Origin: Actinomycetota bacterium
GTDB lineage: Bacteria > Actinomycetota > Thermoleophilia > RBG-16-64-13
DNA length: 56,844 nucleotides
NCBI GenBank assembly: GCA_012514635.1
Contig: JAAYZX010000036.1
Coordinates: 1-56,844, forward strand
Reading direction: 5' to 3'
Shown: one piece after another, positions 1 to 56,844 of the stretch
How the letters are laid out: each line of letters starts with the position of its first letter
Numbering within the stretch: the stretch's first letter is position 1
Translations under genes and position numbers: made by a program
Notes under the pieces: generated by a model
What the model saw: the letters and a program-made list of their open reading frames with translations, nothing else
Database searches by the model: none
Told to the model about the DNA's origin: nothing

Positions 1-46
1 GTGTGCAGGTCTGACTCTGTATTCTAAAGATGTTTGACCTGCACAC
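1..46. repeat. 11-bp perfect inverted repeat
   Basis: GTGTGCAGGTC at 1-11 is matched exactly by its reverse complement GACCTGCACAC at 36-46, with a 24-base AT-richer spacer. It lies about 200 bp upstream of the first hydantoinase-type gene. It could be the 3' hairpin of a gene that ends before the window, or an operator for the operon starting at 243. There is no T-tract after it, which slightly favours an operator. Nothing else in bases 47-242 could be identified. Confidence 0.45.
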
Positions 47-242
47 AAAATGCGAAATCAAAGACTTAAATTGGTAATTCTTGTCTTGGGAAAATGGGCT
101 CGAACTACGCATTACTGGTTACAACGCCGGTAGACTACTCAGTTGGGTAGGTGTCACGTATACCGAAACTACTTAGACTGGTGATACTGCGGTGCCGGGC
201 CGCATGGCAGTTACATGCCAAACACGTCGAGGGGGGTGGAGT

Positions 243-2315
243 ATGAAGTATGTCGTTGGTGTGGATACGGGGGGCACCTTCACGGACCTCATTGCTGTGG
301 ATGAGAGAGGTGACTACGTCATTGTGAAGACGCCATCCACGCCGGAAGACCCATCACGAGCGGTGATAGAAGGTCTACGACAGGCTGCGGACAGGGAGGG
401 TCTGGATCTGGGAGGGTTCTTGGCCAATGTCTCGCGGATATGCCACGGCACCACGGTCAGCACGAATACGGTGCTGACGTGGACGGGGGCGAAGGTTGGG
501 CTCATCTGCACTGAAGGTTTCCGTGACAACCTGGCCATTAGGTTTGGGGTTCGCGAGGATCCGTACGATTACACAGTGCCACAGCCCAAGGCACTGGCGC
601 CTCGCTATTTGCGTGTGCCTATTGAGGAGCGGGTCAAGTGGGATGGATCGGTAATGATGCCGCTCAACGAAGAACAGGTACGAGGAGCCTGCCGGTACTT
701 CCTGGAGCAGGGAGTGCAGGCGGTTGTGGTGGGGTTTTTGTGGTCTTTCAAAAACCAAGTGAATGAAAAGCGGGCAGTGGAGATCTGTCGTGAGGAGATG
801 CCCGGCGTCTACGTAATCGGCTCCTGTGATATCCAGCCGGAGATTCGCGAGTACTGGCGTATCAGTACGGCCGTGCTCTCGGCTTATGTGGGGCCGGCTC
901 TTGCGAAGTATCTGACTCATATGATGGAGACGCTGGACGAGTATGGGTTCACCGGCCAGCTGCTGATCACTCAATCCAACGCAGGAGTGATGTTCCCTGA
1001 GATCGCCATGGAACAGGCGGCACGGACGCTCCTCTCCGGACCGGCCTGCTCGCCGGCCGCGGCGGCGTATATAGCGGCCCCGCTCAAGATAGATAACTGC
1101 GTTACCTGCGACATGGGGGGCACCAGTTTCGATGTTGCCCTTATCAAAGACCAGAAACCTGCGACTGCGCTCGAGACGGCGGTAGGTGGGGTGTACCATC
1201 TGCGCCTTCCGATGGTGGACGTGCACACTATCGGTGCCGGCGGTGGCTCCATTGGTTGGCTGGACAGTATGAACGTGCTGCACATGGGGCCCGCCAGCGC
1301 CGGTGCAGATCCGGGTCCGGCCTGCTATGGCCGGGGCGGTACAGAGCCAACCAGTACCGATGCCGACCTGGTGCTGGGCTACCTGGATGAGGAGTATTTC
1401 CTTGGCGGCAAGATGACCGTAGACAAGGAGCTGGCCGAGAACGCCATCAAGAGCAAGATCGCGGATCCGCTGGAGATTTCCGTTGTAGATGCTGCGCGGG
1501 CCATGCGGAAGATCATTGATCACAGTATGTCCGACGCCATCTCTGAGATCTCCGTCCAACGTGGCGAGGATCCGCGGCGTTACGCGCTGGTAGCGGCCGG
1601 TGGTGCGGGCCCCGTTCACATTGCAGACCTGGCCCGTGTGCTCAACATTCCACGAATTGTTGTGCCACGTAACTCATCGATCTTCTGCGCGATCGGGAGC
1701 ATCATCGCCGATCTGCGTCACGATCTGGTGACCTCTGTGGTGACGCGTACCGACGGCGCCGATGTTGACATGCTTAACCGCATCTTCGGCGACATGAAGA
1801 ACCTTGGAGATTCCTATCTCGATCGTGAAGGTATTGCTCCTCGCGATCGTTACTACCGTCGATCGATTGATATCCGCTATCTCGGTCAGTTCCACGAGGT
1901 GGAATTGGGGATTACGGAAGCAGATCTCACACCTGCAATTCTGCGGCAGGCTGTCCAAGATTTCCATCGCAGACACGAAGAACTATACGCATACAACGAA
2001 CCCGAATCGGAGACTGAGATGATCAACCTCCGACTCGCCACATTTGGGAACGTGGTTCCTCCTGCCCGCAAGGCAAGGGATGAATCAGCCATGCTCGATG
2101 CCGAGCGGTTCATCAAGAACCAGCGGTCTGTGTACTTCGAAGAGAAGATGGGATTCGTATCCACCTTCATCTACGACGGTGATGCCATGCAGGTAGGAAA
2201 CATCGTCGAAGGTCCGGCCGTTATCGAACAGACCACCACTACCATCGTTATCCCACCAGGTTGGCGACTGGACGTGACTGAGTACGGTGACTACGTCATG
2301 TCGGTGCATGCCTAA
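243..2315 (+). CDS. Hydantoinase/oxoprolinase family protein, HyuA-type subunit (copy 1)
   Basis: 690 aa. The ASKHA-like N-terminal ATPase motif GVDTGGTFTD (residues 6-15), HGTT (68-71), DMGGTSFD (290-297) and GAGGGSIGWL (331-340) are the landmarks of the HyuA / 5-oxoprolinase N-half / acetone carboxylase beta family, and the length fits. These enzymes use ATP to activate a cyclic amide (hydantoin, 5-oxoproline) or a ketone, together with a HyuB partner. The ATG at 243 is preferred over the GTG-type start at 192: it has a strong GGGGGGTGGAG ribosome site and begins directly at the conserved domain. A HyuB gene follows after 25 bp. The substrate cannot be read from sequence; no acetone carboxylase gamma subunit is visible nearby. 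Confidence 0.9.
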   Translation: MKYVVGVDTGGTFTDLIAVDERGDYVIVKTPSTPEDPSRAVIEGLRQAADREGLDLGGFLANVSRICHGTTVSTNTVLTWTGAKVGLICTEGFRDNLAIRFGVREDPYDYTVPQPKALAPRYLRVPIEERVKWDGSVMMPLNEEQVRGACRYFLEQGVQAVVVGFLWSFKNQVNEKRAVEICREEMPGVYVIGSCDIQPEIREYWRISTAVLSAYVGPALAKYLTHMMETLDEYGFTGQLLITQSNAGVMFPEIAMEQAARTLLSGPACSPAAAAYIAAPLKIDNCVTCDMGGTSFDVALIKDQKPATALETAVGGVYHLRLPMVDVHTIGAGGGSIGWLDSMNVLHMGPASAGADPGPACYGRGGTEPTSTDADLVLGYLDEEYFLGGKMTVDKELAENAIKSKIADPLEISVVDAARAMRKIIDHSMSDAISEISVQRGEDPRRYALVAAGGAGPVHIADLARVLNIPRIVVPRNSSIFCAIGSIIADLRHDLVTSVVTRTDGADVDMLNRIFGDMKNLGDSYLDREGIAPRDRYYRRSIDIRYLGQFHEVELGITEADLTPAILRQAVQDFHRRHEELYAYNEPESETEMINLRLATFGNVVPPARKARDESAMLDAERFIKNQRSVYFEEKMGFVSTFIYDGDAMQVGNIVEGPAVIEQTTTTIVIPPGWRLDVTEYGDYVMSVHA

Positions 2316-2340
2316 CCGACGAAAGGAGAGGAGATAAGCG

Positions 2341-4128
2341 ATGGCCGGCTCTGAGACTTTCCAGCTGCGGACCGATCCCGCAGATTTCACGGTACTCACG
2401 TCCGCCGTATTCACTATTGCCCGCGAGATGGGCAAGAACATGGAACGTACAGCCCGCGCCCCGGTGTATTTTTCGGCGCACGACTTCGTGACCACCATTG
2501 TCAGCAAAGACTACGAGCTCGTGGCGCTCGCCGAATACATTCCGGTATTGACGGGAGCTACGCCTTTTAGCGTCCGGGCAGTGGATCAGTACTTCAAAGG
2601 CGACATACACGAAGGCGATGTATTCCTGGTCAACGACCCCTACACCATGGACGCCGGTAACCAGATGGCGGACTGGGGCATAGTCTATCCCGTGTTCTGC
2701 AAAGGCGAGCACGTACTGTGGGTGGCCAACAAGGCTCACCAGCAGGACACGGGCGGCGGTGTGCCGGGCGGTTATAACCCGGGAGCGCTGGACGTGTACG
2801 CGGAAGGTTTGCGTATTCCGCCGATTCGTCTCTTTGAGGGCGGCAAGGAACGCAAAGACGTATTCAATCTCATCATGACCAACGTACGTATACCAGGCGC
2901 TCAGCGTGGAGACCTTATGTCGATGATTGGTGCGGCTCGGGTGGGCGAGCGCCGGCTGAAGGCTATCTACGACTTGTATGGCGCGGACACGATGACCATC
3001 TTCATCGAAGATCTCCTGAATTACGGCGAGTTCATCATGAGGGAGGAGATCGCGGCTTTGCCGGACGGCACCTATCGCAGCGAGATCCTTGGAGGGGAAG
3101 GGTCGGTGCCCATCATCTGCGATCTCACCATCAAAGGTGACGAGATGGTGGTGGATTTCCGAGATAGTGGACCTCAGGTACCAGTGTACGTAAACAGCCC
3201 TATCGCCAATACCACGAGCTCGGTGTACATGGCCCTGATGACGTCGGTAGGCAAGCGCATCCAGTATCGATGCGGTGGCTGTTATAGACCGGTGAGTCTT
3301 CTGACCACGCCCGGCACCATCACGCATGCAGAATACCCCGCTATTCACGGGAACTGCACGAATTTCATTGCCAAGCAAATCATCGAAGCTGTGTGGGATG
3401 CATTGGCACAGGCCGCCCCGGAGGAGACGCCTGCCGGCTGGGGTTCTATCAACTACTGGGCCTTCTCCGGAATTGACCCCAGGAGCAGGGAGGGCTACGG
3501 CACCCCTGACTTCCAGGCATGTGCGGGCGGAGCGGGCGCCATTTGGGGAGTGGACGGATGGTCTACCAATGGGCCTACCATCTGCTCCGGCACCCTCTTC
3601 TACCCGGAGATCGAGGTAGCGGAGAATATCTATCCGATCGTCTGGAAGCGTTGGGAGTGGGCTACCGACTCAGGAGCGCCGGGGAGGTGGCGCGGCGGTC
3701 TGGGAGTGCACAACGAGTGGGTGTGCGACTCTGATCCGCAGCCCATGCATCTTGCGTACGCAGCCGAACCGTTTGACTATCGGGTGGCTCCGGCGCCGGC
3801 AGGCGGCATGCTGCCGAAACCCAACTCCAAGACTCTGCTGCTTGCCGACGGCAAGCTCGAGACTCAGGAAGAAGTGCGGGCCCGTCTGTTGTATCGACTG
3901 CGTAGCGGCGACATGGTCATCGATTACGTCCAAGGAGGGGCGGGCGTGGGTGACCCCCTGGAACGTGATGCCGATGTGGTGTTAGAGGACGTCATCGACG
4001 AACTCGTTTCATTGGAGAGTGCTCGTAATGACTATGGCATAGTCATTGATCCGGAAACAATGACTGTGGATGTAGAGGCAAGTAAGACGTTGCGGGCCGA
4101 GATGGCTGCGGCCAAGAGCGAAGCGTAG
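2341..4128 (+). CDS. Hydantoinase B/oxoprolinase family protein, HyuB-type subunit (copy 1)
   Basis: 595 aa, the usual length for HyuB-type subunits, which pair with HyuA to hydrolyse ATP-activated cyclic amides or carboxylate ketones. Visible landmarks are NDPYTMDAGN (98-107) and the probable metal-site stretch AHQQDTGGG (132-140), which in relatives reads HHADIGG. The histidine usually found shortly after NDPY is replaced here (GNQMAD). The start has the site AAAGGAGAGGAG. It sits 25 bp after the HyuA gene and is the second gene of the plus-strand operon. A long hairpin follows the stop, so CoA ligase transcription downstream may be attenuated. Function beyond family level is not resolved. 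Confidence 0.88.
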   Translation: MAGSETFQLRTDPADFTVLTSAVFTIAREMGKNMERTARAPVYFSAHDFVTTIVSKDYELVALAEYIPVLTGATPFSVRAVDQYFKGDIHEGDVFLVNDPYTMDAGNQMADWGIVYPVFCKGEHVLWVANKAHQQDTGGGVPGGYNPGALDVYAEGLRIPPIRLFEGGKERKDVFNLIMTNVRIPGAQRGDLMSMIGAARVGERRLKAIYDLYGADTMTIFIEDLLNYGEFIMREEIAALPDGTYRSEILGGEGSVPIICDLTIKGDEMVVDFRDSGPQVPVYVNSPIANTTSSVYMALMTSVGKRIQYRCGGCYRPVSLLTTPGTITHAEYPAIHGNCTNFIAKQIIEAVWDALAQAAPEETPAGWGSINYWAFSGIDPRSREGYGTPDFQACAGGAGAIWGVDGWSTNGPTICSGTLFYPEIEVAENIYPIVWKRWEWATDSGAPGRWRGGLGVHNEWVCDSDPQPMHLAYAAEPFDYRVAPAPAGGMLPKPNSKTLLLADGKLETQEEVRARLLYRLRSGDMVIDYVQGGAGVGDPLERDADVVLEDVIDELVSLESARNDYGIVIDPETMTVDVEASKTLRAEMAAAKSEA

Positions 4129-4148
4129 AGGTTGCCCCCACGGCACGC

Positions 4149-4186
4149 GGTTGGAGCCCCGTCCCCGGGCGGACGGGGCTCCAACC
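4149..4186 (+). terminator. GC-rich hairpin after HyuB (copy 1)
   Basis: A perfect 16-bp stem, GGTTGGAGCCCCGTCC at 4149-4164 against 4171-4186, closes a 6-base loop. No T-run follows. It could be a U-less terminator, an attenuator or an RNA-stabilising hairpin inside the operon. Confidence 0.6.
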
Positions 4187-4245
4187 TCCCAATAGGGACG
4201 CGCAGGCAGGTTGACGAAGCCCACAAGCGGCAGGAGAGGTGACAC

Positions 4246-5847
4246 ATGGTTATAGGAGAAGCGCTGGCGCGTGCAGCCCGCAATTATGCGGACAGGCTCG
4301 CGCTGAAAGACATGTACGGGAAATACTTCCCGCTCGGATACAGTCTTACGTTTGCCGAGCTGGATACGGTCACCAATCGATTGGCACACAACCTGCTCAA
4401 ACTGGGCCTGGTCCCCGGTGACCGCGTATCCGTCCAGACGGGAACGGGTGCGGGTCACGTGCTGTCGTTGTTGGCATTGGCCAAGGCCGGCCTCGCAATA
4501 GCGCCCGTTGACCGCATGTACGTTGGAGAGGAAATCACCTACCAGGTCAATGATGCTGGATCGCGGGCGTTCATAGTAGATGCCGATATCTATGAGCAGA
4601 GGGTGAAATCGCTACAGAGCGAACTGCCGCAGGTGGAGTTTTACATAGGGATCGGTGAGACGCTTGCGAGTGGTTTTGGCCTAGAAGACCTCATGCAGGA
4701 CGGGCCTGAAGATCCTCCTGCAGTGGACGTCACCGAGGATCACGTTGTTACGCTTATTTACACCAGCGGCACCACCGGGCGTCCCAAAGGTGTGCCCCTC
4801 ACCCACCGCAATTGGTTGGCAAGTGCTTCCAGTTGGGTGACGGAACTGGAAATCAGTCCCTATTGGAACTGGCTGCTGCTCATGCCGGTGCACACGTCCG
4901 GGGGTACGGGGTTGTCGCTTGTGGCGACCACGCGTGGGTGCTCGCTCATCATGAGCAGCCCCGATCCGGCCAAGGTGCTGCCCATCATCGAGCAGGAGAA
5001 GATCAACTTCAGCCAATTCAGTCCCACGCTCCTGGCCAACATCATCCACCATCCCGAGGCTCAGAACACCGATTTCTCCAGCTTCAAACGTTGGTTCACC
5101 TCGGCTGCGCCCATCTCGGCGGCTCTGCTGGCCGAAGGAGCTCAGTACTTGGGAGAGCACTTCACTCAACTATACGGCACCACTGAGACGGCTCTGCTGG
5201 GGACGGTGTTGCGGCCGGAGGAAGTCTCCGTGAGCGGTCCAACTGCCGTGCGGCTGCCTTCGGTGGGACGCGCCTGTTGGGGTTATCTGGCCAAAGTTGT
5301 TGACGACGAAGGCAATGAGGTGGGACCGGGGGGCAGCGGTGAGCTTGCCATCAGCGGTCCTGGGGTGGGGAATGGATACTGGCAGAATTCGGAAGCCGAT
5401 GACTTCCGCGATGGCTGGTGGTACTCGGGCGATATCGTCAAGGTGGACGAAGATGGTTTCCTATACGTGATTGATCGTAAGAAAGATATGATTTTGTCTG
5501 GGGGAACCAATGTCTATCCAAGGGAGGTGGAAGACGTGCTTTCGACCCACCCGGCAGTGCACATTGTGGCTGTGGTGGGAGTGCCGGATGAAAAATGGGG
5601 CGAGTCGGTCAAGGCAGTAGTGGTCTTGAGAGACGGAGAGAACGTCACCGGCGAGGAGATCATCGAGTGGTGCAAAGACAAGATGGCTTCCTACAAGAAG
5701 CCGAAGTCGGTTGATGTGGTCCCGCTCGAGGAAATGCCACTCATGGGGGGCGGCTACAAGGTGCTGCGACGGGAGCTACGCGACCGTTATCGCAAGCAGT
5801 ACGAAGAGCAGAAAGAGGGCAAGATCGAAAGCTGGGGTGCGGTGTGA
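4246..5847 (+). CDS. AMP-forming acyl-CoA synthetase (CoA ligase 1)
   Basis: 533 aa member of the ANL adenylating superfamily, which converts a carboxylic acid, ATP and CoA to acyl-CoA, AMP and pyrophosphate. The P-loop signature YTSGTTGRPKG is at 172-182, followed by QLYGTTE (A5-type motif) and the hinge region YSGDIVKVDEDGF with DRKKDMILSGGTNVYP. The C-terminal lysine motif reads GGYKVLRREL, so the adenylation lysine is kept although the usual G-K spacing is altered. The start has AGGAGAGGTG upstream. It lies between HyuB and a biotin-dependent carboxylase, so it probably activates the acid released by the upstream hydrolase. Acid specificity is unknown. Confidence 0.85.
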   Translation: MVIGEALARAARNYADRLALKDMYGKYFPLGYSLTFAELDTVTNRLAHNLLKLGLVPGDRVSVQTGTGAGHVLSLLALAKAGLAIAPVDRMYVGEEITYQVNDAGSRAFIVDADIYEQRVKSLQSELPQVEFYIGIGETLASGFGLEDLMQDGPEDPPAVDVTEDHVVTLIYTSGTTGRPKGVPLTHRNWLASASSWVTELEISPYWNWLLLMPVHTSGGTGLSLVATTRGCSLIMSSPDPAKVLPIIEQEKINFSQFSPTLLANIIHHPEAQNTDFSSFKRWFTSAAPISAALLAEGAQYLGEHFTQLYGTTETALLGTVLRPEEVSVSGPTAVRLPSVGRACWGYLAKVVDDEGNEVGPGGSGELAISGPGVGNGYWQNSEADDFRDGWWYSGDIVKVDEDGFLYVIDRKKDMILSGGTNVYPREVEDVLSTHPAVHIVAVVGVPDEKWGESVKAVVVLRDGENVTGEEIIEWCKDKMASYKKPKSVDVVPLEEMPLMGGGYKVLRRELRDRYRKQYEEQKEGKIESWGAV

Positions 5848-5890
5848 TCCACCGGCCTAATGGGTTGTTTGGCTACACAAGGATGGCGTC

Positions 5891-7459
5891 ATGACGAACT
5901 ATGCGACCATGGAGGAACTGTCCGAGAAAATGCGTCTGGCCAATGAGGCTGCGCACCTTCCCGGATCGGCCAAAGGGTACGAGAAGCTGAAGGCTGATGG
6001 GCGGCTGAACGCTCGGGAGCGGCTGGATGTGCTCCTAGACCCCGGCAGTTTCGTTGAGTTAGGACGACTGGCTCAGAGCACGCAGCACGAGTTCGGTATG
6101 GATAAGAAGAAGGTGCTCGGTGATGGGATCATTATCGGGCACGGTACCATTGATGGCCGCATGGTCTGCGTATATTCGGAAGATGGGACGGTGTTGGGAG
6201 GATCGGTTGGTGTCTTCCATGGGCGCATGATGACCGAGATCACCGATCTGGCCATCAAGTGCGGGGTCCCCATCATCAACCTCATGGACTCGCCGGGTGC
6301 GCGCATCCAAGAAGCTTTGGGCGAGGTGTACGGTCCACCCAACATCTTCTACCAGAACGTGCGCGCGTCAGGAGTGGTGCCGCAGATCTCGGCGATATTC
6401 GGCAACGTAGCCGGACTGGTCATCTACTCGGCAGCTCTGACCGACTTCATCTTCATGGTGGACCAGACGTCGCATGCGTTGATCACGGGACCTGAGGTTA
6501 TCCGCACCATCTCAGGTGAGGACATCACCATGGAAGACCTGGCCGGAGCGAGTGTCCACGGCGAGAAGACGGGAATCGCCGACTACGTGGCAACGGATGA
6601 GGTGGACTGCCTGTTGGCGGTGCGCAGACTGGTTTCTTTCCTGCCTGCCAATAACGTTGAGGGCCCACGTCGAGTGGAGACTCAAGACGATCCCTATCGG
6701 CCCATGACAAATGCCGGTGACTTGGTGCCGGTAGATCCGGGATTGGCGTTCGATATGCGCGACCTCGTTGCCGAGTTTGTGGACAACGAGGACTTCTTCG
6801 AGATTGAACCAGACTTTGCCGGCGAACTGACCATCGGTTTTGGTCGGTTGGCCGGGACAACGGTAGGTATCTTTGCCAACAATCCTCTTCATCTGGCCGG
6901 TAGTCTCACGGTTGATTCGTCGGACAAGTTTGCGCGGTTCATGCGTTTCTGCGATGCCTTCAACATCCCCTGCATTCTGTTCGTGGACGTGCCCGGCTAC
7001 TTCCCAGGAATCGACCAAGAGCACCGCGGAATCATCAATCACGGCGCGAAAGTGCTGTATGCGCTCTGCGAGGCTACGGTGCCCAAGATCAGCATCGTGG
7101 TGCGCAAGTGCTACGGAGGCGGCATGCTGGCCATGGGCGGCCACAAGAGTCTGCGCATCGACCAGGCCTTCGGATGGCCCACGGCCGAGCTGGCCACTAT
7201 GGGAGCGGAGGCGGCAGTCAATGTTCTTTACGGGGCCGATATCCGTGCGGCCTCCGATCCGGAGCAACGTCGCTTGGAGTTGCTGCAGGAATACCGCGAA
7301 GAGCACTCTAATCCGGTGCGTGCTGCCAACAAGCGGTTCCTGGACGACGTTATCTCTCCGGCCGAGACCCGGGCGCGGGTGGTGCGGGCCCTCGAGTTGC
7401 TGTCCCGGAAGAAGGACGACCCGTTGCCGGCTAAGAAACACGGCAATATCCCGCTGTGA
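5891..7459 (+). CDS. Acyl-CoA carboxylase carboxyltransferase subunit (PccB/MmdA-like)
   Basis: 522 aa, the normal length for the crotonase-fold carboxyltransferase that moves CO2 between biotin and an acyl-CoA. The two oxyanion regions are visible: DSPGARIQE with GNVAGLVIYSAA in the N-half, and DVPGYFPGIDQE followed by HGAKVLYA in the C-half. At the loop that sets acyl specificity in propionyl-CoA carboxylases (usually YGGAYDVM, with the key Asp), this protein reads YGGGMLAM, so the Asp is absent and a substrate other than propionyl-CoA is likely. Biotin carboxylase and carrier genes follow at once, giving a complete enzyme. It could also be a decarboxylase subunit, but no membrane beta subunit is present. 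Confidence 0.88.
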   Translation: MTNYATMEELSEKMRLANEAAHLPGSAKGYEKLKADGRLNARERLDVLLDPGSFVELGRLAQSTQHEFGMDKKKVLGDGIIIGHGTIDGRMVCVYSEDGTVLGGSVGVFHGRMMTEITDLAIKCGVPIINLMDSPGARIQEALGEVYGPPNIFYQNVRASGVVPQISAIFGNVAGLVIYSAALTDFIFMVDQTSHALITGPEVIRTISGEDITMEDLAGASVHGEKTGIADYVATDEVDCLLAVRRLVSFLPANNVEGPRRVETQDDPYRPMTNAGDLVPVDPGLAFDMRDLVAEFVDNEDFFEIEPDFAGELTIGFGRLAGTTVGIFANNPLHLAGSLTVDSSDKFARFMRFCDAFNIPCILFVDVPGYFPGIDQEHRGIINHGAKVLYALCEATVPKISIVVRKCYGGGMLAMGGHKSLRIDQAFGWPTAELATMGAEAAVNVLYGADIRAASDPEQRRLELLQEYREEHSNPVRAANKRFLDDVISPAETRARVVRALELLSRKKDDPLPAKKHGNIPL

Positions 7460-7482
7460 GCGGAGACGAGGGAGAGGCGGCC

Positions 7483-9048
7483 ATGTTCAAGAAGGTATTG
7501 GTGGCCAACCGAGGCGAGATCGCTTTGCGGGTATTGCGTGCCTGCCGGGAGATGGGGATCGCATCGGTGGCGGTGTACTCTGAGGCAGACAGGCTGGCGC
7601 CGCACGTACGGTATGCGGATGAAGCGTATTGTCTGGGCGGACCGCTGCCCGCAGACAGCTACCTTCGCATCGACAGATTGCTGGAAGTAGCCAAAAAAAG
7701 CGGAGCGGAGGCGGTTCATCCAGGTTACGGGTTTCTGGCTGAACGGCCCGATTTTGCTGCAGCCTGCGAAGATGCGGGACTGATCTTCATTGGGCCCAAT
7801 AGTCGGGCGATGGCTATGTTGGGGAGTAAGACCGAAGCCAGGAGGACTATGCTGGCAGCGGGAGTGCCGGTGATTCCAGGTATGGACCACGGGTGCGGTG
7901 ATGTGGAGGAAGGCCTGGCATTCGCACGCGAAGTGGGATTTCCGGTCATGCTCAAAGCTGCTGCCGGCGGTGGCGGCAAAGGCATGCGCACGGTGGATAA
8001 CGAAGACGACTTCGCCGGAGCCTTCACGCAGGCCAAGGCAGAAGCGGGATCATCCTTCGGCGATGACACGGTCTTTGTTGAGAAACAGATTGTGGGACCC
8101 AGGCATATCGAATTCCAGATCCTCTGTGACAATCATGGAAACGCCGTACATCTCAATGAGCGCGAGTGCTCCATCCAACGGCGGCACCAGAAGCTGGTGG
8201 AGGAGTCTCCCTCCGCCATCATGACCCCCGAGTTGCGCGAGCGCATGGGCGCCGTGGCCGTGAAGGCGGCATTGGCTTCCGGTTACACCAACGCCGGCAC
8301 CGTGGAGTTCTTGGTTGACAGAGACCTCAACTTCTACTTCCTAGAGGTGAACGCCCGTCTGCAGGTGGAACATCCGGTAACGGAGATGGTCACGGGTATC
8401 GATTTGGTGAAGGCGCAGTTTGCGGTCTCCGCGGGGGAGAAGCTCTGGTTCACGCAGGATGATGTCCGCTTGAATGGTTCGGCGATTGAGTGCCGTATCT
8501 GTGCGGAGGATCCATACGAGGGGTTCTTCCCCTCTTCAGGACTCGTGGAGCTACTGATGGAGCCGGCGGGGCCGGGGGTACGCCTAGAGAGCGGGTTGCG
8601 AGAAGGTCAGGAGGTATCGCTGTACTACGACCCGCTCGTAGCGAAACTCATCGTGTGGGGCGCCGATCGCACGGAGGCCATTGAGCGGACGCGTCGCGCC
8701 CTCAGCGAGTACGAGATCTACGGCATCAAAACCACTATCCCCTTTCACCGTCAAGTCATGACCGACGAGGGGTTTGTTGGTGGTGATTTCGATACCGGAT
8801 ATGTCGACAACCGCAGGCTTGATGAGGTGCCTAAACGCCCGGGCGCAGCGGCCGTGGCGGCCGTGGCGGCCGCGCTGCTCGCTGAGCAGGGCGGTGGCCC
8901 CATGGCTCAACGTCCCGGTGTGCTTGTGGCCGCTGGTGTAGGAGCGGCAGGAAGCCAAGAAGGCAATGTTAGTCGCCAGAACGGGAGAATTGATCCGTGG
9001 TTGTCCGGCGTGTATGGGGACATGAGGAGGCGGAACTATGGCTGGTGA
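7483..9048 (+). CDS. Biotin carboxylase subunit of acyl-CoA carboxylase
   Basis: 521 aa. This ATP-grasp enzyme carboxylates biotin on the carrier protein encoded next. It begins MFKKVLVANRGEIALR, typical of biotin carboxylases. The glycine-rich ATP loop AGGGGKGM is at 161-168, ECSIQRR at 228-234 and EVNARLQVEHPVT at 288-300. The ATG at 7483 is chosen over the GTG at 7456 because it has GAGGGAGAGG in front and starts at the conserved sequence. After about residue 445 the protein carries an Ala/Gly-rich tail (AAVAAVAAALLAEQGG) of roughly 75 residues not needed for catalysis, probably a flexible linker. It overlaps the carrier gene by 11 bases. Confidence 0.9.
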   Translation: MFKKVLVANRGEIALRVLRACREMGIASVAVYSEADRLAPHVRYADEAYCLGGPLPADSYLRIDRLLEVAKKSGAEAVHPGYGFLAERPDFAAACEDAGLIFIGPNSRAMAMLGSKTEARRTMLAAGVPVIPGMDHGCGDVEEGLAFAREVGFPVMLKAAAGGGGKGMRTVDNEDDFAGAFTQAKAEAGSSFGDDTVFVEKQIVGPRHIEFQILCDNHGNAVHLNERECSIQRRHQKLVEESPSAIMTPELRERMGAVAVKAALASGYTNAGTVEFLVDRDLNFYFLEVNARLQVEHPVTEMVTGIDLVKAQFAVSAGEKLWFTQDDVRLNGSAIECRICAEDPYEGFFPSSGLVELLMEPAGPGVRLESGLREGQEVSLYYDPLVAKLIVWGADRTEAIERTRRALSEYEIYGIKTTIPFHRQVMTDEGFVGGDFDTGYVDNRRLDEVPKRPGAAAVAAVAAALLAEQGGGPMAQRPGVLVAAGVGAAGSQEGNVSRQNGRIDPWLSGVYGDMRRRNYGW

Positions 9049-9607
9049 ACCTGCGGGAACTACTGCTTCGCCTACGTTTGGTTCCTCCGCGGCGGCAAAG
9101 ACTTACGCGGCGGCGGTCGACGGAAACGAGTATCTTGTAGGAGTGGAGCGGGCGGATAATGATTGGCGTGTACGGGTGAATGACGGAGAGGTCATGGCCG
9201 CCGACTTCGTTACCAAGGGTGCCTTTGCGCAATACTCGCTACTGCTGGACCACCGTTCTTATGAGGGCATAGCCGAAGTGAACGGTGAAGGTCTGAAGGT
9301 GTGGGTGGAAGGAGAGCCGTTCCTGGTGTCGGTGATGGACCAGCGCCTCAAGGCACTGGCCGGAGGACGTGCGCTGGGTGCACGCTCACAACAAGCCGCC
9401 TTCAAGACGCCCATGCCGGGCATGGTTGTGGACGTCATGGTGGAGTCGGGTGCGGAAGTAATCAAGGGTCAGCCGCTGCTGACTTTGGAAGCGATGAAGA
9501 TGCGGAACGATCTCAAATCACCGCGGGACGGACAAGTCAAGAGTGTCTTGGTCCAGGCCGGCCAGACGGTGGCCAAAGGCGATACACTGGTCGAGTTTGA
9601 GGACTGA
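9038..9607 (+). CDS. Biotin carboxyl carrier protein
   Basis: 189 aa. The C-terminal biotinyl domain carries the biotin attachment motif EAMKM with Lys154, preceded by the family's FKTPMPGMV turn. The first 30 residues are Ala/Ser/Thr-rich and linker-like. Residues about 30-105 form a beta-rich segment resembling the carrier-associated domain of propionyl-CoA carboxylases. The gene overlaps the biotin carboxylase stop by 11 bases, so the two are likely translated together. It is the last gene of the plus-strand operon and completes a three-polypeptide acyl-CoA carboxylase. Confidence 0.9.
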   Translation: MAGEPAGTTASPTFGSSAAAKTYAAAVDGNEYLVGVERADNDWRVRVNDGEVMAADFVTKGAFAQYSLLLDHRSYEGIAEVNGEGLKVWVEGEPFLVSVMDQRLKALAGGRALGARSQQAAFKTPMPGMVVDVMVESGAEVIKGQPLLTLEAMKMRNDLKSPRDGQVKSVLVQAGQTVAKGDTLVEFED

Positions 9608-9616
9608 GAAGAAATA

Positions 9617-9652
9617 GCCCGCCCCCGCCGCCGGGGTTTGGCGGGGGCGGGC
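9617..9652. terminator. Bidirectional hairpin between convergent operons
   Basis: A 13-bp perfect stem, GCCCGCCCCCGCC at 9617-9629 against 9640-9652, with a 10-base loop, sits in the 66 bp between the converging ends of the carrier gene and CoA ligase 2. It has no clear T-tract. It probably stops transcription from both sides. Confidence 0.65.
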
Positions 9653-9673
9653 GTCGTCGTGGGGGACGACAGT

Positions 9674-11221
9674 CTAACGGGCCGTCAGAGCGGTCCGTAG
9701 CTCTCTCTTCAGGATCTTTCCGCTAGGATTCTTGGGTAGCTCATCCACGAAGTAAACGAGGCGCGGCTTCTTGTAGCCGGCAAGGGTGGAGGCGCACAAC
9801 TCCACTACGTCTTCCTCGGTTACTGTACGGCCGGGCTTGGTCACCACGCAGGCTGTGACCACCTCGCCCCAGTGATCGTCTGGGAGTCCAATGACCGCAG
9901 CCTCCAGTACGGCGGGATGCGTATAAAGGATGCTCTCGATCTCCTTGGTGTAGATATTGACACCGCCGCTGACTACCATGTCCTTCTTCCGATCCACCAC
10001 GAACAAATACCTGTCTTCATCCAGGTAGCCGACGTCTCCCGTGTGGAACCAGGTGCCGCTCACAGCGGCCGCCGTCTCTTCGGGATTGCGCCAGTATCCA
10101 GAGATGTTGGAGCGGCTGCGGACGAGGATCTCTCCGACCTCACCGATTCCTAGAGCCTTGCCGTCGTCGTCGATGATGCGGACGTCGGCGCCGGTGGCCT
10201 CGCGGCCGGCGGAGGCCAGACGTGTCAGCTTCTTTTCATCGTCATCAGTGATCTGGTGGTCTGATGTCACCAGGAATGTAGCCTCCAGAGTTTCGGTAAG
10301 CCCGTAGCCCTGCGTGAAGCCGCACGGCAGTGCGCTTAGGGCTCTACGCAGCACAGCAGGTGGCATGGGGCCTCCGCCGTAGAAGATGAGGCGGAGACTG
10401 GATAGGTCGAAATCGCCCAGATGGGGATAGTTGAGCACAGTATTTATCATGGTAGGTATGAGCAGGGCTACAGTGGCCTTGTGTTCCTGTAACGCCTGCA
10501 GCCATATATCGGGATTGAACCTATCGCACACCACCTGTGTGCATCCCAGCATGGTGTAGGTGACGGACATGAACACGGCGCCCATGTGATATAGGGGGGT
10601 ACCGATGAGGTTGACGTCCTCGTGATGGCTGCCGTCGGCCACGAACTGGTTGAAGCCGTTGGCCTCCAGATTGAGATGGGAAACCATGGCCCCCTTGGGC
10701 AGTCCTGTGGTGCCGCTGGTAAAGAAGATGCTGAAGGTATCGTTTTGGCTGTTGGGTGAATAGACAGGAGTGGGAGGTGAGGCTGACAGTTGCGCCTCGT
10801 AGTTGTGCTCGTCGGGTTGGTTGTCGTCGCCCACCACCCATATATGCTTGAGGGAAGGTAGTAGCTGTTTCAGTTCGAAGGCCTTGTGTGCGTCGGAGCT
10901 CCCCACGATCATGAGTGCGGGCTCAGCTGTGGAGAGGATCTCATGTAGCTCAGGTACCGTCAGTCGATAACTGAAGGGCACCACGATCATGCCGGCCCGC
11001 GCGCAGCCGTAGTAGGCTTCGGGATACTCCAGACAGTTGTGCATCAGCGTGGCTACGCGATCATTGCGCTGCAGGCCCAGGCGTTGCAGGGCGTGCGCTA
11101 AGCGATCCACGCGCTCGTCCACCTGTCCCCAGGTTCGGGTGATCTCGCCCATCACGAAGCCGGGCTTATCGGGATAGCGGGCGCCGTTGCGGCGGATGTA
11201 CTCGTCAAGTGTCCAATCCAT
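9674..11221 (-). CDS. AMP-forming acyl-CoA synthetase (CoA ligase 2)
   Basis: 515 aa ANL-superfamily CoA ligase. The P-loop reads FTSGTTGLPKGA, followed by GYGLTE in the middle and DRKKDMVVSGGVNIY at the hinge. The C-terminal catalytic lysine lies in NPSGKILKREL, the canonical form. The start has GGAGAAAG upstream. It is the last gene of the minus-strand operon, 24 bp after the small mutase subunit. It resembles medium or long-chain fatty acid CoA ligases in general, but the acid is not predictable. It is clearly different from CoA ligase 1, so each half of the island has its own ligase. Confidence 0.85.
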   Translation of the reverse strand: MDWTLDEYIRRNGARYPDKPGFVMGEITRTWGQVDERVDRLAHALQRLGLQRNDRVATLMHNCLEYPEAYYGCARAGMIVVPFSYRLTVPELHEILSTAEPALMIVGSSDAHKAFELKQLLPSLKHIWVVGDDNQPDEHNYEAQLSASPPTPVYSPNSQNDTFSIFFTSGTTGLPKGAMVSHLNLEANGFNQFVADGSHHEDVNLIGTPLYHMGAVFMSVTYTMLGCTQVVCDRFNPDIWLQALQEHKATVALLIPTMINTVLNYPHLGDFDLSSLRLIFYGGGPMPPAVLRRALSALPCGFTQGYGLTETLEATFLVTSDHQITDDDEKKLTRLASAGREATGADVRIIDDDGKALGIGEVGEILVRSRSNISGYWRNPEETAAAVSGTWFHTGDVGYLDEDRYLFVVDRKKDMVVSGGVNIYTKEIESILYTHPAVLEAAVIGLPDDHWGEVVTACVVTKPGRTVTEEDVVELCASTLAGYKKPRLVYFVDELPKNPSGKILKRELRTALTAR

Positions 11222-11245
11222 GGTGCTTTCTCCGTGCCGGTGGGA

Positions 11246-11635
11246 TTAAGAGAGAATGGCGGATACGCGCGTCATGAGATCCGGGGTCAACGTCCCCGGT
11301 TCGATGACATCCGCCACTCCCATCTGTTTCAGGGCCTGCGCGTCGTCGGGCGGGATGATGCCGCCGCACATGACCGGCACATTCAGCTCGGCCTGCTTCA
11401 TGGCATCCAGCAACTCTCGCGTCTGCGTCTCATGCTGTCCAGAAAGAAAGCTCACCCCGATCAGGTCTACGTCCTCCGCGATAGCCGTGTTGACTACTTC
11501 ATCGGCGTAGTTATGAAGCCCCATGTAGATGACCTCGTAGCCGTTTTCGCGCATCATCTGTGCCACCGTGGCAATGCCGGTGTCGTGACAGTCGAGGCCC
11601 ATTTTGGCGAGTAGTACACGCTTGCGTGAGGTCAT
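11246..11635 (-). CDS. B12-binding small subunit of acyl-CoA mutase
   Basis: 129 aa. It matches the stand-alone C-terminal cobalamin-binding domain of split methylmalonyl-CoA-type mutases. The cobalt ligand motif is DCHDTG at residues 15-20 (His17), followed by SFLSG and CGGIIPP, the usual S-x-L and GG elements that hold the nucleotide tail. It starts only 3 bp after the large-subunit stop with GGAGGAAGG in front, so the subunits are co-translated. A cysteine replaces the Gly usual in DGHDRG. With the large subunit it should carry out a radical carbon-skeleton rearrangement on an acyl-CoA. Confidence 0.88.
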   Translation of the reverse strand: MTSRKRVLLAKMGLDCHDTGIATVAQMMRENGYEVIYMGLHNYADEVVNTAIAEDVDLIGVSFLSGQHETQTRELLDAMKQAELNVPVMCGGIIPPDDAQALKQMGVADVIEPGTLTPDLMTRVSAILS

Positions 11636-11638
11636 CGT

Positions 11639-13291
11639 TCACCTTCCTCCCTTGCGGAACGAGAAGCCCTGCGCTTGACGCATGGCTTCGTGACATTCGC
11701 CCATGGTTACCTTGTTCCTTAGCGCGTCCATGATCACCGGCACCATGTTGGCGCCTTCTTTCCAAGCCCGGTCGATACGTGCCATGGCGTCTGCCCAGGC
11801 CGTCTGGTCTCGTCCTTCGCGATAACGGCGCAGATAATCGGCCCGACGCTCGCCCCACTCGGAAGCCTTGATCTTGTGAATCTTGATGGGGATTTCGTCC
11901 TCGGGCGATATGCGGTAACGGTTCACTCCAATCAGCGGGCGACGGTTGCTGTCGATGTCGCGCTGGTTCTTGTAGCGGGCTTCGTTGATCTGGCGCTCCA
12001 ACCAGCCGGTGCGCACACACTCGGCCAACCCGCCGTGTTCTTCTACTTCAGCCATCTTGTCGGCGATGGCGACTTCCATACGGTTGGTCAAGTTCTCTAG
12101 GTAGTAGCTGCCGCCGAGAGGATCGACGGTCTTGGTAACACCGGTCTCGTAGGCAATGACCTGCTGAGTGCGCAGATTTATGCGTGACGACTCCTCGGTG
12201 GGGAGCCCCAGACCCTCATCGTAGGAAGAGAGGTGCACAGACTGGGCGCCGCCGAAGACTGCAGCCAAACATTCCATGGCTGCGCGGATAATGTTGATCT
12301 GCGGTTGCTGCGTAGTCAGCGTGTTCCCGCCGGACTGCACCGAGAAACGCATGCGCCAGCACTCGGGATTGGTGGCGGCGAAACGTTCGCGCATGGTCTT
12401 GGCATATAGGCGGCGCAGGGCGCGGTACTTGGCGATCTCCTCGAAGAAGTCAATGGAGCAGGAGAGGAAGAAGGAGGCGCGTCGTGCGAACACGTTCACA
12501 TCCAGACCGCGCTCAGAGCACATGCGGAATATGTCGAAGGCGTGCGCCAGAGAGAAGGCACCATCTTGAATGGCGTCGGTACCCGTTTCGCGGAGGTTAT
12601 AGCCGTTAGTGACCATCCAGTTGAGGCGGGGCATACGGGTAGAGATGTGTTCTATGTTGTCGATAGTGAGGCGCAGGATCCCGTCGAGTGGGAAGAACTG
12701 GGTGTGCGTCTGCAGGGGCCCGCCACTCATCTGGTAGAAGGGATCGTTCTGTTGGGTGCCCACCACGCGGTCCAGCGATACGCCCCGTTTCTCAGCCACG
12801 CAGCACAGCATAGCCAAGGTCACCGCCGAGACGGGTGGACGGATGGAGAGGGCGTAGGACACGCTGTCGGGCGAGGTGTGTTCGTAGAGGGTCTCCATAT
12901 CTTCCAGCGTGCTGATTGCCACTCCCGTGACGCCAACTTCGCCCCGGGAAATGGGGTCATCGGAGTCAAACCCATAGGAAGTCGGCAGGTCGATAGTGAT
13001 GACGAAACCGTTGGCTCCTGTCTCTGCCAGGTAGCGGATACGCTCGCTGGTCTCTTGCGGAGTTCCGAATCCCACTTGGAACCGACGCGTCCAGATGCGT
13101 TCGCGATACATGCCCGGATAGGGACCGCGGGTGAACGGATACTCGCCTGGAACGCCCAAGTCCCGATTGTAGTCAAATCCTTGTATGTCGTCCGGTGTGT
13201 AGAGTTCCTTGATCTCGAGACCGGCTCCGGTCTCGAACAGCTGTTCTTCTTTGGCCTTCCAGGCTGGAATAGCAGTCGCTTTGTCTGCCAT
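11639..13291 (-). CDS. Acyl-CoA mutase large subunit with divergent active site
   Basis: 550 aa TIM-barrel subunit of the methylmalonyl-CoA mutase superfamily, clear from PFTRGPYPGMYRERIWTRR, DLPTSYGFDSDDP, FGGAQSVH, LRTQQVIA and VDPLGGSYY. Three regions differ from the family. The segment usually GTIQNDILKE is GTQQNDPFYQ. It is followed by a substrate loop SGGPLQTHTQFFP about four residues longer than normal. The catalytic motif SGYHMQEAG is NGYNLRETG, so the His that assists the radical step in methylmalonyl-CoA mutase is Asn (about residue 232). The ATG at 13291 has AGGAGGTGGGGGA upstream; an alternative ATG at 13324 overlaps the racemase stop. Substrate is probably not methylmalonyl-CoA. 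Confidence 0.85.
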   Translation of the reverse strand: MADKATAIPAWKAKEEQLFETGAGLEIKELYTPDDIQGFDYNRDLGVPGEYPFTRGPYPGMYRERIWTRRFQVGFGTPQETSERIRYLAETGANGFVITIDLPTSYGFDSDDPISRGEVGVTGVAISTLEDMETLYEHTSPDSVSYALSIRPPVSAVTLAMLCCVAEKRGVSLDRVVGTQQNDPFYQMSGGPLQTHTQFFPLDGILRLTIDNIEHISTRMPRLNWMVTNGYNLRETGTDAIQDGAFSLAHAFDIFRMCSERGLDVNVFARRASFFLSCSIDFFEEIAKYRALRRLYAKTMRERFAATNPECWRMRFSVQSGGNTLTTQQPQINIIRAAMECLAAVFGGAQSVHLSSYDEGLGLPTEESSRINLRTQQVIAYETGVTKTVDPLGGSYYLENLTNRMEVAIADKMAEVEEHGGLAECVRTGWLERQINEARYKNQRDIDSNRRPLIGVNRYRISPEDEIPIKIHKIKASEWGERRADYLRRYREGRDQTAWADAMARIDRAWKEGANMVPVIMDALRNKVTMGECHEAMRQAQGFSFRKGGR

Positions 13292-13320
13292 AGTGTCCCC
13301 CACCTCCTGTTTTGTCGTTG

Positions 13321-14073
13321 TCATGTCAGTAGGAGCCCGGCTGTAGCTTTCGTTGGTAGTCCGGCCCGGCGATAGTCGATCAGCATTTCTGCGTACTTCA
13401 GGGAAACCAGCATGGGATCGATGACCGGCACCCCGTCCATGATGTGTAGTCCTGCGGTTGTAAGCATGGGAGAAAGCAACCCACAGCCCACGATTAGAAC
13501 GTCTGCACCGTCTTGGATGCAGCCTGCTGCTACTTCACAGAAGGCGTCCACCGCCGGTTGGTAGTCGCCCCCCAGGCACCCGAAAAAGACATCCGGAGCC
13601 AGGGCAACGGCACGCATGGGTTTGTGCATGATGGCGTGCTCACGCATCCCTACTTCACTGATGTACGCCTCCATCTGGGGTATCCAACGAGGATCCGAGG
13701 TGATGGTGGCAAATCGGGTGCCAAGCAAGGCGGCCAGTTGCATCGACGCTTGAGCCGGGCCAACCACAGGAATGGATAGCATCTGCTGGGCAGCGCGAAT
13801 GGCGCCGTCGAAGTAGCACGCACCCGCGATGGCATCAAAACCGTCATGCTCTGCTTGAAGCATGGAATGCAGGATTTCGCGATCATTTGTAAATCGCTTA
13901 CCGAGGAAGCTGATTTCGTCAGGGCTGGCGAGACCAGTGGGAACGTCTTTGATGGCAACCGTTGTTTGCGGGCGCTTCACCTTGTCGTAGTCCGCCCGCA
14001 ATAGCGCGTAGTAAGGCTCATATGCCGGATGGGTCTCAGGCATACTAATGGGAAGCTGGCACCAGATCCTCAT
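13321..14073 (-). CDS. Asp/Glu/hydantoin racemase family protein
   Basis: 250 aa from the chosen start. The fold is recognisable as the Asp/Glu racemase superfamily, which inverts alpha-carbons or isomerises maleate using paired cysteines. The segments GFDAIAGACYFDGAIRAA and DVLIVGCGLLSPM each hold a Cys at the expected positions. The ATG at 14073 has CGGAG upstream and begins at MRIWCQLPISMP. A GTG at 14145 would add 24 Pro/Ala-rich residues encoded across a strong hairpin, so it is probably not used. It lies between HyuB (copy 2) and the mutase. In hydantoin operons a racemase supplies the right enantiomer to the hydrolase, which fits here but is inference. Confidence 0.78.
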   Translation of the reverse strand: MRIWCQLPISMPETHPAYEPYYALLRADYDKVKRPQTTVAIKDVPTGLASPDEISFLGKRFTNDREILHSMLQAEHDGFDAIAGACYFDGAIRAAQQMLSIPVVGPAQASMQLAALLGTRFATITSDPRWIPQMEAYISEVGMREHAIMHKPMRAVALAPDVFFGCLGGDYQPAVDAFCEVAAGCIQDGADVLIVGCGLLSPMLTTAGLHIMDGVPVIDPMLVSLKYAEMLIDYRRAGLPTKATAGLLLT

Positions 14074-14094
14074 CGGTGTCTCCGGTTTTGTGGG

Positions 14095-14123
14095 GGCGGC
14101 GGGGGCCAAAGGCCCCTGCCGCC
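14095..14123. repeat. GC-rich hairpin between HyuB (copy 2) and racemase
   Basis: GGCGGCGGGGGCC at 14095-14107 pairs with 14111-14123 (one mismatch), leaving the loop AAA. It is similar in style to the hairpins at 4149, 23671 and 38794. Its position argues that this stretch is non-coding and supports the racemase start at 14073. Confidence 0.5.
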
Positions 14124-14148
14124 GTTCTGTCCAGTCTTTACTCACAAG

Positions 14149-15930
14149 CTATCTTCCGGGACCTTTTTCGGGACCGGCTGCTCTTGCGGCGTGTGTCGCC
14201 GTCCAATCAATACTTTGTGCTGCTTCATCAATGACTACGCCGTAGATTTGACGTGCGTCGTCCGCCGTGAGGAACTCGTCTAAGAAATCTTTCAGAACGC
14301 TTTCTGGGTTACGTTCGAAGGGGTTGCCCCAACCGGCGCCGCCCTGCATGTCTTGTTCGTAGATGTCCCCAGCTTTGATGTCCCAGAAGGTGTTGACGGG
14401 AATGCGCACACGCTCGCCCGTGTCCTTCCGAAGCACCCGTGGAGCGTTTGGGATGGGACTGGTGCCGCCAAAGAGGCCGGTTGGGACTGCCCAGTCGGCG
14501 TGTCCCTGGCCGCATTCCACTGCGGTGGCGTCTGCTGTGTATTCAACACGGTAGTTGGCGCCCACTCCGCCCCGGTATTTCCCAGCCCCTTCACGCCCGC
14601 CGGTCAACTCCAGCTGCCAGATGATGACCGGCAGCACGATCTCCATGATCTCCGGGTCCGGGCTGCGCAACTGCCCCATACAGTGCGTAGGGCCCCCCAT
14701 AGGCCAGCCGTCGTAGCCCTCGGTTCCCCCGGAGCCGTTGGCACAGGTGGCGAAGTCGATGGTGGCGAAGGGCCTCTCGTTGTTAGGGTTGAAACCGGTG
14801 GAGATGTGCAGGCTCATTTTGCCGTGGGCTGCGGTTGCCCATTCCGGTTTGGTCTGGGCCAGCGCCAACGTGATGGCCTCGAAGATGGTCTCGGTCATAG
14901 AGCAAGTGCACATGCTGCAGGCCGCCGGGAACTCCGGGTCTACAAAGGTGCCTTTTTTGGTGATTAGTTTGATGGGACGCAGCGCTCCGGCGTTGCGCTT
15001 GGTGTCTCCGGGCATGAAGTACAGAACTGCCATCGTGGAGACGGAGTAGGTGTTGCCCCAGGTACTGTTCATGTATGAGGGGACCTGGGGATCGGAATCG
15101 GAGAGGTCTATCTCGATTTCGCCGTCGCCCATCACGGTGACTTTGGCTCTGACGGTTACCGGTATTCCGCGGTTGACAACATCGTCGTCGATGGCCTTTT
15201 CTCCGTAATAAACGCCGGGAGTGAGTTCGCTGATCTTGGCCCGCAGTCCGCGCTCGGTTGCGTCCATGATGGTGTCCAGAGAGGCCTCCACCGCTTGATG
15301 GCCGTATTGGTCCATCAAGGCGACAAGGGCCCGCTCGCCCGTGACACAGGCTCCGATCTGGCAGTTGAGATCGGCTTCGCCCAGGACCGGGAGCTTGGTG
15401 TTTGACTTGATGAAGTCCCAGAGACTGCGGTTTATTTTGCCCGCTTGATACAGTTTTGCGGGTTTCAGCACAAGTCCATCGTCCCAGCAGGTGGACGCAT
15501 TCGGATCGTACCCGCAGATACCTTTGCCGCCGATGTCTGCGTGATGACCCTTAGCCATCACCCAGAAAGCGATTTGCCCATCGTGGAACACGGGCTTGGC
15601 TACGTTCACGTCCGGCTGGTGGCTGTTGCGCCCGAAGGCGTCGTTGTGGATGAATACATCGCCCTCTTCGACTTCACCTTCCCAGTACTCGGCGATCTCC
15701 TTGATGGCTACACTGCAGTTGCTGGCCAGCACGGGAAGCCAGTCACGTTGGGCAATGAGGCGGAGATCCTTGTCGAAGATGGCTGCTGCTATGTCGCGGG
15801 CTTCGGCGAAGATGGGAGACATGGAAGTGCGCATCATGGCGCCGGCCACCAGGTCAACGATCGCGCTGAACCGACTATCGAGAACGGCCGCAAGGATCGG
15901 GTCTACGGTCTTCACTGTGCTATCAGGCAT
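14149..15930 (-). CDS. Hydantoinase B/oxoprolinase family protein, HyuB-type subunit (copy 2)
   Basis: 593 aa, a second HyuB-type protein. Unlike copy 1 it keeps the canonical metal-site motif GHHADIGG and the classical NDAFGRNSHQPDV segment, so it is closer to textbook oxoprolinase/hydantoinase B subunits. The start has AAGGGGGGAGG upstream. It follows the HyuA gene (copy 2) after an 81-bp gap. The pair probably performs ATP-dependent ring opening or carboxylation. Having two non-identical HyuAB pairs facing each other suggests they act on successive or alternative substrates rather than being a recent duplication. Confidence 0.88.
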   Translation of the reverse strand: MPDSTVKTVDPILAAVLDSRFSAIVDLVAGAMMRTSMSPIFAEARDIAAAIFDKDLRLIAQRDWLPVLASNCSVAIKEIAEYWEGEVEEGDVFIHNDAFGRNSHQPDVNVAKPVFHDGQIAFWVMAKGHHADIGGKGICGYDPNASTCWDDGLVLKPAKLYQAGKINRSLWDFIKSNTKLPVLGEADLNCQIGACVTGERALVALMDQYGHQAVEASLDTIMDATERGLRAKISELTPGVYYGEKAIDDDVVNRGIPVTVRAKVTVMGDGEIEIDLSDSDPQVPSYMNSTWGNTYSVSTMAVLYFMPGDTKRNAGALRPIKLITKKGTFVDPEFPAACSMCTCSMTETIFEAITLALAQTKPEWATAAHGKMSLHISTGFNPNNERPFATIDFATCANGSGGTEGYDGWPMGGPTHCMGQLRSPDPEIMEIVLPVIIWQLELTGGREGAGKYRGGVGANYRVEYTADATAVECGQGHADWAVPTGLFGGTSPIPNAPRVLRKDTGERVRIPVNTFWDIKAGDIYEQDMQGGAGWGNPFERNPESVLKDFLDEFLTADDARQIYGVVIDEAAQSIDWTATHAARAAGPEKGPGR

Positions 15931-16011
15931 GAGGCCTCCCCCCTTGGAGGTTTCGGATCCCAGGAATCTGAATGCTCATGAGCGGCTGTTGCTCCAGCTA
16001 CCGTCTCTCTG

Positions 16012-18120
16012 TCAGCGCACGCGGGCAAAGCTTTCCTCCAAGCTCATGCCGACGTGATTCAGGACGTAGTTGCTGAAGCGGTCGCAGGTGACCTGCCAGT
16101 TGGGAGGCACCACGATTGTGGTGGTAGGTTCCTCAATAATGGCCGGTCCTACCAGAGTGTTGCCGCGGCCCATGGAAGGACCATCGTATACTTCAGTGGT
16201 CAACCATTCGCCATCCCAGTACATGTTGCGTGTGGTCTTGATGGAGGCAGAGGCATCCTCACCCATGAAGCCGGTCTCTTGGAACCTAGGTTTGTCCACG
16301 ACACCAACGGCGGTCAGCCGGAGCGACATGAGCTCCTGAGTGAATCCAGGCAACGAGTAACCAAAGAGCGCATCGTGGCGCTTGTTGAAGTTCTCGTTGA
16401 GCTGAGACAGCATGCCAAAGGCAAAACGACTACCGTTCTTCATGGGCACAGGTGTTGCGATCTCGTTGAACTGCCCCTCATAGCGGATGTCGGCCCAGTA
16501 GTTCAGTTGGATCTTTTCGGGGGAGATGCCTTCGCGGGAAAGCACATCGAGAGCTTCTTTGCGCATGTCTTGTACGCGAGCGTTGAAAGCCGGTACGTCC
16601 ATATTCTTGGGGTCCAGGATCATGTGGACCACGCGGACGAAGTCGTGCTTGATGTCGGATATCAGCATCCCTGTGGCGCAGAAGACCGAGGAGATCTTCG
16701 GCACTAGGATCATAGGTGCCTCGAGTTCGTCGGCGATGGCACAGGCGTGGACGGGGCCGGCTCCGCCGGCCGTGACCAAGAAAGCAGAGCGCGGATCGTA
16801 ACCTTTGTTGATAGATGTCACCCGAACGGCCTGGGCCATGTTGCTGTTCACGATTTTGTAAGTACCCCACGCTGCTTCTTCCTCGCTGAGGCTGAGCTTG
16901 TTGCATACGTGGGTATCGAATGCTTCACGTGCCAGTTCTGGGCTGACGCTCATGGCTCCGCCCAGGAAGTAGTTCGGATCGAGATAACCAAGGAGCAGGT
17001 CTGCGTCAGTCACGGCGGGCTCGGTGCCCCCGGTTCCATAGCAAGCCGGTCCGGGGAAGGCGCCTGCGCTCTTTGGGCCAACGCGGAACATGCCGTCGTG
17101 ATCAACGTGGGCGATGGAGCCGCCGCCCGCACCCACCGTATGAATGCCTATGGAGGGTGCAGCCATGCGGAACAGAGCGACATCGAGTTCCGTTGATATC
17201 TCAGGCTCGCGTTCGCGGATGAGACAGACATCGAAGGATGTTCCGCCCATATCCATGGTGATGACGTTTTTGCAGTCGTGGATGTCGCCGAAATACACGC
17301 CCGAGGTAGCACCACCGGCGGGGCCGGAGAGCAGGGTGTTCACGGCGAAATCCATGGCCACCTGCGGCGACATCATGCCGCCATTGGACTGCATAATAAG
17401 CAGGATGCCCTGGAATCCGTTGGTTTCCAGTTTGCCAAGAAGGTTGCCAATATAGCTACGAAGCACCGGTCCAACTGCAGCATTGAATACGGTGGTAGAG
17501 CCACGCTCGTACACTCGGACCTGAGGTAGAACGTCGCTAGAAGTAGACACGTAGACGTTGGGGAGTTCCTTCTCCAGGAGATTCTTGGCCTCACGCTCGT
17601 GCTCCGGGTTCACGAAGGAGTGGAGGAAGCAGACGGCAACGGCTTCGACCCCTTCTTTCTTGAAGATGCGTGCTGCGTCAAGAATGTCGCCTACGCTCAA
17701 CGGGATAAGCTCGGTGCCGTCATGTGCCACTCGTTCTGTGACCGGTCTCCTCAACTTTCTCGGCACGAGCGGTTCGGGCGGGCCCTCTTTGGGATCGTAG
17801 CAGCTGGGCTTGAGCCCACGTCGGGTCTGGAGCCAGTCTCTGTGGCCCTCTGTAGTCACGAGGCCGGTTCTGGCGACGTTGCCGGTTAGTACGGCGTTAG
17901 TGGTAATAGTGGTGCCGTGTGCGACCAATGAGACTTGAGGTAGGAACTGGTCTAAGTTGATATTCCTGGCCTCGGCCATCTGGGTGAGTCCATTGAGTAC
18001 GGCGACGGACGGATCTTGCGGGGTGGAGGAGGCTTTGTAAACCTCAAGACTGCCGTCGTCCTCCATCAGAAGAAAGTCGGTGAACGTTCCCCCAACATCG
18101 ATACCGATCTTGTAAGCCAT
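16012..18120 (-). CDS. Hydantoinase/oxoprolinase family protein, HyuA-type subunit (copy 2)
   Basis: 702 aa. It has the same architecture as copy 1: GIDVGGTFTDFLL at the N-terminus, AHGTTITTNAVLTG, DMGGTSFDVCLI and GAGGGSIAHVDHDG in the ATPase core, and a C-terminal domain ending in the EEPTTTIVVPPNW motif common to the family. The ATG at 18120 is preferred to one 21 bases upstream, since GGGGGGAA lies just before it and it starts at the conserved MAYKIGIDVGG. It is the first gene of the minus-strand operon. The upstream regulator at 18470-19618 is on the same strand and may control it. Confidence 0.9.
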   Translation of the reverse strand: MAYKIGIDVGGTFTDFLLMEDDGSLEVYKASSTPQDPSVAVLNGLTQMAEARNINLDQFLPQVSLVAHGTTITTNAVLTGNVARTGLVTTEGHRDWLQTRRGLKPSCYDPKEGPPEPLVPRKLRRPVTERVAHDGTELIPLSVGDILDAARIFKKEGVEAVAVCFLHSFVNPEHEREAKNLLEKELPNVYVSTSSDVLPQVRVYERGSTTVFNAAVGPVLRSYIGNLLGKLETNGFQGILLIMQSNGGMMSPQVAMDFAVNTLLSGPAGGATSGVYFGDIHDCKNVITMDMGGTSFDVCLIREREPEISTELDVALFRMAAPSIGIHTVGAGGGSIAHVDHDGMFRVGPKSAGAFPGPACYGTGGTEPAVTDADLLLGYLDPNYFLGGAMSVSPELAREAFDTHVCNKLSLSEEEAAWGTYKIVNSNMAQAVRVTSINKGYDPRSAFLVTAGGAGPVHACAIADELEAPMILVPKISSVFCATGMLISDIKHDFVRVVHMILDPKNMDVPAFNARVQDMRKEALDVLSREGISPEKIQLNYWADIRYEGQFNEIATPVPMKNGSRFAFGMLSQLNENFNKRHDALFGYSLPGFTQELMSLRLTAVGVVDKPRFQETGFMGEDASASIKTTRNMYWDGEWLTTEVYDGPSMGRGNTLVGPAIIEEPTTTIVVPPNWQVTCDRFSNYVLNHVGMSLEESFARVR

Positions 18121-18469
18121 GTGTTCCCCCCATGAGTTCACGTTTGGATATAACTGCGGATGCTGAAGTTGAGTTCGGTGTCCCGTGACCCCCCGATGCC
18201 ACGGCGCCCGAGACGGCTAAGAAGAGTTGTAGGAAAAGGACATCGTTTTCCCCTTTCGGCGGGATCTAGACCGGCTCCCCTCGGCCAAGCTCTTCGCCCC
18301 TGCCTAACTTGGATTCTAGGTAGAGGTATATGACCCGTCGATTACTCGTTAGGGTGATTGTCAAGGAAGAAATGGAGGATGGGGGAGGGGGAGAAAGGCA
18401 TACATAAGTGCCCCGCTGCAGGAGGACCCGGCGAGGCTTACAAGCCGGCCGATGAGGCCGTTTCAGAGG
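18121..18469. other. Intergenic region upstream of minus-strand HyuA operon
   Basis: 349 bp between the regulator stop and the HyuA (copy 2) start. Apart from the promoter-like sequence at 18313-18341 and an isolated TTGACA (minus strand, 18364-18359), I see no gene. Short open frames here have a purine-rich, non-coding character. Confidence 0.5.
18313..18341 (-). promoter_or_regulatory. Candidate sigma-70-type promoter of the minus-strand HyuA operon
   Basis: On the minus strand TCGACG (18341-18336), a 17-base spacer and TAGAAT (18318-18313) form a plausible -35/-10 pair about 190 bp upstream of HyuA (copy 2). The -35 box is poor, so an activator such as the adjacent LuxR-type protein may be needed. 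Confidence 0.35.
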
Positions 18470-19618
18470 CTATGACTGGTAAAACACCTGGCTCAACAAC
18501 TGAGCGCGCGAGGCCACGCCCATCTTGGAGAAGATGCGTTTGAGGTGGCTCTTGACAGTGTCCAGACTAACGGTCAGGAACTCCGCGATCTGCTTATTCT
18601 CCATTCCTTGCGCAAGGAGCTCCAACACCTTGATCTCGCGTGGGGTAAGGAGGTCGTGTAAGTACTCGAAATTGGGGTCTTGACCCGGTTGGTACCAGAA
18701 AGTGGCCACGAGTTCACGGTTATGGCCCACCAATACTGAGTTCATCGTGAGGTATGCGGATCGGTTCAGCGAGCGGCGCGGAAGCTGCAGACATTGAGCC
18801 GTATGCGTGGATCTCAGGCGGAGGGTCTGCAAGTTGTTGCGAAGCGCTCCGGAGATACAATCGTTGAGTTCCTCGTCGACATCGCATTGCTGGAATAGGT
18901 GTCGGGCGGCCACATTGAGAAACTGAATGTCTCCGCGCCCATCTGTGATCATTACGCCCGTGTTGATGGCATCGAACACCTCATCCCACGCCGCATCGCG
19001 ACCGCGAAGCTCGTTTAGTTCCGCGGTATGGCCGATGGCGATGGACACGTGTTGGGCGATACGGTCTACGAGTGTGACATCGTCGTTGTCGAAGTGCGGC
19101 TGGGTGGCCGGACGCCCAAAATTGAGGGTTCCCATCAATCCCTTGTCCGATGTCACCAGTGGCGCCTCAAGGATATGGTGGAGAGAACCAACAGAGAGCA
19201 CACGATGGAAGGGATGATGCACCCACATGTCCCTCTTCAGCAACAACCGGTTGGTGGTTGTCTCCAACTGACTGCTCACTCGAGAGTAGACTGGGTCACA
19301 TTTGCGACCATGCTGCTCGTAGGCAGAAAGAAAGCTCGGGAAGTGCTGTCCGTCGATGCAGTGGGCGGCCAGCTTGGTGGGTTTGCCGGTATCGGCATCG
19401 AGCAAGTAGATGGCCACCGCCGGCGCCGGCACGAAGCCTCCGATGATTGATACATACGTGGAAAGGAGGAGGTCGATATCGGTAGTCTTGTGGAGCTTGG
19501 CCAGGAAGGTCATGAGGTCCGTGGCTTCAGCGGCCGGTACGAGGGCTGAGTGTTCAAGCGCGGCGGGAATGGGTCCCTGCTGTGCTTCACGATCGGTTTT
19601 CCATGACCACGACAGCAT
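18470..19618 (-). CDS. GAF/PAS-domain LuxR-type transcriptional regulator
   Basis: 382 aa. The C-terminal 65 residues are a LuxR/GerE helix-turn-helix (LLTPREIKVLELLAQGM, then DTVKSHLKRIFSKMGV). The N-terminal part (about 35-190) looks like a GAF ligand-sensing domain, and about 195-300 like a PAS domain (GVMITDGRGDIQFLN). No receiver or transmembrane segment is seen, so it is likely a one-component cytoplasmic sensor. The ATG at 19618 is chosen because GGGGGAG stands 7 bases upstream; a longer frame begins at 19699. It lies between the minus-strand HyuA operon and the divergent molybdenum hydroxylase operon and is well placed to control both by sensing the pathway substrate. Confidence 0.83.
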   Translation of the reverse strand: MLSWSWKTDREAQQGPIPAALEHSALVPAAEATDLMTFLAKLHKTTDIDLLLSTYVSIIGGFVPAPAVAIYLLDADTGKPTKLAAHCIDGQHFPSFLSAYEQHGRKCDPVYSRVSSQLETTTNRLLLKRDMWVHHPFHRVLSVGSLHHILEAPLVTSDKGLMGTLNFGRPATQPHFDNDDVTLVDRIAQHVSIAIGHTAELNELRGRDAAWDEVFDAINTGVMITDGRGDIQFLNVAARHLFQQCDVDEELNDCISGALRNNLQTLRLRSTHTAQCLQLPRRSLNRSAYLTMNSVLVGHNRELVATFWYQPGQDPNFEYLHDLLTPREIKVLELLAQGMENKQIAEFLTVSLDTVKSHLKRIFSKMGVASRAQLLSQVFYQS

Positions 19619-19706
19619 CTGCTTGCTCCCCCGGAAGCAGTAGCCGATAAATCCCCCATTAGCACTCGTTGGCTTCACTATACCACTGGAAACCTCCATT
19701 CGATAT

Positions 19707-19720
19707 CACCCAAACGGGTG
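19707..19720. promoter_or_regulatory. Small palindrome beside the hydroxylase promoter
   Basis: CACCC-AAAC-GGGTG is a short inverted repeat ending one base before the -35 box of the candidate promoter at 19722. The position suits an activator or repressor site. The repeat is short enough to be chance. Confidence 0.3.
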
Positions 19721-19721
19721 G

Positions 19722-19750
19722 TTTACTTCTATCATTTGGCCGGTTATAGA
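19722..19750 (+). promoter_or_regulatory. Candidate promoter of the molybdenum hydroxylase operon
   Basis: TTTACT (19722-19727), a 17-base spacer and TATAGA (19745-19750) resemble a sigma-70 promoter. It would give a leader of about 205 bases before the start at 19964. The rest of the 345-bp divergent gap (19619-19963) holds no gene that I can support. Confidence 0.4.
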
Positions 19751-19963
19751 ATGAATAGGAAGTCATGTCACTGAAACAAGCCGGCTCGTAGAGAGCGCGT
19801 GGGAGGGGGTGATGTAAGGAGGGCTTCGGAGCCGGCCAATCCAGGGGGGGAGCAGCGGCAAGTCCTGTCGTCGCTGCCGGGGAGCTGATCACAGCCCACT
19901 CGTCGCCTGTCTCCTCGACTTCGCTGATCGAGTTGACGCGATCCACGGGAGGAGAGGTGATCC

Positions 19964-20851
19964 ATGCTCTATCGCACATTGCCCGAATTCGATCTTGTGG
20001 AGCCAACTACTCTGCAGGATGCCGCCGCCGCGTTGGCGTCGAGGGGGAGGACCGCCATCATGGCGGGCGGCATATCACTACTTGACGACATGAAACGCGG
20101 TGGTGCAGATCCGCCTGACACCGTCGTCACCTTAAGACATATCCCCGGACTGCGGTACATTGAGGGTGACCGCGTAGGGGGACTGAAGATAGGCCCTCTC
20201 GCCACCATTCGAGATGTGGAGCTATCCAGCACAGTCCGTGACGGATTCCCGATTCTTCATCAAGCCGTGAGCAAGATTCGTTCCGTTCAGGTCAAAACCA
20301 TGGGAACTATCATAGGTAACGTGTGCGTTGGGACGCCGGCATCGGATGTGTTGACTGCGCTCATCGCGCTCGATGCCCGTCTTCGACTGATCGGCCGCAA
20401 TAGTGGCTCGCCGCTGCCCGCCATATCCCTGTGCAAAGGCCCGAAGCTGACGCATCTTGAACCGACGGACATCGTGGAGCACATTGAGATACCGGGTGTT
20501 CAGGGGCCGAGCTACGGAGCCTATATCAATCTAACTCGGACTCTTCCGGATATCGCCAAACTGACAGTTGCTGTGAACCTATTCATGGAAGATGGCGTGT
20601 GTGCAGATGCCCGCATTGTTGTCGGGGCTGTTGCGCCGATTATCTTCCGAGCGTCAGCAGCAGAGGACTCCCTGCGTGGCCGTGGGCTTGACCACGAAAC
20701 CATAGACAGAGCGGCTGTGGCGGCGCGTGATGATCCGACGACTACACCTATCGACGACATCCGTTCCACGGCGAGTTATCGCAGAGGTATGGTTGGCGTG
20801 CTCGTGCGCCGTGCTCTGGAAGCAGCGGCTACGAAAGCCGCCGCAGCATGA
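19964..20851 (+). CDS. FAD-binding subunit of xanthine dehydrogenase-family hydroxylase
   Basis: 295 aa, the standard length of CoxM/XdhB-type medium subunits, which pass electrons from the iron-sulfur clusters to FAD. The first FAD loop reads AGGISLLDDMKRG (family AGGTDL) and the second TIIGNVCVGTPASDV (family TxGGNxxxxxPxxD), with small deviations in both. The start follows GGAGGAGAGGTG. It is the first gene of a three-gene operon with 2Fe-2S and molybdopterin subunits, in the order medium-small-large. The host oxidoreductase hydroxylates a carbon next to a ring nitrogen or a similar position. The substrate is unknown. Confidence 0.88.
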   Translation: MLYRTLPEFDLVEPTTLQDAAAALASRGRTAIMAGGISLLDDMKRGGADPPDTVVTLRHIPGLRYIEGDRVGGLKIGPLATIRDVELSSTVRDGFPILHQAVSKIRSVQVKTMGTIIGNVCVGTPASDVLTALIALDARLRLIGRNSGSPLPAISLCKGPKLTHLEPTDIVEHIEIPGVQGPSYGAYINLTRTLPDIAKLTVAVNLFMEDGVCADARIVVGAVAPIIFRASAAEDSLRGRGLDHETIDRAAVAARDDPTTTPIDDIRSTASYRRGMVGVLVRRALEAAATKAAAA

Positions 20852-20863
20852 TGGGGAGTGACG

Positions 20864-21334
20864 ATGAACAGAATACCCGCAACATTCTATGTCAATGGCG
20901 TAAGGCGGGACTTGCTGGTGGATGCCAACGCGCTGCTCTTTGAAGTTCTAAGCGACGACCTGGGCGTTTCTGGAGTGCACAAAAACTGCGATCGTGGTGA
21001 TTGTGGTGTTTGTACAGTTTTGTTGGACGACGAGCCTGTTCTTTCTTGTCTCATGTTGGCTTTGGAAGCTCGTGATCGGCAAATCACCACCATCGAGGGG
21101 TTGGCCAAAGGCCAAAAACTGCACCCGCTCCAGCGACACTTTGTAGAGGAAGGTGCCATCCAGTGCGGATACTGTACACCGGCTATGATTCTCACTGCTA
21201 AGGCGCTACTCAATGCGTGCCCACACCCTTCCGCAGAGGATGTGAAGGAAGGACTCTCAGGCACTCTATGCCGTTGCACCGGTTACAACAAGATCATCAC
21301 TGCCGTCCTGGCCGCGGCCAAGGAGAGTGAGTGA
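20864..21334 (+). CDS. 2Fe-2S subunit of xanthine dehydrogenase-family hydroxylase
   Basis: 156 aa small subunit with both iron-sulfur domains: the plant-ferredoxin-type cluster motif NCDRGDCGVC followed by a distal Cys, and the alpha-helical cluster motif CGYCTPAMIL with CRCTGY. These carry electrons from the molybdenum centre to FAD. The ATG at 20864 has GGGGAG five bases before it and is preferred over the GTG at 20858. It is 12 bp after the FAD subunit gene and overlaps or abuts the large subunit start. Confidence 0.9.
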   Translation: MNRIPATFYVNGVRRDLLVDANALLFEVLSDDLGVSGVHKNCDRGDCGVCTVLLDDEPVLSCLMLALEARDRQITTIEGLAKGQKLHPLQRHFVEEGAIQCGYCTPAMILTAKALLNACPHPSAEDVKEGLSGTLCRCTGYNKIITAVLAAAKESE

Positions 21335-21335
21335 G

Positions 21336-23627
21336 ATGCTTGAGACTCTAAATGTGGTTGGAGCGCGTATGCCGCTCCCCGAGGCGTATGAGAAGGCCAC
21401 CGGTCGTGCTACCTACTGCTCCACCATGCGGTTGCCGGGCATGCTTGTGGGCAAGGTGTTGAGGAGTCCACATCCGCATGCTCGAGTAGCGAAGGTCGAC
21501 TACTCTAAGGCTGAATCTTTGCCGGGTGTGGCAGCGGTTGTCAGTGGACAAGATGTCAAATCCAAGGTGTACACGAAGAACGTCATGACCTATCAGTTGC
21601 CGGGTGGAGAAATTCAAGACATGACGTTGTTTGGGGATCGTGTCCGTTACAAGGGAGATGAAGTTGCCGCCGTAGCCGCAGTTGACGAGCCCACGGCGCG
21701 CCGTGCATTGTCGCTCATTGAGGTTGAGTACGAGGTGTTGCCCGCGGTTTTCACTGTTGACGACGCGATTGCAGAAGACGCTCCTGTCATCCATGATTTT
21801 GCGCCGGACAACACTCCCGTCTCGGCAGTTCCGACTTTCTGCTATGGAGATGCTGCCAAAGCGTTTGAAGAATCGGCAGTGGTGGCGGGGGGATGGTACA
21901 CAACATCTAAGCAGATCCAAGCGGGTATGGAGAGCGCTGCGTGTGTCGCTGACTACCAGCACGGCAAACTAACCGTCTGGAGCCAGAGCCAGTTGCCGCA
22001 CATGGCCAAGCGCATGCTGGCTCACGTGCTGGATCTACCTGAGGCCGACGTTCGGGTTATACAGCCGTACGCTGGTGCCGGCTTCGGGGCCGGGTGCGAT
22101 CTGAACGCTGAACCGATTGCGGCTGTCCTGGCCATGAAGGCGGGTGCTCCCGTTCAGGTTTGGTATTCGCGGGATGAGGATTTCAATAATCGGCTCACGC
22201 GGGAACACGTGGCCAAGGTTCACATGAGAGTGGGCTTGGCGGCCGATGGGACACCGAAAGCGTTGGAAGCCCACTACTGGGGAGACGCCGGCTCGTACAT
22301 GTGCAAGACGGCTTCGGGTTGTGGAGTCGCTTTGGCATCGAACATAACGCCGTACGAATGGGAGGCAATGGACCAAAAGCTTTCAGCCACTTACACTAAT
22401 CATGTAGGTGGGGGCGCCATGAGAGGGTTCGGTGGTATGCAGTCGTCATTCGTTCGTGAGACGATTGTCGATGAAGCCATCGCCCAACTGGGAATGGACC
22501 CTATTGAGTGGCGAATGAAACACCATCGCAACGTGGGGGGTTTGGGCTGGTTTCCCTCCGCTCGCATAACTAGTTGCGCGCTGGAAGAGTGTCTGACAAT
22601 TGGTGCCGAACGAATTGGCTGGAAAGAGAAGTGGAACAAACCACAATCCGGAACCAAGCGGCGGGGTGTTGGTGTGGCCTGTATGGCTTGGCTCAGTGGT
22701 GCCCAGCCGATGCTACTCGAACACTCGAATGCCACTTTGAAATTCAATGCGGATGGGTCGGCTACGCTGCTTGTTTCTCCGGGTCGCGTAGGCCAGGGGG
22801 TGGAAGGAGCGCTGGCGCAAATTGCAGCCGAAGTCCTCACAATTCCGTATGAGCGAATCAACGTTATCGCGGGAGATACGGACATCACCGGGTTTGATAT
22901 CGGCACGCACGCTTCTCGCGGCGTCTACTGTATAGGAAAGGCTGTGTTGGCTGCAGCCACTGAGGCTAAGGAACAATTCCTGCAGAGAGCAGCTGAGAAA
23001 CTAGGGCTATCAAATGATACGCTCGTTCTGGAAGACGGCGTGATTAGTTCCACGGCTGATCAAAATTGCTTTGTTACGTTGGAGGAAATCGCTCTCGGTT
23101 TGATATACGGCTTTGAGCACGACTGCAACCAGATAGTGGCGCATGCCACAGTCGAGCCGGAGGATTTTGCTCCACCATGGCAGGCAGGCTTCGCTGAGGT
23201 GGAGGTGGACATCGAAACCGGCGTGGTGGAAGTGGTCAAGTGGATCACCGTACACGATATTGGTCGGGCCATAAATCCTAGTACTGTGGAGGGTCAGCTG
23301 GAGGGGGCGACGTGTCAAGGGATGGGATTCGCGCTCTTCGAGGACCCGGTCATCAGTCTTTCAGATGGGTACATGCTCACCGACGGTTTCGATAAGTACA
23401 AGATCATGTCCAGCGTTGATTTGCCGGATCATGAAGCCATCCTTGTGGAGATGGGCGATCCCAGTGGCCCTTTCGGTGCTAAGAGCGTCGGTGAGGCAGG
23501 CTTGTTCCTGCAGGCTCCTGCCATTGCCAACGCTATCTACGACGCGGTCGGGATCAGGTTGCGCGATCTTCCCATGACACCGGAACGAGTGCTGGCGGCC
23601 ATCCAAGCGAAAGAGGCGGGCGTCTGA
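21336..23627 (+). CDS. Molybdopterin-binding large subunit of xanthine dehydrogenase-family hydroxylase
   Basis: 763 aa. The large subunit binds the molybdenum cofactor and the substrate. The loop GGAMRGFGGMQ is the xanthine dehydrogenase / hydroxybenzoyl-CoA reductase-type form; the cysteine loop of form-I CO dehydrogenase is absent, so this is not a CO oxidiser. The catalytic-glutamate region near the C-terminus reads GAKSVGEAGLF, and PYAGAGFGAGCD and RVGQGVEG are other cofactor-binding stretches. AAGGAGA precedes the ATG at 21336; a GTG at 21327 overlapping the small subunit is possible. It is shorter and less hydrophobic at the ends than eukaryotic forms and is probably cytoplasmic. Likely role: hydroxylation of an N-heterocycle, an inference from neighbours. 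Confidence 0.88.
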   Translation: MLETLNVVGARMPLPEAYEKATGRATYCSTMRLPGMLVGKVLRSPHPHARVAKVDYSKAESLPGVAAVVSGQDVKSKVYTKNVMTYQLPGGEIQDMTLFGDRVRYKGDEVAAVAAVDEPTARRALSLIEVEYEVLPAVFTVDDAIAEDAPVIHDFAPDNTPVSAVPTFCYGDAAKAFEESAVVAGGWYTTSKQIQAGMESAACVADYQHGKLTVWSQSQLPHMAKRMLAHVLDLPEADVRVIQPYAGAGFGAGCDLNAEPIAAVLAMKAGAPVQVWYSRDEDFNNRLTREHVAKVHMRVGLAADGTPKALEAHYWGDAGSYMCKTASGCGVALASNITPYEWEAMDQKLSATYTNHVGGGAMRGFGGMQSSFVRETIVDEAIAQLGMDPIEWRMKHHRNVGGLGWFPSARITSCALEECLTIGAERIGWKEKWNKPQSGTKRRGVGVACMAWLSGAQPMLLEHSNATLKFNADGSATLLVSPGRVGQGVEGALAQIAAEVLTIPYERINVIAGDTDITGFDIGTHASRGVYCIGKAVLAAATEAKEQFLQRAAEKLGLSNDTLVLEDGVISSTADQNCFVTLEEIALGLIYGFEHDCNQIVAHATVEPEDFAPPWQAGFAEVEVDIETGVVEVVKWITVHDIGRAINPSTVEGQLEGATCQGMGFALFEDPVISLSDGYMLTDGFDKYKIMSSVDLPDHEAILVEMGDPSGPFGAKSVGEAGLFLQAPAIANAIYDAVGIRLRDLPMTPERVLAAIQAKEAGV

Positions 23628-23632
23628 GTAGG

Positions 23633-23706
23633 GGGCTCCGCGGCGGCAGCCGCCGCCGCGGAGCCCATGGGGGTGGCGGGGCGGGCCAAAGCCCGCCCCG
23701 CCACCC
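23633..23706. terminator. Tandem GC-rich hairpins between convergent genes
   Basis: Two perfect hairpins follow each other. 23633-23647 pairs with 23652-23666 (15 bp, loop AGCC), and 23671-23686 pairs with 23691-23706 (16 bp, loop CAAA). They occupy nearly all of the 85 bp between the hydroxylase large subunit and the amidohydrolase, so they likely terminate both transcripts. There is no T-tract on either side. Confidence 0.7.
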
Positions 23707-23712
23707 ATCCGC

Positions 23713-25092
23713 CTACGTCACGCCCACTACTCTGCCGTATCCCGGCGCAGCTACGATCTCCCCAGCTTCCATGACCACCTTGCCGCGCAACATGGTCAGC
23801 ACCGGCCACCCTGTGAGCTCATGACCTGCATACGGTGTGTAGTCGCATGCTGAGTGGGGGCAGCGTTCCACCGCATGGGTGGTCTCCGTGTCGACGATCA
23901 CGAGGTCTGCGTCGGCGCCAGGAGCCAATGCTCCCTTATGAGGGTCCAGCCCAAAGATGCGTGCCGGGTTTGTGGACATGAGGGCGGCCAGTTGTGGCAT
24001 GGATATACGGCCTTCGGCTACCCCGTGCGTAATCATGGTGGCTAGGGAGGTGGGCATCTCCTGCCAGCTGGGCTGTATGCTCCAGATGGTGCCGTCGCCG
24101 AGCTTGGATTTGAGAGTGTTGGCGGCACTGTCTGTAGCCATGGTATCCACGGCTCCCGCTGCCACTGCCGTCCAAAGACGGTCGAGGTGCGTTGCGGGCT
24201 TATAGCTGGGAGTAGTGAGGGCGAGCTCTGGTTGAGCCAGCCTGTGTCCCGTTTCATCGATGAGGAGATAGCGGGGTCCGGTCTCTATATAGACCTTGAC
24301 CCCCCGATCCCGGAAGAGGCCGACGATGTCGATAACATCGGCGGTGCCCGTGTGTACCAGGTAGAGTTCGGCACCGGCTTCCTGGGCCATGCGGCAGGTG
24401 GCGTATGCGTCGATCTCCTCGCACAGAGGGGGACGGGAGCGGCAGAATGAAAGGAAATCGTTTTTCCCCGCCTGCCGCTGCTTGTGCAGCTGAAGTAGCT
24501 CGTAGTTTTCCACATGTACTACGGCAACTCCGTCGCAGGATGCTACCTGTTCCAACCCTCGTTGCAGGTATGCATAGTCGATGCCATAGATGCCGACACT
24601 CTCCATCTCGTCACCCTTGTAGGAGAGGAAGAACTTGAAGCCCCGTATGCCACGACTGCGGAGAGTGGGGATCTCGTGCAGATGCTCTTCCGTCATACAC
24701 GCGGCCCAGAAGTGTATATCGACGGTGGCGTAGCGGGAGACCGCATCCAGGTAGTAGGGGAGACGGGGAAGGATGGGGCCCGGCTCCAGGATGACATGGA
24801 ATACGGTGGTCACCCCACCTGCGGCGGCGGCTTTGGTCTCCGTGATCAGGTCGTCTTCAAACGGCAGGAACGCCCCGAAATGCGTGTGGCAATCCACCAG
24901 GCCGGGGATCACCCACTTCCCCGCGGCGTCGATGGTGTGGAAGTTTTGAGTACGGTCGACGCCGGCAGTTGGGGTCGGCTTAGCCACGGACTCAATGAAG
25001 GCGATGATGCCATCTCGGATGCCGATATTTGCGTTGGAAACTTCGCCTTCGGCGGTGACCACCCTGGCATTTCGTATCAGTGTGTTCGGCAT
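23713..25092 (-). CDS. Dihydropyrimidinase/hydantoinase-like cyclic amidohydrolase
   Basis: 459 aa amidohydrolase of the dihydropyrimidinase/allantoinase/D-hydantoinase type, zinc enzymes that hydrolytically open cyclic amides. Metal ligands are visible: DCHTHFG (HxH), the probable carboxylated lysine in GFKFFLSYKG, His residues in VVHVEN and LVHTG, and the Asp in MATDSA. The C-terminus has the usual NPARIFGLDPHKGALAPGADAD. GGGGGTGGG precedes the ATG. It faces the hydroxylase operon and is divergent from the large activase. It is the only metal-dependent ring-opening enzyme in the island, alongside two ATP-dependent HyuAB pairs. Confidence 0.85.
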   Translation of the reverse strand: MPNTLIRNARVVTAEGEVSNANIGIRDGIIAFIESVAKPTPTAGVDRTQNFHTIDAAGKWVIPGLVDCHTHFGAFLPFEDDLITETKAAAAGGVTTVFHVILEPGPILPRLPYYLDAVSRYATVDIHFWAACMTEEHLHEIPTLRSRGIRGFKFFLSYKGDEMESVGIYGIDYAYLQRGLEQVASCDGVAVVHVENYELLQLHKQRQAGKNDFLSFCRSRPPLCEEIDAYATCRMAQEAGAELYLVHTGTADVIDIVGLFRDRGVKVYIETGPRYLLIDETGHRLAQPELALTTPSYKPATHLDRLWTAVAAGAVDTMATDSAANTLKSKLGDGTIWSIQPSWQEMPTSLATMITHGVAEGRISMPQLAALMSTNPARIFGLDPHKGALAPGADADLVIVDTETTHAVERCPHSACDYTPYAGHELTGWPVLTMLRGKVVMEAGEIVAAPGYGRVVGVT

Positions 25093-25136
25093 TCGCCCAC
25101 CCCCTAGAATAGAACCGCTCAGATTAAGAGTAGAAC

Positions 25137-25156
25137 AGTTGCTTGTTGGCGCAACT
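25137..25156. promoter_or_regulatory. Inverted repeat in divergent promoter region
   Basis: AGTTGC-N8-GCAACT is a perfect 6-bp inverted repeat in the 174-bp gap between the divergently transcribed amidohydrolase and activase genes. Its size and spacing suit a dimeric regulator. No convincing -10/-35 pair could be assigned. Confidence 0.3.
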
Positions 25157-25266
25157 ACACGTTGGAGTGGTCCTCAGAAAGCAACCGGCGGGGTTGTTCG
25201 GCCGACGCGAGATATTGACAGCGAAAGGTTGCTGCTCGGCCCCTAGACTAGGTAGCATTAAGTTAT

Positions 25267-28200
25267 ATGGCCATGGCCCCACACATTCTAATCGGTCTGG
25301 ATCTAGGAAAAGTGGCTACTCGTATCGCGTATACGCGTGCCGACTCACCTTCGTTCTCCGAGGCCGACACGATCACGATAGCCGAGAGGCACCAGGGACG
25401 ACCACTAGATCCTTTCTTTAGTCTCTACCGGGAACTGGGCTCTATAGCCATCCGGAGTGTTGTAGCAACCGGCGTCTACAGCCAACGGCTGAGCCCCCCT
25501 GTTGTGGCCGGACTTCCAGAAGAGATTGCGCAAGAGTGGGCCGTGCGACTGCTGGCACCCTCCGCCGGTTCGTTGAATGTGGTGAGGATCGGTGGCAGCG
25601 GATTCTCGGTGTTGGTGAGAACGGCCAAAGGGGAGTTTCGGTACGAGAAGAACGATCGCTGTTCCGCCGGCACGGGCGAGACCATGGAAAGGATATGTGA
25701 GCGGTTGGGCGCCACTCTGGAAGAGGCCGCTGCTCTGGCCCTAGGGGCCGCTGAGGCCATTCCGGTAACGGCTCGTTGCTCTGTGTTTGCTAAGAGCGAG
25801 TTGACGCATTTTGCGAATCAGGGCGAACCTCACGACAGGCTCTTCCGTGGCTACTTCGAGAGTATCGCCAAGAACATCCACGCCTTGGTCCAAAAGACCG
25901 GAGTACCCGGGCCTGTTTGGCTGGTGGGCCATGGGGCGCTGATAGAACCGCTGGCGGCGGCGCTGCGCACGCAGTTGAGTGTCGACAATCGTCACCCGGT
26001 GGTTGAAGTATCACCTCAGGCTGCGGTGTTCGAAGCGTTGGGAGCGCTCAATTACGCACGATCTCACGAATGGAGCAGGAACGATTGGCCGAATGATCCC
26101 ACAGAGCTTGTCAAGGAAGAGGGCCGTCGGGTGCGCGGTCTGGCTGAGACGGGGGTGGACCGGAACCAACCACGTGTGATTCGGCTGTCCGTTTCGTCTG
26201 AGGAGCCGGTTGCCGGGGATGATACTCCTGCCGTTTTAGGTCTGGATTTAGGCTCCACCGGATCCAAAGCTGCGTTGGTGTCTGTAGAAAGCGGGGATGT
26301 CCTGGCGGACGTGTATCGTCGCACGGACGGAAACCCAGTAGAGGCGGCTCGTGCTCTCGTGGCCGAGGTGCTGGAAAAAGCCACGTGTCCCATCATGGCG
26401 GTGGGTCTGACCGGTTCGGGTAGAGATGCTACGGCCACCGTCTTCCGTGCCGCCTTGGGAGATGTGGGTTTCAGGTTGCTCGTGCAGAATGAGATCGTGG
26501 CACATGCTGTGGCCGCCGCCCGCTACGATCCTGAAGGCGGACGGAGCCTCTCGGTTGTGGAAATTGGCGGCCAAGACGCCAAATTCATCAACGTACGTGG
26601 CGGAGTGGTGACGGATTCCGATATGAATCGTGCCTGTAGTGCGGGGACGGGGTCGTTTCTCGAGGAGCAGGCGGTCCTGCACGGCGTGGACGATATCGTT
26701 CGGTTCGGAGAGATCGCAGGCAGGGGGACACATCCGCCGGATCTTGGTCAGACCTGTACCGTATTCGTGGCCGATAAGGCGGCTGAAGCCCTCAACGACG
26801 GCTACTCTATGGCCGATGTTTTTGCAGGATTTCAGTACTCGGTCATCCGCAACTACAAGAACCGAGTCATGGGAAATCGTCAATTCCTAGATCGTATCTT
26901 CTTCCAGGGCAAGCCGGCATCGAGTGACTCGCTGGCTCGTACGTTGTCGGTGGTGACGGGTCGCGAAGTGATCGTTCCGCCTAATCCTGGAGCTATGGGA
27001 GCAATAGGCATCGCTCTTATGGTGCGGGATGCGCTGAGGGAACCGGATGGCGCGCAACCGCTGGATCTGAGTGCGCTACTGGAAGCGCGGATCGTCGAGC
27101 GTCGTACCTTCCGCTGTTCAGATCGCAACTGTCTAAATATGTGCCGCATTGAATCGGCGGCAGTGGACGTGCAGGGCGAACGTCGGCGGATTGTAAGCGG
27201 CGGTAGCTGTCCTAAATATGAGGCCGTCTCGGCTTCCGGTCGCAAGCTTCCCAAAGATGCTCCCAATGCATTCGCACAGCGGCGACAGCTTCTTGACGAG
27301 ATACTGGCGCGCCATGCGGTCCCGGCGGAGGATCGTGGGCCGACTTCAGTTGGTGGATCGGTCGATGGCGCAGCTCATAAACGTGTCGGTGCTCCCACAG
27401 CCGTATCGCTGGGCGTGCCGTGCGGCCACTATTATCTGGACGCTCTGCCGTTCATGACGGGCTTTCTTGCCGGACTTGGTTTGCGACCAGAGCCTCTTTG
27501 GCCGGACTACGATACGTTGGCGTTGGGCGACCGGCGTTGCACCAGCAGCAGTGTGTGTGTTCCAGTGAAACTGATGCACGGCCTGGCCGAGACGAACATG
27601 AAGTACCTACTCATGCCTGTCTTTGTGACACTGCCTCGGGCTGTGGACGGTTGCGGTACGGCCACATGTCCTTTGACTCAGGGGACTCCCGAGATGGTGG
27701 AATCCGCTCTGGTTGCAGAAGGAGCCAAGACCGAGGTATTGCGGCCGGTGATACTGAAGCTGGACAACGGGTTCGGTTCGCGGCAGTTTGCAGCCGAGTG
27801 GCTGGGTTATTGGCTTACGAAGGCACCAACGGAGCTGCGCCGGTCTGTGGGCAAGGTACGGCGGGCCTATCGGCGGGGAGTTGCGGCTCAGCTGGAGTAT
27901 GAACGTGCTCTGTTGCGGATAGGGCGGTCCGCTATGGAATTCGCGCGCCGCGAAGGTTACCCGATTGTTCTGGTTGCCGGGGAAACTCACGTTGCTCTCG
28001 ATACCATCATGCATGCCGGAATCCCCGAGGTAATCACCGAGAACGGAGCCATTGCCATTCCCGTGGATTGTTATCCGATCCCCGAGAGCATCCCACCTCT
28101 CTCGCGGGTTCATTGGGCTTCGGCCGCACGTACATTGCGGGCCTCGGTGGCCGCAGCCCGGGACGGCGATGTCTTCCCCATGCTGATCGGGGCTTATGGT

Positions 28201-29682
28201 TGCGGCCCGGGCTCTTTCGTGGAACATATTTTCAACGATATCCTCCACGACCATCCCCATACCATCTTGGAGAGTGATGGGCATGAAGGGCGCGCGGGAT
28301 ACGTGACGCGCGTGCAGGCATTTCTGCATGCCATCCGTGCAGCGACTACGGGCGATTCAGGCAGAGCGGCCGGCGGCGCGCCCGTCGCGGTGACGCCAAC
28401 GATCGACACGCGCATAGGTCGCTACGATCGTTTCCCCATTCGCAATTTTCGGCAATTGCTGGAGCGCAAGGTGGTGTTCGGGACCGTGGGCGGTCGTTTG
28501 GGAGAGGCTGTGGCCGCCATGTTGCGCGGTTTCGGGGTAGATGCCGCCTTCTCAGGCGAATCGGGACCGGAGGTTTGGCGGCTGGCACAGGAAGGATGCA
28601 CGGGCAAGGAGTGCCTGCCGTACGAGCTGATCTGGGGATCGTTTGCCTCGTTCCTTTCGGCTCAAAGTCCGGACTGGTTTACAGAGTACGAGCGACTGCC
28701 GTTGCTTCTGTCCGTGGGCTTGGGCTTCCAAGCGTGTCGCGCCAATGTATTTCATCTGGCCGAGGAGATTGCAGTGGAGCGCATGAGCCTTCCCGGACAG
28801 GTGGAGGTGTCGGATCTCACTATCATCATGACCTATCCGCCACTTACGGCGGTGGCGTGGGCGACCGCGGTGGCGGTGGACATCCTCAACATGCTGCGTT
28901 TCTACCATCTCGCCACCGAGGCTGAGCCGGGCGCTTCGGCGCGTATCTGCGACTACCATTTCGGACTGCTGTTGAAGGTACTGGAGCGTCCACTGGGCGA
29001 CTCGCATTGGGTGGAGGTGCGGCCGCAGCTGCGTCGCATCCGGCGCGTGCTGGAGAAAGCGGCCGCGGCATTCGCTACGTTGCTACAGAAGTCTAATGCT
29101 TTAGATGAACTTCGTGACGTTTACGTATGCGGCGATATCTTCCTGCGCATCCCCGAGTGGGGCAACGACCGCCTGTTGGAACGCCTCAGCGCGCTGGGAC
29201 TGCGGGTCACTTTTGAGCCCTTCGCCGAGCTGTTTGAGCTCCTAGCTCTGCGCGAAACCCAGGATCACGGCGTCCGCACCGAGGAGTGGTGGAAATACCA
29301 CGGCTTCCTGCTGATCATGAAGCGCATTCTGCGGTGGCTGTTACAGGCGGTGACCCCGGCGCATCCTTGGTTGGAATGGTTCGATGTGGAAGAAGTTGAT
29401 CGTGAAAGCAGGCGTCTCTTCTGTGGCTATCCGTTTGGCGAGAGCATCCCCACCATCGGAGGAGCACTGTTGGCCTGGCGGACACGACCCATCGACGGAG
29501 TCGTGGTGGTGGGCCCACGCGGTTGCGGGCCGGCTCTGATTTCCGAAGCTCAGCTGCGCCGCGAGACCGGCATACCCCTTCTCTTCCTCTACAACGACGG
29601 AGATCCCATTGATGAAGCCCGTCTGGCGGGCTTCGCCTGGCGGTTGAGGAGCCGGCCGCCCGGGAGATCGCGCAGGTCTTAG
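25267..29682 (+). CDS. Giant 2-hydroxyacyl-CoA dehydratase activase-related protein
   Basis: 1471 aa. Residues about 5-290 form a first BadF/BcrA/HgdC-type ATPase domain with a weak P-loop (GLDLGKVATRI). Residues about 320-590 form a second, canonical one (GLDLGSTGSK, EIGGQDAKF, CSAGTGSFLEEQA, the last with the cluster-ligand Cys). A Cys-rich stretch follows (CSDRNCLNMC, about 616-630), then DUF2229-like and dehydratase-subunit-like regions (about 714-1000 and 1070-1400) with CGHYYLDALPF and GCTGKECLPYELIWG. This matches the COG1924-COG3580-COG3581 fusion family, ATP-driven one-electron donors found mainly in anaerobes. Start choice between ATG 25267 and 25273 is open; neither has a strong ribosome site. 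No separate dehydratase genes are adjacent. Confidence 0.82.
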   Translation: MAMAPHILIGLDLGKVATRIAYTRADSPSFSEADTITIAERHQGRPLDPFFSLYRELGSIAIRSVVATGVYSQRLSPPVVAGLPEEIAQEWAVRLLAPSAGSLNVVRIGGSGFSVLVRTAKGEFRYEKNDRCSAGTGETMERICERLGATLEEAAALALGAAEAIPVTARCSVFAKSELTHFANQGEPHDRLFRGYFESIAKNIHALVQKTGVPGPVWLVGHGALIEPLAAALRTQLSVDNRHPVVEVSPQAAVFEALGALNYARSHEWSRNDWPNDPTELVKEEGRRVRGLAETGVDRNQPRVIRLSVSSEEPVAGDDTPAVLGLDLGSTGSKAALVSVESGDVLADVYRRTDGNPVEAARALVAEVLEKATCPIMAVGLTGSGRDATATVFRAALGDVGFRLLVQNEIVAHAVAAARYDPEGGRSLSVVEIGGQDAKFINVRGGVVTDSDMNRACSAGTGSFLEEQAVLHGVDDIVRFGEIAGRGTHPPDLGQTCTVFVADKAAEALNDGYSMADVFAGFQYSVIRNYKNRVMGNRQFLDRIFFQGKPASSDSLARTLSVVTGREVIVPPNPGAMGAIGIALMVRDALREPDGAQPLDLSALLEARIVERRTFRCSDRNCLNMCRIESAAVDVQGERRRIVSGGSCPKYEAVSASGRKLPKDAPNAFAQRRQLLDEILARHAVPAEDRGPTSVGGSVDGAAHKRVGAPTAVSLGVPCGHYYLDALPFMTGFLAGLGLRPEPLWPDYDTLALGDRRCTSSSVCVPVKLMHGLAETNMKYLLMPVFVTLPRAVDGCGTATCPLTQGTPEMVESALVAEGAKTEVLRPVILKLDNGFGSRQFAAEWLGYWLTKAPTELRRSVGKVRRAYRRGVAAQLEYERALLRIGRSAMEFARREGYPIVLVAGETHVALDTIMHAGIPEVITENGAIAIPVDCYPIPESIPPLSRVHWASAARTLRASVAAARDGDVFPMLIGAYGCGPGSFVEHIFNDILHDHPHTILESDGHEGRAGYVTRVQAFLHAIRAATTGDSGRAAGGAPVAVTPTIDTRIGRYDRFPIRNFRQLLERKVVFGTVGGRLGEAVAAMLRGFGVDAAFSGESGPEVWRLAQEGCTGKECLPYELIWGSFASFLSAQSPDWFTEYERLPLLLSVGLGFQACRANVFHLAEEIAVERMSLPGQVEVSDLTIIMTYPPLTAVAWATAVAVDILNMLRFYHLATEAEPGASARICDYHFGLLLKVLERPLGDSHWVEVRPQLRRIRRVLEKAAAAFATLLQKSNALDELRDVYVCGDIFLRIPEWGNDRLLERLSALGLRVTFEPFAELFELLALRETQDHGVRTEEWWKYHGFLLIMKRILRWLLQAVTPAHPWLEWFDVEEVDRESRRLFCGYPFGESIPTIGGALLAWRTRPIDGVVVVGPRGCGPALISEAQLRRETGIPLLFLYNDGDPIDEARLAGFAWRLRSRPPGRSRRS

Positions 29683-29721
29683 CGTCACCGTCACCCGGCT
29701 CCTATGCCCCTGAAGCCCGGC

Positions 29722-31020
29722 CTACTTCTTCTCCCACTTGATCAAATATGCAACCTGACTTAGGGTGCTGCCTTCTTGGATCTCTCCGCGAAGCCGGTTC
29801 TCCTTCTCCAGGACGTCCATGGCGCGATTGGTGTACTCCACGGCCTTGTCCTTGGGGATCACGCAGACGCCGTCGTCGTCGCCGATGATCCAGTCACCGG
29901 GTGCCACGGTCACATTGGAGATACGGATAGGCACATTGATCTCACCGAAGCCCTTGGGTTCGCCGGCGGTGGGAGTGCAGTGAGTGCAGAAGAGCGGGAA
30001 GCCCAGTTCGCGGATATCACCGGTGTCGCGGGCGGCGCCGTGGATGACCACGCCGGCGGCGCCCTGCATGATGGCGGAGTTGGTGGCCAGTTCCCCCCAC
30101 ACGGCCGGTGTGACTCCACCCGCGTCGATAACGATGACGTCACCGGGCCTGGCCACATCGATGGCTTCCACCGGTTTGGCCCAGTCGCCCGGATAGGTGC
30201 GGACCGTTACCGCCGGTCCCACCATTTTGGCGCCGGGAGTGCGGCAGACGATGCCGGGCAGATCGCCGGAGCGATGGAGCGCGTCGGATACGTTGGCCGC
30301 CGAACAGCGGAGGAGCGTGTCGCGGATATCAGTGTCGGAGCATGCCCGCACAAAATAGTCGGATTTCACAGCCACTAGATCCTTCATGGCCTTCTTGATC
30401 TGTCGCGTGGCCGCGGCGGCGTCCGTGGATTTGATGATGGCTCCACCCACTACCACGATGGAAGCGCCGGCTTCTACTGCCTCGGCGGCGGTCTCGGAGT
30501 TGATGCCGCCGGCCACCGCCACGGGGATGCTCACGGCACAGGCCACTTCCCGTAGGGTGTCGAAGGGGGTCTTGCCCTCCATCTGCTCGTCGATGGCCAC
30601 GTGGATGCCGATGTAGGCGGCGCCCATGGCCTCCGCTTCGCGCGCCCGGGTCACCACATCGTCCACCTGGATCATGTCAACTATGATCTCAGCCCCGTAG
30701 TTGCGACCGGCTTCTATGCACTCGCGTATGGTGGCATCTGAGGCGGCTCCCAGCACGCCCACGATACCGGCTCCGGCCTTGGCGGCGAATTCCACCTCGG
30801 CCCGCCCGGCATCCATGGTTTTCATGTCGGCTACGACCACTTTGTCGGGCCAGCGGTTGTGCAGCGCCCGCACCGCCGCGAGCCCCTCGCTCTTGATGAG
30901 GGGGGTGCCGGCTTCCAACCAATCGGCTCCGCCCGCCACCGCTTCCTCCGCCACCTTCAGCGCCCGTGGTAGATCGACGAAGTCCAGCGCCAACTGGATG
31001 ACCGGCTCCTTGATTTCCAT
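29722..31020 (-). CDS. 3-hexulose-6-phosphate synthase fused to RraA-like domain
   Basis: 432 aa. Residues 1-210 are an orotidine-decarboxylase-like barrel of the hexulose-phosphate synthase type with the metal/catalytic motif ADMKTMD (64-70) and VAVAGGIN near the end. Residues about 225-420 are an RraA/demethylmenaquinone methyltransferase-like or HMG-aldolase fold, with GPAVTVRTYPGD and GDDDGV landmarks. The synthase condenses formaldehyde with ribulose 5-phosphate. In fusions of this kind the second domain's role is unsettled and the isomerase (Hps partner) is not visible here. The start has AAGGGAG upstream. It is the last gene of a minus-strand operon with YjbQ and a DUF2520 protein. Formaldehyde detoxification or ribulose-phosphate supply are both possible. 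Confidence 0.85.
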   Translation of the reverse strand: MEIKEPVIQLALDFVDLPRALKVAEEAVAGGADWLEAGTPLIKSEGLAAVRALHNRWPDKVVVADMKTMDAGRAEVEFAAKAGAGIVGVLGAASDATIRECIEAGRNYGAEIIVDMIQVDDVVTRAREAEAMGAAYIGIHVAIDEQMEGKTPFDTLREVACAVSIPVAVAGGINSETAAEAVEAGASIVVVGGAIIKSTDAAAATRQIKKAMKDLVAVKSDYFVRACSDTDIRDTLLRCSAANVSDALHRSGDLPGIVCRTPGAKMVGPAVTVRTYPGDWAKPVEAIDVARPGDVIVIDAGGVTPAVWGELATNSAIMQGAAGVVIHGAARDTGDIRELGFPLFCTHCTPTAGEPKGFGEINVPIRISNVTVAPGDWIIGDDDGVCVIPKDKAVEYTNRAMDVLEKENRLRGEIQEGSTLSQVAYLIKWEKK

Positions 31021-31059
31021 GATGGCTCCCTTCTGCTTGGGTAGGCTTCGCTTACGACC

Positions 31060-31530
31060 TCAGACGCCCATGAATTGCACCACGACCTTGCGATCGCGGG
31101 GCACGTTGTCAAAGCACACGAAACAGACCGCCTGCCAGGTACCCAACGTGAAGCGACCGTTCGTGAAGGGAATGACCAGAGACGGACCCAGGAGACCGGC
31201 CCGGCAGTGGGAGTGGCCGTTGCCATCGCCCAGGCGCACGTTGTGCTCATAGCCCTGCTCGCGGGGGATGATCTGGTCGAACAGGCGTTGGAAGTCTTGT
31301 ACCACACCCGGTTCGAACTCGAGAGTGGTAATGGCGGCGGTGGCACCCGGCGCAAATACTGTGGCTGTGCCGGCATCGAGCCTGGTATCGGCTAGGAGGT
31401 CTTCCAGTTCCTGTGTGATGTTGACGATGTGGCCTTCTCCCGCAGTAGAGAAGGGGATGAAGCGGGTTGCGATTGTGAGTTGGCCGGTAGTGGTGGTGTC
31501 GGTGGCGTTGGCGACTGAGAAGTTACTCAT
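31060..31530 (-). CDS. YjbQ/UPF0047 family protein
   Basis: 156 aa, somewhat longer than the usual 130-140. The family signature GDGNGHSHCRAGLLGPS and the ending GTWQAVCFVCFDNVPRDR are clear. Members are small trimers annotated as secondary thiamine-phosphate synthases, because some can supply that activity when over-produced; the true role is uncertain. It overlaps the DUF2520 gene by 8 bases and is followed by the synthase-RraA fusion. GGGAGAA lies upstream of the ATG. Confidence 0.85.
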   Translation of the reverse strand: MSNFSVANATDTTTTGQLTIATRFIPFSTAGEGHIVNITQELEDLLADTRLDAGTATVFAPGATAAITTLEFEPGVVQDFQRLFDQIIPREQGYEHNVRLGDGNGHSHCRAGLLGPSLVIPFTNGRFTLGTWQAVCFVCFDNVPRDRKVVVQFMGV

Positions 31531-32485
31531 GGGGTTCTCCCGTGTCCGGCGGGTGCAGAGACGATTTTATCAGTCGACTGGAGGGGCTGGAGTCGGCCGG
31601 CGAAGTAGTCTCGTAGCCGTCTTGCGGGCCGCCTGCATTGCGCAGCACAGCCTCCAGAGTTTCCAGGGTGTGGCGCGGGACTCGGTCCATTTGCTGTACG
31701 ATTTCCAGCGTGGCCAAGCCGAGCACTCGGTAGAGATGATCAATTTCCGGCATTTGCTCGCTCAACGCGGTCAGGTGTTGTTCGATGGTGCGGGTATCTC
31801 CGCGACTAAGAGGACCGGTGAGGGCGGCGATGGTGCCGTGTGCTGCGAGATTGTCCACTGCGCCGCGAACCAAGGGGAGAAACGCGGCGAGTGCGGATTT
31901 GGCCGGAAGACCGGCGCGAAGGAACATCTTTTCCGCGATGTATTCCAGGGTTACGAGGTAGTTGCTGGCCACACACGCGGCGGCGTGATAGAGGGTACGA
32001 GCCTCTGCGGCCAGTCGAACGGGCTGTGCTCCGAGGGCTAGGGCCAGCTCACAACCCAGTTCCCAACCGCCGCGCGGCCCGGGGGTCACAGCAATGGTGG
32101 CATCTTTGAAGCGGGTGAAACCCGTCTCGTATCCTGCGAAAGTTTGGAGTGGATGGAAGCCGAATGTGGTCGCTCCTGCGTGTAGGCAGGAATCGAGCGC
32201 GGAAACCGGTGTTGCCCCGCTGGTGTGAGCTACGGCGATCTGCGCATTCACGTTTGGCAGCGTGCCCAATGCGCTTGCTACTTGGTCCGCTACCGTTATT
32301 ACCAGCGAGTCCGGCACGGCCAAGAAGAGCACGGTTGGTCTCATGGCCAATAGCGCACGCAGGGTAGGAGATGCCTGGAGTCCAAGGACGGATGCCGCAG
32401 TGCGCGAGGTCTCGGACGAGGTATCAAAGAAGCCACAAATCTCGAGACCCGCGTGCTGCAGGGCAAGTCCCAGCGAAAGTCCCAC
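31523..32485 (-). CDS. DUF2520/Rossmann-fold NAD(P)-binding protein with unclear start
   Basis: At least 320 aa. The frame contains a Rossmann dinucleotide-binding start and a ketopantoate reductase-like C-terminal domain (DUF2520 family; landmarks FGFHPLQTF, AACVASNYLVTLEY and ALTGPLSRGD). The coordinate given is the first canonical start (GTG 32485), but the conserved AAIVGAGRVG motif, including most of the nucleotide-binding GxGxxG, is encoded upstream of it to about 32520. No ATG, GTG or TTG exists in frame for more than 60 codons upstream. Translation must begin at a rare codon (CTG at 32566 is one), continue by frameshift from the ORF at 32693, or the sequence has an indel. The C-terminal 30 residues are Ser/Pro-rich. 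Confidence 0.75.
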   Translation of the reverse strand: MGLSLGLALQHAGLEICGFFDTSSETSRTAASVLGLQASPTLRALLAMRPTVLFLAVPDSLVITVADQVASALGTLPNVNAQIAVAHTSGATPVSALDSCLHAGATTFGFHPLQTFAGYETGFTRFKDATIAVTPGPRGGWELGCELALALGAQPVRLAAEARTLYHAAACVASNYLVTLEYIAEKMFLRAGLPAKSALAAFLPLVRGAVDNLAAHGTIAALTGPLSRGDTRTIEQHLTALSEQMPEIDHLYRVLGLATLEIVQQMDRVPRHTLETLEAVLRNAGGPQDGYETTSPADSSPSSRLIKSSLHPPDTGEPHE

Positions 32486-32546
32486 CCGTCCTGCCCCGAC
32501 GATCGCGGCGCGGAGCCTGCGAGAGACGTCGGCAGGACGCGGGCTG

Positions 32547-32693
32547 CTAGATAGCTCCGTGTGCAGGGAGCAAGCGGCGATGATCGACCTTCCGTTCCAG
32601 TTCCGCTGTGAGATACCAGACGCGGTCTTTGTTCTTGGTGATGTGGTTGCTCTTGTGAGTCTTGTAGACTTGTGCCGTGTAAGACGTTGCCAT
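32547..32693 (-). CDS. Small basic 48-aa protein or frameshifted N-terminus of the DUF2520 protein
   Basis: 48 aa starting MATSYTAQVYKTHKSN and ending in LLPAHGAI. It has an excellent ribosome site (GGGAGAGG, 4 bases before ATG) and a TTGACA promoter element upstream. It is rich in Lys, His and Thr, with no membrane segment or known motif. Its reading frame ends 62 bases before the first canonical start of the DUF2520 gene and overlaps the upstream extension of that frame. It may be a true small protein, a leader peptide, or the first part of the DUF2520 protein before a frameshift. Confidence 0.5.
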   Translation of the reverse strand: MATSYTAQVYKTHKSNHITKNKDRVWYLTAELERKVDHRRLLPAHGAI

Positions 32694-32752
32694 GTGGACC
32701 TCTCCCTTGGGGTACGGCTCCTTATGGTGGCCGTCCCTGGGATGATGTCGCC

Positions 32753-32781
32753 GTTAGAATAACAGCAGGCCCAAGTGTCAA
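32753..32781 (-). promoter_or_regulatory. Candidate promoter of the 48-aa ORF/DUF2520/YjbQ operon
   Basis: On the minus strand a consensus TTGACA (32781-32776) is followed after 16-17 bases by TTCTAA/TCTAAC (32759-32753). The -35 is perfect and the -10 weak. Initiation would give a leader of about 50 bases before the ATG at 32693. Confidence 0.4.
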
Positions 32782-32918
32782 CAAGACGTTCCGGTGTGAC
32801 TTTGCCGGGGTTAGAACTTGATCCTCTCTGCAGCCTACTTCATACTTTGCGGAGATACCCGGGCCGCTTTGCTCCGGTAGTAAGTCAAAGCGATGAGAAG
32901 CAGGTACCGATCCATGTC

Positions 32919-33029
32919 ATGGGGGCGGCTGTGTCTGTTTGTGAATATATATGCGGTTGGTGTGATTGTCAGTTTGAGGAACCGGTATCTTTGGCGCGTG
33001 TCGCCGAGATGCTGATTCGATTCGGATAG
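32919..33029 (+). CDS. Minimal FmdB-like zinc-ribbon protein
   Basis: 36 aa from ATG 32919, or 32 aa from GTG 32931, which has a G-rich stretch before it. The core CEYICGWCDCQFEEPVSL aligns with the FmdB/CxxC regulatory family start (IYEYRCxxCGxxFExxVS): the E-Y, the CxxC pair and the F-E are all kept. The second CxxC of complete FmdB ribbons is absent, so this is a half-ribbon or a truncated form. Its TAG stop shares one base with the GTG start of the uracil-DNA glycosylase gene, a typical sign of translational coupling. The function of FmdB-type proteins is poorly known. Confidence 0.5.
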   Translation: MGAAVSVCEYICGWCDCQFEEPVSLARVAEMLIRFG

Positions 33030-33754
33030 TGAGCCTCTTATCTATGGCTATTCCCAAAGATCCTCGTGTGGCGGAGGAAGCGCTTCAGGCTCAGGCGGCG
33101 TCTCTCGTAGACTGCCGGAAGTGCGCGCTGTGCCAAGAGAGAACACAAGTGGTGTTCGGCGCAGGCAACCCGGTGGCCGACCTGATGTTTGTGGGTGAAG
33201 GCCCCGGATTCAACGAAGACAAGCAGGGAGAGCCGTTCGTGGGCCAAGCCGGAAAGCTCTTGAATGAGTTGCTGGCAGATATCGGCCTCTCTCGCCCCCA
33301 GGTATACATCGGCAATGTGATCAAGTGTCGTCCGCCGCGAAACCGCGATCCGCTTCCGGAAGAGATCGAGATTTGCTCGCCGCATCTTATGGAGCAGATC
33401 AGAGTCATTCGTCCTATGGTCATTTGCACACTCGGTCGCTTCGCTACGCGGGTTATTGCCTCCACTCAGGCTCCCATGTCCGCTGTGCGTGGGAAGGCAA
33501 AAGAACTGGAGGTGGCGGGAGTTCCCGTGATCGTGTTTCCGGTCTTTCATCCGGCGGCAGCGCTGTATACGACGGCCAATCGAGGGGTGCTGGAGCAGGA
33601 TTTCCAGAAGCTGAAAGTGCTACTGGCGCGGGGGCGTGAAGCTTTGTCGGCCGGACCTGAGCTTGTGGAGGGAGACACCGAGGAGGAGGCAGAGGTGGCA
33701 GTGGCCGGTGACGCGGGGCCTGCCTCCACGGAAGAGCAGTTGCAACTGTGGTGA
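33029..33754 (+). CDS. Family 4 uracil-DNA glycosylase (iron-sulfur)
   Basis: 241 aa. It removes uracil from DNA to start base-excision repair. The catalytic motif A reads GEGPGFNEDKQGEPFVGQAG, and motif B is HPAAAL. Four cysteines at 29, 32, 100 and 116 match the spacing of the 4Fe-4S ligands in family-4 enzymes. The last 40 residues are acidic and Glu/Ala-rich, beyond the normal enzyme end. The GTG at 33029 overlaps the stop of the zinc-ribbon ORF; an ATG at 33044 is an alternative. The gene overlaps tsaE by 7 bases, so it is probably co-transcribed with the threonylcarbamoyl-tRNA genes. Confidence 0.9.
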   Translation: MSLLSMAIPKDPRVAEEALQAQAASLVDCRKCALCQERTQVVFGAGNPVADLMFVGEGPGFNEDKQGEPFVGQAGKLLNELLADIGLSRPQVYIGNVIKCRPPRNRDPLPEEIEICSPHLMEQIRVIRPMVICTLGRFATRVIASTQAPMSAVRGKAKELEVAGVPVIVFPVFHPAAALYTTANRGVLEQDFQKLKVLLARGREALSAGPELVEGDTEEEAEVAVAGDAGPASTEEQLQLW

Positions 33755-34224
33755 TCCTTCGGGAAACGGGTGTCGATCTCGAGCGGCTGGAGGAGATCGG
33801 TCGCCGGCTGGCGCAGGTTCTGCGTCCGGGTGACGTGGTGCTGCTGTTCGGTCCTCTGGGCGCCGGCAAGACCACGCTGATACGTGTAGTGGCTCGGGCT
33901 TTGGGCGTAACCGATACCGTGCGCAGCCCCTCCTTCACCATCGCGAATATCTACTCCGGAGCAGTGACTGTCAATCATCTGGACCTCTACAGGCTGGAGG
34001 GTATAGAAGCGGAAGATGCACTGGCACTGGAAGAGTACTTGACGGCGGACGCAGTGGTGTTGATTGAGTGGCCGGAGGCCGGGCGTGACCGCCTGGAGGA
34101 GCCCACGTTCGAGATCCACCTTGAGCATGAATCCCTGCAGACACGTTCCGTGCGTGTAGAGGCCGGTAGCGAAGCAGGCGCTGCGCGCTGGGCGGCGGCC
34201 GACCCCGGAGAAGGTGGGCTGTGA
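33748..34224 (+). CDS. tsaE: tRNA threonylcarbamoyladenosine biosynthesis ATPase TsaE
   Basis: 158 aa. It has a P-loop GPLGAGKTT at 35-43, a switch-like SPSFTI segment at 60-65, DLYRL at 79-83 and LIEWPEAG: the TsaE (YjeE) pattern. TsaE is the ATPase that cycles the TsaB-TsaD complex during N6-threonylcarbamoyladenosine (t6A) formation on ANN-decoding tRNAs. It starts at GTG 33748 or 33751, inside the end of the glycosylase gene, and overlaps tsaB by 4 bases. Confidence 0.92.
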   Translation: MVILRETGVDLERLEEIGRRLAQVLRPGDVVLLFGPLGAGKTTLIRVVARALGVTDTVRSPSFTIANIYSGAVTVNHLDLYRLEGIEAEDALALEEYLTADAVVLIEWPEAGRDRLEEPTFEIHLEHESLQTRSVRVEAGSEAGAARWAAADPGEGGL

Positions 34225-35093
34225 GTAGGAACTTGGTGGTGGCGTTTGACTGTGCCTCTGACGCTACGTCTGCCGCTGTTTTGCGGTGCAGTAGAGATGC
34301 TTCGGGTTTTGTCGTAGCGGGGTCTGCGCGGGATGAGGCAGGCGCGCGTCATGGTGGCGGAGTACTTCTGCCGTTGGTGGCGAAGTTGCTACAGGGCGCC
34401 GGCGCCGATCAGGAAAATATTGCAGCGCTGGTAGTCGGTACCGGTCCGGGGACGTTCACAGGTGTGCGCATAGCCGTGTCCACCGGACGGGCGCTGGCTC
34501 TGGCGTTAGGCCGCCCCGTCTTTGGCGTGAGCACGTTGGATGTACTGGCTGCTCAGGCCCTTTTATCAACGGGTGCAGCATCGTGGACGGGTCCGGAATC
34601 GGCAGGTCGAGTGGTTCTGACATCGGTAGTGGACGCGCGGCGCAGGCAGGTGTTTGCCGCCGACTATGTCTTGGAACCGGAGGGGTGGACGTGCAACACA
34701 GTGCGCGCCGTAGATCCTGAGGGGGTTGTCTCCACAATAGGGGCTATGCATCCGGGAGCGCGGGTGGCTCTCGTGGGGGCAGAGGCTTTGGTGATGAAAG
34801 GGGACGGGCAGAGTGGGGCTCTGATAATGCCGCAGGTTCTCGACGCGGCTCATCTGGTGTTGGGCCAGGAGCAATTGGCGGGCGGGCGGGAGTTAATGGA
34901 GACTTTGGCCCGCGCGTGCGCAGGACCATGCGGGCAGAGAATCCCATGCGGAGGAGATTCTGGACGGGATAGAGATGGTATGTCCCGCGCGGGGGAGCCG
35001 GGATCCCCGGAACTCGTTAACCCTATCTATGTGCGACCGCCGGATGCAGACACCCACATCACTAAAATGCGCGATCCGTGGGGCGGCAGATGA
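34221..35093 (+). CDS. tsaB: tRNA threonylcarbamoyladenosine biosynthesis protein TsaB
   Basis: 290 aa, longer than the usual 220-240. The N-terminal ASKHA fold is recognisable from VVAFDCASDATSAAV and GTGPGTFTGVRIAVSTGRAL. The C-terminus ends with the common NPIYVRPPDAD. TsaB is an inactive paralogue of TsaD and its essential partner in t6A synthesis. The extra length lies in a Gly/Arg-rich segment before the end. It starts at a GTG overlapping the tsaE stop (GTGA) and overlaps rimI by 4 bases. Confidence 0.9.
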   Translation: MSRNLVVAFDCASDATSAAVLRCSRDASGFVVAGSARDEAGARHGGGVLLPLVAKLLQGAGADQENIAALVVGTGPGTFTGVRIAVSTGRALALALGRPVFGVSTLDVLAAQALLSTGAASWTGPESAGRVVLTSVVDARRRQVFAADYVLEPEGWTCNTVRAVDPEGVVSTIGAMHPGARVALVGAEALVMKGDGQSGALIMPQVLDAAHLVLGQEQLAGGRELMETLARACAGPCGQRIPCGGDSGRDRDGMSRAGEPGSPELVNPIYVRPPDADTHITKMRDPWGGR

Positions 35094-35593
35094 CGGCCGA
35101 TGTTCCGTCGAGGGCAGGGTCGGTGACAACAGGCGCCGTGGAGGCTCGGGTTATGACCATCGCAGATCTGCCGCAGGTGATGGTAATCGAAGAGGCATCC
35201 TTTCATTCGTCGTGGTCGCTCGAGTTGTTTCTGGGCGAGTTGGAGGCGCCGGCTGCATGGAACCGTGTGAGCGTGGATGGTGAGGGTCGTGTGCTTGGAT
35301 ACCTGCTGTGTCGCAGACTGTTCGACGTGTGGCACGTTTTGAATGTGGCCGTTGCGTGTAAAGCGCGGGGTCGAAGAGTGGCGCAATCGCTGATGCGGGA
35401 GTTTCTGAACGCCGTTGGTCCCACCGGATACGACGTCACTCTGGAAGTGAGGCCTTCCAATACGGCGGCCATCGCTTTGTATCAACGGTTGGGCTTTGTG
35501 GAGCGGGGTCGTCGGCGTGGCTATTACGGTGATGCGCAGGAAGACGCCCTGATCATGACCCTGGATACGGCAAATTTGAGGAGAGAGCAATAG
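35090..35593 (+). CDS. rimI: Ribosomal-protein-alanine N-acetyltransferase (RimI-like)
   Basis: 167 aa GNAT enzyme. The acetyl-CoA-binding region lies around NVAVACKARGRRVAQSLM and the C-terminal LEVRPSNTAAIALYQRLGF is the characteristic RimI-type ending. It starts at an ATG overlapping the tsaB stop (ATGA) and its own stop shares a base with the tsaD start. RimI is commonly found between tsaB and tsaD. It acetylates the N-terminus of a ribosomal protein in E. coli, but its targets in other bacteria are broader. Confidence 0.87.
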   Translation: MTADVPSRAGSVTTGAVEARVMTIADLPQVMVIEEASFHSSWSLELFLGELEAPAAWNRVSVDGEGRVLGYLLCRRLFDVWHVLNVAVACKARGRRVAQSLMREFLNAVGPTGYDVTLEVRPSNTAAIALYQRLGFVERGRRRGYYGDAQEDALIMTLDTANLRREQ

Positions 35594-36639
35594 TGGCAAG
35601 GGTGTCGTGGTCGGGGATGATGCTGGCTCTGGAGACGTCCTGTGACGACACCTGTGCGGCCGTTATGACTTCCGAAGGTCATTTGCTGTCGTCGGTGATC
35701 CACAGTCAGGATGTGATCCACAAGAAGTATGGTGGAGTGGTGCCCGAGGTGGCCAGTCGCGCCCATGCTGAACGGGCTACGGTGGTAGTGCGGGAAGCGT
35801 TGGAGGAGGCGGACGCCGGCATTGCGGACTTGGGAGCCGTAGCGGTCACGGTGGGACCGGGGCTCATAGGGGCCCTGCTTATTGGTGTGAACACCGGCAA
35901 GGCCATCGCTTGGGCCCGGCGACTTCCGCTCATTCCCGTGAACCATCTGCATGGACACTTGGGTTCCATGTGGTTGACCGATCCGGACGCACCCTTCCCA
36001 TTTTTGGCACTGGTGGTGTCTGGCGGCCACACCATGCTGGTTCGCGTCGATTCTCATCGCGACTTCACTTTGCTGGGTCAGACTCTGGATGATGCGGCGG
36101 GGGAGGCCATGGATAAGGCCGCTCGCCTACTGGGCTTAGGTTATCCGGGAGGCAAGGAGTTGGATCAACTGGCGGAGCACGGTGATCCTACCGCCTACTC
36201 CTTTCCCATAGCGCTACGGGCTGCGGACAATCTGAACCTTTCTTTCTCGGGTGTTAAGACGGCTATGTACTATCTTCTGCGCGACATGAGCCCAGAGGAG
36301 CGGATAGAACACGCAGCGGATGTAGCTGCTTCGTACCGCGCAGCAGTAGTGGAGGCGCTGGTGAGCAAATTGCTCCGCGCCGCCGTTTCTGAGCGGGTGG
36401 CCGGTATAGCTATTGGAGGCGGAGTGGCCGCCAATTCATTGTTGCGTCAACGTGTGCAGACTGAAGGACGGGCCAAAGGATTTCACGTGGTAGTTCCCTC
36501 GTTCGAGCTCTGTACAGATAATGCCGCTATGATCGCTTCGGCTGCGCTGTACGAGGATGCTTTACCCTACCCCACTTATCTGGATTTGGAAGCTACTGCG
36601 TCGCTGACGCTGGGGCAACGGGTGAGTGCGGGGGCATAG
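35593..36639 (+). CDS. tsaD: tRNA N6-adenosine threonylcarbamoyltransferase TsaD
   Basis: 348 aa. The catalytic subunit transfers the threonylcarbamoyl group to A37 of tRNA. LALETSCDDTCAAV opens the ASKHA fold. The metal-binding histidines are in NHLHGHLGS (His118 and His122), and VSGGHTML, DDAAGEAMDKAARLLGL and GGVAANSLLR follow in order. The GTG start overlaps the rimI stop by one base. It closes the tight operon from the glycosylase to tsaD; groESL has its own promoter 50 bp later. Confidence 0.94.
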   Translation: MARVSWSGMMLALETSCDDTCAAVMTSEGHLLSSVIHSQDVIHKKYGGVVPEVASRAHAERATVVVREALEEADAGIADLGAVAVTVGPGLIGALLIGVNTGKAIAWARRLPLIPVNHLHGHLGSMWLTDPDAPFPFLALVVSGGHTMLVRVDSHRDFTLLGQTLDDAAGEAMDKAARLLGLGYPGGKELDQLAEHGDPTAYSFPIALRAADNLNLSFSGVKTAMYYLLRDMSPEERIEHAADVAASYRAAVVEALVSKLLRAAVSERVAGIAIGGGVAANSLLRQRVQTEGRAKGFHVVVPSFELCTDNAAMIASAALYEDALPYPTYLDLEATASLTLGQRVSAGA

Positions 36640-36692
36640 GTCGACGGTAGGTGCGGGAGCGACCTCACCCCCCATTTTCTTCGCCTGTACGA

Positions 36693-36721
36693 TTGACAAT
36701 ATTTGTCACCGGGCATATCAT
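36693..36721 (+). promoter_or_regulatory. groESL promoter
   Basis: A perfect -35 TTGACA (36693-36698), 17-base spacer and -10 TATCAT (36716-36721) lie upstream of the CIRCE element. The expected start point is about 36728, so CIRCE begins almost at +1. Confidence 0.75.
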
Positions 36722-36730
36722 ATGAGGCGT

Positions 36731-36757
36731 TTGGCACTCTCAACGCATGAGTGCCAA
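36731..36757 (+). promoter_or_regulatory. CIRCE operator (HrcA-binding site)
   Basis: TTGGCACTC-N9-GAGTGCCAA is the CIRCE inverted repeat with one symmetrical change from the consensus TTAGCACTC-N9-GAGTGCTAA. It lies at the predicted transcription start of groESL, as expected for HrcA repression of the heat-shock operon. The hrcA gene is not in this window. Confidence 0.92.
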
Positions 36758-36819
36758 TTCGACAAAGGGGATACCTGCGTCATCATCAGCCATGTGTGGT
36801 AGTAGAAGGAGGATTGTGC

Positions 36820-37110
36820 ATGAAGCTTGTGCCGCTCGAGGACAGGGTTATCGTGAAGATTCTCGAGGAAGAAGAGAAGACTGTCAGCGGAATCGTTCTG
36901 CCGGATACCGCCAAAGAAAAACCGCAGAAAGCCACAGTGATTGCGGTTGGGCCCGGCCGCTACGTGGACGACAAACTCGTCCCGGTCGACCTGAAGGAAG
37001 GCGATGTGGTTGTGTTTGCCAAGTACGGCGGCACGGAGATCAAGGTGGACGGCGAGGAGCTCCTCATCCTGCGCGCATCTGACATTCTGGCCAAGGTCGT
37101 TTCCGAGTAG
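36820..37110 (+). CDS. groES: Co-chaperonin GroES
   Basis: 96 aa, starting [13 protein letters not shown]. It has the mobile loop ([16 protein letters not shown]) and the C-terminal [11 protein letters not shown]. It caps the GroEL ring during ATP-driven protein folding. The ATG at 36820 follows AGGAGG; an upstream in-frame ATG at 36751 lies inside the CIRCE repeat and is not the start. groEL follows after 43 bp. Confidence 0.96.
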
Positions 37111-37147
37111 TCGGCTTCGCCATCGCACATACGCCAAGGAGGCATGA

Positions 37148-38776
<1,629 letters not shown>

Positions 38777-38793
38777 CAGTAGCGACAAGGCGG

Positions 38794-38860
38794 CGGCGGC
38801 GGGCCTGCGGCCCGCCGCCGGCCTTTGGGGCCGGGCTTTCCGTGCGGAAAGCCCGGCCCC
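38794..38860 (+). terminator. Double hairpin after groEL
   Basis: 38794-38805 pairs with 38809-38820 (12 bp, loop TGC), and 38827-38842 pairs with 38845-38860 (16 bp). They start 18 bp after the groEL stop. There is no real T-tract. The pair resembles the tandem hairpins at 23633-23706. Confidence 0.7.
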
Positions 38861-38957
38861 CTGTGTTTGCAGGGCGCCTCGGTGCTGCTGATCGGCCACA
38901 ACGCATGCTCAACCGCGGCGTTTGCGACTCCGGCCGTCGTCGGGTGGAAGCGACCTT

Positions 38958-39239
38958 GTGGTAGGATTAATCGTCGTCGCTACGAGTGCCTCTCTGCTTG
39001 TAACAGGGTCGGCTGAGCTAATTCGGCCTTTGACGAACGATCCCGAAATATTCACCTACGACATATTCGTAATGAATACACTCACCCAGCTTCTCCTCGC
39101 AATCGGCCACGAGCGGCGCGGCGTCCGCCGCGCAGACGACAGCACCAACCGCACCGGCCGCATCACTCATATTGAAGGCAGGATGCCGTTGGGCTGCCGT
39201 GTGGCCTACTACGGGTTTCTGGTCTCCGCGACTCTGTGA
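38958..39239 (+). CDS. Doubtful small membrane protein before the antiporter
   Basis: 93 aa if the GTG at 38958 is used (GGTGGAAG upstream). The first 25 residues are hydrophobic (VGLIVVATSASLLVTG), followed by a polar, Arg-rich part. It ends 18 bp before the antiporter start. No family is recognised and codon use is not convincing. The rest of the 481-bp gap between groEL and the antiporter contains the terminator hairpins and a short GC palindrome at 39116-39133, but no gene I can support. Confidence 0.22.
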   Translation: MVGLIVVATSASLLVTGSAELIRPLTNDPEIFTYDIFVMNTLTQLLLAIGHERRGVRRADDSTNRTGRITHIEGRMPLGCRVAYYGFLVSATL

Positions 39240-39257
39240 CAGTAGTGGCGCTTTCCA

Positions 39258-40745
39258 ATGAATGAACTATATATTCTGACTGCGGTAATCCTAATTGTGG
39301 TGGTGTTGGTCGCCGCCCTGCTGGAACGCTGGAGCGTCCCCGTTATTCTGGTGGCTCTGGGGACGGGGATCTTCTTCGGCAGCGATGTGCTTGGGTTGTG
39401 GGATTTCAGCGACGTCATCCTCACCAACCAAGTGGCCAACCTTGCCCTGGTCTTCATCCTGTTCCACGGTGGATTCAGCACGCGCCGAGAGGATTTCCGA
39501 TCCGTTGCTCTGGTCGCGGGAGGATTGGCCACGTGGGGGGTAATACTGACGGCTGCAGCCACTTTCGTCATTCTGTGGAGAGTGCTGGGATGGCCTTTGC
39601 AGGAGGCGATGCTTTTGGCCGTCATCATCTCCTCCACCGACGCAGCCGCCACGTTCTCGATTCTACGCCGCCAGCGGATCCCTCGGAAGCTGTCGTCCAC
39701 TCTGGAAATCGAAAGCGCCGCCAACGACCCCATGGCCATACTTCTGACTGTTGCGGCCGTCGATGCCTTCACCTCTGGAGCGGGCCCCTTGTACATGGTG
39801 GCGTTGTCGTTTCTTTGGAAGGCGGCGGCGGGGATTGCCATCGGCTGGCTGCTGTCCTATGCGGCGATTTGGCTGTTCAATCGCCTGGGGCCTCGGGACC
39901 GCGGCCACTACTATGTATTGATGCTGGGCATCGTTCTTCTGATGTATGGTCTGGCCGAAGTGTCTCGGGCCAGTGGGATGCTGACGGTATTCATCGCCGG
40001 GTATATGATTGGTAACCGCCCGTTTGTCCACAAGCAGGGAGTTAACAATTTCTCTGCTGCCCTCTCCACCATCGCCGATATTGGTATGTTCGTGCTGATG
40101 GGACTGCTGATTTCTCCGCGACAATGGGCCACCCTATGGCTCAAGGGCGTAGTGCTGTTTCTTGTGCTGACCTTCATCGCCCGTCCTGTGGCTGTGTGGT
40201 TGGGTACGGTGGGGATGAAAATAGGTCTCAAGAATCGCGTGTTCATCTCTTGGGCGGGTCTAAGGGGAGCGGTTCCCATCATTTTGGCCACTTATCCTCT
40301 GGCAGCGGGACTGGAGGTGGGACGGGACGTGTTCAACTTGGTGTTCTTCGCGGTACTCATGTCCGTACTCGTTCAGGGGTCCTCTCTGGGGGTCGTGGCC
40401 AAATGGTTGAGACTATCCAAGGAATCTCGCCCGCAACCGCTGCACAACCTCGAGCTTCTCACCATGGCCCGGAGCGATATGGACCTGATCGTGGTGGACC
40501 TTCCGGATCCCCAAGGCGCGCGAGGTCCCCGTATCCGCGATCTTCCACTCCCCGAAGGATCCGTCATTGTATTGATCACCCGTGGCGCTGACGTGATCGT
40601 ACCCAAAGGCAACACGCACTTGGAGGGCTGGGATCAAGTCACGGTACTGGCCCACATCAAGGACGAGGCCGCGGTGCGCTCCGCCCTGCTCGATGGAGAA
40701 TTTGTGCCACCGGATGCCGAGGATGAAGAAGAAACGGCCGGTTGA
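39258..40745 (+). CDS. CPA1-family cation/proton antiporter (NhaP2-like)
   Basis: 495 aa. About twelve hydrophobic segments fill residues 5-385. The transport-site motif is in ESAANDPMAILL (the Asn-Asp pair of electroneutral antiporters), with SSTDAAATFSIL before it and GLRGAVPIILATYPL after it. The last 90 residues form a TrkA-C-like regulatory domain (LPEGSVIVLITRG, then HLEGWDQVTVLAH), as in NhaP2-type K+ or Na+/H+ exchangers. It probably sits in the cytoplasmic membrane and controls pH or cation balance. It stands alone between groEL and the glycosyltransferase fusion. Confidence 0.88.
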   Translation: MNELYILTAVILIVVVLVAALLERWSVPVILVALGTGIFFGSDVLGLWDFSDVILTNQVANLALVFILFHGGFSTRREDFRSVALVAGGLATWGVILTAAATFVILWRVLGWPLQEAMLLAVIISSTDAAATFSILRRQRIPRKLSSTLEIESAANDPMAILLTVAAVDAFTSGAGPLYMVALSFLWKAAAGIAIGWLLSYAAIWLFNRLGPRDRGHYYVLMLGIVLLMYGLAEVSRASGMLTVFIAGYMIGNRPFVHKQGVNNFSAALSTIADIGMFVLMGLLISPRQWATLWLKGVVLFLVLTFIARPVAVWLGTVGMKIGLKNRVFISWAGLRGAVPIILATYPLAAGLEVGRDVFNLVFFAVLMSVLVQGSSLGVVAKWLRLSKESRPQPLHNLELLTMARSDMDLIVVDLPDPQGARGPRIRDLPLPEGSVIVLITRGADVIVPKGNTHLEGWDQVTVLAHIKDEAAVRSALLDGEFVPPDAEDEEETAG

Positions 40746-40896
40746 AGTGATGACCAATCTGTGACGATCGTCGGTATAGGCCACGATCTCATGTCTTCGC
40801 TCGTCTGAGCCGGCGCGCCGGCTCAACACTCGCACGGTATAGTGATATCCGCCCGCAGAACAAAGGGGGCATGTTCCTGAGAGAGGGTGAAAATAG

Positions 40897-43068
40897 ATGC
40901 ACGTGAATGGCCGGTGGATCAATATGCCCGGTCTGCAACATGGTCGGCAATATGATTTGTCGGTGGAACTGTTGCCGGAATATCGCAGGCTGTTCAGAGA
41001 GCACGGGATTCCGATTTGGGAGAAGGGGGGAGCCGCTGAGTCCGCCCGCCGGATCGTGATGGTGTCCACCCACGGCTACTGGGGGGATCCGCCACCAGCC
41101 GGTGTTCCTGATACCGGGGGACAGACTTACTACGTCCTTGAGGTGTCAAAGGCATGGGCACGGCAGGGGCGGCAGGTGGTGATCGTAGCACGGCATTTCT
41201 CGCCATATCCGCGTGTGGAGCAGTACGCGGATAACCTGTGGCTGGTCCGTGTACGCGCCGGCGGTGACGGCTTTGTTCGCAAAGAAGATATCTATCCTCT
41301 GGCTCCCCAGATGGCGGAGGGGGTGGTCGCGGTCGCCGATCTATTCGGGGCCGATGCCGTAATGGGACACTATGCAGACGGCATGGTGTGCGCACTTGAG
41401 GCGGCGGAGCAGCTGGAGATACCCCTTGTGGTCATCCCGCATTCGCTTGGGATCAACAAGGTTCTATCTCTTGGATTGGATCCCGACGACCCGGCCGTCT
41501 GGTTCGATAAGCAGTATAACTTTCGCATACGGGAGGACTTCGAACTGGCCGCCCTGCGGGGAGCCGATTTCGAGATCGCCAACACCCTGCAGGAACCCCA
41601 TATCCTGAAGGAATACTATGGGGCCGAGTTTCCCCATGCCGTTATGCCGGCGGGAGCGGGCACGCCCTTCTTTGATATAGCCGCCGATCCGTGTCGCAAA
41701 ACGTTGAACGAACACGGTCTCGCCCCGCAACGATATCTCCTCTACTTCGGACGCTTCTCCGAGGCCAAGAACGTGCCCGGCGTCGCCCGCTTGTACGGCG
41801 AGGCGCGCAGGATCGCTCCCGAACTGATGAAGGAAGTACGGCTGGTTCTGGTGGGAGGTTCTCCTGATAATCACCTGCCCGAGGAAGCCGGAGTAGAAGA
41901 ACAGCTCAGCTGCGCGTTGAGCGAATACGGACTGTCCACTGCGGAGGTGGTGAGGCTGCCCAGTCAGCCGTGGCCGGTTTTGGCCACACTTGCCCACCAC
42001 AGCCTCTGTTACGTGGGAATGCAGTTTGTGGAGCCTTTCGGGATGGGGGTGGCCGAGAGTATGGCGGCGGGGGCTCCAGTGATGATCTCCGGGAACGCCG
42101 GGATCACGAGGTGGATGGAAGACGGTGTCAACGCTCTGGTTGTTGACCCTGGGGACCCGCATTCCGCCGCCCAGAGGCTCATCGACGCGTTGGCGGTTCC
42201 CGGGACTTTGGAGCGGATCGCCGCGGGCGGGAATCATCTGGCTCGTGACACGTTCAGGTGGGATGCCATCGGACGGCGCCAGGCCGACATCCTCGATGAA
42301 CTGTGTTCGAGGGGGGCAGGGAGCCGGGGGCGTGCGTATCACCGGACCACCTTCACTTGGCGTGGCGACCCTCCGCGGGTAGAACCTCATCACACGCGGA
42401 CGGCCCGTATTCTTCTGCCCTATGTGTGCGACAAGGTGGAAGATATGCGTCCGGCGAATATGCGGGCGGTCGTCGTTCTGGCCGGAGAGTCGGGAGCCGG
42501 CAAGACTGAGGTGGCGGAATATCTGCGTTATCTATTAAGGAGCCGGGGGATGCGTGGAGTGACCGTCTCAGGAGACGCTTTCTTCCGATTGGGGCCGGAG
42601 GCCAATCATCGCGCACGCCTCGATGCTTATGCGCAGGGAGAATTGGACGCATACCTAGGGCCGGAAGAGGTCGATATAGAGCGATTGGACGCCGTTCTGA
42701 AACAGGCGACCAATCGGGCGGTTGACGAAATTTTCGTCCCTTCGGACTGCCGGAGGCTTGCATCGCGGTGTTATCCTCAGGTGCCTCTCTCCCTTCGGGG
42801 GGCGGATGTAGTTCTTGTGGATCTGACCTATGGAATGGCTCTCAAAAATGTAGTCTTGAAAGTTTTCCTCGAAACAGACTATCGCGCCAGGATCGCTACA
42901 GTGAAGGCAAGGAATCTTGAGCGCGACCCGGATCAAGACTTCGCCTTCGTAGAAAAGGTTCTAGAGATTGAGCACGGCATTATAGAGGGCATGAAAGAGG
43001 TCGCCGATCTCGTTCTGACTGAAACGCGGGAGGGCCGACCTAACGGGACTGCGAGTGGAGTTGGATGA
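40897..43068 (+). CDS. Glycosyltransferase family 4 protein fused to a P-loop kinase
   Basis: 723 aa. Residues about 45-490 are a GT-B glycosyltransferase resembling sucrose/mannosylfructose-phosphate synthases: PDTGGQTYYVLEVSKAWARQ, VIPHSLGINK, YFGRFSEAKNVPG, and the donor-site region FVEPFGMGVAESMAAG. Residues about 525-700 are a separate P-loop kinase domain with LAGESGAGKTE (Lys536) and a uridine kinase/phosphoribulokinase-like ending. Such a pairing could make a sugar-phosphate donor or acceptor and couple it to transfer, perhaps in compatible-solute or glucosylglycerate-type synthesis; this is inference. No matching phosphatase is adjacent. A lipoprotein gene overlaps its last 14 bases. 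Confidence 0.8.
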   Translation: MHVNGRWINMPGLQHGRQYDLSVELLPEYRRLFREHGIPIWEKGGAAESARRIVMVSTHGYWGDPPPAGVPDTGGQTYYVLEVSKAWARQGRQVVIVARHFSPYPRVEQYADNLWLVRVRAGGDGFVRKEDIYPLAPQMAEGVVAVADLFGADAVMGHYADGMVCALEAAEQLEIPLVVIPHSLGINKVLSLGLDPDDPAVWFDKQYNFRIREDFELAALRGADFEIANTLQEPHILKEYYGAEFPHAVMPAGAGTPFFDIAADPCRKTLNEHGLAPQRYLLYFGRFSEAKNVPGVARLYGEARRIAPELMKEVRLVLVGGSPDNHLPEEAGVEEQLSCALSEYGLSTAEVVRLPSQPWPVLATLAHHSLCYVGMQFVEPFGMGVAESMAAGAPVMISGNAGITRWMEDGVNALVVDPGDPHSAAQRLIDALAVPGTLERIAAGGNHLARDTFRWDAIGRRQADILDELCSRGAGSRGRAYHRTTFTWRGDPPRVEPHHTRTARILLPYVCDKVEDMRPANMRAVVVLAGESGAGKTEVAEYLRYLLRSRGMRGVTVSGDAFFRLGPEANHRARLDAYAQGELDAYLGPEEVDIERLDAVLKQATNRAVDEIFVPSDCRRLASRCYPQVPLSLRGADVVLVDLTYGMALKNVVLKVFLETDYRARIATVKARNLERDPDQDFAFVEKVLEIEHGIIEGMKEVADLVLTETREGRPNGTASGVG

Positions 43069-43945
43069 CTTAGCATCACGCTGCTGCTCGAAGGACCGGG
43101 GTCGTGGGAGCCGGGCTACGCCTGCTTACAGCGCTCGGGGCTACGCGATCTGGTCATCGTGCCTACTGCTGATCCTCGGCGGTATCGTTGTTTTCGGCGC
43201 CGCCTGCGGTGGGGGAGGGCAACGGGACCCGGCCTACGGGACCGTGCTCACGGTCGAGCAGGCCCTGGCTGCTCAGCCGGGCGAGCCTATCAGTGTCACT
43301 GGGGCAATCGTCGCCACGGGGAGTGGAGCCGATATGCAGATGGTTCTCGCCTCCGTTCTGCTGGAGTCGTATCCGCCTCAGGCCGGAGGAGCTATGCTGC
43401 CGGTTGCCGGCCTCGACTCAGCTTCTCTGGTGGGGCTCAGTTCCACCGTGGGCCGTCCGGATCTATCCCCGGTGACGTGGTCCGATTATTGGTTGACCCT
43501 GCACGGAGTCATAAAGAACGGGATCCTGGAAGTCCAAGGCGTGCCTCAGGTGGCGGAAGCGTCGTCCGGAGACCTACAAGTGCGTTTCAGCCCCGTGAGT
43601 GAGCCGTTGACCGCCGGCGGGACGGCCGTTTGGTGGGCCTTCGACATCCAGAACATGGGTGCAGGCGCCGCGGATCTTACATTCTCCAGCGGACAGAGGG
43701 CGGACGTGGTTCTCAGCCGAGATGGAGTGGAGAAATACCGTTGGAGCGCAGACAAGGTCTTCACGCAGGCTCTGGAGACCGTCACTGTGGCCTCGGGCGA
43801 GATCCTACCGATCGTCCTCAACGATGAACTGATGGTGGAGGCGGGCCGGTACGATCTGCGTGCCACGATCGTCGCTGCCGTAGGGCCGGACGGCGCGGAG
43901 CCCTCGCTCCTGCCGGAACTCAACCTCACCGTGACCGTCTACTGA
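43055..43945 (+). CDS. BsuPI-domain putative lipoprotein
   Basis: 296 aa. A hydrophobic stretch (IWSSCLLLILGGIVVFGAAC) ending in Cys51 and four glycines looks like a lipoprotein signal with a weak lipobox, after a polar N-terminus of about 30 residues. Residues about 180-290 match the BsuPI/IPI intracellular proteinase inhibitor fold (FSSGQRADVVL, RWSADKVFTQALETV). The domain is often found in secreted Gram-positive proteins with unknown partners. The start (GTG 43055) overlaps the glycosyltransferase-kinase gene; no internal ATG or GTG lies before the signal. Role unknown; a surface-anchored binding or inhibitor function is possible. Confidence 0.72.
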   Translation: MELDDLASRCCSKDRGRGSRATPAYSARGYAIWSSCLLLILGGIVVFGAACGGGGQRDPAYGTVLTVEQALAAQPGEPISVTGAIVATGSGADMQMVLASVLLESYPPQAGGAMLPVAGLDSASLVGLSSTVGRPDLSPVTWSDYWLTLHGVIKNGILEVQGVPQVAEASSGDLQVRFSPVSEPLTAGGTAVWWAFDIQNMGAGAADLTFSSGQRADVVLSRDGVEKYRWSADKVFTQALETVTVASGEILPIVLNDELMVEAGRYDLRATIVAAVGPDGAEPSLLPELNLTVTVY

Positions 43946-44455
43946 CCGGGGTGGCGCGGCAGGGCGTCGCGGTCAAGGCTCCTGCCCGTGGAAAGTCCGA
44001 AGACGGGACGCTGCGCCACTTCGCCTTCCATTCATCTGGCGCATAGCCTTGGTGGGCACGGATTCCTCCGGCATGACCCTTGGGGGGGCGTCTATCTGGA
44101 GGCCACCAGCGGGCGAGTCCAGATGCAGCTGGGTTACTGATGTCGCTGACACTGCGGTCAGGAAAAACGGGGTGTATCGCCCCCAGTTACACTGCCGCCC
44201 GCTCTTCGGACGTATACGGTCGAAGAATGATCTTTCCCTTGCCCGGCATGGTGACGCCACCCTTGCCGGCATGACCCCAACCTGCAGGGACGGCGAGATC
44301 GCCGGCCTGGGGATCGAGATTGCCCCCGCCCATCCGCGTGGCCACGCCGATGACCTTCATCTCCGGGTGGATGTCCCCGATGGCGACCCATCGACGTGCC
44401 CTTTTTCTCCACGCGGCGTGTGTGTATGCTCTTGCGACAGCGAGGGGAGCAACGA
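43946..44455. other. 510-bp region with decayed coding sequence
   Basis: Between the lipoprotein and the DUF3850 gene there is no intact gene. Bases 44187-44395 are a remnant of a restriction-modification C-terminus (separate entry). Bases 43946-44186 hold several short open frames, one ending in GHGFLRHDPWGGVYLEA, but none matches a family I recognise. Confidence 0.5.
44187..44395 (-). pseudogene. Remnant of a second restriction-modification gene C-terminus
   Basis: In one minus-strand frame this reads PEMKVIGVATRMGGGNLDP, GWGHAGKGGVTMPGKGKIIL and RPYTSEERAAV, then a TAA stop at 44187. It is about 90% identical at DNA level to 46780-46985 of the large restriction-modification gene in the same orientation. 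It lacks a start, the methyltransferase core and the remaining C-terminus, so it is a fragment left by duplication or deletion. It shows that a paralogous copy once lay here. Confidence 0.75.
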
Positions 44456-44746
44456 ATGCAGCACAATCTCAAGATCGAGCGTCAATGGTTTGAGGCGGTC
44501 GTAAGCGGCGCCAAGAAGGCCGAGGTCCGCAGGACAGACAGACCATTCTCCGTTGGGGACAGCTTAATGCTCTACGTCCCCGGCGAAAACGACGGAGTCT
44601 TGGTCACGGTGACCCATATCCTCTCCCTCAGCGAGATCGCTGATCTGGACGGCGCGAGCTCCTACGCGGTGTTGAGCTTCGCAGATCCCCGTCCTATGAG
44701 TGGACAGGAGTTGATCCACCAATTGATGCTTGGGAATGACACATAG
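44456..44746 (+). CDS. DUF3850/PUA-like domain protein
   Basis: 96 aa. It reads MQHNLKIERQWFEAVVSGAK then AEVRRTDRPFSVGDSLML, the pattern of DUF3850 (an ASCH/PUA-like RNA- or nucleoside-binding fold often seen in phage and mobile DNA). The ATG at 44456 has GAGGGGAG in front. Its 3' end overlaps the convergent ASCH gene by 53 bp. Function is unknown; PUA-like folds bind modified bases or RNA. It sits in the decaying defence-like patch. Confidence 0.75.
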   Translation: MQHNLKIERQWFEAVVSGAKKAEVRRTDRPFSVGDSLMLYVPGENDGVLVTVTHILSLSEIADLDGASSYAVLSFADPRPMSGQELIHQLMLGNDT

Positions 44747-45110
44747 TTTCACCGATGTATGCGAACGACTGCGGGGCATGCTCTACACCGAGTTCGTGCA
44801 GTAGCCGCGGCTCTTCGTAAATGAAGACCTGACCCAACTCATAGGCGACAGCCATGTCGCATCCGGAATAGTAGGCTTCATAGAAGCTCCGACTGATCCC
44901 GGAGTGCCGGGCCGTCCGCTCCCAGATGTCATCCAACGATCCGTGATGGGTGCCAACCAACTCGACTTCGCCGACTACACGCCTCACAGGCGACGTCGCG
45001 TAGATCACGATTGAATCCACCTCGGGCCGGCAGCGGACCTTCCTGAACTCATACCGCTTGGTTCCGTTCAATATATTCTGCACGTGTTGAGGGTTAATGG
45101 ACAACAACAT
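44694..45110 (-). CDS. ASCH/PUA-like domain protein
   Basis: 138 aa from MLLSINPQHVQNILNGTKRY, followed by EFRKVRCRPEVDSIVIYATS and VVGEVELVG. This is the ASCH-type opening: a substrate-binding Lys-Glu-Arg strip and a GEVE strand. Related proteins bind RNA or act as nucleoside amidohydrolases; the exact activity is not predictable. The ATG at 45110 lies within the last codons of the GNAT gene (17-base overlap), so the two are probably coupled. It converges on and overlaps the DUF3850 gene. A longer frame reaches to 45245 but that part duplicates the GNAT coding region. Confidence 0.75.
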   Translation of the reverse strand: MLLSINPQHVQNILNGTKRYEFRKVRCRPEVDSIVIYATSPVRRVVGEVELVGTHHGSLDDIWERTARHSGISRSFYEAYYSGCDMAVAYELGQVFIYEEPRLLHELGVEHAPQSFAYIGETMCHSQASIGGSTPVHS

Positions 45111-46173
45111 CTTCAACGGACACGCCCCCCATCCGCAGTATCTTGAAGAACTCGTCTCGTGTGTATGTCCTTTGATTCGGATGGCAATTCTTAATGAGTC
45201 CGTTGTTGTCCAGCCAGTTCCAATTGATGTTCCGCCCCGGGCCAAAATAGCCCAAATACACGAGTTCTACGACAACGACGCTACGCTTTTTCCAGTGAGC
45301 CTCCAGTTCCTCATCGTCGAAGACAGACTTGTTCTTCACCAGTTCTCGATACTCTTCGAAGGGCCTAAGAACGCGGCCCTCCTGTTTGAACTGCCGCACA
45401 TCGCTGACGACCCCATAGGAAGTCACAACAGACTTGAAGCCGGGTGACTGTCCGGTCGACCTCCGGTAAATCAGAACCGGGTTGTTCGGAGCTGCGGCCA
45501 TATGCCAACCGTGACCAACATAGACCTTCGTGACGCCATTCCCGGCGGCAACACTCACAACCTCCTGTTCCGTTCCGGCGAGTTCAGAATACGGGAACAG
45601 CTGATCATGGTAGCCCTGATCAACCGTGAGTATGCCGGCCTCTTCGAAGCTGGGGTTCACGAACGGGAAGGCTCTATACGCGGTCGAGTAGTCCATGGTC
45701 GTGCGACTTCTTAAATAGACCGACTCACCATTCGACTTCAGCCCCGCGCGTTTGAAGCCGAACTTTTCCAGCAACCCTACCAGCGAGTGATGCTTCTCGA
45801 AGACCGTCACGTAGATTTTGTCAAGGCCGGAGTCCCTCCACTGCCACAACGCCATACCAACGGCACCCTCGCCAAGGCGATCCCCCCTTGAAGACTCAGA
45901 TATCTTCAAGGTGTCTATCTTCAAACGTGGCATCGGCGGTAACCGGCCCTCGACCAGGTCCACCGGCTCGCCCGACTCGGGTTTCAGATACAACAAGGCG
46001 ACCATATAGCCATCATCGCTAAATGCGGCAAGTGCACACTCGCCAGCATTAGCTTTCCGCTGAAACCAGTCCGCGAACTTCGGATTCGCCGGATAGTCCT
46101 CCTTCAGCGAATCGAAGAACGGGTCTTCTAGATTCATGGCGCTGAATGGTATGGAGCGGAATCCCCCCGACAT
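45094..46173 (-). CDS. GNAT acetyltransferase with a PUA/ASCH-type C-terminal region
   Basis: 359 aa. The N-terminal 165 residues are a GNAT domain (ISESSRGDRLGEGAVGMALW acetyl-CoA loop, LVGLLEKFGFKRAGL ending). Residues about 175-359 form a second domain with VSSVAAGNGVTKVYVGHGW-like hydrophobic strands and RPFEEYRELVKNKSVFDDEE, resembling RNA-binding PUA/EVE-type modules seen with such acetyltransferases. The ATG at 46173 has GGGTGAGG upstream. It is coupled to the ASCH gene by a 17-base overlap. A GNAT plus ASCH pair suggests a regulator, or a modifier of tRNA or nucleoside; this is inference. Note that the cited C-terminal strand is approximate. Confidence 0.68.
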   Translation of the reverse strand: MSGGFRSIPFSAMNLEDPFFDSLKEDYPANPKFADWFQRKANAGECALAAFSDDGYMVALLYLKPESGEPVDLVEGRLPPMPRLKIDTLKISESSRGDRLGEGAVGMALWQWRDSGLDKIYVTVFEKHHSLVGLLEKFGFKRAGLKSNGESVYLRSRTTMDYSTAYRAFPFVNPSFEEAGILTVDQGYHDQLFPYSELAGTEQEVVSVAAGNGVTKVYVGHGWHMAAAPNNPVLIYRRSTGQSPGFKSVVTSYGVVSDVRQFKQEGRVLRPFEEYRELVKNKSVFDDEELEAHWKKRSVVVVELVYLGYFGPGRNINWNWLDNNGLIKNCHPNQRTYTRDEFFKILRMGGVSVEDVVVH

Positions 46174-46238
46174 GCTGCCTCACCCCTTGCTTGGACACGT
46201 ATTTACAAGTCGTCGTACGAATAAGCTGAACTCTGTGG

Positions 46239-46409
46239 CTAGTCTAGCGCGCCGCTCGGACGGGAAGTTGAGCAACTCATGCGCAGACATTCCAGAAACG
46301 GTCGGATGCCTCCGGCGATGGCGGCGGAGGTCCGCATCACACCGCCGTTTCGCGTGAAGATCTCCGTTGCCGTCGATATGGCCTGTTCGGTCGGTATGGT
46401 CGGAAGCAA
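46239..46409 (-). pseudogene. AbiEi-type antitoxin N-terminal remnant
   Basis: 56 codons from a TTG at 46409. The part TEIFTRNGGVMRTSAAIAGG, continuing IRPFLECLR, matches the helix-turn-helix opening of type IV AbiEi antitoxins (typical pattern: I-F-x-x-H-G-G-V-x-R-T-S-x-A-x-x-x-G-I-x-P). After about residue 44 the similarity stops and the frame ends in TAG at 46239. No AbiEi C-terminal domain or AbiEii toxin gene is present. It sits between the restriction-modification gene and the GNAT gene and looks like the stump of a lost toxin-antitoxin system. Confidence 0.55.
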
Positions 46410-46445
46410 TGACCTTCCCCACTACACAACTCACGCCGGGAGTGA

Positions 46446-49400
46446 TCAAGCCGGAGCCTTCCACTCCCACGTGTTCTCCTTCACCGCCAGGTAATTGGCA
46501 TCCAGCGCCGGCTGCAAGAGCAAGATCGCCGCGATCCGTCGGGCCATGCGCATGACCTCGCGCACCTCCGCCGGCTTGAGGTCCCGCCCCAGGAGCGGCC
46601 GCTCCCGGTAGCTCAGCCACTTCTTCATCACCTGGTACCCGCCGATGGTATAGCTCCACACCCTCGCCGGCACACATCTCCAGTAGGCGAGGTCGTTCAG
46701 GTAGACGTCGACAGCTTGATCTCCGAGTTGAGCGAACGCCTCCTCCGCGCTGAGACCCAGGGCCTCAGCCCCCTGCTCCACGGCCACCCGCTCTTCGGGC
46801 GAATACGGTCGAAGAATGATCTTTCCTCTGCCCGGCATGGTGACGCCACCCTTGCCGGCGTGACCCCAACTCGCGGTGACGGCGAGATCGCCGGCTTGGG
46901 GATCGAGATTGCCTCCACCGACCCGCGTGGCCACGCCGATCACCTTCATCTCGGGGCGGATGACCCCGGTGGTGACTTCGTCGACGTCGGTCTCGGGATC
47001 AAGCACGTCGGCCACCTTGCGGCCCAGTTCGGCCGAGGCGAGGAGCAGTTCCTTGCTGTTCGGGAGGGGAATGCGGGGCCAGCCGTGTCTCAGGCCCGAA
47101 TGATTCTCCGTGCGATACCACCGTGACTGGAGCACAGCATGAGAGTGGAACATCACAGCCTCTGCTGGAATTGCCGCGGCCGCAAGATAGGTATGTAGCT
47201 CGTCTGACGTGTTCTCCGATCTAGACGTCGAGTCTAGGAGCGTCGCATGAACCTTCTTCGCGAGGAGTGGGGTGGCGCGAGCGCCACTGTCCAGGAAATT
47301 GTAGTCCGCCAGGTTGGTACAGATGACCGAGGGTTCAACGAGATCCTTGCGCGTCCGCCCAGTGGTCAGCAGGAAGTAGTTGCCACGGAGTACGCTATCG
47401 AAGTACTCGGCGCGGTTTCTGTCGAGCAGCTTGGTTTCGCGCTCCTAGTATAGCCAGCGGTTATCGAGGGGCCGATAGCAGTATCGAACCACATTCTCAG
47501 GCCGAAAACCGCGGCGGAGCAGCTTCTCCCTCGTTTGCTGTGCCTTGAATCCTGAAGTATCGGTCATAGATGCGGGCGATAGTTGGCGCATCATCTCACT
47601 ACTGACAGAGGCATCGAGATAGGTCCCTATGCGGCGCACAAGATCCTCTCTACTCATGTCCACCAGGAACGAATCCCGACTTGTTGTGACACCCGGAGTG
47701 GACACCGGGAACATGTCCGGAAGCGACGGCCAGTCAACGTAACAGGAGTCAACAGTCGTCGCCATGAACGGCAAGCCAAGGGCATTGTGAGGGCCGAGGG
47801 TTGTGTAGCCGGCGGGCAACAGGTCGCGCGCAACCTGCGCCAACTCCTCCCGCTTCTCCACTCCCCAGAACTGTGCCACACTCACCGAGTCCGCCGGCCG
47901 GTGCTCCTCCCTTCGCGCCAGCAGCGCGATGGCGGTACCCACCTGGATCCCCTCCCGGTTGTGTTCGGTCGAGAACACGCTGGGGTCGGGCTTGCCGTCG
48001 GGGGTCAGTTTGCCGGTCTTGTATTTGTCGCCGTTCAGGCAATCGATCCAGATCTTGTCGAACACCTCCAAGTAGCGCTCGCGCATCCCCGTGAACGACA
48101 GACCGTCCAGCCACGAGTAGTTGGAGATGAAGCATACGATGCCCTTGCCCGTCTTCTCCACGATGCGGCGTTCGGCCATGCGGAAGAAGCGCACGTATAG
48201 GTCGTTCAGACCTTGGCCCTGGGGCGGCGGCGCTTTCTTTGTCGTGCGGTAGGCATCGGTGAGACCGCGTTCTTCGGCGGCAGGCATGCCCGCGTACCCG
48301 TTGTACGGCGGATTCCCCAGGATCACCAAGATCGGCAACTCCTGCTTCACGTGCTCGGCGGCGTCGCGCTCGGCGTCCAGCTCCGGCAGCGCCGACAACT
48401 GCTCGTGCTCGTGCGGCTTTTCCCATCCCGTGAGCGCGTTGGTCAGGAACACTCCCACCCGTTCGCTCTCCCCCAGAGGCAGGTGCATGTTCTGGAGTAA
48501 CAGACCCAACTGCATGTGGGCTATCACGAAGGGCGCGGGCAAGATTTCGAACCCGAAGACCCGTTCCATGGCCGCCTTCTTGATCTCACCCGCGGAGAGG
48601 GCGTCGGCTCCCTTCTCGTCCAGCGTTTGGCTGATGCGCTCCAGCACCTCCACCAGATAGGCGCCGGTGCCGCAGCAGGGGTCGAGCACATACACCCGCG
48701 GGTCGGCCAGGCCGTCGGGCACGTCCAGCTCCTCGCGCAGCACCGTGTCCACGCGTGCCACCATGTATTCGACGATCTCCGGCGGCGTGTACCACACCCC
48801 CAGTTCCTTGCGTAGCACAGGATCGAACGCCTCCAGGAACGGTTCGTAGAAGTACTGGACGGCGTGATGCTGCTCGAATCTCTTGAAGAATGCCCGTCTA
48901 TCTACTCGGTTGAGCGCCGCGGCCGCCTGCTCGAGAACCGGCACCAGTTGCAGCGAGCCCAACAGGTGGGGAGTGGCGATCTGAGTGAAGAGCGCCTGCA
49001 CCACCGGCACATGCAGGGTCCAGGCGGCGGTTCTCCAGTCGAAGTGGGCGCCGTCGTCGGGCTCATGGTCGTGACTCCACATGACCCAGGAGGCGAACAG
49101 GCCGTAGAAGAGGGTCTGGACCAGCGTGGACCGGAAGAAATGCTCTCCTTTTGGACCCTCGAACTGTACACCCAATCCCTCTTCGAGCGATCGGCGCACC
49201 GCGTCCAACGCCGGCAGCTCCGCCGATTCGGTCAAGAAGCGGGCCTCGCGCGCATACGAAGCGAGGAACCAGGCCAGATCTTGCGGCGACGCCAACGTGG
49301 CTCCGGAGAGCGACACGCGTTTGAGAAACTCCAGAAAACGTTCGCCCTGCTCCTGTTCGGTGCGGCGCGGGTGGTTGGCTGCCGCCCAGAACTCGGCCTC

Positions 49401-49883
49401 GGTGGGGGCGATCTGGTAGCGCTCCAGCACAACGGGTGCACCCCTGGCATCGAGGCTCAGCAGCTGGAATTCACGTAAGTTGGTCACCAGCACTTGACGG
49501 TAGGCTTCCAGGTAGCCCATGACCTGCTCGGAGGCGGCTGTGACGTCGATGTCGACGGAGGGCGCCTTCACCTCGATGGCGCCGCGGGCCGGCTTCTGAC
49601 CACCCAAGAGCGGGTGCAACAGACCGTCGGCGCCGATTGCCGCCGGTTCGGCTCTTTTGGTGGCGCGTGTGCGCCGGATTTGGTCGGCTGTGAAGAGGCC
49701 GCCGTCGGGAAGCCCGGCGCCTCGGTTGCGGATGTTCATGACACAGCGGACCTTGGGCCTGAGCCTGTCACCCACATCTTCTAACAAAGATCGTAGCGCC
49801 GGATAGAAAGAGAGCTCGGACACTCCTTCGCCTGAAAGCCTGATATCTCGTACGTCGGTCAGATAGCGCTCAACCGGCCCCAT
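46446..49883 (-). pseudogene. Single-chain restriction-modification enzyme interrupted by one in-frame TAG
   Basis: Read through the stop, 1145 aa. An N-terminal PD-(D/E)xK-like nuclease region (LPDGGLF at 59-65, GAIEVKAPSV at 101-110) is followed by a N6-adenine methyltransferase core: DPCCGTGAYL at about 398, GNPPYNGYAG at about 520, then the C-terminal target-recognition-like part with WPRIPLP, GHAGKGGVTMPG and YTIGGYQVMKKWL. A TAG at 47445-47447 falls after DNRWLY, where relatives commonly have YW, so a TGG to TAG change is likely. Both sides stay in the same frame and the second half has no start of its own. The first 812 residues could still be made. Function: type ISP/IIG-like DNA cleavage and protection without a helicase. 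Confidence 0.85.
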
Positions 49884-50189
49884 GCCCCCACCTTCCGGTG
49901 CTTAGCCTGCGTATATACCCACTGTAGCGCGGACGGTGGACGGATGGCCAGCACAACTGGAGCTCCGGAATCGCAGGTTGATTACGAGGCCGAGATGGCC
50001 GGATGCGCGGGTCACAGGGGCCGAGATGGCCGGGAGCGCGGGCGGTGGAGTCGTGGTCGGCCGTCGGGCGTACGCATGGCAGGGACGTGATCGGCGCCGC
50101 TCAGCGGGTAGACCCTGGGTTTCGACCGGCAACCAGGCTTCTCCGGTGAGCGCCTCCTGCAGTGTGGGGTAGGCCCGCGCGGCCGGCTC
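49884..50189. other. 306-bp gap between restriction-modification gene and methyltransferase
   Basis: No gene can be supported here. It contains the direct repeat listed separately and a minus-strand frame running on from the methyltransferase stop (PTLQEALTGEAWLPVETQG) that is not convincing as a protein. It must contain the promoter of the minus-strand restriction-modification gene, but no clear hexamers were found. Confidence 0.45.
49988..50042 (+). repeat. 24-bp direct repeat
   Basis: GGCCGAGATGGCCGG at 49988-50002 plus ATGCGCGGG to 50011 is repeated at 50019-50042 with one mismatch, 7 bases apart. It lies 105-160 bp upstream of the restriction-modification start and could be a regulator site or a relic of slippage. 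Confidence 0.5.
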
Positions 50190-50918
50190 TCAGCGGCGCC
50201 GATATGCTCCAAGGAACGGCGGGAACGGCTTCAGTGCCCGCCACAGCCACCCGGGGACGTGCGGCGCATAGGATTCCGCAACCACCTCGAAGCCTGCCGC
50301 CTCGAACAGACGGGTGACCTGACACCCGGAGGGTCGAAAGACATGCGTTGGATCCTTGGCGTACGAGTAGCGATAGTATAGGCGATTGCAGACATTGTTG
50401 ATGGTGGGGAGATGAACCACACAAAGGCCTCCTGGAGGGACGACATCGTGGAGGACGGACGCTGCATCGACCGGGCGTGTGAGATGTTCCAGTACATTAA
50501 TGAGTAATACGACACGGAAGGGACCGGGGAAGGGTAGACCCTGCTGTATGTCGGCGACGGCTAAGGAGGCTTCGGGGAGACGTTGTGCAGCTACTTCCAC
50601 GGCGTGCTCCGAGATGTCCACCCCGAACAGGTGGTAATCCGGGGCGAAGCGTTCAAGTAGGAAGCCGAATCCGCAGCCGATATCCAAGAGAGCGTCGAGC
50701 GGCTCACCACCGAGGATCTCGGTCAATGATCGTCGGAGCGCCCGAGTGGTGTCGGGCTTCTGCGGGTGGTGGGACCCACTCCGTTGTGCGACCGAGTGCG
50801 GCGGTGCGAACGTACGCACCCACCGTTCCACTAGAGCGTCGCGTGAGCGATCCGCCCAGGTTTGTCGGGGACGCTCTCCATACAGATTGTTGAAGTAGAC
50901 ATGATCGAAGTCGTTCAT
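50190..50918 (-). CDS. Class I SAM-dependent methyltransferase
   Basis: 242 aa. The SAM motif I is LDIGCGFGFLLERF, followed by GVDISEHAVEVAAQRL (motif II), DIQQGLPF and LINVLEHLTRP (the Methyltransf_11/23 pattern). This matches small-molecule or glycan-type methyltransferases similar to those in polysaccharide clusters; the acceptor is unknown. The N-terminal 60 residues contain an HxxNLYGxRPRQTW-like stretch common in this group. It stands alone on the minus strand, divergent from the Roadblock operon. Confidence 0.8.
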   Translation of the reverse strand: MNDFDHVYFNNLYGERPRQTWADRSRDALVERWVRTFAPPHSVAQRSGSHHPQKPDTTRALRRSLTEILGGEPLDALLDIGCGFGFLLERFAPDYHLFGVDISEHAVEVAAQRLPEASLAVADIQQGLPFPGPFRVVLLINVLEHLTRPVDAASVLHDVVPPGGLCVVHLPTINNVCNRLYYRYSYAKDPTHVFRPSGCQVTRLFEAAGFEVVAESYAPHVPGWLWRALKPFPPFLGAYRRR

Positions 50919-50964
50919 AGATACAGAGTAGCCGCCACTCTACGCGAGGAGCAAGCGAGAGGGA

Positions 50965-51074
50965 GTGATACACTGGAAGCCGCCGTTGGATGCGCCAAGG
51001 CGATGTGGGGGTAAAACTCCTGTGGAACGGGTCGTAAATATGCGGGATAACCCCGTCCCGAGGCCCTGTATCGC
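50965..51074 (+). ncRNA. Possible structured 5' leader of the Roadblock operon
   Basis: An 8-bp closing stem (50965-50972 with 51067-51074, one G-U pair) encloses a bulged hairpin CGCCGTTGG/CCAAGGCG (50981-51002) and a stem ACGGG/CCCGT (51027-51031 with 51052-51056). The structure ends 9 bases before the AGAGGAGG ribosome site of the TTG start at 51094. It matches no riboswitch class I know. It could be a cis-regulatory RNA or chance pairing. Confidence 0.3.
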
Positions 51075-51093
51075 TCAAGAGAGGAGGACGAAG

Positions 51094-51477
51094 TTGTACG
51101 AAAGTGCCGACAAGGCGTTCAAAGAAATGCTTGACATCTCCACCGATATTGATAAGGCCATTTTGTACGCCGGCGAGGCTGTAGTGGCCTCCAACTTCCC
51201 GGAGAGTCTCAACGCCGTCATGATCGCCAAAGGTCAACAGCTGGCGGCCATGGGTGATACGCGGGCGACGGACATGAAATCGGCGCCGCTGACGCAGTTG
51301 GTGGTAGATGCGGGATGTGCCGGTATGGTTTTTTTCGTGCGCGAGCCCAAAGCGGAGGGGCTGGCGGTGCTTGCCACTGGGAAGAAGGATAGCCGCATTG
51401 GCCTCGTTTTCTATGATATGAAGACGTGCATGCGTGATGCTCAGGAAGTTGAAGAGGAAGCGGAGGCCGAGGCATGA
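51094..51477 (+). CDS. Roadblock/LC7-domain protein
   Basis: 127 aa. It begins at a TTG preceded by AGAGGAGG. The Roadblock/LC7 fold is suggested by ISTDIDKAILYAGEAVVASN, LTQLVVDAGCAGMVFFV and RIGLVFYDMKTCM; the last 15 residues are Glu/Ala-rich. Such proteins act as homodimeric activators or scaffolds for small Ras-like GTPases (MglB type) in bacteria. No MglA-like GTPase is in this window. A GTG or ATG further upstream would extend the protein into the putative RNA structure, so the TTG is favoured. It overlaps the next gene by 4 bases. Confidence 0.72.
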   Translation: MYESADKAFKEMLDISTDIDKAILYAGEAVVASNFPESLNAVMIAKGQQLAAMGDTRATDMKSAPLTQLVVDAGCAGMVFFVREPKAEGLAVLATGKKDSRIGLVFYDMKTCMRDAQEVEEEAEAEA

Positions 51478-51695
51478 AGAAACTGATAAAGGTTTTGGCC
51501 GTTATCCTTGCAGTGGCAACGGCCGGTGCAGCAGCCTACTACTACTTCGTGATGCGTCAGAAGAAGCCTCAGGTGGAGCTGTACTTCGATGATGGCTCTA
51601 TGCTCGCTTTCCCGGGCAACACACCGGAGGCCGCCGAGTTTATGAATGTGGCTAAGGATGTGCTGGACAATAGCCCCGTTGCAGGTAGCTGTTAG
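51474..51695 (+). CDS. Small membrane-anchored protein
   Basis: 73 aa. KVLAVILAVATAGAAAYYYFV (about 6-26) is a transmembrane or uncleaved signal segment. The remaining 45 residues are outside and end in VAGSC. It starts at an ATG overlapping the Roadblock stop (ATGA) and lies 16 bp before tldD. It matches no family I know. Its coupling to both neighbours suggests it anchors the Roadblock protein or supplies a substrate to TldD/TldE. The final Cys is notable. Both ideas are inference. Confidence 0.72.
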   Translation: MKKLIKVLAVILAVATAGAAAYYYFVMRQKKPQVELYFDDGSMLAFPGNTPEAAEFMNVAKDVLDNSPVAGSC

Positions 51696-51711
51696 TCTGC
51701 GACGGTAAAGC

Positions 51712-53136
51712 GTGAATCCGGAACTGGCAGCGCGGGCTCTGGAGCTCGCGCTGCGGCGTGGGGGCGACTTCGCTGAGCTCTTTGTGGAGAACCGCCGCTC
51801 GCTGAATGTGCGTTTGGAGGCGGGGCGCATAGAAGCGGTGACCGCAGGTGTGGACGGCGGGGTGTCACTGCGCATCGTGCGCGGTCATACTACGTTGTTC
51901 GGTTACTGTGAAGGTATTGACGAACCGGCGGTGCTGGGACTGGCGGCAAGACTGGGAGGCACTGAAGGTATCTCCACAAAAGAGACGATGCGCCAGTCTG
52001 CGATGCGCCCATCTGCGGTTGGATGGACCAATTCGGAGATGTGCCGTTCCAAGGAAGAACGTGGTGGCGAATCGGTCTCAGTTAGTGGAATCTCAACCCA
52101 GCATGCCACAATGCTTCTGGATGCCGTCGACCGTACCGCACGGTCGTATTCACCTGAAATTGTGCAGGTGCCGGCCAATGTTTCGGTTTTGGAGCAGAAA
52201 GTCTGCATCGCGAACTCGCAGGGGGTCTTGGTCCAGGACCGGAGGCGCCGAGCATTCCTGGCGGTAACGGTTGTTGCCAAGCGGGGGACTTCAATACAGA
52301 CCGGAAGGGAGACTCTGGCCCAGACGGGAGACTTCGATCCTCCGGATACGGCTGCAGCTGCAACTGCAGCCCAGGAGGCCGCCGGCAAGGCAGTGATCAT
52401 GTTGGATGCCGGTCCCGCTCCGGTGGGTCGCATGCCGGTGATTCTGGCCGGCGGTTTCGGCGGAGTGCTGTTCCACGAAGCCTGTGGGCATGGCCTGGAA
52501 GCGGATTTTATCCTCAAAGGCACCAGCGCCTGGAAAGGAAGGCTGGGTACTCGTGTGGCGCCGGCGTTCCTGACGGCTGTCGACGACGGTTCGGGACAAG
52601 GATTGTGGGGCACTGATGCAGTGGATGATGAAGGCACCCCTATGCAACGAACCGCCGTGATCGAGAACGGGGTGCTGACGTCGTATCTAACGGATCTCCT
52701 GCGTGGCGAGAAGCTGGGACTTGCCCTCACCGGCAATGGACGGCGCGAGAGCTTTCGTCACCTTCCATACCCGCGCATGACCAACACCTATTTTGCGCCG
52801 GGGGAGGATACCGCTGCCTCTCTGGTGGCTGATACGCCGCGCGCTTTCTACGCTAGGAGTCTCTCGGGCGGAGAAGTAAATCCTGCCACCGGTGACTTTG
52901 TATTCGGGGTCTCGGAAGGCTATCTGGTTGAAAACGGTCGCGTGGGTGCTCCGGTGCGAGGAGCCACGTTGGTGGGTAACGGGTTGGAGGTGCTTCAAGG
53001 CATTGATGCGGTGGCGGACGACCTGGAGGTGAAGGCAGGGTTCTGTGGCAAAGAAGGACAGTCGGTGCCGGTGGGCACTGGGCAACCCACGGTAAGGGTG
53101 CGCGAGATGACCATAGGAGGCACGGATGCCGCCTGA
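51712..53136 (+). CDS. tldD: Metalloprotease TldD
   Basis: 474 aa. The zinc motif HEACGH (His255, Glu256, His260) is the HExxxH site of TldD. The TldD/TldE heterodimer degrades unfolded peptides and matures some ribosomally made peptides such as microcin B17. The C-terminal FGVSEGYLVENGRVGAPV is characteristic. It starts at GTG 51712 with a weak ribosome site (GGTAAAG) and overlaps tldE by 11 bases. Confidence 0.92.
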   Translation: MNPELAARALELALRRGGDFAELFVENRRSLNVRLEAGRIEAVTAGVDGGVSLRIVRGHTTLFGYCEGIDEPAVLGLAARLGGTEGISTKETMRQSAMRPSAVGWTNSEMCRSKEERGGESVSVSGISTQHATMLLDAVDRTARSYSPEIVQVPANVSVLEQKVCIANSQGVLVQDRRRRAFLAVTVVAKRGTSIQTGRETLAQTGDFDPPDTAAAATAAQEAAGKAVIMLDAGPAPVGRMPVILAGGFGGVLFHEACGHGLEADFILKGTSAWKGRLGTRVAPAFLTAVDDGSGQGLWGTDAVDDEGTPMQRTAVIENGVLTSYLTDLLRGEKLGLALTGNGRRESFRHLPYPRMTNTYFAPGEDTAASLVADTPRAFYARSLSGGEVNPATGDFVFGVSEGYLVENGRVGAPVRGATLVGNGLEVLQGIDAVADDLEVKAGFCGKEGQSVPVGTGQPTVRVREMTIGGTDAA

Positions 53137-54544
53137 GTTGGAAATGGCTGTGCCTGCTGCGCTTCGTGACGACGGCGCCGCCCTGTTGGACGTCGGTCGT
53201 AGGGTGGTGGCTGTGGCCGAAGGTATGGGAGGAGATATCGAGGCTTATGTTGAGCACTCACTCACCACAACGATCAAGGTCTACGAGGGCAAACCAGAGT
53301 CCATTGTTGTAGCGGAGCCGCGTGGTCTGGGTGTGCGCTTCATCAGGGAGGGTCGTCTGGGGTATGCGTATACGTCGGATCTAAGTGAGGGTGGGATTGG
53401 GGCGGCGGTGGATGCGGCTGTGGCCGCATCCACCGCCGCCGGCACCGACGAGTACGTCCAACTTGCCGCCCCGCCGCAGAGTCCGGCATCGGATCTCCAC
53501 AACGCCTACGCTCTGTGGTCTCCAGAGTTGGGGGAGTTAGGGATCGATGATAGGACCGCCCTCGCAGTTGCCGCGGAGACCGGTGCTCTTGCGGACTCCG
53601 CGGTGCGGAAAGTGGAGAAAGCCGTCTACACGGATGCCGATCGTCGCGTAGGGATCGTCTCTTCCCGGGGGATTGAGTTGTGGGCGGCCTCCATCTACTC
53701 GCTCGTGTATGTTTACGCTCACGCTGAGCGGGGCGGGGAGGTCCGTTCGGGCTTAGCGGCCGTCGGCGGTAGGGAGGGGGTTGATAAGCTCCAGCCCGAG
53801 GCAGTGGGCAAGGAAGCTGCCGAACATGCGCGTAGGTTGCTGGGCGCCAAGCCCTGTTCTTCCGGCCGGTACGTAGTGGTTCTGGATCGCGAGGTGACTG
53901 CGGCCCTTATCTCGGCACTGGCTCCTGCGTTCAGTGCAGACGCCGTGCAGAAAGGCAGGTCGGTATTTGCCGGCAAAGAGGGCCAATGTCTGGCTCCGTC
54001 TTCCTTCCGGCTCTGGGACGACGGGGTCCATCCGTTGGGGCCGGCCACCTTTCCCTTCGATGACGAGGGCGTGGTAAGGAGTGGTCGCACGGCGGTGGTG
54101 CAGGAAGGACGGTTGTCATCGTTCCTGTACGACTCGCGTACAGCCGCTAAGGCCGGTGTGGTGTCTACGGGTAACGCCGGGCGCTCTTCGTATCGGGTGG
54201 CACCTATGCCGGGTCCCACCAACCTGGTGGTGGAGGCCGAGGGCCAAGGAAGCCTGTCAGATTTGGTGGGTCGTGTGGGCGAGGGGCTCTATGTGTGCGA
54301 CGTGAGCGGTCTCCACTCCGGCATCAACAACATCAGCGGTGAGATCTCTGTTGGGATCAGTGGGCACTTGATACGGCAGGGGCGCTTGTGTGAACCGGTT
54401 CGCGAAGTCACAATAGCCACTGATGTGCTGTCGCTTCTATCCGGTATCGTAGATGCGGCGACAGACAACCGTTGGGACGTGGTGTACGGGGGTGTTTTAT
54501 CGCCTTCGATCGCCATTGAGGGGGTCGCTGTTTCCGGTGCATAA
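53126..54544 (+). CDS. tldE: TldE/PmbA-family metalloprotease partner
   Basis: 472 aa. It shares the TldD-like fold but lacks the HExxxH motif, as TldE (PmbA) subunits do. Landmarks are GLGVRFIREGRLGYAYTSD, DSRTAAKAGVVSTGNAGR and SGLHSGINNISGEISVGI. It forms the inactive half of the protease that shapes the substrate channel. The ATG at 53126 has AGGAGG eight bases upstream and lies inside the end of tldD. It precedes pyrE by 52 bp. Confidence 0.9.
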   Translation: MPPELEMAVPAALRDDGAALLDVGRRVVAVAEGMGGDIEAYVEHSLTTTIKVYEGKPESIVVAEPRGLGVRFIREGRLGYAYTSDLSEGGIGAAVDAAVAASTAAGTDEYVQLAAPPQSPASDLHNAYALWSPELGELGIDDRTALAVAAETGALADSAVRKVEKAVYTDADRRVGIVSSRGIELWAASIYSLVYVYAHAERGGEVRSGLAAVGGREGVDKLQPEAVGKEAAEHARRLLGAKPCSSGRYVVVLDREVTAALISALAPAFSADAVQKGRSVFAGKEGQCLAPSSFRLWDDGVHPLGPATFPFDDEGVVRSGRTAVVQEGRLSSFLYDSRTAAKAGVVSTGNAGRSSYRVAPMPGPTNLVVEAEGQGSLSDLVGRVGEGLYVCDVSGLHSGINNISGEISVGISGHLIRQGRLCEPVREVTIATDVLSLLSGIVDAATDNRWDVVYGGVLSPSIAIEGVAVSGA

Positions 54545-54596
54545 GGATGGCGAGCGGTGGGGGCAAGGGCGAATGGTTGCACCTCAAGGAGGCAGT

Positions 54597-55139
54597 GTGG
54601 ACAAGGAGTCGTTGGGCAAGCTGTTATTGTCGGTTTCGTATTTGGAAGGAGATTTCGTCTTGCGCTCGGGCAGGCGAAGCCGGTACTACCTTGACAAGTA
54701 CCTGTTTGAAACCGACCCGCGAGTGCTCAAAGGCATCGTGGAACACATGGCAGCTATGATTCGGCAGCAGTCCGGATCTGTGGGCGGCTACCAGCGGCTC
54801 GGCGCTCCCGAGTTGGGCGCAGTGGCATTGGGTGCTGGACTTTCTCTTGAACTAGGATTACCTTTGCTTATAGTGCGTAAGCAGGCCAAGGACTATGGTA
54901 CGGCCAAGGCTATGGAAGGCGCTTTTCTCCCGGGTGAGCGCGTTGCGGTTGTGGAGGATATTGTCACCTCGGGAGGTGCTGCGCTGACCGCTGTTGAGGC
55001 GCTTCGTGTGGCCGGACTGGAAGCGGGTGACCTGTTCTGTGTGGTCGACAGAGAGGAAGGGGGTAGAGAAAGCGCGGCTGCAGCCGGTGTGAACCTTCAT
55101 CCGCTGTTCACGGCAACGGAGTTGGGAATAAAAGCGTAG
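54597..55139 (+). CDS. pyrE: Orotate phosphoribosyltransferase
   Basis: 180 aa. The PRPP-binding motif VVEDIVTSGGAALTAVEALR is diagnostic, and RYYLDKYLFET is the family's N-terminal substrate strand. It converts orotate and PRPP to OMP in pyrimidine synthesis. The GTG at 54597 has AAGGAGG four bases upstream; an ATG at 54573 would add eight residues. pyrF, the next step, is nearby but behind the HU gene with its own signals. Confidence 0.93.
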   Translation: MDKESLGKLLLSVSYLEGDFVLRSGRRSRYYLDKYLFETDPRVLKGIVEHMAAMIRQQSGSVGGYQRLGAPELGAVALGAGLSLELGLPLLIVRKQAKDYGTAKAMEGAFLPGERVAVVEDIVTSGGAALTAVEALRVAGLEAGDLFCVVDREEGGRESAAAAGVNLHPLFTATELGIKA

Positions 55140-55147
55140 GATTGGGA

Positions 55148-55171
55148 CCCAAGCGTAGCCGGGAGCTTGGG
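55148..55171 (+). terminator. Hairpin after pyrE
   Basis: CCCAAGC at 55148-55154 pairs with GCTTGGG at 55165-55171 across a 10-base loop, 8 bp after the pyrE stop. It lacks a T-run, so termination may be weak. Confidence 0.5.
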
Positions 55172-55197
55172 ATGGTATTAGAAACTGTGATGGAGGG

Positions 55198-55227
55198 TTG
55201 CCGACCCGGGGCAATGACCGCTAGTAT
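55198..55227 (+). promoter_or_regulatory. Candidate promoter of the HU gene
   Basis: TTGCCG (55198-55203) and TAGTAT (55222-55227) are separated by 18 bases, 33 bp before the start codon. Both boxes are imperfect but the position is right. Confidence 0.35.
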
Positions 55228-55259
55228 CAGTCGACAAACAAAGACAAGGGGAGGCTAAC

Positions 55260-55532
55260 GTGACCAAATCGGAATTCATCGAGAGGTTCGCGGCGCGGGC
55301 GGGTTTGAGCAAGAAGGATGCCGCGGCAGCGGTCGATGCGTTCATCGATGTGGTTAAGAGCGCGCTGGAGGAGGGAGAAGAAGTCCAGTTCACGGGTTTT
55401 GGGAAATTCTACGTTCAGACTAGAAATGCCCGGGAAGGTATCAATCCTCAAACCAAGGCCAAGATCACCATTGCAGCTACGCGCGTGCCCAGATTCAGTG
55501 CGGGGTCGGCTTTGAAGGCGGCGGTGCGCTGA
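55260..55532 (+). CDS. hup: HU-family DNA-binding protein
   Basis: 90 aa, the exact HU length. MTKSEFIERFAARAGLSKKD, GFGKFYVQTRNAREGINPQT and ending in SALKAAV match HU (nucleoid-associated, DNA-bending). In the DNA-binding arm VPRFSAG is conserved where HU has VPxFxAG. The GTG start has AGGGGAGG upstream. It has its own promoter and terminator and lies between pyrE and pyrF. Confidence 0.93.
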   Translation: MTKSEFIERFAARAGLSKKDAAAAVDAFIDVVKSALEEGEEVQFTGFGKFYVQTRNAREGINPQTKAKITIAATRVPRFSAGSALKAAVR

Positions 55533-55567
55533 ATAGCGGGAGGTCTTCTTCCCATATGGTATTTCAG

Positions 55568-55592
55568 GGGCCGCGCTGAGCGCGGCCCTTTT
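55568..55592 (+). terminator. Intrinsic terminator of the HU gene
   Basis: GGGCCGCGC (55568-55576) pairs with GCGCGGCCC (55580-55588), loop TGA, followed by TTTT (55589-55592). It is the most classical terminator in the window, 36 bp after the stop. Confidence 0.85.
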
Positions 55593-55642
55593 GTGCACGA
55601 GGGACTGCGCGTCCGGTCCCCATCGGCAATGGAGGCTCTCTT

Positions 55643-56536
55643 GTGTCCAACATGTTTTGCGATCGACTTGCCGCAGCCATTTTAGAGAAGCGCTCACACG
55701 TAGTAGTGGGGCTGGATCCCAACTACTCTCTTCTGCCCCGCGAGATCACCGAATCGTGGGGTAGTGATGCGCCCTCTACGGAGGCAACGTGTGAGGCCTA
55801 TCGAAGATTCATCTTTCCTCTTCTAGAAGTACTGACAGAGGAAGCGGTAGCAGTGAAGATTCAGGCCGCTTTCTTCGAGGCGCTGGGTTGGGAAGGGATG
55901 CGGCTATTTGAGGAGGCTGTCGGGGAGGCGCAGCGGCTGGGGTATCTCGTGATCGCTGACGCCAAACGGGGCGATATAGGAAACACGGCAGAGGCTTACG
56001 CGCGCGCACACTTGGATGTGATGGGCGCTGATGCCCTCACGGTGAATCCGTATTTCGGTACGGACGGCATGGAGCCGTTCCTGCAACGTACGCGCAACCA
56101 GGGCAAAGGCCTATTTGTTTTGGTTAAAACGTCCAACCCTAGTTCTTCCGATTTACAGGACTTGGTCCTAGGCGACGGCCGCCTTGTATATGAAGCGGTG
56201 GGAGATCTTGTGCAGCATTGGGCAAGAGAGTCGAGAGGTGGGAGGGGTTGGTCGGCCGTGGGGGCCGTGGTAGGAGGCACTCACCCATCCCAAGCCCGAC
56301 AGTTGCGGCAACGTATACCGGAAGTCCCGTTTCTGATCCCGGGCTACGGTGCCCAAGGAGCCACAGCCTCTGATCTGCAGGGCCTATTTGGGACTGATCG
56401 TGTGGGTGCGGTTGTGAATTCGGCTCGGGCCATCTTGTATGCGCACCGCACATCGGAGAAGCCGTGGTTAGATGCTGCTCGTGAGGAGGCGGCCGCCATG
56501 AGACGGGCGCTGTGGGAGGTCTCAGGCGGGGGATAG
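55643..56536 (+). CDS. pyrF: Orotidine 5'-phosphate decarboxylase, type 2
   Basis: 297 aa, the long (type 2) form common in actinobacteria. The catalytic motif IADAKRGDIGNTA is visible, VGLDPNYSLLP opens the barrel and VNPYFGTDGMEPF follows. It decarboxylates OMP to UMP. GTG 55643 with GGAGG upstream is preferred to ATG 55652. The stop is immediately followed, without a gap, by the GTG of the small membrane gene, so the two are coupled. Confidence 0.93.
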   Translation: MSNMFCDRLAAAILEKRSHVVVGLDPNYSLLPREITESWGSDAPSTEATCEAYRRFIFPLLEVLTEEAVAVKIQAAFFEALGWEGMRLFEEAVGEAQRLGYLVIADAKRGDIGNTAEAYARAHLDVMGADALTVNPYFGTDGMEPFLQRTRNQGKGLFVLVKTSNPSSSDLQDLVLGDGRLVYEAVGDLVQHWARESRGGRGWSAVGAVVGGTHPSQARQLRQRIPEVPFLIPGYGAQGATASDLQGLFGTDRVGAVVNSARAILYAHRTSEKPWLDAAREEAAAMRRALWEVSGGG

Positions 56537-56710
56537 GTGCCGGTGCGGTCGTGGGCAAAGTTGGCAATTCCGGTGACTGTGCTGCTGGTAGCGTTGCTGG
56601 CCATGGCGTTCATAGCGTCGACCCAGCTTGGGCGCAGTCGCGTGGTTCCGGCGCGGTCTTTGACCGTCACCACCACCGTCACCACCGTGTTGACACATGA
56701 GGGTTATTAG
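56537..56710 (+). CDS. Small single-pass membrane protein after pyrF
   Basis: 57 aa starting at GTG 56537, directly after the pyrF TAG. LAIPVTVLLVALLAMAFIAS is a transmembrane segment, followed by a Thr-rich external tail (LTVTTTVTTVLTHEGY). No family is recognised. Its tight coupling to pyrF and clean reading frame make it likely real; the zero-base gap favours co-translation. Confidence 0.5.
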   Translation: MPVRSWAKLAIPVTVLLVALLAMAFIASTQLGRSRVVPARSLTVTTTVTTVLTHEGY

Positions 56711-56784
56711 TTGCGGTTGCCGCGCACCCGGTTTTCCTGGACACCTGAAGGGGGTTAACCTGTAGCCCCAGAAAGGTGCAAGAG

Positions 56785-56844
56785 ATGAGCGAACAGGAGA
56801 CGAAGAGGGTGAGAGGCGGGCAGAGGGCGCCGTTCCCGGAGGGA
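56785..56844 (+). CDS. Start of an unidentified gene (truncated by window end)
   Basis: Only 20 codons are visible: MSEQETKRVRGGQRAPFPEG. GAAAGGTG lies 9 bases before the ATG. In actinobacteria pyrF is often followed by mihF and gmk, but this N-terminus resembles neither clearly. The protein cannot be named. Confidence 0.4.
   Translation, partial: MSEQETKRVRGGQRAPFPEG

Follow-up and report, generated by a model that had tools for sequence, protein, structure and literature searches.

In this study, we report that a gene of an Actinomycetota bacterium, located on the 56,844-nucleotide stretch of DNA analysed here (the window), encodes a conserved bifunctional protein in which a sucrose-phosphate synthase (SPS)-like glycosyltransferase is joined, in one reading frame, to a P-loop kinase of the family that contains the sucrose kinase domain of AgaSK. 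We tentatively propose, with slightly less than even confidence, that the two active sites share the intermediate sucrose 6F-phosphate, which would be made by the kinase and cleaved by the glycosyltransferase with an NDP. The protein is a new combination of domains of known kinds and possibly a specific, new route of sucrose metabolism. No description of an SPS-sucrose kinase or sucrose kinase-glycosyltransferase fusion was found in the open literature, most subscription literature lying outside the search, and none was named in the titles and abstract openings of the AgaSK literature; the architecture, which a preliminary description of this gene had called unusual, was thus not found to have been described in the openly accessible literature searched.

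Structure, conservation and distribution of the fusion gene

The fusion gene, its parts and its neighbours, all on the + strand, are as follows.

39258..40745, +: Na+/H+ exchanger lying upstream of the fusion, with 84% identity to a gene from a different genus of the same family
40879..40889, +: Shine-Dalgarno-like site GAGAGAGGGTG, upstream of the fusion start codon (sequence)
40897..43068, +: bifunctional SPS-like GT4 and sucrose-kinase-family fusion protein, 723 aa (ORF with ATG start; full-length relatives 59-70% identical)
41050..42306, +: GT-B (GT4) domain, residues 52-470, SPS/MshA/SuSy-like (Pfam, NCBIfam, PDB sequence matches, Foldseek)
41281..41283, +: Lys129, aligned with TeSPS Arg105 (alignment to 6kih; invariant in 7/7 fusions)
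41530..41532, +: Arg212, aligned with TeSPS Arg178; Gln in sucrose synthases 4rbn and 3s27 (alignment; invariant in 7/7 fusions)
42307..42396, +: conserved linker, residues 471-500, with YHR..F.WRGDPP motif (comparison with full-length relatives)
42397..43041, +: P-loop kinase domain of the AgaSK sucrose-kinase family, residues 501-715 (profile searches, tree, family alignment, structure model)
42484..42507, +: Walker A GESGAGKT, residues 530-537 (sequence; conserved in the family alignment)
43055..43945, +: ORF downstream of the fusion, encoding a BsuPI domain behind a lipobox-like N-terminus (GTG start; 14-nt overlap with the fusion)

The preliminary description had placed a glycosyltransferase at residues 45-490 and a kinase with GESGAGKTE at residues 525-700 of a single chain. 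Both domains and the motif (residues 530-538) were recovered, and the limits were refined to about 52-470 and 501-715, respectively, with the linker between them. A Pfam scan of the fusion gave GT4 domains at residues 74-442 and a weak, sub-threshold PRK/uridine-kinase match from residue 525, and Foldseek searches with the fusion model returned MshA and SPS as the top matches of the first half, the second half matching uridine-cytidine kinases. As the GT half of the full-length AlphaFold model was poor (mean pLDDT 61), the active site was read by sequence alignment. The model of the kinase alone (residues 501-715), predicted on a 16-row family alignment, reached a mean pLDDT of 90 and has the uridine kinase/pantothenate kinase/PRK fold. 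The overlap with a lipoprotein gene that had been noted was found as described, the downstream BsuPI ORF being a putative lipoprotein by our reading of its N-terminus. Also as noted earlier, no phosphatase is present among the near neighbours, which are the Na+/H+ exchanger and the BsuPI protein, and no sucrose transporter or other sugar gene adjoins the fusion gene.

The fusion is a real and conserved protein. Full-length, one-frame proteins were found in six other genomes, giving seven with that of the window, and a frameshift is therefore not the source of the fusion. Pattern scanning of the species-genome collection yielded 45 candidate stretches with three relatives, two of them full-length, namely L025 from a Syntrophales MAG (70% identical to the window fusion) and L026 from a Deltaproteobacteria MAG (59%); among viral contigs, 95 pattern matches included no relative of the fusion. 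Fusion-bearing genomes number nine, including that of the window: seven carry it full-length, in G343 it is divided between the ends of two contigs (L072 and L073), and in G344 it is frame-broken. The frame-broken relative L071 and G343 were omitted from the seven-row alignment, yet they are counted among the ten GT-kinase genomes (G000, G330-G332, G343-G347 and G380) referred to below. The catalytic residues of both halves are invariant in 7/7 fusions, and in the three pairs tested each half had a dN/dS of about 0.11-0.25, indicating purifying selection on both. Together, the one-frame relatives and this selection rule out a frameshift or assembly fusion, which the preliminary description had raised as a concern.

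Within its own class, the window's genome was the only one of 299 to match at 1e-15, with no match at this threshold in the 17 other genomes of its family. In its phylum (Actinomycetota), 9/296 genomes, the window's included, matched the fusion-kinase profile at E<=1e-5. The kinase was found in 7/19 genomes of the family of G330, which is that of the L025 genome, and in one of the two genomes of the order of G380. Across the phylum of G330, 10/395 genomes matched at 1e-8, three of them below 1e-70; the four of the seven weaker matches that were inspected all appeared to be uridine kinase-like by reading. In the kinase tree, the GT-fusion kinases form one clade (100/100), in which the window kinase stands beside L025 (95/87) within a Syntrophales group, and the deep branches, including the point at which AgaSK joins, are not resolved. 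The close match of the upstream exchanger to a gene from a different genus of the host's own family ties the contig to its host. Base composition shows no jump, and synteny beyond the exchanger is not conserved in the same-family relative. Horizontal acquisition from a Syntrophales-like donor fits these observations best, and the gene was probably acquired in this way. A contaminant contig was also considered; the exchanger's identity to the same-family genus speaks against it, and a chimeric join is still conceivable.

The kinase half and its partners in other genomes

Membership of the kinase family was decided by sequence, and in no case by fold. The window kinase was detected at E 5e-13 by a profile built from Agathobacter AgaSK-type and L044 kinases; a profile of the fusions alone gave 8e-17 for the AgaSK-type domain and 1.9e-18 for L044 (database size set to 100,000; 4,527 stretches and 23 kinases searched). 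Four uridine-kinase-like controls gave 1.7e-3 to 0.5 with the former profile; with the fusion-only profile one of these gave 0.048, and the other three were not found. As a fifth control, a PRK-like protein of L027 gave 0.011 and 3e-4 with the two profiles, respectively. The window kinase scored 18.5 and 17.9 bits against uridine kinase models of NCBIfam, far below their cut-offs of 180-220 bits, and the Pfam and NCBIfam scans run showed no curated family for this kinase group.

A stretch of the form P-x2-N-x3-R follows the catalytic Asp in the window kinase, in the AgaSK-type domain and in all phosphorylase-linked kinases examined. This signature, which is our own definition derived from the set analysed here, is present in the AgaSK-type, L038-L042, L044, L057 and L074 kinases, and the L043 and L045 kinases have the stretch without its Asn. 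K536, P567, N570 and R574 are invariant in 7/7 fusions. Identity within the family is low, the L039 kinase being 29% identical to the AgaSK-type domain. On these profile and motif comparisons, the window and AgaSK kinases are judged to be distantly related homologues of the same little-known family, and the window kinase is not an ordinary uridine kinase. The earlier characterisation as uridine kinase-like thus stands for the fold and fails for the family, the kinase grouping with AgaSK and with phosphorylase-paired kinases. Plain uridine kinase, pantothenate kinase, PRK and glycerate 3-kinase were likewise set aside: their folds match (VIA Z ~11-18) and the sequence family is that of AgaSK. 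A further fold match is 3c8u, which carries the annotation of a putative fructose transport system kinase.

According to PMC7688924, the kinase domain of RgAgaSK has been assayed with sucrose (Km 1-3 mM, kcat 2.4-3.3 s-1) and was reported to phosphorylate glucose C6 of sucrose, not fructose C6.

The gene neighbours of the family point to sucrose 6F-phosphate. Family kinases in the phylum of the window are mostly lone proteins of 215-220 residues. In each of L038, L039 and L040 the kinase gene has a 4-nt overlap with the gene of a GH13_18 sucrose 6F-phosphate phosphorylase, L044 is a single-chain fusion of kinase and GH13_18, and in L056 an AgaSK-type gene is followed by its phosphorylase. All five phosphorylases (L038, L039, L040, L044 and L056) carry KXXYYQ, described in PMC7178133 as the marker of strict sucrose 6F-phosphate phosphorylases. 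Moreover, the L039 phosphorylase is identical over 523/523 residues to the crystallised Ilumatobacter coccineus IcSPP (6s9u), which is strictly specific for sucrose 6F-phosphate (PMC6720575). In a tblastn search of plasmids, a match fell at the C-terminal end of an alpha-galactosidase of Agathobacter rectalis, whose gene immediately precedes that of its phosphorylase. R. gnavus AgaSK-RgSPP has the same arrangement (PMC6521584); the tie of kinase and phosphorylase within one cluster has already been published (PMC6521584, PMC7178133). An early guess, glycerate kinase acting with glucosylglycerate, was dropped on account of these KXXYYQ-type neighbours. A family kinase is also carried by a Gemmatirosa plasmid (L057).

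Other partners occur. The kinases of L041 and L042 have a neighbour belonging to an unnamed 700-aa family. The lone kinases of L043 and L045 have as neighbours either a HAD-GH65 fusion gene or a sugar ABC system; these neighbours and the missing Asn show that the kinase family is not limited to sucrose. The desulfobacterial genome G380 carries a lone family kinase gene (L074:8733-9377) and, after a gap of a single base, a separate gene for an SPS-like glycosyltransferase (9379-10653), whose product keeps 9/9 residues checked but shares just 28% identity with the window GT. Kinase and SPS-like GT are therefore linked twice, independently and in different forms.

The glycosyltransferase half and the consumers of sucrose phosphate

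The best NCBIfam family for the GT half is SPS (TIGR02472), at 101.2 bits against a cut-off of 576, and we call the domain SPS-like rather than SPS because it lies so far below that cut-off. Its leading PDB sequence matches are the SPS of H. orenii (2r60) and of T. elongatus (6kih), followed by sucrose synthase and MshA, and it is 30% identical to the SPS of L006. The hallmarks of GT-B enzymes of family GT4, E-x7-E (E379 and E387) and the catalytic His (H182), are present in 7/7 fusions, in which K129, R212 and R286 are invariant as well.

In TeSPS, Arg105 and Arg178 hold the phosphate of sucrose-6-phosphate (PMC7264703). Both positions are kept in the window GT, as K129 (a conservative replacement of Arg by Lys) and R212, the correspondence resting on the alignment to 6kih with three tag residues allowed for by our own count. 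The phosphate-holding basic residues are likewise present in the L074 GT and in L006. In contrast, the R212 position is occupied by Gln in the sucrose synthases 4rbn and 3s27, which use free fructose as acceptor, and the GT half therefore looks suited to a phosphorylated acceptor or product. Identity as a sucrose synthase was considered and rejected: in such enzymes the GT-B core is preceded by two accessory domains at the N-terminus (PMC11046441), which are absent from the fusion, with only about 51 residues ahead of its core, and Arg212 stands where sucrose synthase has Gln.

Enzymes of sucrose and sucrose phosphate were then surveyed as GH13_18, GH32 and PF05116. Neither a GH13_18 phosphorylase nor a GH32 invertase was found in any of the ten GT-kinase genomes, of which the nine besides G000 are of unstated completeness; the GH32 search was positive in 4/14 control genomes. 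PF05116 (sucrose-phosphate phosphatase) was matched in one of the ten, G000, compared with 11/14 controls, and the G000 match reads as a GntR-type regulator joined to a Cof-like HAD. The C-terminal HAD phosphatase domain of SPS-phosphatase proteins is also absent from the fusion, which has the P-loop kinase there instead.

Proposed reaction, alternatives and known systems

We infer that the substrate is sucrose, that it is phosphorylated at the 6F position, and that the GT half works in the cleavage direction with a nucleoside diphosphate. The C-terminal kinase would convert sucrose and ATP to sucrose 6F-phosphate, with fructosyl C6 as the predicted position, and the N-terminal SPS-like GT4, as a reverse SPS, would convert sucrose 6F-phosphate and NDP to NDP-glucose and fructose-6-phosphate. 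The fusion would then be a single polypeptide converting sucrose to these two products, and the net reaction would equal that of sucrose synthase and fructokinase, with the phosphate added before cleavage. Because no phosphatase or phosphorylase was recognised to use the intermediate, the GT would be its natural consumer. A synthetic SPS would need a phosphatase and the kinase needs a consumer of its sucrose phosphate, so that the absences favour cleavage. As a sum, the kinase and reverse SPS reactions are favourable by their free energies, and the opposite direction is not. Weighing against the proposal are the low identity between the window and AgaSK kinases, the lack of sugar genes beside the fusion gene, the low score of the GT half with the SPS model, the synthetic role commonly ascribed to SPS and the contexts of L043 and L045. 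The idea of two linked steps through a sugar phosphate, raised in the preliminary description, holds up.

We predict that the kinase family phosphorylates fructose C6 of sucrose, since the phosphorylase beside AgaSK and the SPS-type partner both need a fructosyl phosphate. Phosphorylation of glucose C6, as reported for RgAgaSK, would not suit an SPS-type site. The report for RgAgaSK, a phosphate on the glucose half, contradicts the need of its adjoining phosphorylase for one on the fructose half, and the fusion makes the position testable on one protein.

Four alternatives to sucrose cleavage were weighed. First, the intermediate may be another phosphorylated glycoside, such as mannosylfructose-phosphate or the phosphate of a glucosyl-polyol, with NDP-glucose replaced by a different donor; we consider this rather unlikely. 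The specificity of GT4 enzymes is not readable from sequence at about 28-30% identity, no sucrose genes adjoin the window gene, and the contexts of L043 and L045 indicate a family that spans other glycosides, but the window kinase keeps the P-x2-N-x3-R of the AgaSK-type and sucrose-phosphorylase-linked kinases, which L043 and L045 lack.

Second, the kinase may supply the acceptor, making fructose-6-phosphate from fructose, to which the GT would join the glucose of NDP-glucose to give sucrose 6-phosphate. This corresponds to the earlier proposal of phosphorylating an acceptor and then glycosylating it, which we retain as a rival although the family evidence points to phosphorylation of a disaccharide and cleavage by the GT. 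It would agree with the phospho-acceptor residues of SPS kept in the GT half and with the fold match to 3c8u. However, fructose-6-phosphate is already a central metabolite, the characterised relative RgAgaSK acts on sucrose, family members adjoin phosphorylases requiring sucrose 6F-phosphate, which a fructokinase would not provide, and the ten GT-kinase genomes yielded no recognisable sucrose-phosphate phosphatase. We regard it as distinctly unlikely.

Third, the GT may act first to make sucrose phosphate; the kinase would then run in reverse in place of a phosphatase, regenerating ATP and releasing free sucrose to serve as a compatible solute. The kinase does hold the C-terminal place of the HAD phosphatase in bifunctional SPS such as L006 (by our own reading of L006), and the lack of a recognised phosphatase in the ten genomes would be accounted for. 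Sugar kinases are, however, strongly biased against ATP formation by their free energies, and those paired with phosphorylases must run forward, which makes this order of steps improbable.

Last, an assembly artefact, frameshift fusion or degenerate gene, to which the draft state of the window's assembly (129 contigs), the single occurrence within the class and the broken frame of L071 might point, is hardly credible given the one-frame proteins with invariant catalytic residues in six other genomes, the purifying selection on both halves and the adjoining exchanger gene native to the family.

If the reading of sucrose cleavage is true, SPS-like enzymes without a phosphatase should not by default be annotated as sucrose makers, SPS usually being taken as a synthetic enzyme. 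One kinase family links three lines, AgaSK, the sucrose 6F-phosphate phosphorylases and the SPS-like transferases. It is possible, and we suggest it with more reserve than the cleavage reaction itself, that cells have here a third way to open sucrose, by phosphorylation and then SPS-like reverse cleavage on one chain, the kinase being a general module for phosphorylating the disaccharide that is joined to GH36, GH13_18 and GT4, and perhaps also to GH65 and to the unnamed family of 700 aa.

Among known systems, R. gnavus AgaSK (GH36 with a C-terminal kinase of about 215 aa) resembles the fusion in carrying a homologous kinase, of uridine-kinase-like fold, behind a sugar-active enzyme. Its partner, however, is a GH36 hydrolase, where that of the fusion is an SPS-like glycosyltransferase, and it has a sucrose 6F-phosphate phosphorylase gene alongside, whereas the GT-kinase genomes showed none. 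The pairs of kinase and sucrose 6F-phosphate phosphorylase (IcSPP, RgSPP) use the same kinase family and turn phosphorylated sucrose into an activated glucose and fructose-6-phosphate; they cleave by GH13_18 with phosphate, whereas the fusion would use GT4 with NDP. Sucrose synthase together with fructokinase has the net reaction proposed for the fusion with the steps in the opposite order, and differs in the N-terminal accessory domains and the Gln at the Arg212 position. With SPS (GT4, EC 2.4.1.14; HoSPS 2r60 and TeSPS 6kih) the fusion has in common the GT-B fold, the catalytic His and Glu and both phosphate-holding positions, but the C-terminus of SPS has either no extra domain or a HAD phosphatase, in place of the kinase. 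Bifunctional SPS-phosphatase proteins (such as L006, by our own reading) are like the fusion in that an SPS-type GT4 is followed at the C-terminus by a domain whose target is the phosphate of sucrose phosphate; their phosphatase drives synthesis, and the kinase of the fusion would do the opposite.

Neighbours and a damaged copy of the fusion in relatives

The glycosyltransferase-kinase fusion gene of the Syntrophales locus L025 is convergent with an adjoining transporter gene, and the copy carried by the further locus L071 is disrupted:

L025, 6362-7594: MFS transporter gene (Pfam MFS_1)
L071, 2-2084: frame-broken fusion copy

The similarity of the L025 transporter to phosphoglycerate/hexose-phosphate transporters is weak, and the convergent genes in L068, L069 and L070 resemble it over their first residues, the part that was compared. 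The L071 copy also lacks the kinase stretch downstream of the catalytic Asp; the damage points to either gene decay or a mistake in the sequencing of this genome.

Other genes of the window and its genome

Within window 46446-49883 (- strand), a specificity domain is separate from a methylase-like frame:

46449-47156, - strand: Type ISP restriction enzyme specificity domain
47445-49883, - strand: long methylase-like frame (our own reading)

A 209 bp segment from the tail region of this locus recurs at 88% near 44179 (44179-44387). Elsewhere in the same genome, judged from the sequence, a GntR/FadR-type regulator appears to be joined to a Cof-like HAD domain (L081, 280-1854).

Partners of the sucrose-kinase family

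Relatives of the fusion's kinase were found with the following partners:

L041, 5601-7775: 724-aa protein
L042, 7353-9452: 699-aa protein
L043, 2-3985: family kinase, then beta-phosphoglucomutase-like HAD fused to GH65
L044, 4409-7042: kinase-sucrose 6F-phosphate phosphorylase fusion, one chain, 877 aa

The L041 and L042 proteins are homologous, and the gene of each shares a 4-nt overlap with a sucrose-kinase-family gene. No match was obtained for the former in Pfam, NCBIfam or PDB, or for the latter in Pfam, the sole database compared. They represent a candidate unnamed enzyme, whose substrate may be a phosphorylated disaccharide. In L043 the family kinase precedes the HAD-GH65 fusion, an arrangement suggestive of a pathway in which a different sugar is processed as a phospho-disaccharide. 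In L044, kinase and phosphorylase are joined in an actinobacterial genome.
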